A stretch of 48,653 bases of DNA from Verrucomicrobiota bacterium (GCA_003218305.1 QHMY01000040.1:1-48653), one strand, 5' to 3'; positions 1 to 48,653 are shown, counted from the stretch's first letter. The notes: a model not told the origin generated them from the sequence alone. Made by a program: numbers and translations.

Positions 1-762
1 GTTCGCCTGCATGAATGCATTGATTTGGTCGGCAATCTCACCTTTGTAATAAGCGTCCCGCCCTTTCTCGCCGATCAGGCGCAGGTTGCGGGCGAGCGCT
101 GGATTCTTAAAGATGTCCCCTTTTGCCGGCGTGCGCCCTTTGCCGTCGACCGTATAGGTTTCGAGAAACCCTCCCGGTAAATCTTTGTACAGTTCGGGAC
201 CCAAGTGCCAATAAAACGCGATGAGCTCCGTGACCGGAAAACCTTCCTCAGCATACTTCGCCGCAGGAGCCAGATCTTCGCTGAGCTTGAGTTTGCCGAA
301 TTTCTTATGCAATTCGCTCCAGGCATCCACTGTTCCCGGCACGCTGATGGGCAGCATGCCGCGCGGCGGAATGGTGGTGCGGTGCAACTTGTCGAGCTCG
401 GCTTTCATCTGCTCGTAACTCAAGCCCAGCGGTGAGCGGCCGCTGCCGTTCAAACCGTAGAGTTTGTTCTCCTTGGCGCTGTAAACGATGGCGAAGAGGT
501 CGCCGCCGATGCCGTTCGAGACCGGCTCCATTAATCCGAGAGTGGCGTTGGCCGCGATGGCGGCGTCGACCGCGCTTCCGCCCCGTTTCAGAACGTCGAG
601 CCCAACCTGGGTCGCGAGCGGGACACTGGTGCAAACCATGCCGTGACGGGCGAGGACTTCTGAACGCGTGGCAAACGGCTTGCCCGTGATGCGATCGATT
701 TGCGCCGGTAACCGCGATAAAGTGATGGAGAAGAACAACGCGAGAATTGCGAAGCGGCTCAT
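1..762 (-). CDS. ggt: gamma-glutamyltransferase, N-terminal part (partial)
   Basis: Reading from ATG at 762 towards base 1 gives 254 open codons that run off the left edge, so the C-terminus is missing. The first 21 residues form a signal peptide (MSRFAILALFFSITLSRLPA). The mature part reads as the large subunit of a gamma-glutamyltranspeptidase: HGMVCTSVPLATQVG, then GGSAVDAAIAANATLGLMEP, GIGGDLFAIVY, and SVPGTVDAWSELHKKFGKL near residue 140. The family cleaves gamma-glutamyl bonds of glutathione in the periplasm and self-processes at a Thr. That Thr and the small subunit lie outside the window. It follows the LolC-like gene on the same strand after about 57 bases. Acylase-type relatives of the family cannot be excluded. 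Confidence 0.9.
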   Translation of the reverse strand, partial: MSRFAILALFFSITLSRLPAQIDRITGKPFATRSEVLARHGMVCTSVPLATQVGLDVLKRGGSAVDAAIAANATLGLMEPVSNGIGGDLFAIVYSAKENKLYGLNGSGRSPLGLSYEQMKAELDKLHRTTIPPRGMLPISVPGTVDAWSELHKKFGKLKLSEDLAPAAKYAEEGFPVTELIAFYWHLGPELYKDLPGGFLETYTVDGKGRTPAKGDIFKNPALARNLRLIGEKGRDAYYKGEIADQINAFMQAN

Positions 763-819
763 TTTGGAAACTCCCACCTCAATCGGCGCCCGACAAGCCT
801 GTCGCCGCCTTTCCGGCCA

Positions 820-2097
820 TCACTCGTAGCGCAGCGCTTTTACCGGATCGAGCCGCGCCGCCCGATAAGCCGGGATCAACGCAAAGATCCAGCAGATGAC
901 AAAGGCGCTGATGCAAATAATTGCGACGTCCCGGGGCACCACTTCCGCCGGAATTTGCGAAAACTGGTAAACCTGTTTTGGAAAAACCTCGATGTGAAGC
1001 GTATTGGCCAGCCATTGGCTGAATTCATTTCGATAACGGATCAGCGTCATGCCCAACCCCAGACCGGCCAGGGTTCCGAAAATACCCACGACCACACCTT
1101 GACCGAGGAAGACCCAAACGATCTGCCAGATGTTGGCGCCAATTGCTTTCATAATCCCGATGTCGCGGGTTTTTTGCACTGTTACGGTGATGAGCGTGTT
1201 CATGATGCCGAAGGCGGCGACGATCACGATGAAGAAGAGGAGGAAAAACATTACGGTTCGCTCCAGCCGAACGGCCTCGAAATACTGGCTGTTCATGTCG
1301 ATCCAGGTTTGGGCAAATTGCGGAGGCTCAAGAAACTCTTGGATATCGCGCTTCACGGCTTCCGCGCCGTACGGATCCACCGTCTTGACCGTGATGCCGT
1401 GAAGGGCATCCCCTAGTCCGTACAGTTCCTGGCCAATGTAAACGGGCACGAGCAGGAATTCCGAATCGTGCATGTAATGGCCGGTTTCGAAAATGCCGGT
1501 GACGGTCAATTCCTTGGGCAGGACGACTTCCCGCAATTTATCGATGGCCTGGCGCTCGTCGGGTCCCTTGGTCTTTTCCAGGAGGATTTCACCGAGATTC
1601 CCCGGAGAATAGATCGTCAACTTGTCGCCCACGTCGATATGGAGTTTCCGGGCCAATTCCACCCCGAGCACAGTCGATTCTCCTTCGAGATCGAGCGTGC
1701 CTTTCTTCATGAATTTTTTCAACGGCACAACCTTCTCCTCCTCGACCGGATCGATCCCGCGAATCAATGGCGCTAATCTCTGATTCCTGAACTCGACGAT
1801 GACGGGGCCTTGGACGTAGGGTGCCGTCCCGACGACTCCGGGGGTGTTCCGGATTTTCACCGTGAGCTCCCGCCAATCGCGCAGGACATCCTCACTGCCA
1901 ACGAGAATGTGGGCGTCAAAATCGATCACCTTCTGCCGCAGTTCGCGGTCGAATCCCGTCATCACGGAAATGACGAGGATGAGGACGGTGACACCCAGCA
2001 TGACACCCGCCATGGAAATGAGGGTAATGATCGAGACGAAGGTGCGCTTCGGTTTGAGATAACGAAGCGCGAGAAAGAAGCTGAACGGCAGTTTCAA
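820..2097 (-). CDS. lolC: LolC/LolE-type lipoprotein-releasing ABC permease
   Basis: This 425-residue protein has the layout of LolC/LolE and the wider FtsX/MacB permease superfamily. A first membrane helix lies at about residues 20-45 after the basic motif RYLKPKRTFVS. A large periplasmic domain follows (about 46-275), then three C-terminal helices between about 280 and 410. The end RAARLDPVKALRYE is the usual C-terminal signature of this family. The permease works with a LolD-type ATPase to extract lipoproteins from the inner membrane. No ATPase is visible here; it may lie elsewhere. Length is normal (about 410-430). Assignment to LolC rather than LolE is not decided by the sequence. Confidence 0.88.
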   Translation of the reverse strand: MKLPFSFFLALRYLKPKRTFVSIITLISMAGVMLGVTVLILVISVMTGFDRELRQKVIDFDAHILVGSEDVLRDWRELTVKIRNTPGVVGTAPYVQGPVIVEFRNQRLAPLIRGIDPVEEEKVVPLKKFMKKGTLDLEGESTVLGVELARKLHIDVGDKLTIYSPGNLGEILLEKTKGPDERQAIDKLREVVLPKELTVTGIFETGHYMHDSEFLLVPVYIGQELYGLGDALHGITVKTVDPYGAEAVKRDIQEFLEPPQFAQTWIDMNSQYFEAVRLERTVMFFLLFFIVIVAAFGIMNTLITVTVQKTRDIGIMKAIGANIWQIVWVFLGQGVVVGIFGTLAGLGLGMTLIRYRNEFSQWLANTLHIEVFPKQVYQFSQIPAEVVPRDVAIICISAFVICWIFALIPAYRAARLDPVKALRYE

Positions 2098-2209
2098 AAC
2101 GGCGATACGGTGGTCGGGATCACGTTACAATTCCAGAACGGAAATTCTGCCCAGTCCGCGCCTTCCTGATCAGGATCGGGATGAGGATCAAGAGCAGGAG
2201 AGAAAACGG

Positions 2210-2590
2210 TTACTCCTTGAGCGCGTGGGCCTTCAGCTCTTCGAGCGTCACGAACTCGATGGCGGAGGAATGCGTCGCCTCAAGATCCACGGGTGGAGCG
2301 ACACCGCGCTGCAGAGCTTCCTGATAACGTGCCGCACACAGGCACCATTTGTCGCCCGGCTCGAGACCGGGAAAATCCCACTCGGGATGCGGCGTAACCA
2401 GGTCGTTTCCCTGAAAAACAGAATCATCGAGAAACTCCCGGGTTACCTTCACGCATACCGTATGCTGCCCGACATCCTCCATACCGGTCCGGCAATATCC
2501 GTCTCGATAAAATCCCGTCATCGGGTCGCGGCAACAGCACTTCAGCTCGGTCCCCAAAACATTCGTCGGCATGCCGGAACAATAGCACAT
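2210..2590 (-). CDS. DUF2237 family protein
   Basis: This 126-residue cysteine-rich protein matches the DUF2237 family from end to end. It has NVLGTELKCCCRDPMTGFYRDGYC near the start, the segment TGMEDVGQHTVCVKVT, then GNDLVTPHPEWDFPGLEPGD and WCLCAARYQEAL, ending with LEATHSSAIEFVTLEEL. The function of the family is unknown. The conserved Cys residues suggest metal or redox chemistry, but that is inference. The start could be ATG at 2590 or the internal ATG at 2572 just before PTNVLG. It is divergent from rtcB with only about 32 bases between the starts, so the two may share a compact promoter region. Confidence 0.85.
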   Translation of the reverse strand: MCYCSGMPTNVLGTELKCCCRDPMTGFYRDGYCRTGMEDVGQHTVCVKVTREFLDDSVFQGNDLVTPHPEWDFPGLEPGDKWCLCAARYQEALQRGVAPPVDLEATHSSAIEFVTLEELKAHALKE

Positions 2591-2622
2591 TGGATTAGTC
2601 CCAGCCTATTTGCGGAAAGCTA

Positions 2623-3792
2623 ATGAAAACCAAGATTTTCGGAGAACACGATGACGCCACGATCGCGCAAATTGACCGGTGCGTCGCGGCCGGTGGCGAC
2701 CGAGCGGTCCTGTGCGCCGATGGCCATAAGGGTTACGCCCAACCAATCGGAGGCGTCGTGGCTTATAAGGACAAGATTTCGCTCTCGGGCGTAGGGTTTG
2801 ACATCGCCTGCGGAAACCTCGCCATCCGGACAGATGCCACTCGCGCGCAAGTCGCGCCGGCCATGGAAGCAATCATGAACGATGTCGTGCGGGATATCTC
2901 GTTCGGCGTCGGCCGCACGAACAAGACTCGGATCGATCACCCATTATTTGATGATCCCGCCTGGGCCTTGCGGCCCCTGGCCGAATTGAAGCAAACCGCG
3001 GCGGCGCAACTGGGCACTGTCGGTGGCGGCAATCATTACGTCGATATCTTCGCCGATGAGGCCGATCGAATTTGGGTCGGAGTGCATTTCGGATCGCGCG
3101 GCCTCGGGCACAAAACCGCGACTCACTTTCTGAAGGAGGCCGGCGGAAAGGACGGAATGGATGTGGCACCGACGATCGTTTCCGACGACTCCCCATTAGG
3201 CGAAGATTACCTTGCGGCGATGACTCTCGCGGGTCGTTACGCTTATGCCGGCCGCGAAGCAGTAGCGCGCCATGTCGTGCACGGAATTCTGCACGCCCAA
3301 ACCCTGGAGGAGATCCACAACCATCACAACTTTGCCTGGCGGGAAGAACACCTCGGCGAATCATACTGGGTCGTGCGCAAAGGGGCGACGCCGGCATTTC
3401 CCGGCCAAAAGGGCTTTGTCGGTGGAAGCATGGGCGACGATGCCGTTATCGTGGAAGGCCTGGATTCGCCGGTTTCGCGGGCCGCCCTTTTTTCCACGGT
3501 CCACGGGGCCGGGCGAGTCATGTCGCGGACTGCGGCGAAAGGCCGATTCGTCAAGGTTGGCGGCAAACGGATTCGAATGGAAGGCCTCGTCAGGCACGAC
3601 GAGATGATCCGCTGGATCGCCGAGAAAGGGGTGGTGCTGCGCGGGGGCGATCTCGACGAAGCACCGCAAGCGTATCGGCGCCTGCCGGACGTCCTTGCAG
3701 CGCATGCCGGCACGATCCGGATCCTGCATACCTTGACGCCCCTGGGCGTGGCGATGGCGGGAAAGGATGTGGTCGACCCTTACAAAGACTGA
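2623..3792 (+). CDS. rtcB: RtcB family RNA-splicing ligase
   Basis: This 389-residue protein carries the RtcB signature set. GVGFDIACGN holds the Asp and Cys metal ligands. GTVGGGNHYVDIF and VGVHFGSRGLGH carry metal-binding His residues. HNHHNFAWREEH and a late HGAGRVMSRTAAKG follow; the His of HGAGR is the guanylylated residue in characterised RtcB. The enzyme joins RNA 2',3'-cyclic phosphate or 3'-phosphate ends to 5'-OH ends using GTP and Mn2+, and serves tRNA and rRNA repair. Length fits the shorter bacterial forms. The Hsp70 gene begins about 30 bases downstream on the same strand, which suggests co-transcription. No RtcA, RtcR or archease gene is adjacent. Confidence 0.95.
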   Translation: MKTKIFGEHDDATIAQIDRCVAAGGDRAVLCADGHKGYAQPIGGVVAYKDKISLSGVGFDIACGNLAIRTDATRAQVAPAMEAIMNDVVRDISFGVGRTNKTRIDHPLFDDPAWALRPLAELKQTAAAQLGTVGGGNHYVDIFADEADRIWVGVHFGSRGLGHKTATHFLKEAGGKDGMDVAPTIVSDDSPLGEDYLAAMTLAGRYAYAGREAVARHVVHGILHAQTLEEIHNHHNFAWREEHLGESYWVVRKGATPAFPGQKGFVGGSMGDDAVIVEGLDSPVSRAALFSTVHGAGRVMSRTAAKGRFVKVGGKRIRMEGLVRHDEMIRWIAEKGVVLRGGDLDEAPQAYRRLPDVLAAHAGTIRILHTLTPLGVAMAGKDVVDPYKD

Positions 3793-3822
3793 CGTCATTG
3801 CGCGATTCAGGATGACAGGCCG

Positions 3823-5625
3823 GTGCGCTGCCCGTTAATTCGTGACGTGGACGACATTGTTGGAATCGATCTGGGCACAACAAATTCGCTCATCGGCGTG
3901 ATGGACTCGGGGTTTCCCATCCTCATCGCGGACGCTGGTGGCGCGCGTCTGACTCCGTCCGTCGTTCATTTTCCGAGCGATGGGTCGCCATTCACGGGAC
4001 AGACGGCGGCGCGCATGCGAACGCTCAAACCGGCCCAGACCGTCTATTCCATCAAGCGATTCATGGGCCTGCGTGGTGGGGAACTGCGCGAGAAAGATAC
4101 CGACGTTTCCTACGAGATCGACCGCCGGCGCGGGCAACCGGTGCGCGTTGTCGCAAACGGCCACCCCTACGCTCCTGAAGAGATTTCCGCCCTGATCCTG
4201 CAAAAACTGAAGTCCGACGCCGAACGAGCGCTGGGTCGGCCGATCTCGCGAGCGGTCGTCACTGTCCCCGCCTACTTCAATGACGCCCAACGAAACGCGA
4301 CCAAACGCGCCGGCGAGCTCGCCGGTCTTACGGTGGAGCGCATCGTCAATGAACCTACAGCGGCGGCACTGGCCTACGGCCTCGACAAGCTTAAGGACCG
4401 CTCGAAGATCGCAGTTTTCGACTTGGGCGGCGGCACCTTCGATGTCTCAATTCTTGAATTGAACAACGGCGTCTTCGAAGTGCTGGCGACCAATGGAAAT
4501 ACCCGCCTCGGGGGCGACGACATCGATCGAGCGTTGCTCGATTCGATTTCGGATACCGAACACCGAACACCGGAGAGTTTGGCGAGACTCCTGGATGCTC
4601 TGATTGCAGCGAAACATCGGCTCTCGACGGAGGAAACCGTTTCGCTCGACCTTCCGTTTTTTGACGGCAGCAAAAACCTGCACTTCGATCTTGGGCGAGA
4701 AGAACTGGAGAAAATCGCGCGCCCGATTATCGAACAGACGCGCGCTCATTGCCTTCGCTCTCTGGCCGATGCCAGGCTGGCGCCCGCGGATCTCGACGAG
4801 GTGATCCTGGTCGGCGGCGCCACCCGCATGCCGTTGGTAAGAAACATTGTCGGCGAGATTTTCGGACGCGAACCGAATCTCTCCCAAAACCCGGATGAGA
4901 CCGTGGCAATTGGAGCGACGATTCAAGCCGGCATTTTGTCGGGAGCGGTCCGCGATGTCGTGCTCCTGGATGTGACCCCGCTGTCGTTGGGCATCGAAAC
5001 GTTTGGTGGATTGATGAACGTCATTATTCCGCGCAATTCGACAATTCCGATCAAAGCGGGCGAGATGTTTACCACGGCCGTAAACCACCAGCGGTCAATG
5101 TCGATCAAGATTCTGCAGGGCGAACGCGAGATGGCGCGGGATAATTGGCCTCTCGGTCAGTTCGAGATTGAATTCGAGCCTGCTCCTAAGGGAGTAGCCC
5201 GCGTGGGGGTCCAATTGGAGATCGACGCGAATGGAATCCTTCATGTCCTGGCCCGCGACACAAAAACCGGCGGGGAAAAAACAGTTGAGATCACGACCGC
5301 GGTCGATGTCTCGGACGAGGCAGTCGAGGCGATGATCTCTGAATCGCTCGACCACGCTTTCGATGACATGAGCGAGCGCGTTTGGACCGAAGCAAAATTA
5401 AAGGCGGAAGAAATGCTTGGGGCGGTCGAGGCCGCCTTTACACGCGTGGGCGAATCCATCGACCCCACCGAGAAGGAAACGATCTTAAGTGCCGCAGCAA
5501 AACTGCGAGAAGCGTTGGACACCAACGACACCAGGCGGCTCCAGGCCGCCAATGCCGTTCTTGACGATGCCACCCAGGGGCTCGCCGCCGCGGTCGTGGA
5601 AAAGGCGATGCAGGCTGCGCGCTAG
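3823..5625 (+). CDS. DnaK/HscA-like Hsp70 chaperone
   Basis: A 600-residue Hsp70. The ATPase domain has the phosphate-1 motif VGIDLGTTNSLIGV near residue 13, VPAYFNDAQRNATKRAGELA, IVNEPTAAALAYG, FDLGGGTFDVS and VGGATRMP. The substrate-binding domain follows from about 380 (LLDVTPLSLGIETFGG, then IPIKAGEMFTTAVNHQRSM) with a short helical lid. It is about 40 residues shorter than E. coli DnaK and its C-terminus lacks an EEVD-like or acidic tail. The start is GTG at 3823; GTG at 3847 would give a protein beginning just before DDIVGIDLG. No dnaJ or grpE gene is adjacent. It sits about 30 bases behind rtcB and converges with a TPR gene. It is probably a secondary Hsp70 and not the housekeeping DnaK. 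Confidence 0.93.
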   Translation: MRCPLIRDVDDIVGIDLGTTNSLIGVMDSGFPILIADAGGARLTPSVVHFPSDGSPFTGQTAARMRTLKPAQTVYSIKRFMGLRGGELREKDTDVSYEIDRRRGQPVRVVANGHPYAPEEISALILQKLKSDAERALGRPISRAVVTVPAYFNDAQRNATKRAGELAGLTVERIVNEPTAAALAYGLDKLKDRSKIAVFDLGGGTFDVSILELNNGVFEVLATNGNTRLGGDDIDRALLDSISDTEHRTPESLARLLDALIAAKHRLSTEETVSLDLPFFDGSKNLHFDLGREELEKIARPIIEQTRAHCLRSLADARLAPADLDEVILVGGATRMPLVRNIVGEIFGREPNLSQNPDETVAIGATIQAGILSGAVRDVVLLDVTPLSLGIETFGGLMNVIIPRNSTIPIKAGEMFTTAVNHQRSMSIKILQGEREMARDNWPLGQFEIEFEPAPKGVARVGVQLEIDANGILHVLARDTKTGGEKTVEITTAVDVSDEAVEAMISESLDHAFDDMSERVWTEAKLKAEEMLGAVEAAFTRVGESIDPTEKETILSAAAKLREALDTNDTRRLQAANAVLDDATQGLAAAVVEKAMQAAR

Positions 5626-5644
5626 TTCTCGTTGTAGCCCGCAA

Positions 5645-7429
5645 TTACGGAGTCGCTGTCTGGCTCGGTGCGGCGGCCCTGGCTTTCGCCTGCGCCTCGT
5701 CGAGCAGCTTTTTTTCCTCCGGGAAAATTGGACCGGATTGCGCGGCTGACACGTATTCCTGGGCGAGGCCGATCTGATTTCCATCGAGGAGCAAGAGGGC
5801 CGCATAGACTGCGGCATGGGGATCGTGCAATCCCTCCGGGGGCAATTGTTTCAGGATCTCGATTCCTTCGTCCGAGCGGCCAAGGCGGTAAAGTGAGAAG
5901 GCATACGTTATCGCGGCGTTCACCTCTCTCGGCGCGCGGTCATATGCTTCCTTCGCAACCCGGTGTCCTTCTGCCGCATTCTGATCGATCAAAAGAGCCA
6001 GACGGGCGTAATCCGCGGCCAGGCTGGTTTCGTTAGGTGAGTTCTCGTGCAAACGCTGCGCGGTGCGATGGAGATTCGGCAGATCGTTCCTGGCGCGGTA
6101 AATCCGGAAAAGCGCGTCGAGCGCCTCGCGGCGGGCTGGTCCGTCGTTTGAAACCCGGAGCCAAAGTTGCTCGGCCTCGACGGGGAAATTCCATTTCGTG
6201 GCGAGCCGCGCCAGGTGAATCTCGCGCTCAGGCTGATCCGCGGCAGCCTGTTCCGCGGAATGCCAGAGCGATGAAAACTCAGCGCCGGCCGCGGATTGGT
6301 GCGACTGCTTTGAGCCATAGGCCTGATAAGCGAAGCGAAGATATTCCGACTCGTCCCAGGAGTTGCCGCGCGTCCAACGTTTCAAACGCGACCAATTCCT
6401 TGCCTCCACGAAAGCCTGCGCTATCGCGATGGCCGCAGGCGGCTTCGTCGTGATTTCGGAGGGCAGTTTCTCGATCCATTTAAGGACGTCGGCGGCAAGG
6501 CCATTCTCATTCAACCAATCCATCATGCGCGCGAGGTCAGAAGCATTGCGGGCTGCCACCGGCTTCACTTTTTCGAGAAGGACGGCGAATTTTGCCTGGT
6601 CCAGTTTTTGATAAAGTTCCAGGCAAAGGAGGTAGTCACTGAAGGTCACTTGCTGACTCATTTGCAAGTCCTGGGCGAACCCGTCCGCGCGCTCGATCTC
6701 GTTGCGTTCGATCGAATCGCTCAGCAACGCCCGAAGCGACCCGGCCCGAAACCCGGATACCTTACTTAGCTGCTCCAGCACCTCCCGGGCTTCGTCTCTT
6801 TGTTCCGGTACATCCGAGTGAATCCGAAGCACCGCGAGATTAAACCGGTAGACGTCGTTGCCGGGTTCCTGAGTCGCCGCCGCGGCAAAGTGCTGCTCAA
6901 GGTCCGCCTCGTTGCCTTGAGCGCGGGCCAGCCAGCCGGCTACGACATGATAGGCGGCGCGTTCGCGGTCCGCCGGCGCCACGTTTTCCAAAGCTTTCCG
7001 GGCGACATCGAGCTGGCCAAAACGAAGCGCGGCGGAAGCGAGGTTCAGTTGGCTGTCGAGATCTTGCGGCTGGAGCCGGGCGATCTGCCCCCGCCAGGCC
7101 ACAGTCTCGGGCCGGTTCTGTTTCTCGCTCGCCTCCGCCAGGATTTGAAAGGCGGAAAGAGAATTCGGACGCTTCCGCACAACCTCTTGCGCCGCCAGCG
7201 TTGCCCCATTGAAGTCCTGCTGCGCGAGCAAAGCTGTGGCGCGCTTCAAGAGGTGCTTCTCGCGCCAGCTTCCATAGGTCTCAGGGCCGTACGCGAGAAT
7301 GAAAAGGCCGACCGCAAATCCCACCGCGAGGGCGCCCCCCCAGATGGCCGCCCTGGCCGGAGTAAAGCGGCCGGCTCGCAGAGGGTTCTGCCGCCCTTTG
7401 CCTCGAGTCCGTCGAGCGTGCCTTGCCAT
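5645..7429 (-). CDS. membrane-anchored TPR protein
   Basis: A 594-residue protein with a very basic N-terminus (MARHARRTRGKGRQ) and one membrane helix at about residues 30-50 (GGALAVGFAVGLFILAYG). A long alpha-helical solenoid follows, with recurring TPR-like pairs such as ATALLAQQDFNGATLAAQEV, LNLASAALRFGQLDVARKAL and AITYAFSLYRLGRSDEGIEI. It is predicted to face the periplasm. It is the last gene of a minus-strand run (TPR 8933-10774, permease 7473-8879, this gene) with gaps of 43-53 bases, so an operon is likely. Its partner is unknown. TPR proteins usually act as scaffolds for complexes; no specific role can be given. Confidence 0.8.
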   Translation of the reverse strand: MARHARRTRGKGRQNPLRAGRFTPARAAIWGGALAVGFAVGLFILAYGPETYGSWREKHLLKRATALLAQQDFNGATLAAQEVVRKRPNSLSAFQILAEASEKQNRPETVAWRGQIARLQPQDLDSQLNLASAALRFGQLDVARKALENVAPADRERAAYHVVAGWLARAQGNEADLEQHFAAAATQEPGNDVYRFNLAVLRIHSDVPEQRDEAREVLEQLSKVSGFRAGSLRALLSDSIERNEIERADGFAQDLQMSQQVTFSDYLLCLELYQKLDQAKFAVLLEKVKPVAARNASDLARMMDWLNENGLAADVLKWIEKLPSEITTKPPAAIAIAQAFVEARNWSRLKRWTRGNSWDESEYLRFAYQAYGSKQSHQSAAGAEFSSLWHSAEQAAADQPEREIHLARLATKWNFPVEAEQLWLRVSNDGPARREALDALFRIYRARNDLPNLHRTAQRLHENSPNETSLAADYARLALLIDQNAAEGHRVAKEAYDRAPREVNAAITYAFSLYRLGRSDEGIEILKQLPPEGLHDPHAAVYAALLLLDGNQIGLAQEYVSAAQSGPIFPEEKKLLDEAQAKARAAAPSQTATP

Positions 7430-7472
7430 CGCGTTTCTATCCTGCGGGAGACGCGAAACGCAACTCCCGGCG

Positions 7473-8879
7473 CTACGCGTTCGCCGCCCGCTCCGATTCC
7501 TTCACTATGGGAACGTCGTCGACAGCCTCCGCCACTTTTTCGCGCAAGCGGCGACCCCAAACATAACGGGCCAAAAGGACTTTGACCGTAGCCGTAAGAG
7601 GGATGGCAAGAATCGGCCCGAGCAAGCCTCCGATAAGCAGGCCCCAAATGAAAATGGAAACGATCACGGTCATCGGATGCAAACCCACGGAGCTACCGAC
7701 GATGCGCGGGGCGATCAGGATCCCTTCAAGATTTTGCACGACAATAAAAATGATCGTGACCCAAAGCGGGTGGTACCAATCCCCCCATTGGGCCGCGGCG
7801 ATGAGGACAGCCGGCACCCAGCAGACGATGATGCCGACGTAGGGAATCATGGTCAGAATGACCACAAGCACCCCAATCAACGGTGCAAAATTCAACCCGA
7901 CCAGGAAGAAAAGCGCGCTCCCAATGAGCAAGCCGTCGATCAGGCAAACGAGAAGCTGGCCACGGAAGTAGGCGATGATGTAGCTATTGATCTGCGAAAG
8001 GACGGCCGCGACTTCATCTTTCAGGGGCGAATTGCGCAGCGGAAGGTATTCCCGCCAGCTGCGTTCGATCGCGGGCGCTTCCTTCAGAAGGAAAAACAAA
8101 TAGATCGGCACCATGACCAGGCTCAGCAAAAAACCGGTTACTCCCAGGAACCCGCCGATGCTTTGCTTCAGCAGCTCCCAGATTTTCTCGCTTAGATAGG
8201 GCAATTGCCGCTCCAGGTTGGGCAACAGTTTTTGGACCCATTCCTGGATGGCCTGGCGATCTGCCGAGGTAAGCGGGGGGGCAGCAGGGCTGATCGTTTC
8301 CCTTGCCGCTGGCGAAACGGAGGGGTTGGCTGCCACCACGGCAGCCGCAACCGCGGACGACGGCGAAGCCGTTGAAGATGGTTTCGGCGAGGCCGCAGGA
8401 GTGGGTGACGCGAGCAGCCAGTTTACAAAACTTGATGTTGGCGTTGACCCCTTCTTTTCGCGTTTACCACCGCGGTCGCCAAAAATGTGTTCGTAGCGAA
8501 AAATGAGATCGACCACCTGATCGCGCGCTTTGAGCGTGTATTGGGGCAGTTCGCGGGCGACACCCGCCGCCTGCATGGAAACGATCGGGGCGAGCCATGC
8601 GATCAAAACAGCGAGCGAAAGGATCGCGATCGTAAAAACCGCCAGAACTGCCTTCGTCCGGCTCAGCCCATTTGAGGTCAGCTTTGTGATCAGCGGCTCG
8701 AGCAAATAAGCGAGGATGACCGCAATCGCGACCGGAATCAGGATCGGTTGAAGGAATCCGATCACGTTGGCCGCCAGCCAAACGACCGAGCACGCGACCG
8801 TAATGAGTATCACGACGAAAAGCGCCGTGAGCGCGGCCCACATCGTCTTGCGCTGCCAGAGAGTAGGATATTTCGTCAT
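7473..8879 (-). CDS. AI-2E family transporter (PerM/YdiK type)
   Basis: A 468-residue polytopic protein of the AI-2E transporter family (formerly UPF0118). The N-terminal helices cover about residues 13-105, including FLQPILIPVAIAVILAYLLEP. The C-terminal hydrophobic block (about 240-440) includes GVTGFLLSLVMVPIYLFFLL, LLIGSALFFLVGLNFAPLIG, LTMIPYVGIIVCWVPAVLI and GLLIGGLLGPILAIPLTATV. The family includes exporters and Na+/H+ antiporters, so autoinducer-2 transport should not be assumed. An unusual Ser/Pro/Ala-rich linker of about 70 residues is inserted near residues 140-215, in the loop where relatives have a helical soluble region. It sits between two TPR genes in an apparent operon. Confidence 0.88.
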   Translation of the reverse strand: MTKYPTLWQRKTMWAALTALFVVILITVACSVVWLAANVIGFLQPILIPVAIAVILAYLLEPLITKLTSNGLSRTKAVLAVFTIAILSLAVLIAWLAPIVSMQAAGVARELPQYTLKARDQVVDLIFRYEHIFGDRGGKREKKGSTPTSSFVNWLLASPTPAASPKPSSTASPSSAVAAAVVAANPSVSPAARETISPAAPPLTSADRQAIQEWVQKLLPNLERQLPYLSEKIWELLKQSIGGFLGVTGFLLSLVMVPIYLFFLLKEAPAIERSWREYLPLRNSPLKDEVAAVLSQINSYIIAYFRGQLLVCLIDGLLIGSALFFLVGLNFAPLIGVLVVILTMIPYVGIIVCWVPAVLIAAAQWGDWYHPLWVTIIFIVVQNLEGILIAPRIVGSSVGLHPMTVIVSIFIWGLLIGGLLGPILAIPLTATVKVLLARYVWGRRLREKVAEAVDDVPIVKESERAANA

Positions 8880-8932
8880 GCGGTGTAACGCGAAACCAGC
8901 GCTTCGCGGCGACGCCGTTCAGGCGTTCCCGG

Positions 8933-10774
8933 TTAGTCGATTCGATTAATCTTCCCGGGTGGACCCTGGCTTATTGTTGTTTTGGTCTTCTCGATTTTGT
9001 CGGCCAGTACTTTGTTGGCCGGATCCAGGGCGATCGCTTTCTGCCAGAATTCGAGCGCTTGAGCGATGCGATTCAACTTGGCGTAAGCATCGCCAATGTG
9101 ATCGAAGACGATGGGATCGTCCCGCGTGAGATTGGGAAGAGCGCGCAACAAGGCGTTGAGGGCTTCTTCATACTTGCCTTTGCGATAGTAGACCCACCCC
9201 AGGCTGTCGAGATACGCCCCGTTGTTCGGTTCCAACTGGAGGGCCCGCCCCACCATCTCCTCCGCCTCGTCGAGATGCAGATTGTGTTCCGCCCACATGA
9301 ATCCGATGTAGTTATAGGCTTCGGCAGCGTTCGCCGGATCGAGCGCGATCGATTTCTTCAACAGGTCGGCGGCCTTCTCATAAAAACCCGCCTGGTCAGA
9401 CGCAGCGCCGTAGTCGAAATAGAATCGGGCATTGAGGATTCTGTCGTCGTCCTGGGCTTCGTTGAGAGCTTCCTCGAAAGTGATGACCGCCTGCTGAGGG
9501 TGTTTGGCTTCGCGGAGCGCAATCGCCAGGTAATAGGTGAAGGCCGCACTATTGGGAAAACGGCGGCGACCTTCTGTCAGAAAGTTGATGGCGCGTTCGC
9601 TATCCTTGAGGGGCCCGATAAGCAACTCGGCCAGGCGCAGGCAGGTCGCCGCGCGGCCCGGATTTATCAGGAGGCTCTGCTCATAATTCGCGGCGGCCCT
9701 GGCAAATTGCGCCTTGGCCAGATCGGCTTGGTTTGTGCGTGCCAGGCCCCGGGCATCTTCATCCAAAAGCTGGGCGAGCAAATCGTAGGGTTGATACCTG
9801 TCTGGATGTTGCTTGATGATTTCCTGCAACATCTCGATCGCGTTCGCCCGCTGATTGGTCAGGATAAAACCAGAGGCAAGCTTTTCGCGCGCGTTCGAAT
9901 CGTCCGGCTGCAGCTCCAGAACCTTGAGGTAGAGCGGAATCGCCTCCTGGATTTGCTGGGAGGCCGCGAAATAATCCGCCACTTCCTTCAGCACGCCAGC
10001 GTCTTCGCCGGCCTGCGCCACCGCTTTCTTGAAGAAATCGTTGACGCGTTTGATGTCTTCGGCCTTCGCTTCACCTTCTGCCTTGAAAATCACGGAGGCG
10101 TAGAGCTTCCCCAGCCTGATCCAGAACGCGGGATCGTCGCTCTTTACTCCCGCCGCACGTTCCAGCACCTGAATGGCCTTGGTTGGATCACTCCTGGTCA
10201 ACTCGATTTCATACAGACGCTGATAGGCGTCGAAATTCTTTGGATCGAGCTCGATGGCCTGACTCGCGTATTTCAGAGCTTGGTCCGTCTTCTTGAGATA
10301 CTTCGCGTAAATAAACGAGAGCTGAAGGTAGGGGGCGGCTTCCTTGGGCTTCGCTTTGATCGCGTCCTTCAAAACATCGATTGCTCGCGGAAAATCTCCC
10401 TGTCGACTGAGTAACGCGGCCACGCGCAATGCCAGTTCGGCCTGGCCGGGATCGACGTTGAGCACCTTTTGATATGCGGCCAGTGCATTCTCCATCTCGG
10501 CGTTTTCTTCCAGGCGGACGCCCTCGACGAAATCGGCCAGGGCATCGGCTTTGCGCACGTTTTCGGGCTGGAGAGCCAAATCCTTCGCCGGCACGAAGGT
10601 AAACGAATCATCCTGCAAGGGACTCTTTCTGACCGGCGCTGGTTGCGTCGCCGCCACGCCCGGAGCGGGCGATCGAAGGTCTGAACGAGCCGCGGCCAGA
10701 TCACCCAACGGGAAACACAGCCCACCGAGAAGAACGTGCCGGAGTGCGCTGCGCCAGTTCCTCCCGAGAATCAT
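8933..10774 (-). CDS. secreted TPR-repeat protein
   Basis: Start taken at ATG 10774 (613 residues), because it places a signal-peptide-like segment (about residues 10-30, HVLLGGLCFPLGDLAAA) at the N-terminus. An in-frame start at 10819 only adds 15 polar residues. The rest is a chain of canonical TPR units, for example LAAYQKVLNVDPGQAELALR, ASQAIELDPKNFDAYQRLYE, LYLKVLELQPDDSNAREKLA, AEAYNYIGFMWAEHNLHLDE and FWQKAIALDPANKVLADKIE. There are at least ten repeats spanning most of the protein. It is the first gene of the minus-strand group that continues with the AI-2E permease and a second TPR protein. It is probably a periplasmic or outer-membrane-associated scaffold; the partner is unknown. 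Confidence 0.83.
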   Translation of the reverse strand: MILGRNWRSALRHVLLGGLCFPLGDLAAARSDLRSPAPGVAATQPAPVRKSPLQDDSFTFVPAKDLALQPENVRKADALADFVEGVRLEENAEMENALAAYQKVLNVDPGQAELALRVAALLSRQGDFPRAIDVLKDAIKAKPKEAAPYLQLSFIYAKYLKKTDQALKYASQAIELDPKNFDAYQRLYEIELTRSDPTKAIQVLERAAGVKSDDPAFWIRLGKLYASVIFKAEGEAKAEDIKRVNDFFKKAVAQAGEDAGVLKEVADYFAASQQIQEAIPLYLKVLELQPDDSNAREKLASGFILTNQRANAIEMLQEIIKQHPDRYQPYDLLAQLLDEDARGLARTNQADLAKAQFARAAANYEQSLLINPGRAATCLRLAELLIGPLKDSERAINFLTEGRRRFPNSAAFTYYLAIALREAKHPQQAVITFEEALNEAQDDDRILNARFYFDYGAASDQAGFYEKAADLLKKSIALDPANAAEAYNYIGFMWAEHNLHLDEAEEMVGRALQLEPNNGAYLDSLGWVYYRKGKYEEALNALLRALPNLTRDDPIVFDHIGDAYAKLNRIAQALEFWQKAIALDPANKVLADKIEKTKTTISQGPPGKINRID

Positions 10775-10884
10775 TACGGAGGACTGTAAGGGCGACGGGA
10801 GCGACGCGCAAACCAGCACCGCATCTCCCCGCTCTGCCCAGCCGCGAGGGAAAGCTTAACGAGTCGTCCAAGAAGCGCGCGTGT

Positions 10885-10989
10885 TTACGACTTGTAACGC
10901 AAACGCTTCTTGTGGCGATTCTCCTTCATGCGCTTGCGGCGCTTGTGCTTGGAGATCTTCGCTTTTCGTCGTTTTTTCAGGGAGCCCAT
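10885..10989 (-). CDS. AURKAIP1/COX24-domain small ribosomal protein (bS22/mS38-like)
   Basis: A 34-codon gene too short for ordinary gene finders. It begins ATG at 10989 and ends TAA at 10885. The protein starts MGSLKKRRKAKISKHKRRKR and continues MKENRHKKRLRYKS; 22 of 34 residues are Lys, Arg or His. The pattern KKRRKxKISKHKRRKRxKxNRHK is that of the AURKAIP1/COX24 domain. This domain is found in mitochondrial mS38 and in small bacterial proteins related to bS22 that bind the decoding side of the small subunit. The call rests on this recalled motif. It lies between bcp and the TPR operon on the same strand. Because it is so short, purely compositional chance is the main alternative, but the motif match is close. 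Confidence 0.8.
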   Translation of the reverse strand: MGSLKKRRKAKISKHKRRKRMKENRHKKRLRYKS

Positions 10990-11067
10990 AAAGGTGTAAT
11001 CAGAATGCCGGTTTCCCGGAGCGCAACGCAAGCATCGGATGCCCCTATCCGCAACCGACTTCTTTCG

Positions 11068-11556
11068 TTAAGATGCGGCTACCCGCAAAGCCTCGCGGAG
11101 GATCGCGACGTGTTCTTCCGGTTTAACCTTGCGGAAAATGGCGGAAATCAGCCCCGCGCCGTCGATAACGAACGTGGTCCGCTCGGCACCCATGTATTTC
11201 TTTCCATACATGCTTTTTTCCACCCAGACCCCATAGGCTTCGACAATTCTTTTGTCGGCGTCCGAGAGCAGCGGAAAGGGCAGTTGATACTTCTTGATGA
11301 ACTTTTCGTGGCTGGCGGATGAATCCACGCTCACGCCGAAGATCGTGGCGCGCGCGCCAAGTTCCGCCCAGGCATCTCGCAAACCGCAAGCCTGCACCGT
11401 GCATCCCGGCGTATCATCCTTCGGATAAAAGTAGAGAACGACGGGCAAACCGCGGAAATCCGCGAGTGAAACAGTCTCCCCACCTTCGTACTTTCCGCCG
11501 ATCGCCTGAGCGCAAAACTCCGGCGCCGCATCCCCCACCTTCAACTGGACAGACAT
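11068..11556 (-). CDS. bcp: thioredoxin-dependent peroxiredoxin, Bcp/PrxQ type
   Basis: 162 residues from ATG 11556 (MSVQLKVGDAAPEF). The reading frame is open further upstream, but that extension runs through tRNA-Pro and is rejected. The catalytic core YFYPKDDTPGCTVQACGLRD carries the peroxidatic Cys and, five residues on, the resolving Cys typical of atypical 2-Cys PrxQ/Bcp enzymes. Downstream, FGVSVDSSASHEKFIKKY and FPLLSDADKRIVEAYGVW are also characteristic. The enzyme reduces hydrogen peroxide and organic hydroperoxides in the cytoplasm using thioredoxin. It sits downstream of the tRNA gene and upstream of the tiny COX24-like gene, all on the minus strand. Confidence 0.93.
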   Translation of the reverse strand: MSVQLKVGDAAPEFCAQAIGGKYEGGETVSLADFRGLPVVLYFYPKDDTPGCTVQACGLRDAWAELGARATIFGVSVDSSASHEKFIKKYQLPFPLLSDADKRIVEAYGVWVEKSMYGKKYMGAERTTFVIDGAGLISAIFRKVKPEEHVAILREALRVAAS

Positions 11557-11618
11557 GGAGAAAAATTGCCCGAGTGCGGGGCCATCGTCGAGAGTGAATG
11601 TGCGCCAAACCGCGGAAA

Positions 11619-11692
11619 TCGGGCTGGCGGGATTCGAACCCGCGGCCTCCTGCACCCGAGGCAGGCGCTCTACCAAGCTGAGCCACAGCCCG
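11619..11692 (-). tRNA. tRNA-Pro (CGG)
   Basis: The minus strand folds into a complete cloverleaf of 74 nt. The acceptor stem CGGGCTG pairs with CAGCCCG, with discriminator A73. The D arm is GCTC...GAGC. The anticodon stem is CCTGC/GCAGG with loop CTCGGGT, so the anticodon is CGG, followed by G37 as expected for proline tRNAs. The T arm contains GGTTCGAATCC. The C1-G72 pair is present and the 3' CCA is not encoded. Confidence 0.95.
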
Positions 11693-11969
11693 AACTAATG
11701 GCGGGCATCTATCTCGCGTATTCCGGTTGCGGTGGCAAGATCGAATACGTGCGGCCTCCGCTGCCAGCACGCCACTTGATCAGGCGCGCAGCGCTTACCA
11801 TGTGCGGCGGGGGACGGGAAGGCGGCGGCCCGGAGTGCACGTCGCGCTTTTTAACAGGAGTCCGGCCGACGCGGACCTGCTTCGCACCACGGTTCAGAAC
11901 GCGGACCAAGCTCACAGCTCATTCCCTGTCACCGGCGAACCAATGACAGGAGAATGAATCGTCAGATTC
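11693..11969. other. intergenic, nothing recognised
   Basis: About 280 bases between the tRNA-Pro 5' end and the stop of the pilin gene. Small open frames exist on both strands, but none looks like a conserved protein and composition is not gene-like. It should contain the tRNA promoter (minus strand) and the pilin terminator, but no convincing hexamer pair or T-tailed hairpin was found. Confidence 0.5.
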
Positions 11970-12368
11970 TTAGTTGTAGGGCGACCAGAAGGTAGCATCG
12001 ACCACGTCCGAGAGCGCATTCTTCGACGAGGTCGGAACCGACGGAAGGCTGTCCACGGAGACAGCCGTGTAGTCGTTCCCCAGGATGTCTTTGCCGGTCA
12101 CGTAGAGGTTCGTGCCAGCCTTCAGGTACTTAGTCCATTCGGTAAGAGGAACCAGGAAACCCGAGGACTTGTTGTTCTCGATCGCGTATTGGTCGACTGC
12201 AGAGTCGATCAAGCGAAGATCGTTAATGATGCGACTTGCTTGAGAACGCTTACGGGCGCGGAGGAATCCGGGCACCGCGATCGCTGCCAGCAAGGCGATG
12301 ATCGCCACTACGATCATGATTTCCACGAGGGTGAAGCCCCCGCGGCGTTTATTGAGTTTGTTTAACAT
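11970..12368 (-). CDS. type IV pilin / type II pseudopilin (PilA/PulG-like)
   Basis: 132 residues from ATG 12368 (MLNKLNKRRGG...). The leader ends with the prepilin peptidase site RRGG, followed by FTLVEIMIVVAIIALLAAIA with Glu at +5, the canonical class III signal and N-terminal helix. The globular part is short (about 100 residues) and has RIINDLRLIDSAVDQYAIEN, typical of the PulG/GspG-like major pseudopilins. An upstream in-frame ATG at 12419 is rejected because it lies within the leader RNA and gives an overlong leader peptide. A sigma-54 promoter lies about 85 bases upstream. The gene follows the V1-W1-X1 cassette on the same strand but has its own promoter. It is likely the main pilin of the locus. 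Confidence 0.92.
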   Translation of the reverse strand: MLNKLNKRRGGFTLVEIMIVVAIIALLAAIAVPGFLRARKRSQASRIINDLRLIDSAVDQYAIENNKSSGFLVPLTEWTKYLKAGTNLYVTGKDILGNDYTAVSVDSLPSVPTSSKNALSDVVDATFWSPYN

Positions 12369-12452
12369 TGTTTGCTTTCTTTCTTGTCTTGTTTGTTTGA
12401 CTGGCATCCGCGATATCAACCGCGGGAAAAGGGCGGGAATAGGGCCTGTTGA

Positions 12453-12469
12453 AAGCAGTATATGTGCCG
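12453..12469 (-). promoter_or_regulatory. sigma-54 (-24/-12) promoter of the pilin gene
   Basis: Read on the minus strand the site is CGGCACATATACTGCTT. GG at -24 (12468-12467) and GC at -12 (12456-12455) are separated by exactly 10 bases, as in the RpoN consensus TGGCAC-N5-TTGC. Deviations are C for T at the first position and C for T before TGC. Transcription would begin near 12443, leaving a leader of about 75 nt before the ATG at 12368. Pilin genes are classical RpoN/PilR targets. Confidence 0.72.
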
Positions 12470-12730
12470 TCCATAGAGCGTTTTACACAACTCGCGCACT
12501 AGGAGAAATTCCCTTTCTTCTGGAAGAAGGTGGGGGATTCGACATCCGAAAACGCAGCGAAGAACGCCGCGCCGGTTAGCCAGGAAATCCAGTCTGAGAA
12601 ACGAACGAAGGCCGAACAATCCCGACGCCTTACCAGCGATGCTCAGTCCGCTCTGCGAGCTTACGCGCTTCGGTCTGGCCAGGCGTCAGGTCGCTGAACC
12701 TTGGGGACGACGTAAGACACCTGACGAAGT

Positions 12731-14245
12731 TCAGTAGGTAATGCCGCGGACAGGAAGTGAGTTGTCTTCGAACCAACTGGCGTAGGAGTAATTCCCTAAA
12801 ATATTGCTATTGCCGTTGATATTGAGCGCTTCGTCGTAATGAAGGCCGGCACCGCCGCTGATCGTAAGCGTATCTCCGATGAGGGCGCCGCTAATACCGC
12901 CGCTCCCCGAAACTGTTACTCTGTAAGCAGGCGCATTGATCGTCCCGACAAAGGTGGCCGAGCCTGAGACGGTGAGCGTATTATTCGTCCCGTAACCCAC
13001 GAAATTAACGTTCGAAGCGATCCCGCTGCGATTGTTATAGGAATCGCCGCTGGTGGTGATGTTGCTGCCCACATACCAATCGGAATGGACCAGCGTATTT
13101 TGGTCGACGTAACCACTGCCCGAGATGGTGTACTTTCCGGTCACCCAAATCTCAATGTAGTTATCGCCGCTTGTGCCATTGAGGTTATTGATTGTAAGCA
13201 CGTTTCCACCGCTCACCGTCATGTCGCCATTAATCTTATAACGAGCCGGGTTAGTCTTTGTGCCGGATGTTAAAATCACCGGATTACCAGAACCCAGAGA
13301 AGTGTAGGTGCCGGAGGCCCAGTTTGGCGCCGAAACGGTGGGTATGGTTGGATTGAACGGGGTAGAGATGGTACCCTGCACGTTTAACGTGTTTTTCACG
13401 GCGGGCCCGCTGTATTGAAGATCTCCATAGACGTAGGTGCTCCGCAGATCGGAGTTGAGGCTGTTTGCCGTCCCGACGTCACCGTTGCTTTGGCGCTTAA
13501 GGATATCGTACTGTCCCGCGACTCCATTTATCGTAGACGACTTAAATGGATTACTTGAATCAAAGCTATCGATCACACCGCCACCGCTCATATTGATCCA
13601 ATCCCTTAGTGTGATCCCGCGCACCCAAATGCTCTTCGCCACCGCGGATGCGATGACTTCAATCGTACGCGTAGCTCGCGGGGTTACTGACGTGCCGGGT
13701 GCGTTCCGGTCGGCGAAAAGACTGAGCTTCCTCAGATCATTATCGAGTTTCTGATTCGAAACTCGTCTCGGGCCGGCGGCGGCGGCAATTCCGGTGGCAC
13801 GAATTCTATACCATTGATTGCCATTCTTATCCTTGGGCAGATTTGCCGTGTCGACCGTTACCCAACTGCTTACCGTGCTGGCACCCTCGCCTTGCAACGA
13901 CAGGGCCGGCGGTAAATAGTAATTGTATTCAAAATTAGGAGCGGGTGAGGGCACGGAGGTTGCCGTCGAGCCAGCGGTGGGCTCCGCGGTTGGCAGAGAG
14001 GTAATTCCGCTCACCTTTTGCCAACCCGTCCACTGATTGGTGTTCAGCGCGTTGTAGGCTGAATCGACCGCGCTTTCGGCTCCTGCGAGGGCAAGCTGCC
14101 AGCTGGCGGTTTGCATGCCGGAATTAGCATTTTGCGACGTGATGTACAAACTGGTGGCGCAAATCATCGTGAGGATCGTGATCGTGACAATACAGGTGAT
14201 CAGGACGCTCCCTTTTTCGGACTGTGCGGTAGGATCGATTTTCAT
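12731..14245 (-). CDS. PilX-like minor pseudopilin with large C-terminal domain (X1)
   Basis: 504 residues. The N-terminus has a class III prepilin-like signal, KGSVLITCIVTITILTMIC, with a small residue in place of Glu+5 as in PilX/GspK-type proteins. A helical stalk follows (ALAGAESAVDSAYNAL). The remainder is rich in Gly, Ser, Thr and Asn. Its C-terminal third has a beta-repeat look (TISGSGYVDQNTLVHSDWYV, TVSGSATFVGTINAPAYRVT, SGALIGDTLTISGGAG) ending in LHYDEALN, reminiscent of a surface beta-helix domain seen in PilX-like proteins. It is the third gene of the cassette, 5 bases after W1. Just past the stop, an inverted pair CGTCAGGT/ACCTGACG (12684-12691 and 12719-12726) may form a hairpin, without a T-run. 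The likely role is a pilus tip or adhesive component (inference). Confidence 0.75.
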   Translation of the reverse strand: MKIDPTAQSEKGSVLITCIVTITILTMICATSLYITSQNANSGMQTASWQLALAGAESAVDSAYNALNTNQWTGWQKVSGITSLPTAEPTAGSTATSVPSPAPNFEYNYYLPPALSLQGEGASTVSSWVTVDTANLPKDKNGNQWYRIRATGIAAAAGPRRVSNQKLDNDLRKLSLFADRNAPGTSVTPRATRTIEVIASAVAKSIWVRGITLRDWINMSGGGVIDSFDSSNPFKSSTINGVAGQYDILKRQSNGDVGTANSLNSDLRSTYVYGDLQYSGPAVKNTLNVQGTISTPFNPTIPTVSAPNWASGTYTSLGSGNPVILTSGTKTNPARYKINGDMTVSGGNVLTINNLNGTSGDNYIEIWVTGKYTISGSGYVDQNTLVHSDWYVGSNITTSGDSYNNRSGIASNVNFVGYGTNNTLTVSGSATFVGTINAPAYRVTVSGSGGISGALIGDTLTISGGAGLHYDEALNINGNSNILGNYSYASWFEDNSLPVRGITY

Positions 14246-14250
14246 GTTTA

Positions 14251-14817
14251 TTATTGGCGCGCCGCGGCGTTGCGGAGAAAGGTGCTGGAATAGACCGTTG
14301 TGCCTGCGATAGGACCCGGGCCTGGCAAATTCGTAAAGCGGGGTGCGAACGTGATGCTGCAGTTGAGGCTCGAGGTAACATCCTGCGGAGTGACGGTAAA
14401 CGACGAAACATTCGTCGCGATCGGGCGCTCAACGCCATTGACCTGGCGCATGAAATTGCTGCCGCTTTGGTAATACGAGATTGCGACCGTCCCGACTCCG
14501 TACTGAAGCGCACCAGTGGCATTGAACGAAGGATCTTTCGGGCTTCCGTCCACGTTGTAATAGGAGGGTACGGTCACCGTCAAAACGTTGTTTACCACAG
14601 TGGCGCTCACGGCGCGGCGGCAGTCCATGGCGATGTAATCCAAGACGCGCAACTGGTCGCCTTGTGAGATGGAATAGCCTTCCACTGCCATAAAGCTCCG
14701 TTGCAGCGCCACACCTGCAGTGATCACGGCCGCCAGAACCAGCGAGCCGCAAGCGACCGACATCATCATCTCGACCAGCGACATGCCGGACTGAGACATC
14801 TTGTCCAGGCGTTTCAT
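14251..14817 (-). CDS. PilW-like minor pseudopilin (W1)
   Basis: 188 residues. The prepilin signal is QSG followed by MSLVEMMMSVACGSLVLAAV, with Glu at +5. The helix continues into LQRSFMAVEGYSISQGDQLR and VLDYIAMDCRRAVSA, a PilW/PulJ-like arrangement. The C-terminal end ITFAPRF...GTTVYSSTFLRN is shared with the second-cassette paralogue at 18442-19068. Its ATG overlaps the stop of V1 by four bases (ATGA), so translation is probably coupled. The expected role is as a minor pilin that primes pilus or pseudopilus assembly in the inner membrane. Confidence 0.85.
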   Translation of the reverse strand: MKRLDKMSQSGMSLVEMMMSVACGSLVLAAVITAGVALQRSFMAVEGYSISQGDQLRVLDYIAMDCRRAVSATVVNNVLTVTVPSYYNVDGSPKDPSFNATGALQYGVGTVAISYYQSGSNFMRQVNGVERPIATNVSSFTVTPQDVTSSLNCSITFAPRFTNLPGPGPIAGTTVYSSTFLRNAAARQ

Positions 14818-15383
14818 TGCCCGATATTTCCTTTCCCGAAAATCTGCGCTAGCTCGCGGGTGCGGGTGCGTCCGTTTGGTCCGTTCCAGGTGAGCAGGAT
14901 GTCGACTTTGAGAAGGTTATAATTCGTCGCCAGGTTATCGTTGTGATCCGTGGTATGGCCAGTGGGATGCCCGTCATCACGCACCCATTGGTTCACGTTG
15001 GAGCCGTCCGTAGGATACCCCGCTGCTCCTGCAGTCGTAACATACCCGCTGACCGTAATCGTTTCAGTTAACGAACCCAACGTTGCCTCCGAGGTCGTGG
15101 AGTTTCTGACGATATTGTTCTTTACGTAATCCTTGTCTGCGATATTGGACCAGGCCGTGGCCCGGAAGCTTTCTATCCGTTCCTGCAACATCATGGTGGC
15201 CGCCGTGGTCTCTTTTTGGGCCCTCAGCGTTGTAAGCAGTTGCTGGTTCGTCGCAAAGGCAGCCGCTCCAAACATAACGGAGACGACAATCGCGACACAC
15301 ACCTCTACGAAGCTGAACCCGCCTTCGGCCGGGGCTTGGACGACCCCGGAGTTAGCTCGAGTAAAGATGCGCTTCAGATTCAT
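14814..15383 (-). CDS. PilV-like minor pseudopilin (V1)
   Basis: 189 residues, first gene of the minus-strand cassette. The leader is unusually long (about 22 residues) and ends EGG, followed by FSFVEVCVAIVVSVMFGAAA with Glu at +5. The motif KETTAATMMLQERIESFRATAW after the helix matches PilV/PulI-type proteins and the paralogue V2 (KESVAALQSVQDRSESLRNLAF). The C-terminal beta region holds KVDILLTWNGPNGRTRTREL, comparable to V2's MDVRVTWTMTLGGRARTEQT. The ATG at 15383 lies about 28 bases behind the start predicted from a sigma-54 promoter. Confidence 0.85.
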   Translation of the reverse strand: MNLKRIFTRANSGVVQAPAEGGFSFVEVCVAIVVSVMFGAAAFATNQQLLTTLRAQKETTAATMMLQERIESFRATAWSNIADKDYVKNNIVRNSTTSEATLGSLTETITVSGYVTTAGAAGYPTDGSNVNQWVRDDGHPTGHTTDHNDNLATNYNLLKVDILLTWNGPNGRTRTRELAQIFGKGNIGQ

Positions 15384-15421
15384 AGATGCGCTTCGGATTG
15401 AGATGCATTATGGGAATTATG

Positions 15422-15437
15422 AGCAGCTTGGATGCCA
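15422..15437 (-). promoter_or_regulatory. sigma-54 (-24/-12) promoter of the V1-W1-X1 operon
   Basis: The minus strand reads TGGCATCCAAGCTGCT, with GG (15436-15435) and GC (15424-15423) separated by exactly 10 bases. It matches TGGCAC-N5-TTGCT except T for C at the sixth position and C for T before TGC. The predicted start site is near 15411, giving a short leader before V1. Confidence 0.72.
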
Positions 15438-15568
15438 GTCTCGCCGAAACGGACAGGCGCAGGCGCCGAACGATCTCGTCCGTCTCGTGAGATCAGAAGA
15501 GGGTCTCACCAGCGGCAATCGGCCGAATGGTCGAGCTTATGGTTGGCTCGGAATAGCCCCAAAAGGAA

Positions 15569-15601
15569 AGACGGGCAGGCTCTTTTCGAGCCTGCCCGTC
15601 T
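15569..15601 (-). terminator. rho-independent terminator of the small membrane protein gene
   Basis: A perfect 14-bp inverted repeat, arms AGACGGGCAGGCTC (15569-15582) and GAGCCTGCCCGTCT (15588-15601), with a 5-base loop. On the minus strand it is followed by TTTCCTTTT. It lies about 35 bases after the stop of the 83-residue gene, insulating it from the V1 operon that starts just beyond. Confidence 0.85.
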
Positions 15602-15635
15602 CAACAAACACAACAAACAAACAAACCAACAACTG

Positions 15636-15887
15636 CTAAATTCGCGGGACCGACTCTGGCTCGGCACTTCTGCGCCTAAGCAGGCGGCGCGACGAGATCA
15701 GGACCAAAACTCCAACGAGACCAGGGACCAGAAGTCCCGCATTCGACAAGAAAGTAGAATTCCTGGCGCTAGCGAGGTAATCCAAGAAAGCGGCTTGGGC
15801 GGAGGCGGCGCTACCGAGAAAGAACAACACGCCTGCGGCGATGGCGCAACAGAGCGCTCGGACGTGCCTGGTGGATTTAGTTCTCAT
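15636..15887 (-). CDS. small exported membrane protein, unknown
   Basis: 83 residues, not recognised. Residues 1-33 look like a signal peptide (basic start, then ALCCAIAAGVLFFLGSAASA and QAA). A short mature stretch (FLDYLASARNSTFLSN) follows. Residues about 50-66 form a second hydrophobic helix (AGLLVPGLVGVLVLIS), then an Arg-rich tail (SRRLLRRR). Hydrophobic helix plus Arg cluster at the C-terminus resembles PEP-CTERM-like sorting tails, but the Pro-Glu-Pro motif is absent. It has its own sigma-70-like promoter and a strong terminator, and lies next to the pilin operon. A pilus-related accessory role is possible but only by position. Confidence 0.65.
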   Translation of the reverse strand: MRTKSTRHVRALCCAIAAGVLFFLGSAASAQAAFLDYLASARNSTFLSNAGLLVPGLVGVLVLISSRRLLRRRSAEPESVPRI

Positions 15888-15917
15888 ATATGATCGGTGT
15901 GGGATTGGGGGTTTTGA

Positions 15918-15946
15918 TTTTTATCGGCTTATTAATTTGCTGTCGA
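15918..15946 (-). promoter_or_regulatory. sigma-70-type promoter for the 83-residue gene
   Basis: On the minus strand TCGACA (-35, 15946-15941) is followed after 17 bases by TAAAAA (-10, 15923-15918), in an AT-rich stretch about 30 bases upstream of ATG 15887. The -35 matches 5/6 and the -10 only 4/6 of the consensus, so this is moderate evidence. Confidence 0.45.
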
Positions 15947-16384
15947 TACCTATCCGAAAGCATTGGAAAATATATATTATAAAATTCATAACATTGTCCA
16001 GCATTATTTCTGCTTTATAATTATGAGACTCAGAACTGCGACTTCCGCTGCCGCACGAAATTGCACTGGGCGATCCCTTCCCGCCACCGTTTACCCGCCT
16101 CACGAAGCGGCGTTATTCCTCCGGCAAGAGCCACCAAGTCCACAACCGCGCGCCCCTGATGGCCCGTATTCCGCGAGCGGAGGCGAATTTCTTCGGCGTA
16201 ACTGAGCATCCGCGTCCTCTGGCTTGTTATTCGCCTGCCGCCAATTCGGCCCATACCGCGCGATAGTCGGCAGACCGCGTTCCTGCTCTGAAACGTTCGC
16301 GAGCACGTCGCAAGCGATTGCCGGCAATCGAGGCGTAATGGCGTCCGTTGCTCGCACATATTGTCCGCAGCCTAATCGGTGCGC
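15947..16384. other. intergenic: AT-rich stretch then GC-rich non-coding sequence
   Basis: About 440 bases. The first 80 are strongly AT-rich (around 15960-16025). The rest is GC-rich with overlapping minus-strand frames (16030-16359 and 16100-16357). Neither frame resembles a family I recognise. It may be a decayed gene, since plausible protein-like stretches switch between two frames, but this could not be shown. Confidence 0.4.
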
Positions 16385-16610
16385 GTCGTCTTTGCCTCTC
16401 GCCCTAACAAATTCGGTTGACAGCGACTTTGGCCAATCGCAAAGTCACAATTCTCTTTTTTCCCGCCGAATGCTCGCTTCAAACATCATTCCAACAGCCG
16501 TTTCAGGCAGCACACCGTCCATTCTTCAGTTTCCGACGGATGCCACCCGCGCCGTCCGTTCATTGCGAAATATGACCACTCAACTCCTGCAGGAAGCAGC
16601 TCTTGTGATC
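16385..16610 (+). repeat. rpoZ 5' region, copy 1 of an imperfect direct repeat
   Basis: This segment (the upstream region plus the first codons of rpoZ) is similar to 20609-20795. Shared landmarks in the same order are GGTGCGCGTCG, a CTCTCGC...ACAAA...CGGTTG cluster, TCAGTTTCCGA, then TTGCGAAATA just before the rpoZ ATG, and CCTGCA in the first codons. In the final 35 aligned bases about 28 are identical. It is probably the promoter/leader of rpoZ. Confidence 0.65.
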
Positions 16611-16796
16611 CCGAATCAGCAACTCCTGATCAACGTCGTCTCCCGGCGCGTGCGCCAACTGGGGTTGGGTCATCGCCCGCTCGTTGAAGCCACCCCGCGG
16701 TCCTCGCTCACCGACATCGCCCTCCGGGAAATCATCGCGGGCAAGCTCACCTTCGAGCTGGCCCCCGAGAAACCTGCCGCCGAAGACGCCGCTTAA
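16572..16796 (+). CDS. rpoZ: RNA polymerase omega subunit
   Basis: 74 residues from ATG 16572. The core INVVSRRVRQLGLGHRPLVE followed by LTDIALREIIAGKLTFEL is the omega-subunit pattern of Verrucomicrobia and relatives, after an N-terminal helix QLLQEAALVIPNQQLL. The frame is open back to 16224, but the extension lacks any conserved sequence and overlaps the duplicated leader, so the short start is preferred. Omega binds the beta-prime subunit and assists RNA polymerase assembly. smpB follows after 27 bases on the same strand, so the two are probably co-transcribed. The N-terminus is unusual in reading ALVIPNQQ where a remnant copy at 20.77 kb reads AARK. Confidence 0.88.
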   Translation: MTTQLLQEAALVIPNQQLLINVVSRRVRQLGLGHRPLVEATPRSSLTDIALREIIAGKLTFELAPEKPAAEDAA

Positions 16797-16823
16797 TCTC
16801 GCGCTGCGTCCGGAAGCGCGATC

Positions 16824-17285
16824 ATGGCGACCGAGACGATCCTCAATCGCAAGGCTCTTCGCGACTTTCACATTCTCGAACGCTACGAGGCCGGCATCGA
16901 GCTGAAAGGCAGCGAGGTCAAATCGATCCGCGCCGGCAAAGCGAATATCAGCGACGCGTTTGTCCGTATCGAGAAGGGCCAGGCCTTCCTTCATAACGCC
17001 GACATCCAACCCTACGCCCAGGCAAGCCACGAAATCCCCGCTCCGAAGCGTGTCCGGCGGCTGCTTCTGCACAAACAGGAAATCGACAAGCTGTACGGGT
17101 TGACGGCCATCGCGGGCCGGGCGCTGGTGGTGTTGAGCCTGTATTGGAAAAACGGCCGGCTGAAATCTGAGATCGGGGTGGCCCAGGGCAAAGTTGCTCA
17201 TGACAAACGCGCGGATCTCAAAAAGCGGGCGACCGATCGTGAAACCGAACGCGAAGTTGCGCGATTCAATCGCAAGCACGGGTGA
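16824..17285 (+). CDS. smpB: SsrA-binding protein SmpB
   Basis: 153 residues, normal length. The hallmarks are ILNRKALRDFHILERYEAGI, ELKGSEVKSIRAGKANISDA, FVRIEKGQAFLHNADIQPY and the basic C-terminal tail DKRADLKKRATDRETEREVA. SmpB carries tmRNA to stalled ribosomes during trans-translation. The tmRNA gene itself was not found nearby. It is downstream of rpoZ, and the second pseudopilin cassette starts 665 bases further on the same strand under its own promoter. Confidence 0.96.
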   Translation: MATETILNRKALRDFHILERYEAGIELKGSEVKSIRAGKANISDAFVRIEKGQAFLHNADIQPYAQASHEIPAPKRVRRLLLHKQEIDKLYGLTAIAGRALVVLSLYWKNGRLKSEIGVAQGKVAHDKRADLKKRATDRETEREVARFNRKHG

Positions 17286-17904
17286 GGGATCATGAAAGGC
17301 GGGAATCCTCGTCCCCTTAGCGATTCACCCAGAGATATTCGGTTCGTGCGCGGGTTCGGGGCCAGATCGCTTTTCCGGTGAAGGGCGCGAATATCCCTTC
17401 GTTAGCGGCTGGTCAAGGTCTTCGGCAAAGTAGCCCTGACCCGAGCTGGCGTGCTCCCGCCGCCCGCCTCGCTGAGCTTGCTGGCCAATAGGCGGCATCA
17501 CAGGGACTGCACTTCGCTTCGATGGTGGCCCGCCCGTCAAAACGCGGCGACCGCATGCGCAGCCAAGTTCGCGACCACCGGCTGCTAATTTAGAAGCGAG
17601 GCCTCCCTCAAGTGCCCCTAACCGTTTTTTGGGAATCGCGTATTAACCCTTCTTTTAGCTAACCAAGCACCCATCGGCCTACCCAGCCAAGGAAAATTAT
17701 CGGTCGAACTCTTATCCGCACGGCTAAAAAACCGTGTCCTCTGTATCTCTCATCTTCTGAATGGTTAACAGAGACTTATGATAGATAAGGAAGGGGCCGT
17801 TGCCCGCCAAAATACGCTGGAAGCTAGTCTACATATTCTCAATACTGACAAAACTTTACCAAAATCTCATATTGTAGAAAGGCTCTCGCAATACCGAGAA
17901 AAAA
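17286..17904. other. long intergenic region upstream of the second pilin cassette
   Basis: About 620 bases without a convincing gene. The left half is GC-rich. From about 17590 the sequence becomes markedly AT-rich and ends in the sigma-54 promoter at 17905-17918. A small hairpin CACGG/CCGTG with an A-rich loop lies near 17718-17735. No tmRNA, tRNA or riboswitch fold was recognised. The AT-rich part is where binding sites of a sigma-54 activator would be expected, but no repeat operator was identified. Confidence 0.5.
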
Positions 17905-17919
17905 GGCACGTGAAGTGCT
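17904..17919 (+). promoter_or_regulatory. sigma-54 (-24/-12) promoter of the V2-W2-X2 operon
   Basis: The site reads AGGCACGTGAAGTGCT: GG at 17905-17906 and GC at 17917-17918 with exactly 10 bases between, GGCAC intact. Deviations are A for T at the first position and G for T before TGC. The start site is expected near 17930, about 20 bases before the V2 ATG at 17951. Confidence 0.75.
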
Positions 17920-17950
17920 TTAAATTATAATTACCATAACGACCAAAGCG

Positions 17951-18445
17951 ATGAAACAACCCTTCTCGACCTCCGTTCGTGGCACGACCCTGCCCGAGGC
18001 ACTGGTCGGGGTGCTCTTACTTGGGATTTTCTTTGCCTCGATCTTCGAACTGAATGCGGTCTGCCTCCGCTACATCGACGCGACCAAAGAATCGGTGGCC
18101 GCTCTCCAAAGTGTGCAGGATCGCTCGGAATCGTTGCGGAACCTGGCCTTCACCGACCTGACCAATACGTCAGCGCTTGCGACCCTGTTGGCGACCCCGC
18201 CCAATGCGGCTCCTTTCGCCCAGAAGGCGACCGAAACTGTCAGCCTCAGCGCCTTTCCGACACCAAACGGAATTACTCAGCTAACCCGGCTCCCCAACGG
18301 GAGCGTCACGACAAACTCGGTGGCGACCAGCCTCGGAAAGGGGCTCGTGAAAATGGATGTACGCGTCACCTGGACGATGACTCTGGGCGGACGAGCCCGG
18401 ACGGAGCAAACAACCAGCATCCTTTCAAATGGATCAAAAAAATGA
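17951..18445 (+). CDS. PilV-like minor pseudopilin (V2)
   Basis: 164 residues. A short leader ending RG is followed by TTLPEALVGVLLLGIFFASI, a prepilin signal with Glu at +5 (Thr instead of the usual Phe at +1). After the helix the segment KESVAALQSVQDRSESLRNL resembles V1. The end GLVKMDVRVTWTMTLGGRAR is the shared C-terminal strand motif. It is the first gene of a plus-strand cassette whose order V-W-X mirrors 15383-12731. It overlaps W2 by four bases. Confidence 0.85.
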   Translation: MKQPFSTSVRGTTLPEALVGVLLLGIFFASIFELNAVCLRYIDATKESVAALQSVQDRSESLRNLAFTDLTNTSALATLLATPPNAAPFAQKATETVSLSAFPTPNGITQLTRLPNGSVTTNSVATSLGKGLVKMDVRVTWTMTLGGRARTEQTTSILSNGSKK

Positions 18446-19068
18446 AACGAACAACCTCACTCAAAACCCGCGGCTTCACTCTCACTGAAGTAATGATCGC
18501 GCTGGGCATCGGCGGCGTAGCTCTCGGCGCCACCCTGACGTCCTCGATCTCTTTGCAGAAGAGCTTCAGGGCGATTGACAGCTATTTCGCGACCCACATG
18601 CAGCAGATCCGCATCGTCGATTATCTTAGCCGCGACGTAAAGCGCGGTCTGATTGTGACGACTTCCGCCGATCTGCAAACCGTTACAATCACCATCCCAA
18701 ATTACATCTACCAAAAGACGGACCCGGAAGCCATCGCGAACCCAGCCTTGGTAGGCACCCCGCGCCAACCAACGATCACGAACACGCCCAGCGGACCCCA
18801 GGTGAATTACGGCACGACGACCAGTACCGTCGTCTATTCCATCAACGGGCTTTCCATTTTGCGGACGGAAAATGGAGCAGTGACCACAATTGCGTCGAGC
18901 ACCGATCAATTGGTGCCGTTGACGACCGATGTTGAGTTGGCCAACACCGAGTACACTAAAACCAGCATCACCTTCCAGCCCATTTTCTCTTCGGGTGGCT
19001 CTGTCGCGTCACGAAGCGGCACCACGGTTTACTCGACGGCGTATCTGCGAAACAAACGCCGGGGCTAG
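18442..19068 (+). CDS. PilW-like minor pseudopilin (W2)
   Basis: 208 residues. The prepilin signal is TRG followed by FTLTEVMIALGIGGVALGAT. LQKSFRAIDSYFATHMQQIR and IVDYLSRDVKRGLIVTT align with W1 (LQRSF...VLDYIAMDCRRA). The ending ITFQPIF...SGTTVYSTAYLRNKR matches W1's GTTVYSSTFLRN. The ATG at 18442 overlaps the V2 stop, which suggests coupled translation. It is a paralogue of 14251-14817, clearly diverged, so the duplication is not recent. Confidence 0.85.
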   Translation: MKRTTSLKTRGFTLTEVMIALGIGGVALGATLTSSISLQKSFRAIDSYFATHMQQIRIVDYLSRDVKRGLIVTTSADLQTVTITIPNYIYQKTDPEAIANPALVGTPRQPTITNTPSGPQVNYGTTTSTVVYSINGLSILRTENGAVTTIASSTDQLVPLTTDVELANTEYTKTSITFQPIFSSGGSVASRSGTTVYSTAYLRNKRRG

Positions 19069-19094
19069 CAAGTCTCGGCAACTGGAGGAACAGT

Positions 19095-20594
19095 ATGAAA
19101 CTCAGAAAACAGCCATTCCAAGAAGGCAACGTGCTCATTTGTGCGTTGTGCACAATCCTGGTCATATCTTTGATCGGGGCCAACGTTTTGCAGAATTCCA
19201 CGACCCGCTTCAACGTCGCTTCGAGTCAGGTCCGCAGCTGGAAGGAAGCGCTTTTCGCCGCAGAAACGGGCGGGGACATTGGGTATGCCGAAGTCAGGAA
19301 GACCGTGCTCGATCCCAGTCACGCTTTTGAAGGATGGACGACCTCCGGCCTTCAGCGGACCAGCCCCGTTATCACCTTTGGAAACAATAACCTCTCCACA
19401 AGCACCGTTATCGATGTGTTCTATTACGATCCGGCCACGGGAAATCCGTGGTATCGCTCCCGAACCCGGGGCACCGCCCCCGTCAAGGGATTGCTTCGAA
19501 CGGGCATGGACGATCGCATGGACGCGAACACCAAGGGGGACAGCTTGCTCCGCAAAATCGACTTCTTTACGGATCATTTCATCGCCACCTACGGCCCGAA
19601 CGGAGATGGAGTTGATAAGGCAATCGTGCCTGTCGCCAATCCGCAGGTTACCCGCCGAATCGAACAGATCAGCGCACCAATTACGCCGTTTGAAGCAGCC
19701 ATCAGGGCGAACGGAATATTTTATGGTCTGGGTTCAGCTGCATATGTCGACAGCTATCGGTCGAAAAACGGAGCCTACGACTCCAGTGTTAAGGATAATC
19801 CCTCTCATCCCAACTTTGGGGATTCGCGAAGCGGCACGGTGGAGATAAACACCGCGGTAGCGACGATCCAGGGAAGTATCTACGGCAATGTCTACACCAA
19901 CGGTGGAACCGTCACCAAGAGGACGACAAATATCACGGGAGTCATCGATAACAATGTCCCTTTCTCCCTTGTCCCTTTGGAAATGCCCAGCGCTGCGACA
20001 TGGAATTATGTGGCTTCCCCTAGCGCAGTAAACGGCAACACGACGATAACACCGGCTGCCCCGGGAAGCGCGACCAGTCCCAACTATTACCTGATTACTT
20101 CATTCGCGAATAACGGGAACCTCACCGTGACCCCTGCGATGAACGCCGGCTCACCCCAGGAAACATATGTGACCCTTCACGTTACGGACAACATTGGTAA
20201 CAGCACCAGTAGCTCGCCGAGCATCGAAGTACCATTACACGTTCACCTAAAAATCTACTTCGACGGAAACCTTCAGACCAAGGCCCAGAATATCATCAAC
20301 ACAAGTGGTTATGCCGGTAATCTTCAATTCTATGCGATCAGCCCAACAGATCCGAGCGTTCAGCAAACGATCGATCTAAACTCTGGCGGTGGCTCAACCA
20401 CCGGTTTCTCCGCGGTATTTTATGCCCCGACAGCCAATTTCACAATCAATGGCGCTCCAGACATAACCGGCGCTATTGTCTGCAAAAACTTCTACGCCAA
20501 CGGCAATATCCACTGGCACTACGATCGTGAACTCGATAACGAGGGCGTTGCTGTCGATTACCGCATCGTCAGTTACGTGGAAGACACTCGTTAG
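19095..20594 (+). CDS. PilX-like minor pseudopilin with large C-terminal domain (X2)
   Basis: 499 residues, preceded by a clear Shine-Dalgarno GGAGG near 19084. The N-terminus EGNVLICALCTILVISLIGA is a prepilin-like helix without Glu+5, as in X1. WKEALFAAETGGDIGYAEV corresponds to X1's WQLALAGAESAVDSAYNAL. The middle is rich in Asn, Thr, Ser and Gly. The C-terminal domain has AVFYAPTANFTINGAPDITG, then AIVCKNFYANGNIHWHYDREL, comparable to the X1 ending with LHYDEAL. The length is nearly identical to X1 (504). It is probably a surface-exposed tip component of an alternative pilus or secretion pseudopilus (inference). Confidence 0.75.
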   Translation: MKLRKQPFQEGNVLICALCTILVISLIGANVLQNSTTRFNVASSQVRSWKEALFAAETGGDIGYAEVRKTVLDPSHAFEGWTTSGLQRTSPVITFGNNNLSTSTVIDVFYYDPATGNPWYRSRTRGTAPVKGLLRTGMDDRMDANTKGDSLLRKIDFFTDHFIATYGPNGDGVDKAIVPVANPQVTRRIEQISAPITPFEAAIRANGIFYGLGSAAYVDSYRSKNGAYDSSVKDNPSHPNFGDSRSGTVEINTAVATIQGSIYGNVYTNGGTVTKRTTNITGVIDNNVPFSLVPLEMPSAATWNYVASPSAVNGNTTITPAAPGSATSPNYYLITSFANNGNLTVTPAMNAGSPQETYVTLHVTDNIGNSTSSSPSIEVPLHVHLKIYFDGNLQTKAQNIINTSGYAGNLQFYAISPTDPSVQQTIDLNSGGGSTTGFSAVFYAPTANFTINGAPDITGAIVCKNFYANGNIHWHYDRELDNEGVAVDYRIVSYVEDTR

Positions 20595-20608
20595 CCGCAA
20601 ATCCGGCG

Positions 20609-20795
20609 GGGTGCGCGTCGCTCTCGCTGACAAACCGGTTGGTGACTTGCGCCCTGCCAAGTCAAAATTTCCAGCAATCGCTTCGGCTGGCCCGCCGGCC
20701 ATTTCAGTTTCCGAAGGTTGGCAGCCAACGAGCCACCCGTTCCTTGCGAAATAGAACCTCTCAAGTCCTGCAAGAGGCGGCCCGAAAAATCTGCC
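20609..20795 (+). pseudogene. rpoZ leader and start remnant (direct repeat copy 2)
   Basis: This stretch repeats the region in front of rpoZ and its first codons, but the start codon is destroyed (ATAGA where copy 1 has ATATGA). After it the frame reads TSQVLQEAARK, close to the N-terminus of rpoZ (TTQLLQEAA), then loses similarity at about codon 13. No other part of rpoZ follows. It therefore looks like a truncated, decayed second rpoZ 5' end, lying between X2 and the MFS gene. Confidence 0.62.
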
Positions 20796-20859
20796 GCTTC
20801 ACGATTTGCGATTTACACTCCTTGTCAGTTCCTGCTTCCGCTTCAAATTACGTGCTCGC

Positions 20860-22083
20860 ATGTCCCGGCCACGCTCACCCTTATTCGTCCTCTTTCTCAC
20901 CGTCTTCATCGACCTCGTGGGCTTCGGCATTATCATCCCGGTGCTACCCCTCTACGCGGAGCATTTCCACGCCTCACCGGTCGCGATCGGCTGGCTCACC
21001 GGGATTTACTCCGGGATGCAAATCATCTTCACTCCGATTCTCGGAAAGCTTTCCGACCGGTTCGGTCGCCGCCCTGTCCTGATGGTGAGCATCGCGGGCA
21101 CGGCTATTGGGTTCGCCCTTATGGGAATGGCGACGGCTCTCCCTCTCCTATTCGTCGCGCGAATTCTGGCCGGAATCACCGGCGGGAACATCTCCATTCC
21201 CCAGGCCTACATTGCCGATGTCACGGCCCCGGAACAACGTTCGCGCGCGATGGGCATGATCGGCGCCGCGTTCGGCCTCGGTTTCACTTTCGGTCCTCTC
21301 ATCGGTGGCGTCATGAGCCGCATTTCCTACAGCGCGCCGTTCTATTTCGCCGCGGGCCTCGCTGTCGCTAATGCCCTCCTCGTTTACCTGATCCTGCCGG
21401 AGAGCCTTTCGCGCGAACACCGCGTCAGACCCCACGCCGACGCCTCCATCGCTGAGGTCTTCCGCCACGGACGCGGGATGTTTGCGATCGTTGTGGCGAC
21501 CTATTTTTTCCTGATCGCCGGTTTTTCGATTATGACCACGCTCTTCGCCCTCTTTACCGAAAAACGGTTCGGTTACGATGCGCGCGCCAACGGCTATCTC
21601 TTTGGCTTTATCGGAATTCTCACCGTCGTCGTTCAGGGCGGGCTGATTGGGCGCCTGGTTAAAATCTTCGGTGAAGTAACTCTCGCCCGCGTAGGCATGC
21701 TTCTGACCGCGGCCTCACTGGCAATCCTCCCGTTCAGCAACCACCTGCCGTTTCTCCTACTTGCGTGCGCCGGTCTTTCCTTCGGCAGCGGCTTCGCGAG
21801 CCCGCCCTTGAGTGGATTGGCTTCGCAAATGATCGATCGCAGCTGGCAAGGGCGTGCCCTCGGCGTCATGCAATCCGCCGGAAGTACCGGACGTCTTCTG
21901 GGCCCATTGCTCGGCGGATGGTTATTGATGTTCGATCTTGGCAAGCCCATCGCTGAATACAGCCGCACCCCGTTTCTCGTCGGCGCGCTTCTCTGTTTCG
22001 TCGGCGCTCTTCTGGCGCTCTGCTTAAAAAAACGCACTGACGATCGATCCGCGGAAAACATCGCCGCCGTATCGAGCGCGTAA
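20860..22083 (+). CDS. MFS transporter, TetA/DHA1-like
   Basis: 407 residues from ATG 20860; 18 further in-frame codons upstream overlap the rpoZ remnant region and are rejected. There are twelve predicted helices. The first helix, FVLFLTVFIDLVGFGIIIPVLPLY, and the motif A-like loop GKLSDRFGRRPVLMVS are typical of tetracycline/multidrug exporters, as are RILAGITGGNISIPQAYIAD and motif C-like GAAFGLGFTFGPLIGG. It probably acts as a proton-driven drug or metabolite exporter in the inner membrane. The substrate is unknown, and TetA-like similarity does not prove tetracycline resistance. Confidence 0.88.
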   Translation: MSRPRSPLFVLFLTVFIDLVGFGIIIPVLPLYAEHFHASPVAIGWLTGIYSGMQIIFTPILGKLSDRFGRRPVLMVSIAGTAIGFALMGMATALPLLFVARILAGITGGNISIPQAYIADVTAPEQRSRAMGMIGAAFGLGFTFGPLIGGVMSRISYSAPFYFAAGLAVANALLVYLILPESLSREHRVRPHADASIAEVFRHGRGMFAIVVATYFFLIAGFSIMTTLFALFTEKRFGYDARANGYLFGFIGILTVVVQGGLIGRLVKIFGEVTLARVGMLLTAASLAILPFSNHLPFLLLACAGLSFGSGFASPPLSGLASQMIDRSWQGRALGVMQSAGSTGRLLGPLLGGWLLMFDLGKPIAEYSRTPFLVGALLCFVGALLALCLKKRTDDRSAENIAAVSSA

Positions 22084-22140
22084 CTGCAAGGCCGGGTCGT
22101 TGACCCCGCCCCTTGGAGATCGCACAATGACCTGTGGGGT
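22084..22140. repeat. dispersed GC-rich element copy
   Basis: The space after the MFS gene contains GGGTCGTTGACCCCGCCCC. The reverse complement, GGGGCGGGGTCAACGACC, closely resembles GGGGCGGGGTCGCTGACC at 32179-32196 after a response regulator gene. It is probably a small interspersed repeat. Confidence 0.4.
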
Positions 22141-22175
22141 CCGTGTCCCCCGCCCTACCAAAGCACCAATCGTCC

Positions 22176-23126
22176 ATGAAACGCTCCCTGATTCTCACGC
22201 TTGGCGGAGTTGTCCTCGCCGGTTGCCTGATCTCACGAGCGACTCGCCGGACGTGGTCGTTCGCCGGCAAGATCGTCCTGATCACAGGCGGATCGCGCGG
22301 GCTGGGACTGGTGCTCGCACGCCAGCTTTGCGCGGAGGGCGCGCGTGTCGCGTTGCTCGCTCGCGATCCGGACGAGTTGGCGCGGGCCCGCGCGGAGCTC
22401 GCCGAACGGGGCGGCGAAGTCCTCACCATTTCCTGCGACTTGCTCGAACGTGAGCAGATCGAGACGGCTGTGCAAAAGGTCGTGGCTCATTTCGGCGGCC
22501 TCGACGTCATAATCAATAATGCCGGCATCATCGAGGTCGGTCCGGTCGAGCATATGCAACGGGCTGATTTCGAGCGCGCGATGAATCTGCATTTTTGGGC
22601 GCCGTTCGATCTGATCATGACAGCGCTTCCGCACCTTCGTCAGCGCGGCGGAGGACGCGTCGTCAACATCGCTTCCATCGGCGGTAGGATGGCGGTGCCG
22701 CACCTCGCTCCCTATTGCGCGAGCAAATTCGCGCTCGTCGGGCTTTCCGATGCGCTCCGAGCTGAACTGGCCCGCGATCGCATTCACGTCACTACTGTTA
22801 CGCCCGGTTTAATGCGGACCGGTTCGGAGGGGAATGCCAAATTCAAAGGCGATCACGACAGCGAATTAACCTGGTTCTTTTTGTCCACGGCGCTGCCTTT
22901 TTCCTCCGTGAGCGCCGAACGCGCCGCCGCCCAGATCATCTCCGCCAGCCGCCGCGGCCTGCCTTCCCTGACGATTCCACTCACGGCGCGCGCCGCTCTT
23001 ATCGGTCACGCGCTCTTTCCCAACATTGCCGGGAACGTGATGAAAGTGATCAACAGGGTGGTGCTCCCCTCACCGGTCGGACCCGAAGGAGACGCGGCGC
23101 GTTCCGGCCATGAGTTGCGCCAGTGA
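22176..23126 (+). CDS. short-chain dehydrogenase/reductase (SDR)
   Basis: 316 residues from ATG 22176. A hydrophobic N-terminal segment (LILTLGGVVLAGCLIS) acts as a membrane anchor. The classical SDR features follow: TGGSRGLGLVLA (TGxxxGxG NAD(P) site), NNAGIIEVGPVE, NIASIGGRMAVPH with the catalytic Ser, and YCASKFALVG with the Tyr-x-x-x-Lys pair. RDPDEL after the second strand suggests an NADP preference. The C-terminal 80 residues extend beyond the core. Substrate unknown. An upstream in-frame start at 22134 falls in a repeat-like spacer and is less likely. Confidence 0.88.
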   Translation: MKRSLILTLGGVVLAGCLISRATRRTWSFAGKIVLITGGSRGLGLVLARQLCAEGARVALLARDPDELARARAELAERGGEVLTISCDLLEREQIETAVQKVVAHFGGLDVIINNAGIIEVGPVEHMQRADFERAMNLHFWAPFDLIMTALPHLRQRGGGRVVNIASIGGRMAVPHLAPYCASKFALVGLSDALRAELARDRIHVTTVTPGLMRTGSEGNAKFKGDHDSELTWFFLSTALPFSSVSAERAAAQIISASRRGLPSLTIPLTARAALIGHALFPNIAGNVMKVINRVVLPSPVGPEGDAARSGHELRQ

Positions 23127-23143
23127 CCCCGAGTCGATCGGGA

Positions 23144-23209
23144 GGGCGAGACTCTGTCGAGCAACGCGTGGAAGTATACGTTCGCGTTCAGGTCGATGGA
23201 GTCTCGCCC
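23144..23209. repeat. inverted repeat GGGCGAGACTC / GAGTCTCGCCC
   Basis: Perfect 11-base arms (23144-23154 and 23199-23209) enclose 44 bases between the SDR and ThpR genes. A related string GGGAGACTCCGTCGAGC occurs at about 33245, so this may be a dispersed palindromic element. It has no T-run and is not an obvious terminator. Confidence 0.5.
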
Positions 23210-23222
23210 GACCAAAGGTGAG

Positions 23223-23768
23223 ATGAACACGAAACGGCTCTTTGTTAGCATCGACCTTCCGAGTTCGGTGACAGAACGTCTCGCCGAATTGGATCCGCAT
23301 CTGCGCGGCGTTCGCTGGCTCGAGCCGGAGCAAATGCATCTGACTCTCAGCTTTCTCGGCAACGTTCCGGACGATATCGCAGAAGCCCTGAAGAAGAATC
23401 TCGCGGTCATCGCTTGGAAAGCATTCTTCCTTCCTCTGATTGGCGTCGGCGTTTTTCCGGGGAAGGGTCGGCCCAATGTTGTTTGGATCGGCGTCGGCAG
23501 TGGTCACCCGCATTTGTTCCAGCTGCACAAACGCGTCCAGGAAGCGGCCCTGGCCGCCGGGCTCGAACCTGATCTGCGCTCGTTCCATCCGCACGTCACG
23601 ATCGCGCGGTGTCGTGACGTTTCGCCCGAAGCCATTCGCCCGTTCCTGAAAACGCAGGCTGCATTCGACGCCGGAATGATTCACGTCGAATCGTTTTGCC
23701 TCAACTCCAGCCTGCTCACGCCGGCCGGCTCCGTTTACACGCGCGAACTCACGATGCACCCGCGGTAG
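23223..23768 (+). CDS. thpR: RNA 2',3'-cyclic phosphodiesterase (2'-5' RNA ligase family)
   Basis: 181 residues from ATG 23223, which has an AAAGGTG ribosome-binding sequence directly in front. The two HxT motifs of the 2H phosphoesterase fold are present: MHLTLSFLGNVP near residue 45 and HPHVTIARCRD near 125. The start KRLFVSIDLPSSV and FLNSSLL-type ending (FCLNSSLLTPAGSVYTR) fit ThpR/LigT. The enzyme hydrolyses 2',3'-cyclic phosphate RNA ends and can seal 2'-5' bonds in vitro. It shares RNA-end chemistry with RtcB in this window but is 20 kb away. Confidence 0.92.
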   Translation: MNTKRLFVSIDLPSSVTERLAELDPHLRGVRWLEPEQMHLTLSFLGNVPDDIAEALKKNLAVIAWKAFFLPLIGVGVFPGKGRPNVVWIGVGSGHPHLFQLHKRVQEAALAAGLEPDLRSFHPHVTIARCRDVSPEAIRPFLKTQAAFDAGMIHVESFCLNSSLLTPAGSVYTRELTMHPR

Positions 23769-23786
23769 GCCGAAGCCCGAAATGTC

Positions 23787-23814
23787 TTTCCGGTATCCGC
23801 GATTCGGGTATCGC
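23787..23814. repeat. 7-bp-periodic repeat array
   Basis: Four consecutive heptamers TTTCCGG, TATCCGC, GATTCGG, GTATCGC lie between the convergent thpR and peptide transporter genes. Related TATCCGG units occur at 40758-40785. Confidence 0.5.
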
Positions 23815-23818
23815 CGGC

Positions 23819-25378
23819 TCACGCTTGCCGGTAGTGATCCGCCACCGGATAACTGCGGGCGACCAGGCCGAAAGCCAGCGCCGCCGCGAACGCAAACAGC
23901 GCGAAGAAAAACATCTGGAACGCCGTCAGGCCAAACCCGCTCGACTTAATGAAGTCGATGACCGCGTCGTTTTTCACGCCGGCATTGACGACGAGCACCC
24001 AAAGATTGCCAATCGTTACCGAGAGGTTCCAAAACGACATGAGCGCACCTTTCATCGCCATGGGCGCCTGGCTGTAGGCGAATTCAAGACCGGTCGCCGA
24101 GACGAGCACTTCTCCCAGCGTGAGGAACGCATACGGCAACACCTGCCACGTGATCGAGAACGCGTTGCCTCCGTCGAGCACCACTTGCATCACACCGACG
24201 GCGATCCACGAGACGCCGGCCAGCGCGATGCCGATCGTCATTCGCCGCAGCGCGGTCATTTCAAAACCGAACCGCTTCAGGAATGGGTAAAGCACGAGGT
24301 TGTTGAACGGAATGAGAATCATCACCAGAGCCGGATTGAGCGCCTGCATTTGCGACGATTGAAACCAGCTCGGCTTTGCCATCGCATCCGCCTGGAGCAC
24401 CCACGTGGACGCCTTCTGATCGAAGAGCGACCAGAATGGTGTTACCAGCGCGAAGAGCACCAGAACGCGGAGCACGGCGCGGACGCCATCGATCGCGTCA
24501 TCCGGGTGCTTGCCCCTCGCCCTCTCCAGTTGAAGCGCGACGCCGATCCCACCGAACCCTATCACTGCCACGAGCGCCAGACAGGCCGCTATCACGAATC
24601 CGAGCTTCGGGATAAACACGAACGACGCAATCGCCGCCATGACCCCAATCCCCGAAAACATCCAGCCGGTCACTCCTGACGCGAGCGCAGTCCGGCACAC
24701 ATTCAGGAACGAATGCGGATTCCGCGGTGATGGCGGGACCATTACGTATTGCTTCCGCGCGAGCCAAAGAACGAATGTCGAAACGAACATCAGCACGCCG
24801 GGGATCCCGAACGCAATCGCAGGGCCCAGTTCCTTCAGGAAGATCGGCATCAAGGCCGACGCGAAAAGCGAGCCGAAGTTAATGATCCAGTAGAACGCAT
24901 CGAACACCACCTTCGCGCGATGTTTGTTCGTCTGGTCGAATTGATCACCTACGAATGCCGCAACGCACGGCTTGATCCCGCCCGACCCGAGCGCAATCAG
25001 CGACAGCCCGATATAAAACCCGTGCTGGTTCGTCACGAAAAACGCCAGACACGCTTGCCCCAGGCAATAGACCAGGCTCAGCCAAAAGATCGTGTTGTAT
25101 TTCCCGAAGAACCGATCTGCCAGCCAGCCTCCCAACAGCGGAAAAAAGTAAACGCCAATCACGAACGTGTGGAAAATCTCCTTCGCTGCCGGCCCACGCG
25201 CCTCCGGCGGCAGATAGGCGAAGAGCGACATCGACAGATAGACCGTCAGGATGTTGCGCATCCCGTAGAAGCTGAAGCGCTCGCAACCCTCGTTGCCAAT
25301 GATGTAGCGAATCTGCCGGGGAATCGGAGCCTTCGGATCAGGCGCCGCAGGAATGCCGCTGATCGGGACTTCCTTCAT
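23819..25378 (-). CDS. POT family proton-coupled oligopeptide transporter
   Basis: 519 residues from ATG 25378 (MKEVPISG...); an in-frame start 16 codons earlier is possible but less likely. The family motif ExxERFxxYG is present near residue 33 (NEGCERFSFYGMR). GVYFFPLLGGWLADRFFGKY follows, then GLSLIALGSGGIKPCVAAFVGDQF, the PTR2 signature. About 12-14 helices are predicted. The transporter imports di- and tripeptides with protons. Near the C-terminus, EFAYSQAPMAMKGALMSFWN is also typical of the POT family. Confidence 0.93.
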   Translation of the reverse strand: MKEVPISGIPAAPDPKAPIPRQIRYIIGNEGCERFSFYGMRNILTVYLSMSLFAYLPPEARGPAAKEIFHTFVIGVYFFPLLGGWLADRFFGKYNTIFWLSLVYCLGQACLAFFVTNQHGFYIGLSLIALGSGGIKPCVAAFVGDQFDQTNKHRAKVVFDAFYWIINFGSLFASALMPIFLKELGPAIAFGIPGVLMFVSTFVLWLARKQYVMVPPSPRNPHSFLNVCRTALASGVTGWMFSGIGVMAAIASFVFIPKLGFVIAACLALVAVIGFGGIGVALQLERARGKHPDDAIDGVRAVLRVLVLFALVTPFWSLFDQKASTWVLQADAMAKPSWFQSSQMQALNPALVMILIPFNNLVLYPFLKRFGFEMTALRRMTIGIALAGVSWIAVGVMQVVLDGGNAFSITWQVLPYAFLTLGEVLVSATGLEFAYSQAPMAMKGALMSFWNLSVTIGNLWVLVVNAGVKNDAVIDFIKSSGFGLTAFQMFFFALFAFAAALAFGLVARSYPVADHYRQA

Positions 25379-25524
25379 AGCCGCGAGAGTCGGTTGGGCC
25401 AACGCGACACGCAATAGTAAAGACAAAGCGATTGGCCTGCGGCGCCATCCACATCCATTCCCCCTTAGGCGTCAACCTGTGGGCGGCGTCGGCTCGGCGT
25501 TTTGAACCATGCAGTTTTTGTTCA

Positions 25525-25543
25525 CGTCGCCCATAGGGCGACG
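25525..25543. repeat. short palindrome CGTCGCCC-ATA-GGGCGACG
   Basis: A perfect 8-bp stem with a 3-base loop lies in the intergenic space upstream of the small secreted protein. It has no T-run. It resembles the dispersed palindromes seen elsewhere in the window. Confidence 0.45.
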
Positions 25544-25648
25544 GCTACAGAAGAGCGCAAGAATTGCGACGCGACCTGCCCGAAAAAGCAATCGCCTTCG
25601 CTCGAAAACTTTGCTCTATTCCGGGAGACCAAATTTCCCATCACCGAA

Positions 25649-25972
25649 ATGAAAAAATACTCCTTCGCCGTCTGCGCCGTTTTGCTCTCGCTGTTCGCTT
25701 CATCCCACGTTTTTGGAGAAGAAGAAAAGAGCGATGCCGGTCCGTCGGAAGCGGTAGTCCGAAAACTTGGGGCCATGATGCCGGATCAAACGTTCAAGCG
25801 CGAGGCCACCACCACCTCCGACGGCAAGATCGCGCCGAAGGGCACCACGGTCTATCCCGTCCAAGTCATGAACGCCGACAGCACCCCTCTGATGAAGGTG
25901 TTCTTCTTCCAGGAAGGCGAACTGTGGGCCATCTACGATGAAGCCGGCCAGGTCATGCGCGAAACCAAGTAG
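25649..25972 (+). CDS. small secreted protein, unknown
   Basis: 107 residues from ATG 25649; the frame is open back to 25502, but the segment before the ATG is not gene-like. The signal peptide is KKYSFAVCAVLLSLFASSHVFG. The mature part has DQTFKREATTTSDGKIAPKG, then VYPVQVMNADSTPLMKVFFF and LWAIYDEAGQVMRET. No family recognised. After the stop, a 10-bp inverted repeat ATCGTGCTCG/CGAGCACGAT (25992-26001, 26019-26028) may form a hairpin, without a T tail. Confidence 0.7.
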   Translation: MKKYSFAVCAVLLSLFASSHVFGEEEKSDAGPSEAVVRKLGAMMPDQTFKREATTTSDGKIAPKGTTVYPVQVMNADSTPLMKVFFFQEGELWAIYDEAGQVMRETK

Positions 25973-26182
25973 ATCCTGCTCCTGATCGGCCATCGTGCTC
26001 GTGCTCGATGTTGGAATCCGAGCACGATTACCCAGCGGACATTGCAGAAGGCGGTTGCCTGAGCCCAGCCGAACCCACCGCCAAACGCCGGAGGCGTTTC
26101 GAAATTTAGCCGGGGTGCCAACCAGCGGCTGCTGCATGCGAAAGCGACAAGCCCCGGAAGGGCGGCGGAAATCTTGCCCCGC

Positions 26183-27058
26183 TTAGTAAGCCCGCCCGCG
26201 GATAAACTCCGTGAACGTTCCATGATCCGTTTTCACTCGAAACGGCAAGGTCAGCTTAGTCTTGCCGTCGATTGCCTGAAACACGGAAAAATGCAGATGC
26301 GGCGCGCTGGTGAACCCGGTCTGGCCCGACAGGCCAATCGGCTGGCCCACTTTCACCTCGTCCCCGATTTTCACCAACGCCCCTTCGGGTTTCAGATGGA
26401 CATAATCGGCGAACGTTCCATCCGCGTGCTTGATGATGACGTAATTCGCGAACGGCCTGAACTTCCGATCCGGACCGCCTACCGTGGAATCCTGCCTGAC
26501 GCCGACGACGCGGCCTTCGCGCGCCGCGCAAACGACAGTGCCTATTGGGCAAGTCCAGTCCACCGCGTTTTCGCTCCCTGATCCCGCGAAATGGCTGTAG
26601 CTGCCCCGGGGTCCTTGCATCACAACATAGCGGCCCGGCGTGAGCGGCATCGCGTAATCTGCCTCGTTGGTGGTGGTGGAGCGGCGGCCCCCTACCTGCC
26701 GGTAATATTTATAATCATATCGCCAGGCGAGCCCTTTGTTCGTGGGCCACAACCGGATCAGCTCAAACGAACTGCGCCCCGCGGCGTCCACCGTAAACGG
26801 CACCGGCCGCGACGCTGTCGTGTTTTTCAAGGTCGCCTCGAAAGTTACCGTGAATTCGCAGGCGTAATCACTCTTGATCGACAACGTGACCGTATCGCCG
26901 TCGCGTTCCTTCACAATGTGAAAGCCGGTGTTCTCTTCCGCGCCCTCAAGCCCCCGCGAAAATAGAATCAGGAGCGCAGCAATCATCGCGCAACTCTTCC
27001 GGCCAGCGATTCCGGCAAGCATCGCGGTTCGGTCGTAATTGCCAGGATCGATGTTCAT
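26183..27058 (-). CDS. M23 family metallopeptidase (LytM-like)
   Basis: 291 residues as drawn; the true start may be the internal ATG (MIAALLILFSRGLEGAE) that opens a cleaner signal peptide about 24 residues in. The C-terminal peptidase domain has SHFAGSGSENAVDW (His and Asp zinc ligands), then GTVVCAAREGRVVGVRQDS and NYVIIKHADGTFADYVHLKP. The HxH motif follows in APHLHFSVF. The N-terminal 130 residues form a beta-rich domain of unknown type. Such enzymes cleave peptidoglycan cross-bridges or activate amidases in the periplasm. Confidence 0.88.
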   Translation of the reverse strand: MNIDPGNYDRTAMLAGIAGRKSCAMIAALLILFSRGLEGAEENTGFHIVKERDGDTVTLSIKSDYACEFTVTFEATLKNTTASRPVPFTVDAAGRSSFELIRLWPTNKGLAWRYDYKYYRQVGGRRSTTTNEADYAMPLTPGRYVVMQGPRGSYSHFAGSGSENAVDWTCPIGTVVCAAREGRVVGVRQDSTVGGPDRKFRPFANYVIIKHADGTFADYVHLKPEGALVKIGDEVKVGQPIGLSGQTGFTSAPHLHFSVFQAIDGKTKLTLPFRVKTDHGTFTEFIRGRAY

Positions 27059-27162
27059 CGTCGTCGACGCTGGATATCAGTGCGATCGCGCGGAAACAAG
27101 GCTCGCCATGACTTGCGCCCGATCAGCGTTGCGCGCGAGAAAAGAGCGGTGAAATATCTCTC

Positions 27163-28431
27163 TTGTCCACCGCGCCTGATAGCCCCATCGCCGCTCCCGA
27201 CATCGCGGGCGGCGCTCTCCGACCCGCGGGCGGGCCCCGCGCCACCGCGCCGGTGCTCGGCGTGCTGACAGCGTTGAGTTTTTCACATCTGCTCAACGAC
27301 GCGATGCAGTCGTTGATTCCTTCGATCTATCCAATCTTGAAAAATGCGCTGCATCTGGATTTTGTTCACGTTGGCCTCATCGGTTTGACCAATCAGCTGA
27401 CGGCCTCGGTCCTCCAGCCTTTCGTCGGCCTTTACACCGATCGGCGGCCCCAGCCATTTTCACTCGCCGTCGGAATGAGCTTCACTTTGGCCGGCCTGGT
27501 CCTGCTGTCATTCGCCGACAGCCTGGCGCTGGTTCTCGCCGCTGTGGCGTTCGTGGGCGTCGGTTCGTCGGTGTTCCATCCGGAAGCTTCACGGATCGCC
27601 CACGTCGCTTCCGGCGGGCGCCTCGGCTTCGCTCAGTCGCTCTTTCAGGTCGGAGGCAACGCCGGCTCCGCGTTTGGCCCTCTTCTGGCGGCCGTCATCG
27701 TGGTCTCCCGAGGCCAGTCATCCATCATCTGGTTTTCCCTGCTGGCCTTGGCCGGCATCGTCATCCTGACTGGAATCGGACGCTGGTACCGAAGCAACCT
27801 TGCCGCGGTCAAAGCCGCAAAGTCCGCCGCCATTCGACATCACCAGACGCTGCAGCTGACGCGCGGCCGGGTGATCTTCTCCCTCGCCATCCTGGTCGCG
27901 CTCATCTTTTCGAAATATTTCTACCTGGCGAGCATGTCGAGTTACTACACGTTTTTCCTGATCGAAAGGTTCGGACTCTCGGTCAAGAGCGCGCAACTCC
28001 ATCTCTTCGGTTTCCTTTTCGCGGTGGCGGCCGGCACGTTGCTTGGCGGGCCGGTGGGCGACCGAATCGGCCGCAAAAGCGTGATTTGGGCGTCGATCCT
28101 GGGCGTCGCGCCCTTCGCCCTCGCCCTACCCTACGCCAACCTGTTCTGGACCGGCATCCTCACGGCGATCATCGGATTGATCCTGGCGTCAGCCTTTTCC
28201 GCCATCCTCGTTTACGCCCAGGAGCTGGTGCCCGGCCGAGTTGGGATGATCGCCGGCCTGTTTTTCGGTCTGGCCTTTGGCCTGGGCGGCATCGGCTCCG
28301 CCGCTTTGGGCGCCCTGGCGGACCGGACGAGCATCCGTTTTGTCTTCCAAGTCTGTTCCTACCTGCCGCTTATCGGGCTGTTGACGTGGCTTTTACCGAA
28401 CCTGGAGCGACCAGGTCGAACACCCATCTGA
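27163..28431 (+). CDS. MFS transporter, fosmidomycin-resistance (Fsr) family
   Basis: 422 residues from a TTG start at 27163. The N-terminal 28 residues are Ala/Pro-rich. Then LTALSFSHLLNDAMQSLIPSIYP, VGLIGLTNQLTASVLQPFVG, GVGSSVFHPEASRIAHVASG and SLFQVGGNAGSAFGPLLAA are the fingerprint of Fsr-type exporters. GDRIGRKSVIWASIL is the second motif-A loop. Twelve helices are predicted. The family exports fosmidomycin and other compounds. The gene runs divergently from the M23 gene with about 100 bases between. Confidence 0.9.
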   Translation: MSTAPDSPIAAPDIAGGALRPAGGPRATAPVLGVLTALSFSHLLNDAMQSLIPSIYPILKNALHLDFVHVGLIGLTNQLTASVLQPFVGLYTDRRPQPFSLAVGMSFTLAGLVLLSFADSLALVLAAVAFVGVGSSVFHPEASRIAHVASGGRLGFAQSLFQVGGNAGSAFGPLLAAVIVVSRGQSSIIWFSLLALAGIVILTGIGRWYRSNLAAVKAAKSAAIRHHQTLQLTRGRVIFSLAILVALIFSKYFYLASMSSYYTFFLIERFGLSVKSAQLHLFGFLFAVAAGTLLGGPVGDRIGRKSVIWASILGVAPFALALPYANLFWTGILTAIIGLILASAFSAILVYAQELVPGRVGMIAGLFFGLAFGLGGIGSAALGALADRTSIRFVFQVCSYLPLIGLLTWLLPNLERPGRTPI

Positions 28432-28493
28432 CCCAGCAAGAAAGGCCACGAATAATCCGGCAGATGGCATGAAATGTTCTCCAAAAAGGGTCT

Positions 28494-28871
28494 ATGCGCG
28501 TGCTGATAGCAGATGACCAAAAAGGCGTCGGCACGACCCTCGCGGAACTGGTTTCCAAATTCCACCATGAGGTCGTCGAAGTCGTGGGCTCGGGCTTTGA
28601 TGCCATCCAGGCCTACCACCGCCACCGACCGGACGTAGTTCTGATGGATTACTTCATGCCGCGGCTCAACGGCGCGACCGCATGCCGCAACATATTATCG
28701 AGATACCCCGCGGCCAATGTCATCCTGGTTTCAGGTGTGGCCGGCGCCGAAGATCTTAACTACTCCGGCGCGACCGCCGTGCTTGCGAAGCCGATCGATC
28801 TGGTCCGGCTAAAGGATCTGCTCAGCGCTCCCCCCTCTCCCACAACAGCAGTTACGGCCTCGGCAGCCTAA
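28494..28871 (+). CDS. orphan CheY-like response regulator (copy 1)
   Basis: 125 residues, a single receiver domain. The acidic pocket is ADDQ near residue 7. The phospho-acceptor Asp lies in DVVLMDYFMP near residue 52. NVILVSG supplies the Ser/Thr position (here Ser) and VLAKPI the invariant Lys. The last 15 residues are a Ser/Thr/Ala/Pro tail. No output domain and no histidine kinase adjacent. It is closely related to the protein at 31813-32166; both begin MRVLIADDQK, contain HEVVEVVGSG and share DAIQAY/EAIQAY, RHRPDVVLMDY and LNGATACRNI. The two leaders share a GGyATGrAAwGTTCT string just upstream of the ATG. Confidence 0.9.
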   Translation: MRVLIADDQKGVGTTLAELVSKFHHEVVEVVGSGFDAIQAYHRHRPDVVLMDYFMPRLNGATACRNILSRYPAANVILVSGVAGAEDLNYSGATAVLAKPIDLVRLKDLLSAPPSPTTAVTASAA

Positions 28872-28905
28872 CTCCTACCCTTGGCGCTGCACTCGGGCGC
28901 CATCC

Positions 28906-29376
28906 TCAGAGATATTGGGACGGGATCGGATACTCCACGCTCTCCTGCTGCCAGTAGATATTGACGATCCACCAACGATTGCCGTCGTGGAACAACTGGA
29001 TGCTGTTGATCCCGCGCATGAACGGTTCGGGATCGGACGGATCGTGGCGCGATTCATACGTACTCCACGCTTGCGCCATGCAACCAAACTGTTCCGTTCG
29101 GCGCGCAATTTCCTTTTCGTAGAACCCGGTCGTCGCAAAATACGGTTCCACCCGCGCGATGAAGCCCTCGATATCCAAAATCTGCGGCGCCGGATCGACA
29201 TTCTCCCCTGCCTTCGCCGTAGGAATCAGGCGCGCACCGGGAAAGTACAGCGATCGTTCGCGGTCCCAATCACGTTTCTTCCCCGCCGGACCAGAAATCC
29301 CGTCGTACGCCGCCGTGATAATGGCATCGATCGACTCGACATCGGCCCGGTTCGCGGAGATGGGCGTGGTCTTCAT
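28906..29376 (-). CDS. NTF2/SnoaL-like protein (second of a tandem pair)
   Basis: 156 residues from ATG 29376, chosen because this ATG overlaps the stop of the upstream gene (TAATG). The frame is open 12 codons earlier. DVESIDAIITAAYDGISGPA, then DIEGFIARVEPYFATTGFYE and EIARRTEQFGCMAQAWSTYE suggest the cone-shaped NTF2-like fold. SIQLFHDGNRWWIVNIYWQQ at the end is typical. There is no signal peptide. Function unknown; such domains bind small ligands or act as enzymes. Confidence 0.72.
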   Translation of the reverse strand: MKTTPISANRADVESIDAIITAAYDGISGPAGKKRDWDRERSLYFPGARLIPTAKAGENVDPAPQILDIEGFIARVEPYFATTGFYEKEIARRTEQFGCMAQAWSTYESRHDPSDPEPFMRGINSIQLFHDGNRWWIVNIYWQQESVEYPIPSQYL

Positions 29377-29858
29377 TAGTGTCCGTAACTGAGCACGCGC
29401 GAAATTTTCCACGACTCGCCGGTCTTTCGCCAGACCATGGCGAACTTGAAGGTGCCGCAGTCGTCTTTCCCATTCTCCTTGTGACAGAACCGATGCTCCC
29501 CGATCTCCATCGCGCCGTAGTCTTTCACGGGGTAAACTTCCAGGCTCCCTTTCACGAGATCGCGACGGATATCGGGCGTCGAAGCAAACATCCTCCTGAA
29601 CCCTTCCGCGTTTTGCCGGTAATCCGCCAGGCCACCGGTATCGTGGTAAAATTCCAGGTCTTCGGTGAAGAGCGACATCAGGCGATCGACGTCATGAGCA
29701 TTGAACGCACCGAAGACATCGCCATCCAGCCGCGCGATTGTCTCGAATAATTCTTCGGACGTCGCGGCCTTCTTCCCCGTCGTCTCAGGTTCGCCCGCCC
29801 GGGCGGAAACCAAAAAGGCAGCCACGATCAGGAATGGTATGGGGAAAAATCGCTTCAT
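29376..29858 (-). CDS. secreted NTF2/SnoaL-like (DUF4440-type) protein
   Basis: 160 residues from ATG 29858. The signal peptide MKRFFPIPFLIVAAFLVSARA is followed by LFETIARLDGDVFGAFNAHD and VDRLMSLFTEDLEFYHDTGG, the classical start of the DUF4440/SnoaL fold. FKFAMVWRKTGESWKISRVL closes the domain. Two Cys residues (HRFCHKENGKDDCGTF) could form a disulfide after export. It is translationally coupled to the next NTF2-like gene, which lacks a signal peptide. Confidence 0.82.
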   Translation of the reverse strand: MKRFFPIPFLIVAAFLVSARAGEPETTGKKAATSEELFETIARLDGDVFGAFNAHDVDRLMSLFTEDLEFYHDTGGLADYRQNAEGFRRMFASTPDIRRDLVKGSLEVYPVKDYGAMEIGEHRFCHKENGKDDCGTFKFAMVWRKTGESWKISRVLSYGH

Positions 29859-29908
29859 CCTTCGACGATGGATAAAAACCAGCCGCTGAGCAAGGCCGCC
29901 TCTCTCCG

Positions 29909-29950
29909 TCACTCGTCATTCGAAATTCTCCATTCGTCATTTCTCCATAC
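29909..29950. repeat. 7-bp-periodic repeat array
   Basis: Six heptamers in a row: TCACTCG, TCATTCG, AAATTCT, CCATTCG, TCATTTC, TCCATAC. It lies in the divergent region between the NTF2-like pair and the aminotransferase gene. The unit TCATTCG is the reverse complement type of CGAATG units at 40599-40626. Confidence 0.55.
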
Positions 29951-30015
29951 TTCAGCCTCGCCATCGCTGGTCGGCCCAACTAAGAATCTCAATCGAAAGC
30001 TCCGAAAAGAATCTC

Positions 30016-31158
30016 ATGAACACCATCTCTATTTCTCGACGTAAATTTGCCCAACTTCTCGGCGTCGGCGCTGCGTGCGCCGTGGCCAGGCCCACACTTT
30101 CACTCGCGGCGCCGCCAGCCGCGGAAACGGCGGCCACGGGAATCGTGCGCCTGAGTTCGAACGAGAATCCGTATGGCCCTTCCGCCACAGCGCTTAAGGC
30201 GATGACCGATGCGTTCGGCCTTTCGTGCCGCTATCCGGATGATACGGCCGAGCCGCTGATCGATGCGCTGGCAAAACATAATGGCGTCAATCGCGATCAG
30301 ATTTTGCTGGGCGACGGCTCCGGCGAAATTCTGAAGGTTTGCGCGGAGACATTCACTGGCCCGCTCAACAACGGGAAAAACGCGGCCGGCGGACGCGGAA
30401 AACTTGTCGTGGCCGACCCGACGTTTGAAGCGATTCTCGCCCACGCCAAAATCTACGGCGCCGATATCACGAGGGTCCCGCTTACCCTCACTTTTGCCCA
30501 TGATTTGCCCAAGATGACGAGCGCGGCCAAAGAAGGGCTCGTTTACATCTGTAATCCCAACAACCCCACCGCCAGTATCACGCCAAAAGCTGATTTGGCC
30601 GCGTTCATCGCCAAAGCCCCGCGCCAGACGATGATCCTGGTGGACGAAGCGTACCACCACTACGCCGACAGCCCGGATTACGAGAGCGTGATCCCGCTGA
30701 TCAAGGACAACCCAAATCTGATCGTCGCGCGCACCTTCTCAAAAATTTATGGCATGGCGGGTTTACGTTGTGGCTACTGCGTTGCGCAGCGCGAGGTGAT
30801 CGAGCGAATGCGCCCGCATCAATCCTGGGACAGCGTCAACCTCATGGCATTGGCCGCCGCGACCGCGAGCCTGAACGACCCCGACCAGGTCGAGAACGGC
30901 CGGCGTCTCAACAGCGAAGCCAAGGCGTTCGTGATCGGCGAGCTCGACAAGATGGGCTACGAACAAATCCCTTCGCAGGCCAATTTCATCATGTTCAACG
31001 TGAAGCGTCCAGTTGTTCCACTGATTCAGGCGTTGAAGCAGCGTAACGTGCAGGTGGGCCGATTATTCCCCGCTCTGCCGAATCACATGCGTCTCACTAT
31101 CGGCAAGAAGACCGAGATGGAAGCCTTTGTTGCGGCCTTTCGCCAGGTCACAGCGTGA
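30016..31158 (+). CDS. Tat-exported HisC-like PLP aminotransferase
   Basis: 380 residues. The N-terminus SISRRKFAQLLGVGAACAVA is a twin-arginine signal with a predicted end near residue 33. The enzyme domain has LSSNENPYGPSATAL, ICNPNNPTASITP, VDEAYHHYADSPDY and RTFSKIYGMAGLRCGY, which carries the PLP-binding Lys, and ends with NHMRLTIGKKTEMEAFV. This is the class I/II fold of histidinol-phosphate aminotransferases. The Tat tag implies folding with PLP in the cytoplasm and export, so a role in histidine synthesis is unlikely. The substrate is unknown, and no his genes are adjacent. Confidence 0.88.
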   Translation: MNTISISRRKFAQLLGVGAACAVARPTLSLAAPPAAETAATGIVRLSSNENPYGPSATALKAMTDAFGLSCRYPDDTAEPLIDALAKHNGVNRDQILLGDGSGEILKVCAETFTGPLNNGKNAAGGRGKLVVADPTFEAILAHAKIYGADITRVPLTLTFAHDLPKMTSAAKEGLVYICNPNNPTASITPKADLAAFIAKAPRQTMILVDEAYHHYADSPDYESVIPLIKDNPNLIVARTFSKIYGMAGLRCGYCVAQREVIERMRPHQSWDSVNLMALAAATASLNDPDQVENGRRLNSEAKAFVIGELDKMGYEQIPSQANFIMFNVKRPVVPLIQALKQRNVQVGRLFPALPNHMRLTIGKKTEMEAFVAAFRQVTA

Positions 31159-31250
31159 GACAGACAAGGCATCGTCCGGAGTCCACAAAGATCACAACGC
31201 CCGCTTGCTCCTCGGCTTTGACAAATCCGACGGCTTCCTAAGTTTGCGCC

Positions 31251-31739
31251 ATGACTCGGTTTTCAAAATCTTTCCGCTCCTTGATTCTCGTCGCGCCGAT
31301 TGCACTCTGCGCGCTTGGCCAGCCTGCTATGTTCGCGGCGTCAGATCTTCCCAGCGGATCGGCCAAAGGTTCCCTCACCTTCGAGGGTGCCACCGTGGCG
31401 CTCACCCACGCGGCTGCTTTCACCGATCAAAAGGACGAGCGAAAGCCTGTCATCCTCCTGCTCAGCGACAAAAAACTGCCGGTCGAGAAATGGAAAAGTG
31501 AATTCGACATGATGTTCGACCGATCGAAATTCAACGGCCTTGTCTTCTTCCTCAACCAGGAAGGCCAAGTGTTCCGGATCGACGTCCACATGAACGACAA
31601 ACAGACTGGCGTAGGGGGCATCTTCGATTTGAAACTGGACAATCCCGCGAGCAAGGAACTCACTGGTTCAGCAACCGCCAGCGCCACCCAAGGCCGCAGC
31701 GACAAACTGGATGTCACGTTTCACGCCACCTTGAAATGA
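31251..31739 (+). CDS. secreted protein, unknown
   Basis: 162 residues. The signal peptide spans about residues 1-29 (FRSLILVAPIALCALGQPAMFA). The mature part SGSAKGSLTFEGATVALTHA, then RKPVILLLSDKKLPVEKWKS and FNGLVFFLNQEGQVFRIDVH is a beta-rich domain of about 130 residues. I do not recognise the family. It lies between the aminotransferase and the second response regulator on the same strand. Confidence 0.72.
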   Translation: MTRFSKSFRSLILVAPIALCALGQPAMFAASDLPSGSAKGSLTFEGATVALTHAAAFTDQKDERKPVILLLSDKKLPVEKWKSEFDMMFDRSKFNGLVFFLNQEGQVFRIDVHMNDKQTGVGGIFDLKLDNPASKELTGSATASATQGRSDKLDVTFHATLK

Positions 31740-31812
31740 CTCTGATTCGCTTCCTGGATTCTTTGGTTTCCAGATCAACTCCCGTAGGTATGGAAAGTTC
31801 TGCCTCTGCCGT

Positions 31813-32166
31813 ATGCGCGTCTTGATAGCCGACGACCAGAAAAGCGTGGGCACCTCACTCGCTGACCTGGTTCGCCTTTGCCAGCACGAGGTGGTGGAGG
31901 TGGTCGGTTCCGGCTTGGAAGCCATCCAGGCCTACGAACGTCATCGCCCCGACGTCGTCCTAATGGATTATCAGATGCCAAAACTCAACGGCGCCACCGC
32001 TTGCCGCAACATCGTGGCCAGGTTTCCTAACGCCCGCGTTATTCTGGTTTCCGGTCGGTCGACCGACGACCTCGCTCCGTCAGGCGCACTGGCCGTCTTG
32101 GCCAAACCGGTCAGCCTCGAACAACTCTACGCCGCCCTTTACGAAGCCGCCTCACGTCCGTTGTAG
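31813..32166 (+). CDS. orphan CheY-like response regulator (copy 2)
   Basis: 117 residues, receiver domain only. DDQ near residue 7, phospho-acceptor Asp in DVVLMDYQMPKLNG, Ser in VILVSGRS, and Lys in LAKPVS are all present. It is a paralogue of 28494-28871, without the C-terminal Ala/Thr/Pro tail. The upstream 30 bases share GGTATGGAAAGTTCT with the GGCATGAAATGTTCT of copy 1. No sensor kinase is nearby. Confidence 0.9.
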   Translation: MRVLIADDQKSVGTSLADLVRLCQHEVVEVVGSGLEAIQAYERHRPDVVLMDYQMPKLNGATACRNIVARFPNARVILVSGRSTDDLAPSGALAVLAKPVSLEQLYAALYEAASRPL

Positions 32167-32207
32167 CACCTGTCACCTTAGGGGCGGGGTCGCTGACCAC
32201 ACGGTGA
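32167..32207. repeat. dispersed GC-rich element copy
   Basis: It contains GGGGCGGGGTCGCTGACC, similar in reverse orientation to the spacer at 22084-22140. It lies between the convergent regulator and aldo/keto reductase genes. Confidence 0.4.
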
Positions 32208-33170
32208 CTATCCTCGTGCCTGCGACAGCTCTTCAACTTTCTTCCAATCTTCGGCAGGGAGCTGAAGTTTCGCCGAGGCCACGTTCTCCTCGAGATGTGC
32301 GATCGACGACGTCCCCGGGATCGGCAACATCACCGGCGACCGGTGCAGCAACCATGCGAGCGCAAGCTGCACCATGGTGGCGTTGTGACGTTTTGCTTCC
32401 GTTTCCAAGGACCCGCCGGCCTTGGTCAATGAACCTTTGCCACTGCCGCCAAGCGGTGCCCACGGCAGGAACGCCATCTTCTCCTTCTCACAATAATTGA
32501 GCGCCTCCTCGGAGCCGCGGTCCTCGATGTTGTATCGGTTCTGAATACTGACGATCGGCAACACCTTTTTCGCCTGCTCGATTTCTTTCACCGACACCTC
32601 CGATAATCCGACGTGCCGAATCTTTCCCGCATCCTGCGCTTTCTTAAGCGCGCCTAACGATTCTTCGACCGGCACGTTCTTGTCGATGCGATGCAGCTGG
32701 TACAAATCGATCCGCTCCAGTTTTAATCGCTTCAGACTATTATCGACGCACTCCGCCAAGTATTCCGGGCGGCCATTCGGTACCCATTGGCCCGGCCCCG
32801 GCCGGGTGTGGCCGCCTTTGGTCGCGATCACCAACCCTTTCGGATAAGGATGCAACGCTTCGGCGATCAACAATTCGCTCACCTCGGGACCGTAGGCGTC
32901 AGCGGTATCGATAAGATTCACGCCCAGCTCGACCACACGCCGCAATAGCTTCTTCGCGCCCTCGCGATCTGCCGACCACCCCCAAATCCCTTCGCCCGTG
33001 ATGCGCATCGCGCCAAAGCCGAGCCGGTTCACAGTCAGATCGCCGCCCAACTGAAAGGTCGAGGCGTCGCTGATTGCCGGAGTCGCTGCTCTCACAAATG
33101 TCGGGAACTGTCCCGCCAATACCGTAGCGCTCCCCGCCATCGTCGCCCCAAGAAATTTCCGTCGCGTCAT
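32208..33170 (-). CDS. Tat-exported aldo/keto reductase
   Basis: 320 residues. The Tat signal TRRKFLGATMAGSATVLAG leads a typical aldo/keto reductase barrel. The catalytic Asp and Tyr are in NLIDTADAYGPE, the Lys in GLVIATKGGH, and the His in DLYQLHRIDKN. LGASEVS-like GKIRHVGLSEVSVKEIE and LLHRSPVMLPIPGTSSIAHL also fit. The nearest type is the YdbC/IolS-like group. Export of an NADPH enzyme is common in this phylum as a sequence pattern but its meaning is unclear. Confidence 0.88.
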   Translation of the reverse strand: MTRRKFLGATMAGSATVLAGQFPTFVRAATPAISDASTFQLGGDLTVNRLGFGAMRITGEGIWGWSADREGAKKLLRRVVELGVNLIDTADAYGPEVSELLIAEALHPYPKGLVIATKGGHTRPGPGQWVPNGRPEYLAECVDNSLKRLKLERIDLYQLHRIDKNVPVEESLGALKKAQDAGKIRHVGLSEVSVKEIEQAKKVLPIVSIQNRYNIEDRGSEEALNYCEKEKMAFLPWAPLGGSGKGSLTKAGGSLETEAKRHNATMVQLALAWLLHRSPVMLPIPGTSSIAHLEENVASAKLQLPAEDWKKVEELSQARG

Positions 33171-33267
33171 GGCTGCAAGCTATGTCGCCACTTATCGACT
33201 CTCAACTATCGGATTTGCTCCGAAATCCGGGATCCTTTGATACCGGGAGACTCCGTCGAGCCGCGGG

Positions 33268-34350
33268 TCACGCTGCGAATAACCACCGGCCGATATCGCT
33301 TATCCTCGTACAGCCACAAAGCAGCATCGCTTCGTCAAGTTCGCGGCGCAGAATGCTCAGCACCTCCACCGCTCCCCGTTCTGCATTGACGCACAAACCC
33401 CATAGAATTGGCCGGCCGACCAACACCGCGCGAGCGCCGAGCGCGAGCGCTTTCACCACATCGCTGCCGCGCCGAACACCGCCATCGACGTAGATTTCGC
33501 AAATATCTCCCGCCGCGTCGACCACGCGCGGCAGCACCTCGCAAGTAGCCGGCGCAGTATCGAGCTGGCGCCCACCGTGATTCGAAACCACCACCGCTTT
33601 CGCGCCATGTTCGGCTACCCGGCGCGCATCATCACCGCGGCAAACGCCTTTCACCACCAACGGCAACCGGGTCGACCCGCACAACCAATCGAGATCGGTG
33701 AATCCCAGATCCGCCTTGAAATTCTCCCGGACATACGCCGCCAGGCCCGAGCCCGCGACCTCCGGCATTTGTCCCTTACCCAGCGGCGCCAGATTTTCGA
33801 CACGGAGGCCGTCCGGCAACCGAAAGCGATTCCGTGTATCGCGTTCGCGCGTGCCCAAACCCGGCGCATCAACCGTCAGCACAATCGCCTCCGCCCCTGC
33901 TGCCTCCGCTCGTTTGACCAGATCGAGTGTGATCGCCCGGTCCTTATAGATGTAGAGCTGAAACCAGCAGGGGCTCGCCGCCTGCGCGAAGACCTCTTCC
34001 ATCGCTGTATTCGAAAGCGAGCTGAGGATGAACAAAGTCCCAGCCGCTTTCGCCGCTCTTGCCGTCGCGATCTCTCCCGCATCGCAAGCCAGTTTATGAA
34101 ACGCCGTCGGCGCCACCACGATCGGCATCGAGATCGGCTGACCGAGAACGGTCGCGGTCATGTCGCGATTATCCACTCCCGCCAGAACCCGGTAGTAAAG
34201 CTTCAGCCGTTCCCATCCTGCCGTGTTTTCCCGCAGTGTAATCTCATCAAGAGCACCGCCCTCGAAGTAATCGAGCACACCCTTTTCCACGTTCCCCGTC
34301 GCCGCCCGCGCATAATCGGCGACGCTAATCAGTAGCTCTGGCTCCGCCAT
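33268..34350 (-). CDS. FMN-dependent alpha-hydroxy-acid oxidase/dehydrogenase
   Basis: 360 residues of the glycolate oxidase / lactate dehydrogenase (LldD) family. The start LISVADYARAATGNVEKGVL and YFEGGALDEITLREN are typical. MPIVVAPTAFHKLACDAGE binds FMN. VVVSNHGGRQLDTAPATCEV carries the active-site His and Arg; IYVDGGVRRGSDVVKALALG and ARAVLVGRPILWGL complete the phosphate-binding region. It oxidises a 2-hydroxy acid such as glycolate or lactate. The ABM-like protein downstream (34362-34721) is upstream in transcription and may be co-transcribed. Confidence 0.92.
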   Translation of the reverse strand: MAEPELLISVADYARAATGNVEKGVLDYFEGGALDEITLRENTAGWERLKLYYRVLAGVDNRDMTATVLGQPISMPIVVAPTAFHKLACDAGEIATARAAKAAGTLFILSSLSNTAMEEVFAQAASPCWFQLYIYKDRAITLDLVKRAEAAGAEAIVLTVDAPGLGTRERDTRNRFRLPDGLRVENLAPLGKGQMPEVAGSGLAAYVRENFKADLGFTDLDWLCGSTRLPLVVKGVCRGDDARRVAEHGAKAVVVSNHGGRQLDTAPATCEVLPRVVDAAGDICEIYVDGGVRRGSDVVKALALGARAVLVGRPILWGLCVNAERGAVEVLSILRRELDEAMLLCGCTRISDIGRWLFAA

Positions 34351-34361
34351 GTCACTCGTCC

Positions 34362-34721
34362 CTAGCGCCGCTCCGCGTCGCCGACGAACCAGACCGGGTT
34401 GAGATGCGCCAGAGGCCCTCTCAGCTTGTCGAGCTCCGCCGCCGGTCCGTGCACTTCCAGTCGGGTCAGGTCGGCGATCTTGAGCGCTTCCGCGAGCATC
34501 GCACCAACGCCGTCCAGATGCGCCAGCAGGCCCTCAGCGTCGGCGTAGGCCTCGCGGCAGAAAACCTCATCGCCGTTGACAGTAAATCCATAGAAAAGAT
34601 TCTTTTCCTCGCCCGCAGTTTTCTCAACGAACGCCGGGAACGCAGCTTTGAAAGCCTCGAGTTTCCCCGGGTGAGCTTTGAAATAGGGATGCAGACTGAC
34701 AAAATTCGAAAGCGGATTCAT
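34362..34721 (-). CDS. antibiotic-biosynthesis-monooxygenase-like (ABM) protein
   Basis: 119 residues from ATG 34721 (MNPLSNFVSL...); an in-frame start 29 codons earlier is not supported. The sequence YFKAHPGKLEAFKAAFPAFV, then LFYGFTVNGDEVFCREAYAD and AEGLLAHLDGVGAMLAEALK matches the dimeric alpha/beta-barrel (ABM/Dabb-like) fold. Function unknown. It is separated from the oxidase gene by only about 11 bases on the same strand, so the two probably form an operon. Confidence 0.72.
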   Translation of the reverse strand: MNPLSNFVSLHPYFKAHPGKLEAFKAAFPAFVEKTAGEEKNLFYGFTVNGDEVFCREAYADAEGLLAHLDGVGAMLAEALKIADLTRLEVHGPAAELDKLRGPLAHLNPVWFVGDAERR

Positions 34722-34895
34722 CTGGGGATTTTGCACGGCGGGGTGAATCAGGTCGAGAAATACTCGGGATCCATTGCCTCGCTCAAAGTCCAGAACGGGG
34801 ACGCCCACAACTGCACTCGCAGGCCAAGAACGTCCCGCAAACGTGCCCGAGGCGGGTCCGATTGCACAGACAGTTCAACTGCCGAGATAAGTGCT

Positions 34896-34916
34896 TTCCC
34901 AAGTGCAACTTGGGAA
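34896..34916. repeat. palindrome TTCCCAAGT-GCA-ACTTGGGAA
   Basis: A perfect 9-bp stem with a 3-base loop lies upstream of metF. It is followed by CGAGG and lacks a T-run. It resembles widely dispersed intergenic palindromes of the form GTTCCCAAG...CTTGGGAACGAGG. Confidence 0.5.
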
Positions 34917-34955
34917 CGAGGTCGGTAAAGTGCGCCACGGCAGAAAGGTCCGCGG

Positions 34956-34990
34956 CTCTCAACTCTCAACTTTCAACTCTCAACTTTTCA
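34956..34990. repeat. heptamer tandem repeat (CTCTCAA)
   Basis: Five consecutive 7-base units: CTCTCAA, CTCTCAA, CTTTCAA, CTCTCAA, CTTTTCA. They end about 20 bases before the metF start codon at 35012, so the array lies in its leader. Confidence 0.7.
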
Positions 34991-35011
34991 CGCAAAGATA
35001 CGCCCGGACCG

Positions 35012-35935
35012 ATGCACATCACCGACATCATGCAGGGAGGTTCCCCGACGTTCTCGTTCGAGTTCTTTCCTCCGCAAACGCCCGAGGCGGCCGAGACCCT
35101 CTACCAGACGATTCGCGAACTCGAAGCGTACATGCCGCATTTCGTCAGTGTGACTTACGGCGCTGGTGGCTCCACCCGCGACCTCACCCACAACCTCGTC
35201 GAGCGCATCAAGACTACGACGAAACTCGACCCGATCCCGCACCTCACCTGCGTCTGCCATAAACATGAAGAGATCGAAGCGATCCTGAATCGCTACGCGC
35301 AGAACGCGATCGGCAACATCCTCGCCCTCGGCGGTGACCCGCCACGGGGCTGCGCCTACGACAAATCGGCGGACGTTTTTCAACACGCGGTCGACCTCGT
35401 GAAGTTCATCAAGAAATTCAACGAATCCGGCGCGCATCCCGACCGCCGCGGCTTCGGGATCGGCGTGGCCGGTTTCCCCGAAGGCCATCCGGCGACCCCA
35501 AATCGCCTGGTCGAGATGGATCACCTCAAGGCGAAGGTCGATGCCGGCGCCGACTACATCGTGACCCAGCTCTTTTTCGACAACCGCGACTTCCTCGATT
35601 TCCGCGAACGTTGCGCGCTCGCCGGCATCCATGTCCCCATCCTCGCCGGCATCATGCCGATCACCTCACTGAGCGGCTTCAAGCGCATCGCCGAACTCGC
35701 CGGCGGCGCCCGTTTCCCCGCCAAGCTTTTGCGCGCCCTGCAACGTTGCGAAAACGATCGAGCCATGGTCAGCCGCGTCGGCGTTCATTTCGCCCTCGAA
35801 CAATGCCACGACCTCCTGGATAACGACGTCGCCGGAATCCACTTCTACACTCTCAACCGCTCGGACGCGACGCGGACCATCTTCGACAGCCTCGGTATTC
35901 CACGTCAGCGCAATCAGGAGGCACCCCTCGCGTAG
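35012..35935 (+). CDS. metF: methylenetetrahydrofolate reductase
   Basis: 307 residues from ATG 35012 (MHITDIMQGG); the frame is open 50 codons further, but that part is repeat sequence. FSFEFFPPQTPEAAETLYQT, FVSVTYGAGGSTRDLTHNLV, HLTCVCHK and LALGGDPPRG are MetF motifs, and FGIGVAGFPEGHP and GADYIVTQLFFDN follow in the normal order. The enzyme reduces 5,10-methylene-THF to 5-methyl-THF with FAD and NAD(P)H for methionine synthesis. No SAM riboswitch was recognised in the leader. Confidence 0.95.
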   Translation: MHITDIMQGGSPTFSFEFFPPQTPEAAETLYQTIRELEAYMPHFVSVTYGAGGSTRDLTHNLVERIKTTTKLDPIPHLTCVCHKHEEIEAILNRYAQNAIGNILALGGDPPRGCAYDKSADVFQHAVDLVKFIKKFNESGAHPDRRGFGIGVAGFPEGHPATPNRLVEMDHLKAKVDAGADYIVTQLFFDNRDFLDFRERCALAGIHVPILAGIMPITSLSGFKRIAELAGGARFPAKLLRALQRCENDRAMVSRVGVHFALEQCHDLLDNDVAGIHFYTLNRSDATRTIFDSLGIPRQRNQEAPLA

Positions 35936-36007
35936 ATACTGGAGCCGCAAAACCTTGTCGGACCAGATGGTTGGCCGCAAACAACCATCGTGATTGCTGA
36001 CAGAAGA

Positions 36008-37996
36008 ATGACTAGAATTGTTATCTTCATCCTGGCGCTGACCGGAGTTGCGCAAGCTCCTGCCGCCGAGCGCACTGACAAGATTCTCATTCAAGGCAAT
36101 CCGGCCGGAACCCAAACCGTGAAGGAGGAGACCGGCGGTGCAGTGCGCGTTGAATATTCCTACAACGATCGCGGGCGCGGCGATCACATTGTCGCGACTT
36201 GGAAGCTCGATGCTGCCGGGGTGCCGATTGCCTACGAAGGCAAAGGCAACGATTACATGAAGGCGCCAGTTGAAGAGCGCTTTGAAATAAAGAACGGGAA
36301 AGCGAGCTGGAAAAACCGCAGTGAAGAGGGCGAGCAGGCCGTCACCGGCGAGGCGTTTTATCTGCCGATGAGCGCGCCGCCGGAATTCTCCGGAGTGCTT
36401 GCGCGCGCCCTTCTCAAGGCACCCAACCGCAAGCTGCCGCTCCTGCCCGCCAGCGAAGCGAGCATCGAGGAAGCCGGCAAAGTAAACACCGGCAAAACCG
36501 AGTTGACCGAATATCGCATTGTCGGTCTCGGCTTTTCACCGCAATCGATTTGGCTCGATCGGGACGGGAATGCGTCGTCGGTCTCCGGGTGGTTCTCGGT
36601 GGTGCCCGATGGAACGGAGACCGCGATTCCCCAGTTGCGAGCAGCCCAGGAGAAAACCGACGCGACCTGGTCGGAACGCCTTGCCCGCAGCCTCGCGCAA
36701 AAACCAGCTGCCGATCTTGTTATTCGTAACGCCCGTTTATTCGACCCGCGGGATCTCAGCGTTACCCCCGGCAGCAGTGTTGTGATCCGGGGCGAGCGCA
36801 TCGTGCGGGTCGGCTCCGACGCCGACATCAAACCCGACGCCAAAGCGGAAGTGATCGATGCGCAGGGCAAATTCCTCATGCCGGGCCTCTGGGACAATCA
36901 CCAGCACTTCGGTGACATCGATGGCGCCCTGGATCTAGCCAACGGCGTCACGAGTGCGCGCGATATGGCGAACGACCTCGATAGCTTCCTCGAACGCCTC
37001 GCGCGTTTCGATAATGGAACCGAGCTGGGTCCCCGCGTTTTAAAAGCGGGCATCATCGACGGAACCGGGGAACTGGCCGGGCCCACGAAGATGCGCGTCG
37101 ATACCGCCGAGGAAGCGATCAAGGACGTCGATTGGTACGCCGACCACGGCTACGCCCAGATCAAAATCTATTCCTCAATCAAACCCGAGCTGGTCCCGAT
37201 CATGGCCGATCGCGCCCATTCTCGCGGCATGCGGGTGAGCGGTCACGTCCCCGCCTTCATGTCCGCGCGCCAGTTCGTCGAGAACGGAGCCGATGAAATC
37301 CAGCACATCAATTTCATCTTCCTCAATTTCCTTTTTCCCGAAGTAAAGGAGACCCGCAACCGTGACCGCTTCATCAAGGTGGCCGAGCGCGCCCGTGAGT
37401 TTCCTCCGGATAAACCTGAGGTGCGCGACTTCCTCAATTTCCTCAAACAACACCACACCGTCCTCGATCCGACGCTGGTCGCGTTCGAAGGACTTTTCTG
37501 TGGCGATCCGACCGCGATCACGCCCGGTTTGGAAGACATCATCCCACGGTTCCCGCCACAGGTCCGCCGGAACATGCGCAGTGGCGCACTCGAAGTGCCG
37601 AAGGAGAAGGAAGCGGCCTACCGCGAAGCGTTCCCGGCAATCCTGCGTCTAGTCAAGGCTCTGCACGATGTCGGGGTCACCATCATTCCCGGTACCGACG
37701 CGCTCGCCGGCTACATGCTGCATCACGAGCTCGAGCTCTATGTGCGCGCGGGCATTCCCGCCCCCGAAGTCCTCCGCATGGCGACACTCACGTCCGCAGA
37801 AGTCATGGGCGTTAACAAGGACCGTGGCGTCATCGCGCCCGGAAAACTGGCCGACCTGATTCTCGTCGACGGCGACCCGTTGAAAAACATGCGGGACCTC
37901 GACAAGATCACGTCCGTGATCAAAGGCGGCACTGTCTACGACCCGGCCGCGATCGAGAAAGCTCTCGGAATCGCCCCTCGCCCGGCGGGACGATAA
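36008..37996 (+). CDS. secreted metal-dependent amidohydrolase
   Basis: 662 residues from ATG 36008, which opens a signal peptide (RIVIFILALTGVAQAPAAE); a GTG at 35990 adds only six residues. The N-terminal 230 residues form a beta-rich domain. The amidohydrolase domain follows: GKFLMPGLWDNHQHF (HxH metal ligands), QIKIYSS (possible carboxylated Lys), VSGHVPAFM, IQHINFIF and PGTDALAGY (His, His and Asp ligands). The end MGVNKDRGVIAPGKLADLIL is typical of the imidazolonepropionase/prolidase-like subgroup. The substrate is unknown; an exported peptidase or lactonase role is possible. Confidence 0.88.
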   Translation: MTRIVIFILALTGVAQAPAAERTDKILIQGNPAGTQTVKEETGGAVRVEYSYNDRGRGDHIVATWKLDAAGVPIAYEGKGNDYMKAPVEERFEIKNGKASWKNRSEEGEQAVTGEAFYLPMSAPPEFSGVLARALLKAPNRKLPLLPASEASIEEAGKVNTGKTELTEYRIVGLGFSPQSIWLDRDGNASSVSGWFSVVPDGTETAIPQLRAAQEKTDATWSERLARSLAQKPAADLVIRNARLFDPRDLSVTPGSSVVIRGERIVRVGSDADIKPDAKAEVIDAQGKFLMPGLWDNHQHFGDIDGALDLANGVTSARDMANDLDSFLERLARFDNGTELGPRVLKAGIIDGTGELAGPTKMRVDTAEEAIKDVDWYADHGYAQIKIYSSIKPELVPIMADRAHSRGMRVSGHVPAFMSARQFVENGADEIQHINFIFLNFLFPEVKETRNRDRFIKVAERAREFPPDKPEVRDFLNFLKQHHTVLDPTLVAFEGLFCGDPTAITPGLEDIIPRFPPQVRRNMRSGALEVPKEKEAAYREAFPAILRLVKALHDVGVTIIPGTDALAGYMLHHELELYVRAGIPAPEVLRMATLTSAEVMGVNKDRGVIAPGKLADLILVDGDPLKNMRDLDKITSVIKGGTVYDPAAIEKALGIAPRPAGR

Positions 37997-38103
37997 CGTT
38001 CCAACCATTAGCCGAGGGCTGAGACCGGCTTCGGTCCAGCCACGGGCAGGCAGGGCCAGGGGCCATCTGGAGTAAAAATCCTCAGATTAGTGCAAATTTC
38101 CTT

Positions 38104-38131
38104 TTGACGAGGGGGCGAGACGCAATATGTT
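38104..38131 (+). promoter_or_regulatory. possible rRNA promoter
   Basis: TTGACG (38104-38109) and TATGTT (38126-38131) are separated by 16 bases, about 470 bases upstream of the mature 16S. It is the best hexamer pair seen ahead of the boxA-like site. Matches are 5/6 and 4/6. Confidence 0.4.
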
Positions 38132-38255
38132 GTCGTCCCGCTGAAACGCGGATCTCGCAGACGCGGGATGTTCTTCTCTTCGGGCTCATTGCGAGCCGGT
38201 TTGTCAGTTCGCTGATTGGATCGGATTTCGTCGTGTACCGAAAACGGAAGAGCGT

Positions 38256-38267
38256 TGATCTTTGACA
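38256..38267 (+). promoter_or_regulatory. boxA-like antitermination sequence
   Basis: TGATCTTTGACA matches the rRNA boxA consensus TGCTCTTTAACA at 10 of 12 positions. It lies in the 16S leader, where NusB/NusE bind in other bacteria. The same bases include TTGACA, but no -10 follows at the right distance. A weaker copy (TGCTCTTCA) lies after the 16S near 40192. Confidence 0.5.
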
Positions 38268-38338
38268 GTCTGATTTTGGATTTCGTCATCACGACGGAAT
38301 TTATCGAAATCCAAAAGGTGAAGTAAGTCAGCGAAAAT

Positions 38339-38362
38339 TGAATTGTGCGTTATACGTCAGAG
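38339..38362 (+). other. 5' arm of the 16S processing stalk
   Basis: TGAATTGTGCGTTA (38339-38352) is the exact reverse complement of TAACGCACAATTCA at 40315-40328. Further in, TCAGAG (38357-38362) pairs with CTCTGA (40304-40309). The two arms can form a 20-bp stem, with one internal loop, that encloses the whole 16S gene. Confidence 0.72.
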
Positions 38363-38380
38363 CCCCGAAGCAATTCGGGG
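38363..38380 (+). repeat. leader hairpin CCCCGAA-GCAA-TTCGGGG, copy 1
   Basis: An 18-base hairpin with a 7-bp stem and GCAA loop. An identical copy lies in the 16S trailer at 40234-40251; both are followed by TT. Confidence 0.7.
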
Positions 38381-38604
38381 TTGTCTATTCCCTAAGCTAA
38401 TTTGGGAATGGGTAATTTCTTTGATTAAAACATTTTTCCAAACGCCCTTCACGGGGCCGAGGAAATCTTAATTTATAAGATCGGACGAACCTGGATCCGG
38501 CTCTCACGAGTCGTTTTCAGGCAAGAATGGTCAGAATTTCGGGCACTTTAGCGAGTGTCTCGACAAACTTTGTCCGGTGGCAGCAATGACACCGGCTCCA
38601 AATT

Positions 38605-40173
<1,569 letters not shown>

Positions 40174-40233
40174 TTCGTCACCCTGAGAGCTTGCTCTTCA
40201 GGTGTGATTGAATAGGTCGACGGCTAAGATCGA

Positions 40234-40251
40234 CCCCGAAGCAATTCGGGG
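40234..40251 (+). repeat. trailer hairpin CCCCGAA-GCAA-TTCGGGG, copy 2
   Basis: Identical to 38363-38380 in the leader. Leader and trailer thus carry the same hairpin in the same orientation. Confidence 0.7.
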
Positions 40252-40303
40252 TTCGGTGACGCCGTTAAGCCCTTGAAATCGAAAGAAATCGAGGCTTGAA
40301 GAA

Positions 40304-40328
40304 CTCTGAAACGGTAACGCACAATTCA
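40304..40328 (+). other. 3' arm of the 16S processing stalk
   Basis: CTCTGA (40304-40309) and TAACGCACAATTCA (40315-40328) are complementary to the leader arm at 38339-38362. The arm ends about 22 bases before the terminator, which is where the 3' side of a pre-16S stem would be in a single-gene transcript. Confidence 0.72.
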
Positions 40329-40350
40329 GTCTTTGCTGCAAACATGAGAC

Positions 40351-40390
40351 ATGCCGGAGAGCGAGCAATCGCCCTCCGGCATTTTCGTTT
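40351..40390 (+). terminator. rho-independent terminator after 16S
   Basis: ATGCCGGAG pairs with CTCCGGCAT and the stem continues with GCGA/TCGC after one mismatch, around a GCAA loop. It is followed by TTTTCGTTT. It lies where a 16S-23S spacer would otherwise continue, so 16S appears to be transcribed alone. Confidence 0.82.
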
Positions 40391-40447
40391 GGTAGGGACG
40401 CCGCGCTGCGGCGTCCGGGGACAGCGCAGTGTGCGCTGACCCCTACC
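40391..40447. repeat. palindromic intergenic element A
   Basis: A 57-base element bounded by GGTAGGG and CCCTACC, holding two internal stem-loops (GGACGCCGC/GCGGCGTCC and CAGCGCA/TGCGCTG). It directly follows the 16S terminator. Confidence 0.65.
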
Positions 40448-40509
40448 AAGGGGCGGCGGTTTCCAAACCGCCGTCGGGTCTGGCGGCGGACTCGAGACCG
40501 CCGCTCCTT
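40448..40509. repeat. palindromic intergenic element B, copy 1
   Basis: A 62-base element with ends AAGGGGCGGCGGTTT and GACCGCCGCTCCTT. The same end sequences bound 45770-45832, so this is a dispersed family. Adjacent to element A. Confidence 0.65.
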
Positions 40510-40516
40510 AAAAAAA

Positions 40517-40589
40517 TGGAGGCAAGGGGATTCGAACCCCTGACATCCAGCTTGCAAAGCTGGCGCTCTACCAACTGAGCTATGCCCCC
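40517..40589 (-). tRNA. tRNA-Ala (TGC)
   Basis: The minus strand gives a 73-nt cloverleaf. Acceptor GGGGGCA pairs with TGCCTCC and includes the G3-T70 wobble that identifies tRNA-Ala. The D arm is GCTCAGTTGGTAGAGC. The anticodon stem CCAGC/GCTGG encloses TTTGCAA, anticodon TGC. The T arm is AGGGGTTCGAATCCCCT. CCA is not encoded. In many bacteria this tRNA sits inside the 16S-23S spacer on the rRNA strand; here it faces the 16S gene. Confidence 0.96.
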
Positions 40590-40598
40590 GGAGGAATT

Positions 40599-40626
40599 CC
40601 GAATGTCGAATGCCGAGTGGCGAATG
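40599..40626. repeat. 7-bp-periodic repeat array
   Basis: Four heptamers CCGAATG, TCGAATG, CCGAGTG, GCGAATG lie just upstream of the tRNA-Ala gene (in its transcription direction). Confidence 0.6.
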
Positions 40627-40750
40627 CAACCGCAAAAAGACCGAGATTGGGGGCGGACAGCACGGTCATTGACGGGCTTTCAAATGCTTGGGTGATCGAT
40701 CCGCTGCGAGAGGTCCCTCCCCGTCTGCGCGGCTCGGGATGACAACACCG

Positions 40751-40785
40751 CATCTACTTTCCGGTATCCGGTATCCGCAATCCTG
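40751..40785. repeat. 7-bp-periodic repeat array
   Basis: Heptamers CATCTAC, TTTCCGG, TATCCGG, TATCCGC, AATCCTG, next to the stop of the M16 peptidase gene. It shares units with 23787-23814. Before it, at about 40706-40743, lies another repeat-like string ending CTCGGGATGACA. Confidence 0.55.
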
Positions 40786-40788
40786 TTT

Positions 40789-42243
40789 CTATTTCGCCTT
40801 CAGCAGGTCTGCCCGGTTCAGATCGAGGTCGGCTTGCGGAATGACCCGCACTTCCGGGAAATCCTTTTTCAGCGCCTCCAGAAATTCTGACCCTTTCCCG
40901 ACGATGATCAGGCTCGGAGGTGTGCTGAAATATTTCGTGGCGAACGCGCTCACGTCCGCGGCGGTAATGGCGTTGATCGTCGGGATAAACTTGTTCACGG
41001 TGTCGAGCGGGCGGTCGTAGGTTACAAGCGAAGTGATTTGGGCGACCAGCCCGCGATTCGTTTCCAGATTGCGCGCATACGCGCCAGTCAAGACAGCCTG
41101 GCGCGACTTGAGTTCGTCGCCCTGAACCGGCTCCGTGCCGAGACGTTTGAGCTCAGATTGCAACAGACCCGCTACTTCCGCGGCGGATGGGTTCTTGGTC
41201 TGGGCCGAGGCGATGAACGCTCCCCCACCCCGCCGCGAATCGAGCGCGCTCCGGGCGCCGTAGCTGAGACCCCGCTTGATCCGGATCTCGCGGTTCAAGC
41301 GCGAGACGAACCCAGTCCCGAGCGCCGCATTTGCGACTAGTCCCGCGTAGTAATCCGGCGAGCTTCGCTTAAGGGCCGGCTTCGCCACGGTGACCGAAGC
41401 CTGGCCCGCTTCCGGCATATCGACGATGATGTTTTCCGGTTTCCAATCCGTGGTGGCCGGTGGAGTGGATTCCTTGGTCACGGGCGCGCCGGCTTTCCAA
41501 TCGCCGAAGAACTGTTGGGCGAATTTCTTGCCCTGTTCGAGCGTGACATCGCCCGCCAGGATCAACGTGGCGTTTTCTGGCCGGTAATAGGCCTGGTAAA
41601 GCTGCACCAGATCGTCGCGGGTTATCGCCTTGACGGTTTCCATCGTGCCGCTGGCGGCGTGCCCATACTCGCTCGATCCGTAAACAACCACATCGGTCAC
41701 GTAGCGCGAGAGGGCGCCCGGTTGCTGCAGAACCACGCGCAAGCCGTCGAGCGTCTGGTTTTTGAGCCGATCGATTTCCTCCTGCTTAAACGCCGGATGC
41801 AGAACCACGTCCGCGAGAATGGCCAGGGCGGGTTCCGCTTTGTCGGACATCACCACAATGTTGGCGCTCGAACCATCCCACCGCGCCCCGGAATCGATCG
41901 AGCCGCCGAGCGATTCGATCGCGCTGGCAATTTGGGGCGCCGTCATCTTGTCGGTGCCTTTGGTCAGGAGCGAACCCGTCATGCTCGCCGCACCCGCCCG
42001 GCCGTCGGGATCGACCTCCGCGCCATTACGGACCAGCAGCTCCGCCGCCAGTAAGGGCAACCCGGGGCGCTCCGCCACAATCACGCGCAAACCATTCTCT
42101 AGCCTGGCTTCCTTCGGCTCGACGAAAGTAATTTCATGCGGCGCGGCCGGACTCGGCACCCCATCGATGCCGCCAATGGCAGACGCAAATTGTGGCACCG
42201 CGCCAAAGGCAAGAACGAGGCTGACAACAAGGCGCATCTTCAT
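40789..42243 (-). CDS. M16 peptidase family, non-catalytic partner
   Basis: 484 residues from ATG 42243, which overlaps the stop of the upstream peptidase gene (TGATG). The signal peptide is MKMRLVVSLVLAFGAVPQFASA. The pitrilysin-like fold is clear: ARLENGLRVIVAERPGLPLL, then RNGAEVDPDGRAGAASMTGS and YRPENATLILAGDVT. IRIKRGLSYGARSALDSRRG carries the Arg/Tyr pair. The zinc motif HxxEH is replaced by AASMTGSLLTKG, so it cannot bind zinc in the usual way. Such subunits pair with a catalytic partner, here encoded immediately upstream. Confidence 0.9.
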   Translation of the reverse strand: MKMRLVVSLVLAFGAVPQFASAIGGIDGVPSPAAPHEITFVEPKEARLENGLRVIVAERPGLPLLAAELLVRNGAEVDPDGRAGAASMTGSLLTKGTDKMTAPQIASAIESLGGSIDSGARWDGSSANIVVMSDKAEPALAILADVVLHPAFKQEEIDRLKNQTLDGLRVVLQQPGALSRYVTDVVVYGSSEYGHAASGTMETVKAITRDDLVQLYQAYYRPENATLILAGDVTLEQGKKFAQQFFGDWKAGAPVTKESTPPATTDWKPENIIVDMPEAGQASVTVAKPALKRSSPDYYAGLVANAALGTGFVSRLNREIRIKRGLSYGARSALDSRRGGGAFIASAQTKNPSAAEVAGLLQSELKRLGTEPVQGDELKSRQAVLTGAYARNLETNRGLVAQITSLVTYDRPLDTVNKFIPTINAITAADVSAFATKYFSTPPSLIIVGKGSEFLEALKKDFPEVRVIPQADLDLNRADLLKAK

Positions 42244-43631
42244 CACGATTTTTTCTCGACCTTCTCCTTGCTCACGGCCTTCATCGATTCCGGCAGGTGC
42301 TCGATCACGACCCTCTTCTTGCCCGTAATGTATCTGTTAAGAACCTCTTTGATCTCCGCGGTCGTTACGGTCTGATATTTCGCCAGATCGGTATTGACGT
42401 GCTCGGGATCACCGTAAATCACCACGGCTTCTCCAAGCGCGCTGGCTTTGCCGTTGGCGGTCTCGCGCTCAAGCAATTTCGAGGTGAGAAAGCGGGTCTT
42501 CGCTTTGTCGAGCTCGGCCTGGGTCACCCCATTCTTTAGGACATCGTTAATCTGGTCGGTGAGTGATTTCCGCGCGAGCTCCATTGATTTTCCGCTGGCC
42601 AGAACCGCGCGGAAAACGAGCAACCCGAGGTCTTCATGCAAGTCGGCGCTGCACGAGACTGCCTGCGCGACCTGCTGTTCGTAAACGAGGGCCTGGTAAA
42701 GCCGCGAGGAAGTGCCGCCCGACAGAATTTCCTCCGCCAGCTCCAGGGCCGGAGCGTCTTTGCTGCGCACGGACGGCGCGAGATAGGTAATCGCGAGCGC
42801 CGGCAACGGCGCCTTCGGGCTATATGATGTCTCGACTTTGTCCTCTTTCCGGGGTGGCTCCTTGGCGGTGACGCGGGGGATTTTTTCCGACGGTTTGACG
42901 ACCGCACTGAAATATTTCTTTATCCATGCGTCGAGTTCTTCCTGTTTGAAATCGCCAACCACGATGAGGGTCGCGTTGTCCGGCCGGTAAAAGGTGGAAT
43001 GAAAGGCGCGGATTTCCGGAAGCTTCGACGCGTCGAGTTCGGTGATGTTGCCAATCCCCGGTCGCTTATAGGGATGGACGGCGAACGACTTCCGGTCGAT
43101 GTCGAGATAGAATTCCCCGTAGGGGTTCGCGAGAATCCTTTGCCGGTATTCCTCCTTCACCACATCGCGCTCCGAGGAAAAATTCTTATCGTTGAGGGCA
43201 AGCGACGACATCCGTTCCGCCTCCGCCCAGAGGATTGGCTCAAGATAATTCGAAGGAACCACTTCGTGATAAACAGTCACATCGTCCGCGGTATAGGCGT
43301 TGTTTTCTCCACCGATGTTTTCGGTCAAGTTGTCGAACGTATCGGTGGTAAGGTGCTCGTTGCCCTTAAACATCATGTGCTCGAAGAGATGCGCGAAACC
43401 GCTGCGCCCATTCGGGTCGTCTTTCGATCCAACGTGATACCAGACCTGGACGGCGACGGTCGGGCTTTTGTGATCTTCCGCCGTATAAACCTGCAGCCCG
43501 TTCTCCAAGGTCGCATGTTTGAAGGCGAGCGGCGCGACGGAAACCTTCGGGCTCGGAGACGGATTTTCCGCGCCGACGAGCACCCGGGAAAGTGCTAAAC
43601 CAAACAGGACGAGGCCGAAGAAGATTTTCAC
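42243..43631 (-). CDS. M16 zinc peptidase, catalytic subunit
   Basis: 462 residues from GTG 43631, chosen because it opens a signal peptide (VKIFFGLVLFGLALSRVLVGAE). The frame is open up to 43817, but the Arg-rich extension would overlap the acs start region. The inverted zinc motif is FAHLFEHMMFKGNEH (HxxEH), and NAYTADDVTVYHEVV with the downstream Glu (WAEAERMSSL) provides the third ligand. FHSTFYRPDNATLIVVGDF is shared with the partner. It probably forms a heterodimer with the product of the next gene and degrades peptides in the periplasm. Confidence 0.9.
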   Translation of the reverse strand: MKIFFGLVLFGLALSRVLVGAENPSPSPKVSVAPLAFKHATLENGLQVYTAEDHKSPTVAVQVWYHVGSKDDPNGRSGFAHLFEHMMFKGNEHLTTDTFDNLTENIGGENNAYTADDVTVYHEVVPSNYLEPILWAEAERMSSLALNDKNFSSERDVVKEEYRQRILANPYGEFYLDIDRKSFAVHPYKRPGIGNITELDASKLPEIRAFHSTFYRPDNATLIVVGDFKQEELDAWIKKYFSAVVKPSEKIPRVTAKEPPRKEDKVETSYSPKAPLPALAITYLAPSVRSKDAPALELAEEILSGGTSSRLYQALVYEQQVAQAVSCSADLHEDLGLLVFRAVLASGKSMELARKSLTDQINDVLKNGVTQAELDKAKTRFLTSKLLERETANGKASALGEAVVIYGDPEHVNTDLAKYQTVTTAEIKEVLNRYITGKKRVVIEHLPESMKAVSKEKVEKKS

Positions 43632-43803
43632 GAAAGTCCGATACCGTAGCGAACTTCGGCGCGAGCGCGAACAGTTTCCCCGCGTAATCACGAAATCAGT
43701 CGAAAGTCTTGGGGCCCTTCCCGCGACCGGGCCGGCTCGGGATTTGGGGGGACCCCTAACTTTCCGTTGAGCGCGGCGATCAGATTGATAGCCTCTTGGT
43801 GCC
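43632..43803. other. divergent promoter region
   Basis: About 170 bases separate the M16 operon (minus) from acs (plus). It should hold both promoters. No convincing hexamer pair was found by eye. A purine-rich stretch lies near 43745-43755. Confidence 0.4.
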
Positions 43804-45750
43804 ATGGCCCAAAACATCGAGTCGCACCTCGTCGAGAACCGCGTCTTTAAACCGGCGCAGGGATTTGCGAAGCGCGCCCGCGTTCGAAGCCTCCAGCAAT
43901 ACCACCGGCTCTATCGCGAGTCGATCAAACGGCCGGAGAAATTCTGGGCGCGCGAAGCGGGCGAACTCGTCTGGCAAAAGCGATGGACGAAGGTCCTTGA
44001 ATGGAAAGCGCCGTTCGCGCGCTGGTTCGTCGGCGGCAAACTGAACGTTTCCGAGAATTGCGTCGACCGGCACCTCACCGGCCCGAACCGAAACAAGGTG
44101 GCCATTCTTTGGGAAGGCGAGCCAGGCGAGAAACGGGCGCTCACTTATCAGCAATTGCACCGGGACGTCTGCCGGTTCGCCAACGTTCTGAAACGGAACA
44201 AGATTCGCAAAGGCGATCGCGTCATCATCTATTTGCCAACGATCCCCGAGACGGCCATCGCCATGCTCGCTTGCGCCCGGATCGGCGCGGTGCACTCAGT
44301 GGTTTTCGGCGGCTTCAGCGCCGAGAGCATCCGCGATCGAATCGCAGATTGCGGGGCGGTTGCAGTCATCACGGCCGATGGCGGATATCGCCGGGGCGCA
44401 ATCGTTCCCCTGAAGAAGAACGTCGATGACGCGTTACGCGGCGGCACATCTGTCCGGCGGGTGATCGTTTTTCGACGCGCCGGCAACGACATTCACGTGG
44501 AAGAAGGCCGCGACGTCTGGTGGCATCGGGAGTTGGAATACGTGGACGCGCATTGTCCGCCGGTGCCCCTGGATAGCGAGCATCCTCTCTACATTCTCTA
44601 TACGAGTGGCTCGACCGGAAAACCGAAAGGCATCCTGCACACGACCGGAGGGTACCTCACCGGTATCTATGCCACGGCAAAATACGTCTTCGACGTTCGG
44701 GACGACGATGTCTTCTGGTGCACGGCGGATGTCGGGTGGGTGACCGGCCACAGCTATGTCGTCTATGGTCCCCTCGCCAATGGCTCGACCACGCTCATGT
44801 ATGAAGGCGCGCCGAACTGGCCCGAGCCCGATCGTTTCTGGCGGATCGTGGAAGAGTACGGCGTAAATGTTCTCTACACCGCGCCGACGGCGATTCGGGC
44901 TTTCATTCGCTGGGGCGACCAATGGCTCAAGAAGCACGACCTTTCCTCGCTGCGTTTGCTGGGGTCGGTGGGCGAACCGATCAATCCGGAGGCGTGGATG
45001 TGGTACAAAGAAAAGGTCGGAGGTGGCCGCTGCCCGGTGGTGGATACCTGGTGGCAAACCGAAACCGGCGCGATCATGATCACGCCATTGCCGGGCGCGA
45101 TTCCGACCAAGCCGGGGAGCGCCACCCTCCCGTTTTTCGGCATCGACGCCGCGATCGTTGATGAAGCTGGAAAAGAAGTCGGTCCAAATGTGGGCGGGAA
45201 ATTGATTATTCGCAGGCCGTGGCCATCGATGTTGCGCACGATCTACGGCGACAAGGCGCGGTACAAAAAGCAGTACTGGACCGAGTTTAAAGGGAACTAT
45301 CTCACGGGAGACGGCGCGCGCCGGGACAAGGATGGATACTTCTGGATCGTGGGCCGGATCGACGATGTCCTCAACGTTGCGGGGCACCGGCTCGGGACTT
45401 CTGAAATCGAAAGCGCTCTTGTCAGCCACGCGAATGTGGCGGAAGCCGCCGTGGTCGGCCGTCCGGACGAACTGAAGGGCCAGGGCGTCGTCGCATTCGT
45501 TACCCTGAAGGGTGGAGTCACGGCCAGTGATTCGTTGAAAAAGGAATTGCGCGAACACGTGAGCCTCCACATCGGGGCGATCGCCAAGCCGGACGAAGTC
45601 CGCTTTGCCGAGGCGCTGCCGAAGACGCGCAGCGGAAAGATCATGCGACGCTTGCTAAAGGAAGTGGCTAGCGGCCAGACGGTTACCGGGGATACCACCA
45701 CGCTGGAGGACCTGAGCGTACTGGCAACGCTGTCCGGAGCGGAAGAATGA
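43804..45750 (+). CDS. acs: acetyl-CoA synthetase
   Basis: 648 residues, the normal length. The AMP-binding P-loop is [59 protein letters not shown] and the hinge region [20 protein letters not shown] with [18 protein letters not shown] follow. [13 protein letters not shown] carries the Lys that is acetylated in other Acs enzymes. It activates acetate to acetyl-CoA with ATP. No regulatory protein acetylase or deacetylase is adjacent. Confidence 0.96.
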
Positions 45751-45769
45751 AAACGGTCGCCTACCCACT

Positions 45770-45832
45770 AAGGAGAGGCGGTTTTCTCACCGCCTGCAAT
45801 TCCTGACGGCTATTGGAAAACCGCCGCTCCTT
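45770..45832. repeat. palindromic intergenic element B, copy 2
   Basis: A 63-base element with ends AAGGAGAGGCGGTTTT and AAAACCGCCGCTCCTT, nearly perfect inverted repeats, in the space after acs. It matches the ends of 40448-40509. It could also act as a hairpin at the end of the acs transcript. Confidence 0.65.
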
Positions 45833-45877
45833 GGAAGAGGAGCTTGGCACAAGCGCCTCCCCACGTAGCCTTACCCC

Positions 45878-47723
45878 GTGAGTTTCATTCTAACAGGCGT
45901 GCGCGAGATCGGGTTGAAGATCCGCCGGCAAAAAACGCGGATCGCGTTGCGCCACGAAAAGCGCGCCCTGCAAAAAAGCGAAATCAATCTCGGACGCGAG
46001 GGTTGTTCGCAGGCGGTCAATTTTCCCGAGGTCCGCAACGAGATCGTTGCGCTGAAAAAACTCGAGCAGGAGCAAAAGGAAGTCGCGCTGCGCATCGCGC
46101 AAATCGAAGAGAGCATCCGAAAGATCGAGCTGCAACGGGCCCAAAACGCTAAGGAACAAAACGAAGCGCTGGCCAAACTCGAGGAGGAAAAGAAACCAAT
46201 CTTGGAGCGACGAAATGAAGCCAAGGCGTCGGCCGATCTGTGCGACCGTGAGTTAGCGGGCGTGGAGCGCCGGCTCCAGGAAAACGATGCCGCCGACCGG
46301 GACCTCTTGAAAAAACTGGCCGAGTTGCAGGCCCAAATTCCCCCACCGGAGGATCTCGACGCCCAAATGACCTCGATCAGCGCCCGCCGGGTTCGTCTTC
46401 CGGAGGAACGGGCGGAGGTAATGCGCGCCCGGCTCGGCAGCGCCGAAGCCTGCCGGCAGGCCCGGGAGAAACTGGCGAGGCAGGACGGCGAACTCGCCGT
46501 TGTTGATAAAAATATCGCTCGGGTCCGGGATGAGTTTGAAGCGCGCGATCGCGTTCTGAACGAAAGCAGCCGCGCCCAGCAGGACGCTCTCAAGGAAGCG
46601 CGGGGACAACACGAGACAGTCGAAGAGAAGAAGAATCCGGCCTATCTCAACATCGGCCGTCATCTCGCGTCGCAGGGAATCGCTCCACCAAATGCCCCTC
46701 ATTTGTTGCCAGAGGTGCAGAAACATCGGGGCGCCGTGGATCGGCATTTGGAGCACACCGCCGAACTGGCGGTTCTCTCCAGCCAGATCGATAAGCAGGA
46801 GCTTCGGAAGTTCTACTTCAGCATCGTGTCCCTGTTGGTCTTGCTGGCCATCATTCAAAAGAGAATGGTTGCCGCAGGAGACCGAAGCGATTCTCTCAGT
46901 CAACACAGAACAAATCGAGCGGGACGATTTGCCCAAACGCTGGCGCAAAGACCAATCGACCGAATGGCAAAATGTCTGGTCCGGGCTCAATGGAAACGCG
47001 GAGAAAACGCCGGTTCTGAATTTGGCCCGGGACGCCGTCCGGGTGACGCGAGCCATGACGACCGACGCCGGCGCGACCCGCGAGTTTGTCCTGGTGGAGT
47101 CGCGCGGTGACGTCACCCAGGTCATTCGCTCGATCGAGAAGGACAAGACCTTCGAAAAACGGGTGATCAGCGGCCTGCCGATCTGGGTGGGACCTGACTT
47201 CGCCGTCGCTCGCGTTGGACCGAAAACATTGGCCGTCGGTTCCGCGGCCGAAGTGGAGGAATTGGTTCGTGTCCGTTTGGGGATCAAACCCGATCTGAAA
47301 ATTACCGGCCAGCTCTTCGATCGCTTCCAGTCCCTGAACCAGGGCAACGCCCTTCGTCTCATTTCCCAGGACCCGCCCAAGCTCGAGAAAATGTTTCATC
47401 CCATTTTCACCCACGAGTTGCTCGAGGCGTCGCAACTGCTCGGCCTTTCGCTTACCTTGCAAAACCCGGTGAAGGCGCGGCTCGTCCTGCGGTGCAAATC
47501 CGCCTCTGAAGCCGATGAATTCGCTCGCCAGATCAAGAACGAACCTCAGCGCTGGCTCCGGATGCAGGAGCCTGGTCTGCTGCTGCTCTACACGCAGCCT
47601 CCGGAAGTCGAGGTCGACGGCAGCGAGCTCCAGTTGCGGTTCGATGTTCCGGAGAAAACCGCTCGACTTCTCCTGCAGCGTATCGCTAAGACAGACGTTC
47701 CGCCGACCCTGGCAGGGAACTGA
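45878..47723 (+). pseudogene. coiled-coil membrane protein, split by a frameshift
   Basis: Two frames together read as one protein of about 615 residues. The first part, from 45878, has long coiled coils (for example RNEIVALKKLEQEQKEVALR and ALAKLEEEKKPILERRNEAK). It ends in a single membrane helix FYFSIVSLLVLLAII near 46810-46855. There the frame turns Arg-rich and meaningless. The +1 frame takes over with EWLPQETEAILSVNTEQIER, and runs to 47723 (VISGLPIWVGPDFAVARVGP, TAR LLLQRIAKTDVPP ending). The switch is at a run of A residues near 46857-46860. No clear start exists for the second part on its own, so a frameshift is favoured. It could be a sequencing error, a real mutation or programmed. 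The family is not recognised. Confidence 0.65.
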
Positions 47724-47755
47724 CCCAGCGCCCCAACTGCGATCGACGCTCTGCT

Positions 47756-48427
47756 TTGAATATCCGGACGCTTCCTGCATACCTTCTTTTGGGGACTCTG
47801 CTCGTCGCGTTTTGCGTTCCCAGCGCCACGCACGCTCAGGGCCCGGTGCCGGCGACCAACAGCGATTTCGTTGAGATTAAACGGATCGATCCAAGCATCG
47901 TGATCGATTTGCGTTATGCCGGCTCCAATAATTTTACCCGCAAGCCTCTCTATCCGCCGGGAATGCCCGCGCTGATCCGATATGGCGTGGCGCAGCGTTT
48001 AATCGCTGCGCAGAAATACCTCAAGGCTCACGGTCTTGGCTTGAAAGTTTGGGACGCTTACCGGCCAAAAACCGCGCAGGAACAACTGTGGGAGGCCACG
48101 AAGAACAATTCCTATGTAGCGGACCCCAAAGACGGTATCGGCTCCATGCACATGCGTGGCGCCGCAGTGGACGTGACCCTGGTCGACCAAAAGGGCAATG
48201 AAGTCCCGATGCCGACCGCGTTCGATAATTTCACCCCGGCCGCGATGATCACTTACCAGGGACCGAATCTTGTCGTCCGGTCTAACCTGCTGCTCTTGCA
48301 AAAAGCCATGGCGCGGGCCGGCTTCTACGGACTGCGGACTGAGTGGTGGCATTTTTGCGCTGGGGATTGGACGCTTTATCCACCGGTAGCTGAGATTCAG
48401 GTTCAGGCCCAAACGCGTTCGAACTGA
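47756..48427 (+). CDS. D-alanyl-D-alanine dipeptidase (VanX/M15D family)
   Basis: 223 residues from TTG 47756. The signal peptide is about residues 1-28 (LPAYLLLGTLLVAFCVPSATHA). DLRYAGSNNFTRKPLYPPG matches the start of the family. The zinc motif is SMHMRGAAVDVTLVD (SxHxxGxAxD) and the catalytic Glu and His are in TEWWHFCAG. Relatives cleave D-Ala-D-Ala in peptidoglycan turnover or vancomycin resistance. Without vanH/vanA neighbours it should be read as a peptidoglycan recycling enzyme. Confidence 0.92.
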   Translation: MNIRTLPAYLLLGTLLVAFCVPSATHAQGPVPATNSDFVEIKRIDPSIVIDLRYAGSNNFTRKPLYPPGMPALIRYGVAQRLIAAQKYLKAHGLGLKVWDAYRPKTAQEQLWEATKNNSYVADPKDGIGSMHMRGAAVDVTLVDQKGNEVPMPTAFDNFTPAAMITYQGPNLVVRSNLLLLQKAMARAGFYGLRTEWWHFCAGDWTLYPPVAEIQVQAQTRSN

Positions 48428-48653
48428 TGATGGAAGCAATTCTGCGCGATCTTCACCAGCCGGAGTATCTGCATGTCCTGCTCAATCCCCTGCCAGTTTA
48501 CGGCCTGGCCATAGCTTTGCTTGGCTTGATCGCCGCAACTTATTTGGGAACTCGCGGGGGCCAGGTGACCGCGCTTGTCCTTATTTTCGCCTGCGCCGCG
48601 GCAGCCTGGCCGGTCGCTCATTATGGCGAGGCGGCGGAAACGAATGTCGTAGC
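48427..48653 (+). CDS. membrane protein, N-terminal part (partial)
   Basis: It starts ATG at 48427, overlapping the stop of the dipeptidase gene (TGATG), and runs off the right edge after 75 codons. The visible part has two hydrophobic segments, VYGLAIALLGLIAATYLG and VTALVLIFACAAAAWPVAHY. The overlap implies co-transcription and coupled translation. Family not recognised. Confidence 0.7.
   Translation, partial: MMEAILRDLHQPEYLHVLLNPLPVYGLAIALLGLIAATYLGTRGGQVTALVLIFACAAAAWPVAHYGEAAETNVV

Follow-up and report, generated by a model that had tools for sequence, protein, structure and literature searches.

Control of pili by sigma-54 is known from Proteobacteria. To our knowledge, sites for a second regulator at sigma-54 core promoters are known in few cases, of which BosR is one. 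In the PEP-CTERM PrsK-PrsR/RpoN regulon, as in the genome described here, sigma-54 promoters precede genes of secreted proteins (Haft 2006, PMC1569441). The pepA promoter of Aquincola contains TGGCAC and CTGCTT (PMC9850573). BldC binds as protomers arranged head to tail on 9-bp direct repeats of the form AATTXXXX(C) (PMC5859096). For Verrucomicrobia, the open-licence literature yielded no study of a sigma-54 regulon. The present analysis concerns an island of pilin genes with three putative sigma-54 promoters, two of which adjoin a second, apparently undescribed DNA element; this element is found at fixed positions beside the sigma-54 sites of pilus and secreted-protein genes.

Genomic setting and pilin genes

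The window, a stretch of 48,653 nucleotides, corresponds to contig C142 in the metagenome-assembled genome (MAG) of an uncultured soil Verrucomicrobium (3.60 Mb, 285 contigs, 88.7% complete). Its island consists of one major-pilin-like gene and two minor-pilin operons, V1-W1-X1 on the minus strand and V2-W2-X2 on the plus strand (Table 1). Pfam profiles recognize the prepilin signature in W1, W2 and the pilin, and DUF7305 in X1 and X2; V1 gave no match to Pfam. A paralogue of the window pilin, 94% identical, is located at G000:C64:10901-11296. The ten named records among the relatives of V2 are all from Verrucomicrobia MAGs, including Spartobacteria, Candidatus Udaeobacter and a Chthoniobacterales bin.

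Table 1. Features of the pilin island (window coordinates) and sigma-54 sites located elsewhere in the genome (contig coordinates)
Feature	Position	Strand	Evidence
Major-pilin-like type IV gene, 132 aa, N_methyl domain	11970..12368	-	PF07963
Hairpin of 7 bp, CCGCGGT-TGAT-ATCGCGG, in the predicted pilin 5' leader	12408..12425	-	paired changes
Sigma-54 (-24/-12) promoter of the pilin gene, CGGCACATATACTGCT	12454..12469	-	sequence and conservation in first-pilin promoters
X1, PilX-like with DUF7305, 504 aa	12731..14245	-	PF23981
W1, prepilin-like, 188 aa	14251..14817	-	PF07963
V1, PilV-like minor pilin, 189 aa	14814..15383	-	homologues found
Flanking element of V1, ATTATGGGAATTAT (sense strand ATAATTCCCATAAT)	15407..15420	+	second-best window match
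Sigma-54 promoter of V1-W1-X1, TGGCATCCAAGCTGCT	15422..15437	-	top matrix score in window
Sigma-54 promoter of V2-W2-X2, AGGCACGTGAAGTGCT	17904..17919	+	conserved upstream of V2 orthologues
Flanking element of V2-W2-X2, GTTATGGTAATTAT	17927..17940	-	best window match
V2, PilV-like minor pilin, 164 aa	17951..18445	+	homologues, 42-78% identity
W2, prepilin-like, 208 aa	18442..19068	+	PF07963
X2, PilX-like with DUF7305, 499 aa	19095..20594	+	PF23981
Sigma-54 site before the 94%-identical chromosomal pilin (pilin pair)	C64		
Sigma-54 site before PilC/T2SSF gene	C4:4507		
Sigma-54 site before small secreted protein gene	C4:12455		
Sigma-54 site before CAP-domain secreted protein gene	C9:4399		
Sigma-54 site before receiver-domain protein gene	C9:44808		
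Sigma-54 site before CHASE3-PAS protein gene	C144:43573		
Sigma-54 site before third V-type operon	C257:377		

Probable sigma-54 promoters and their conservation

The three sites read GG-N10-GC, retain GGCA and TGCT in all three cases within TGGCAC-N5-TTGC-like sequence, and lie on the correct strands 85 nt (pilin, start codon at 12368), 38 nt (V1, 15383) and 31 nt (V2, 17951) upstream of their genes; direct reading thus agrees with the earlier note, in which they had been described in these terms. Transcription from RpoN-dependent sigma-54 promoters is expected to start about 12 nt downstream of the GC, and the predicted starts are near 12443 (pilin), 15411 (V1) and 17930 (V2). The pattern GGCA-N7-TGCT has three matches in all in the window, each just 5' of a pilin transcription unit and on its sense strand. 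Shuffled windows contain 1.40 matches on average and 16 of 100 reach three, so that the count by itself is not striking. The whole genome contains 71 matches on both strands of the 3.60 Mb (7.2 Mb of strand, 1e-5 per strand-base), from which about 0.003 would be expected in three 100-nt upstream stretches; the placement is therefore the unlikely part. With an N8 spacer the genome yields 108 matches versus 71 with N7, so raw genome-wide counts give no evidence of enrichment. Within the window the loose consensus TGGCAC-N5-TTGC, with two mismatches allowed, was not enriched either (37 found, 47 expected). With a matrix made from other sites only, the three rank first, second and fifth in the window.

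From 83 genomes of the family, the sequences upstream of V-type and pilin homologues were gathered; the best site in each was scored at the correct spacing and again with the spacer altered by 1-3 bases (threshold score at least 18). Under a single scheme, with weights set by hand and applied identically to the controls, and among related genomes that are not independent of each other, the threshold is reached by 25 of 33 V-type promoters (0-3 with shifted spacing, 0.55 in dinucleotide shuffles) and by 31 of 32 first-pilin promoters (0-2 and 0.65, respectively). Promoters of the downstream, second pilin gene served as negative control, and only 1 of 18 reaches it. Relative to the start codon, the pilin site of relatives is positioned at -80 to -101, in many with the consensus TGGCATYAACRCTGCTTTA, and most V sites are between -30 and -54. 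The nearest site in G081, the genome with the closest V1 homologue, is weak (CGGTATGTTTATTGCT); no rpoN was found in this genome, which is only 68% complete. Conservation with exact spacing is the decisive evidence on which the window sites are taken as real: they are very probably genuine sigma-54 promoters, as had been proposed, and are conserved across the family; we infer that the operons use them.

The predicted leader of the pilin mRNA contains a hairpin just 3' of the predicted transcription start. Its stem pairs are kept in 25-32 of 32 pilin leaders, with two-sided changes from C-G to A-T and from T-A to C-G, and it had no match in Rfam. The conservation of this hairpin fits a transcript that begins upstream of it.

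All 71 genomic sites were read. Well-placed ones precede several further genes (Table 1), and many others are intragenic and probably chance matches. The island had been described in the earlier note as a single regulon with an external activator. Its sites are conserved and candidate activators are encoded elsewhere, but sites before the second pilin pair, the third V-type operon, and the PilC, receiver-domain and secreted-protein genes extend the putative regulon beyond the island.

RpoN and candidate activators

Contig C96 carries a gene for RpoN (TIGR02395, 427.9 bits versus a cut-off of 277.35), and a fragment is present on C72. In the family, rpoN was found in 71 of 83 genomes and in 29 of the 30 good ones. 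The genome encodes four NtrC-type enhancer-binding proteins (EBPs), on C96, C222, C140 and C115, two of them cut by contig ends; all four are outside the window, which had been expected to lack an activator ATPase. The EBP on C96 is a REC-AAA-HTH protein whose gene is upstream of rpoN. EBPs of this type (84-98% identity) adjoin rpoN in all informative genomes of g1, g4, g5, g6, g7, g10, g11 and g13. When five pilin-positive and five pilin-negative genomes were compared, the C96 type was present in all positives and, genome-wide, absent from all negatives; the latter all belong to one genus (g14), so the contrast may reflect few evolutionary events. The C115, C140 and C222 types are present in pilin-positive and pilin-negative genomes alike, and the C140 type was rejected as a pilin-specific activator on account of its conservation in the latter. 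In g12, which has pilins with sigma-54 sites, no C96-type EBP was found beside rpoN, the rpoN flank being the only region covered; the g12 activator is therefore elsewhere or different. The C96-type EBP is probably the best candidate for the activator of the pilus promoters.

No PilS-type kinase was recognized among the ORFs surrounding the C96 gene. Its product does not reach the cut-off of any of the named NtrC-like models of NCBIfam that were listed, among them that of the PEP-CTERM regulator PrsR. With the PrsR model (TIGR02915, cut-off 502.6 bits) the candidate activator scores 384.7 bits; the other two of the three longer EBPs score 381.5 bits and, for a protein truncated at a contig end, 289.3 bits. 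A motif search upstream of the promoters yielded no conserved enhancer for an EBP, a search that a diverged or lineage-specific site could escape. The strongest upstream motif of the V set was the end of a neighbouring tRNA gene, and a pattern check failed to reproduce a 22-bp upstream motif that had been returned for the pilin promoters.

The second element

A de novo motif search in V promoters with the sigma-54 site masked returned aTTATGGtAATTAT, with an EM score of 142 versus 37-45 for shuffles. Its two best matches in the window, far above the others, are the elements of V1 and V2. The V1 element starts directly after the sigma-54 site and covers approximately -10 to +4 of the predicted start; the V2 element overlaps the predicted start of V2-W2-X2. 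No element was found in the pilin promoter of the window, which sets this unit apart from V1 and V2 in its putative control. A related TTCTAGAAATTATAAAA precedes the pilin promoter in several relatives. The 12-base core TATRGNAATTAT, scanned alone, has 8 exact matches in the source genome and 57 in eight genomes of the genus, versus 6 for the reversed pattern; the scan covers one genus, and some of the counted copies are in the V promoters that had supplied the core. Of these 57 copies, 37 are within 45 bp of a strong sigma-54 site (5% for random positions) and 20 have none nearby. Measured from the start of the 16-base promoter, the 37 copies are offset by -17/-18, +15 to +17 or +23 to +25, with a single exception at -33 (L254, other members of whose gene family are without the site). 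The element-bearing sigma-54 loci represent about eleven gene families, and the position classes are thus not one inherited copy. Nearly the same classes, in either orientation, are present in the V promoters of other genera. Flanks of the element form a 9-bp direct repeat, with identity of 0.52-0.56 at a shift of 9 and about 0.25 at most other shifts; the AT-rich units are written TATGGTAATTATGG, with AATT every 9 bp. The element also occurs near the genes for PilC, the receiver-domain protein and secreted proteins, and near the third V operon. The likeness of ATGGNAATTATG to a start region suggested a translational role, which was rejected because about 40% of the copies adjoining sigma-54 sites (15 of 37) are inverted and some are upstream of the promoter.

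There is roughly an even chance that the element is read by a second regulator which is not an EBP. That this putative regulator acts as a repressor is a tentative reading, favoured by the overlap of the +15 to +17 and +23 to +25 classes with the melted region and the start.

Alternative explanations

The sigma-54 promoters could be as described and the element instead be bound by a co-activator, other than an EBP, that has to act along with the EBP. The adjoining of copies to -24/-12 sites in three fixed position classes, near the same helical face, would suit such a protein, and BosR, which acts positively, binds AT-rich direct repeats juxtaposed to a -24/-12 site (PMC3037356). However, many copies cover approximately -10 to +4, and a protein bound there should obstruct polymerase; several conserved sigma-54 pilin promoters, including that of the window pilin, are without the element. 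A co-activator is considered doubtful.

It is rather unlikely that the EBP itself uses the element as a promoter-proximal enhancer, in place of a distant upstream site. Promoter-proximal EBP enhancers are known from FleQ leaders, the element tracks sigma-54 sites, and the motif search gave no other conserved upstream element. Against this, pilin promoters with perfect sigma-54 sites are without the element, which argues against a promoter-proximal EBP site, and the element is also present where there is no sigma-54 site. Its 9-bp head-to-tail repeats are moreover unlike the inverted repeats that Fis-type domains usually bind.

An AT-rich region selected for easy opening, with no protein site, is quite improbable. 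Most copies do span approximately -10 to +2, a stretch melted in the open complex, but the element is a specific 12-bp sequence found in both orientations with 9-bp periodicity, some copies are upstream at -43 to -32, and pilin sigma-54 promoters are without it. That the three sites are chance matches chosen afterwards, with the operons under ordinary sigma-70-type promoters, is scarcely credible: the window count is within chance and the loose consensus is not enriched there, but all three sites are correctly placed, their exact spacing is kept in dozens of diverged promoters, and sites are lost with altered spacing and at the second pilin, which strongly contradicts this explanation.

Proposed mechanism and comparison with known systems

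In the proposed mechanism, RNA polymerase with RpoN would sit on the GG and GC elements as a closed complex, which would be opened by an NtrC-family ATPase acting in trans, for which the C96 REC-AAA-HTH protein is the best candidate. The three operons of the window would be part of a wider pilus and exoprotein regulon. At V1, V2 and the other element-bearing promoters, a second DNA-binding protein would read the AT-rich 9-bp repeat, which is set at fixed distances to one or the other side of the core promoter; this protein would probably gate the access of polymerase, most likely as a repressor. It is an evenly balanced proposition that the Chthoniobacterales possess sigma-54 promoters of a distinct class, in which a 9-bp direct-repeat operator is built in at set positions to either side of the -24/-12 core and its putative non-EBP reader coordinates type IV pili, PilC and secreted proteins. 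The analysis provides a testable regulon, with a named candidate activator, for abundant uncultured soil bacteria. The element's fixed placement relative to the core suggests that the site of a second regulator can lie within or against the polymerase footprint of a sigma-54 promoter.

With proteobacterial RpoN/PilR pilin promoters the locus shares a site of the TGGCAC-N5-TTGC type, placed 30-100 nt before the pilin genes; the candidate activator is again a response regulator of the NtrC family, and PilC too has this type of promoter. It differs from them in that neither a PilS beside the candidate EBP nor an upstream PilR site is recognizable, and in the extra direct-repeat element at many promoters. 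In the PEP-CTERM regulon the second motif averages 63 nt upstream, whereas the element described here abuts the core promoter, on one side or the other. Neither PrsK nor PrsR is listed for Verrucomicrobium spinosum. The likeness of the DNA repeats to BldC operators consists in 9-bp AATT direct repeats, although the consensus C of BldC is at another place than in the present element. The RpoN-dependent rpoS promoter of Borrelia, like the promoters described here, has AT-rich direct repeats beside the -24/-12 site, read there by BosR and here by a putative protein (PMC3037356). The BosR repeats are pentamers (TAAATTAAAT) studied at the rpoS promoter, whereas those described here are 9-bp units present at many sigma-54 promoters.

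Pilin genes and leader

The pilin gene of the window is 94% identical to a pilin gene on chromosomal contig C64 of the same genome, and its promoter and leader also match those of the C64 gene; by this likeness, it is probably a recent duplicate of the latter. In the 32 related leaders, the pilin-leader hairpin is followed by a CAAACAAACAA stretch, and no family for the hairpin was found in Rfam. A second conserved inverted repeat, ATTCATTC...GGGAATGAGTTGT, lies between the first and second pilin genes at L138, L137 and L061. It is longer than the leader hairpin, stands upstream of the downstream pilin in many relatives and is possibly an element for mRNA processing or attenuation. No such second-pilin partner is found near the window pilin.

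Features and their locations (G000, the window's own genome; other positions are those of the window)
Feature	Location	Strand	Remarks
Window pilin gene	11973-12368	minus	
Chromosomal pilin gene	G000:C64:10901-11296		
7-bp hairpin, pilin 5' leader	12408-12425	minus	Conserved and covarying in 32 related leaders
Small secreted protein	15636-15887	minus	C-terminal helix and arginine cluster
Second rpoN match	G000:C72:5234-5560		Truncated, at contig end

Regulatory and neighboring sequences

The truncated second match to rpoN, the sigma-54 gene, may represent strain variation, contamination or a paralogue. The 9-bp direct-repeat element flanking the V1 and V2 promoters also occurs without a sigma-54 site. 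One exact copy (G000:C44:5866, L207) precedes a gene whose product is a DNA-binding protein of CI/Xre-like type, a possible candidate for the putative regulator reading the element. A secreted-protein gene that is conserved across most of the genus's genomes also has the element overlapping the region of its start codon, GTGGATATGGAAATTATGAGAAC (L212, L231, L254, L256, L264, L265). In several relatives a tRNA-like sequence end, AAGCTGAGCCACAGCCCG, is located 200-300 nt upstream of the V2-type promoters (L107, L111, L117, L119, L123-L125), which suggests an insertion hot spot.

Upstream of the gene for the small secreted protein no sigma-54 site was seen by eye. The protein has no matches in NCBIfam, and none in Pfam exceeding its cut-off. 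Although the PEP-CTERM motif itself is absent, the C-terminal features of the protein resemble a PEP-CTERM tail.
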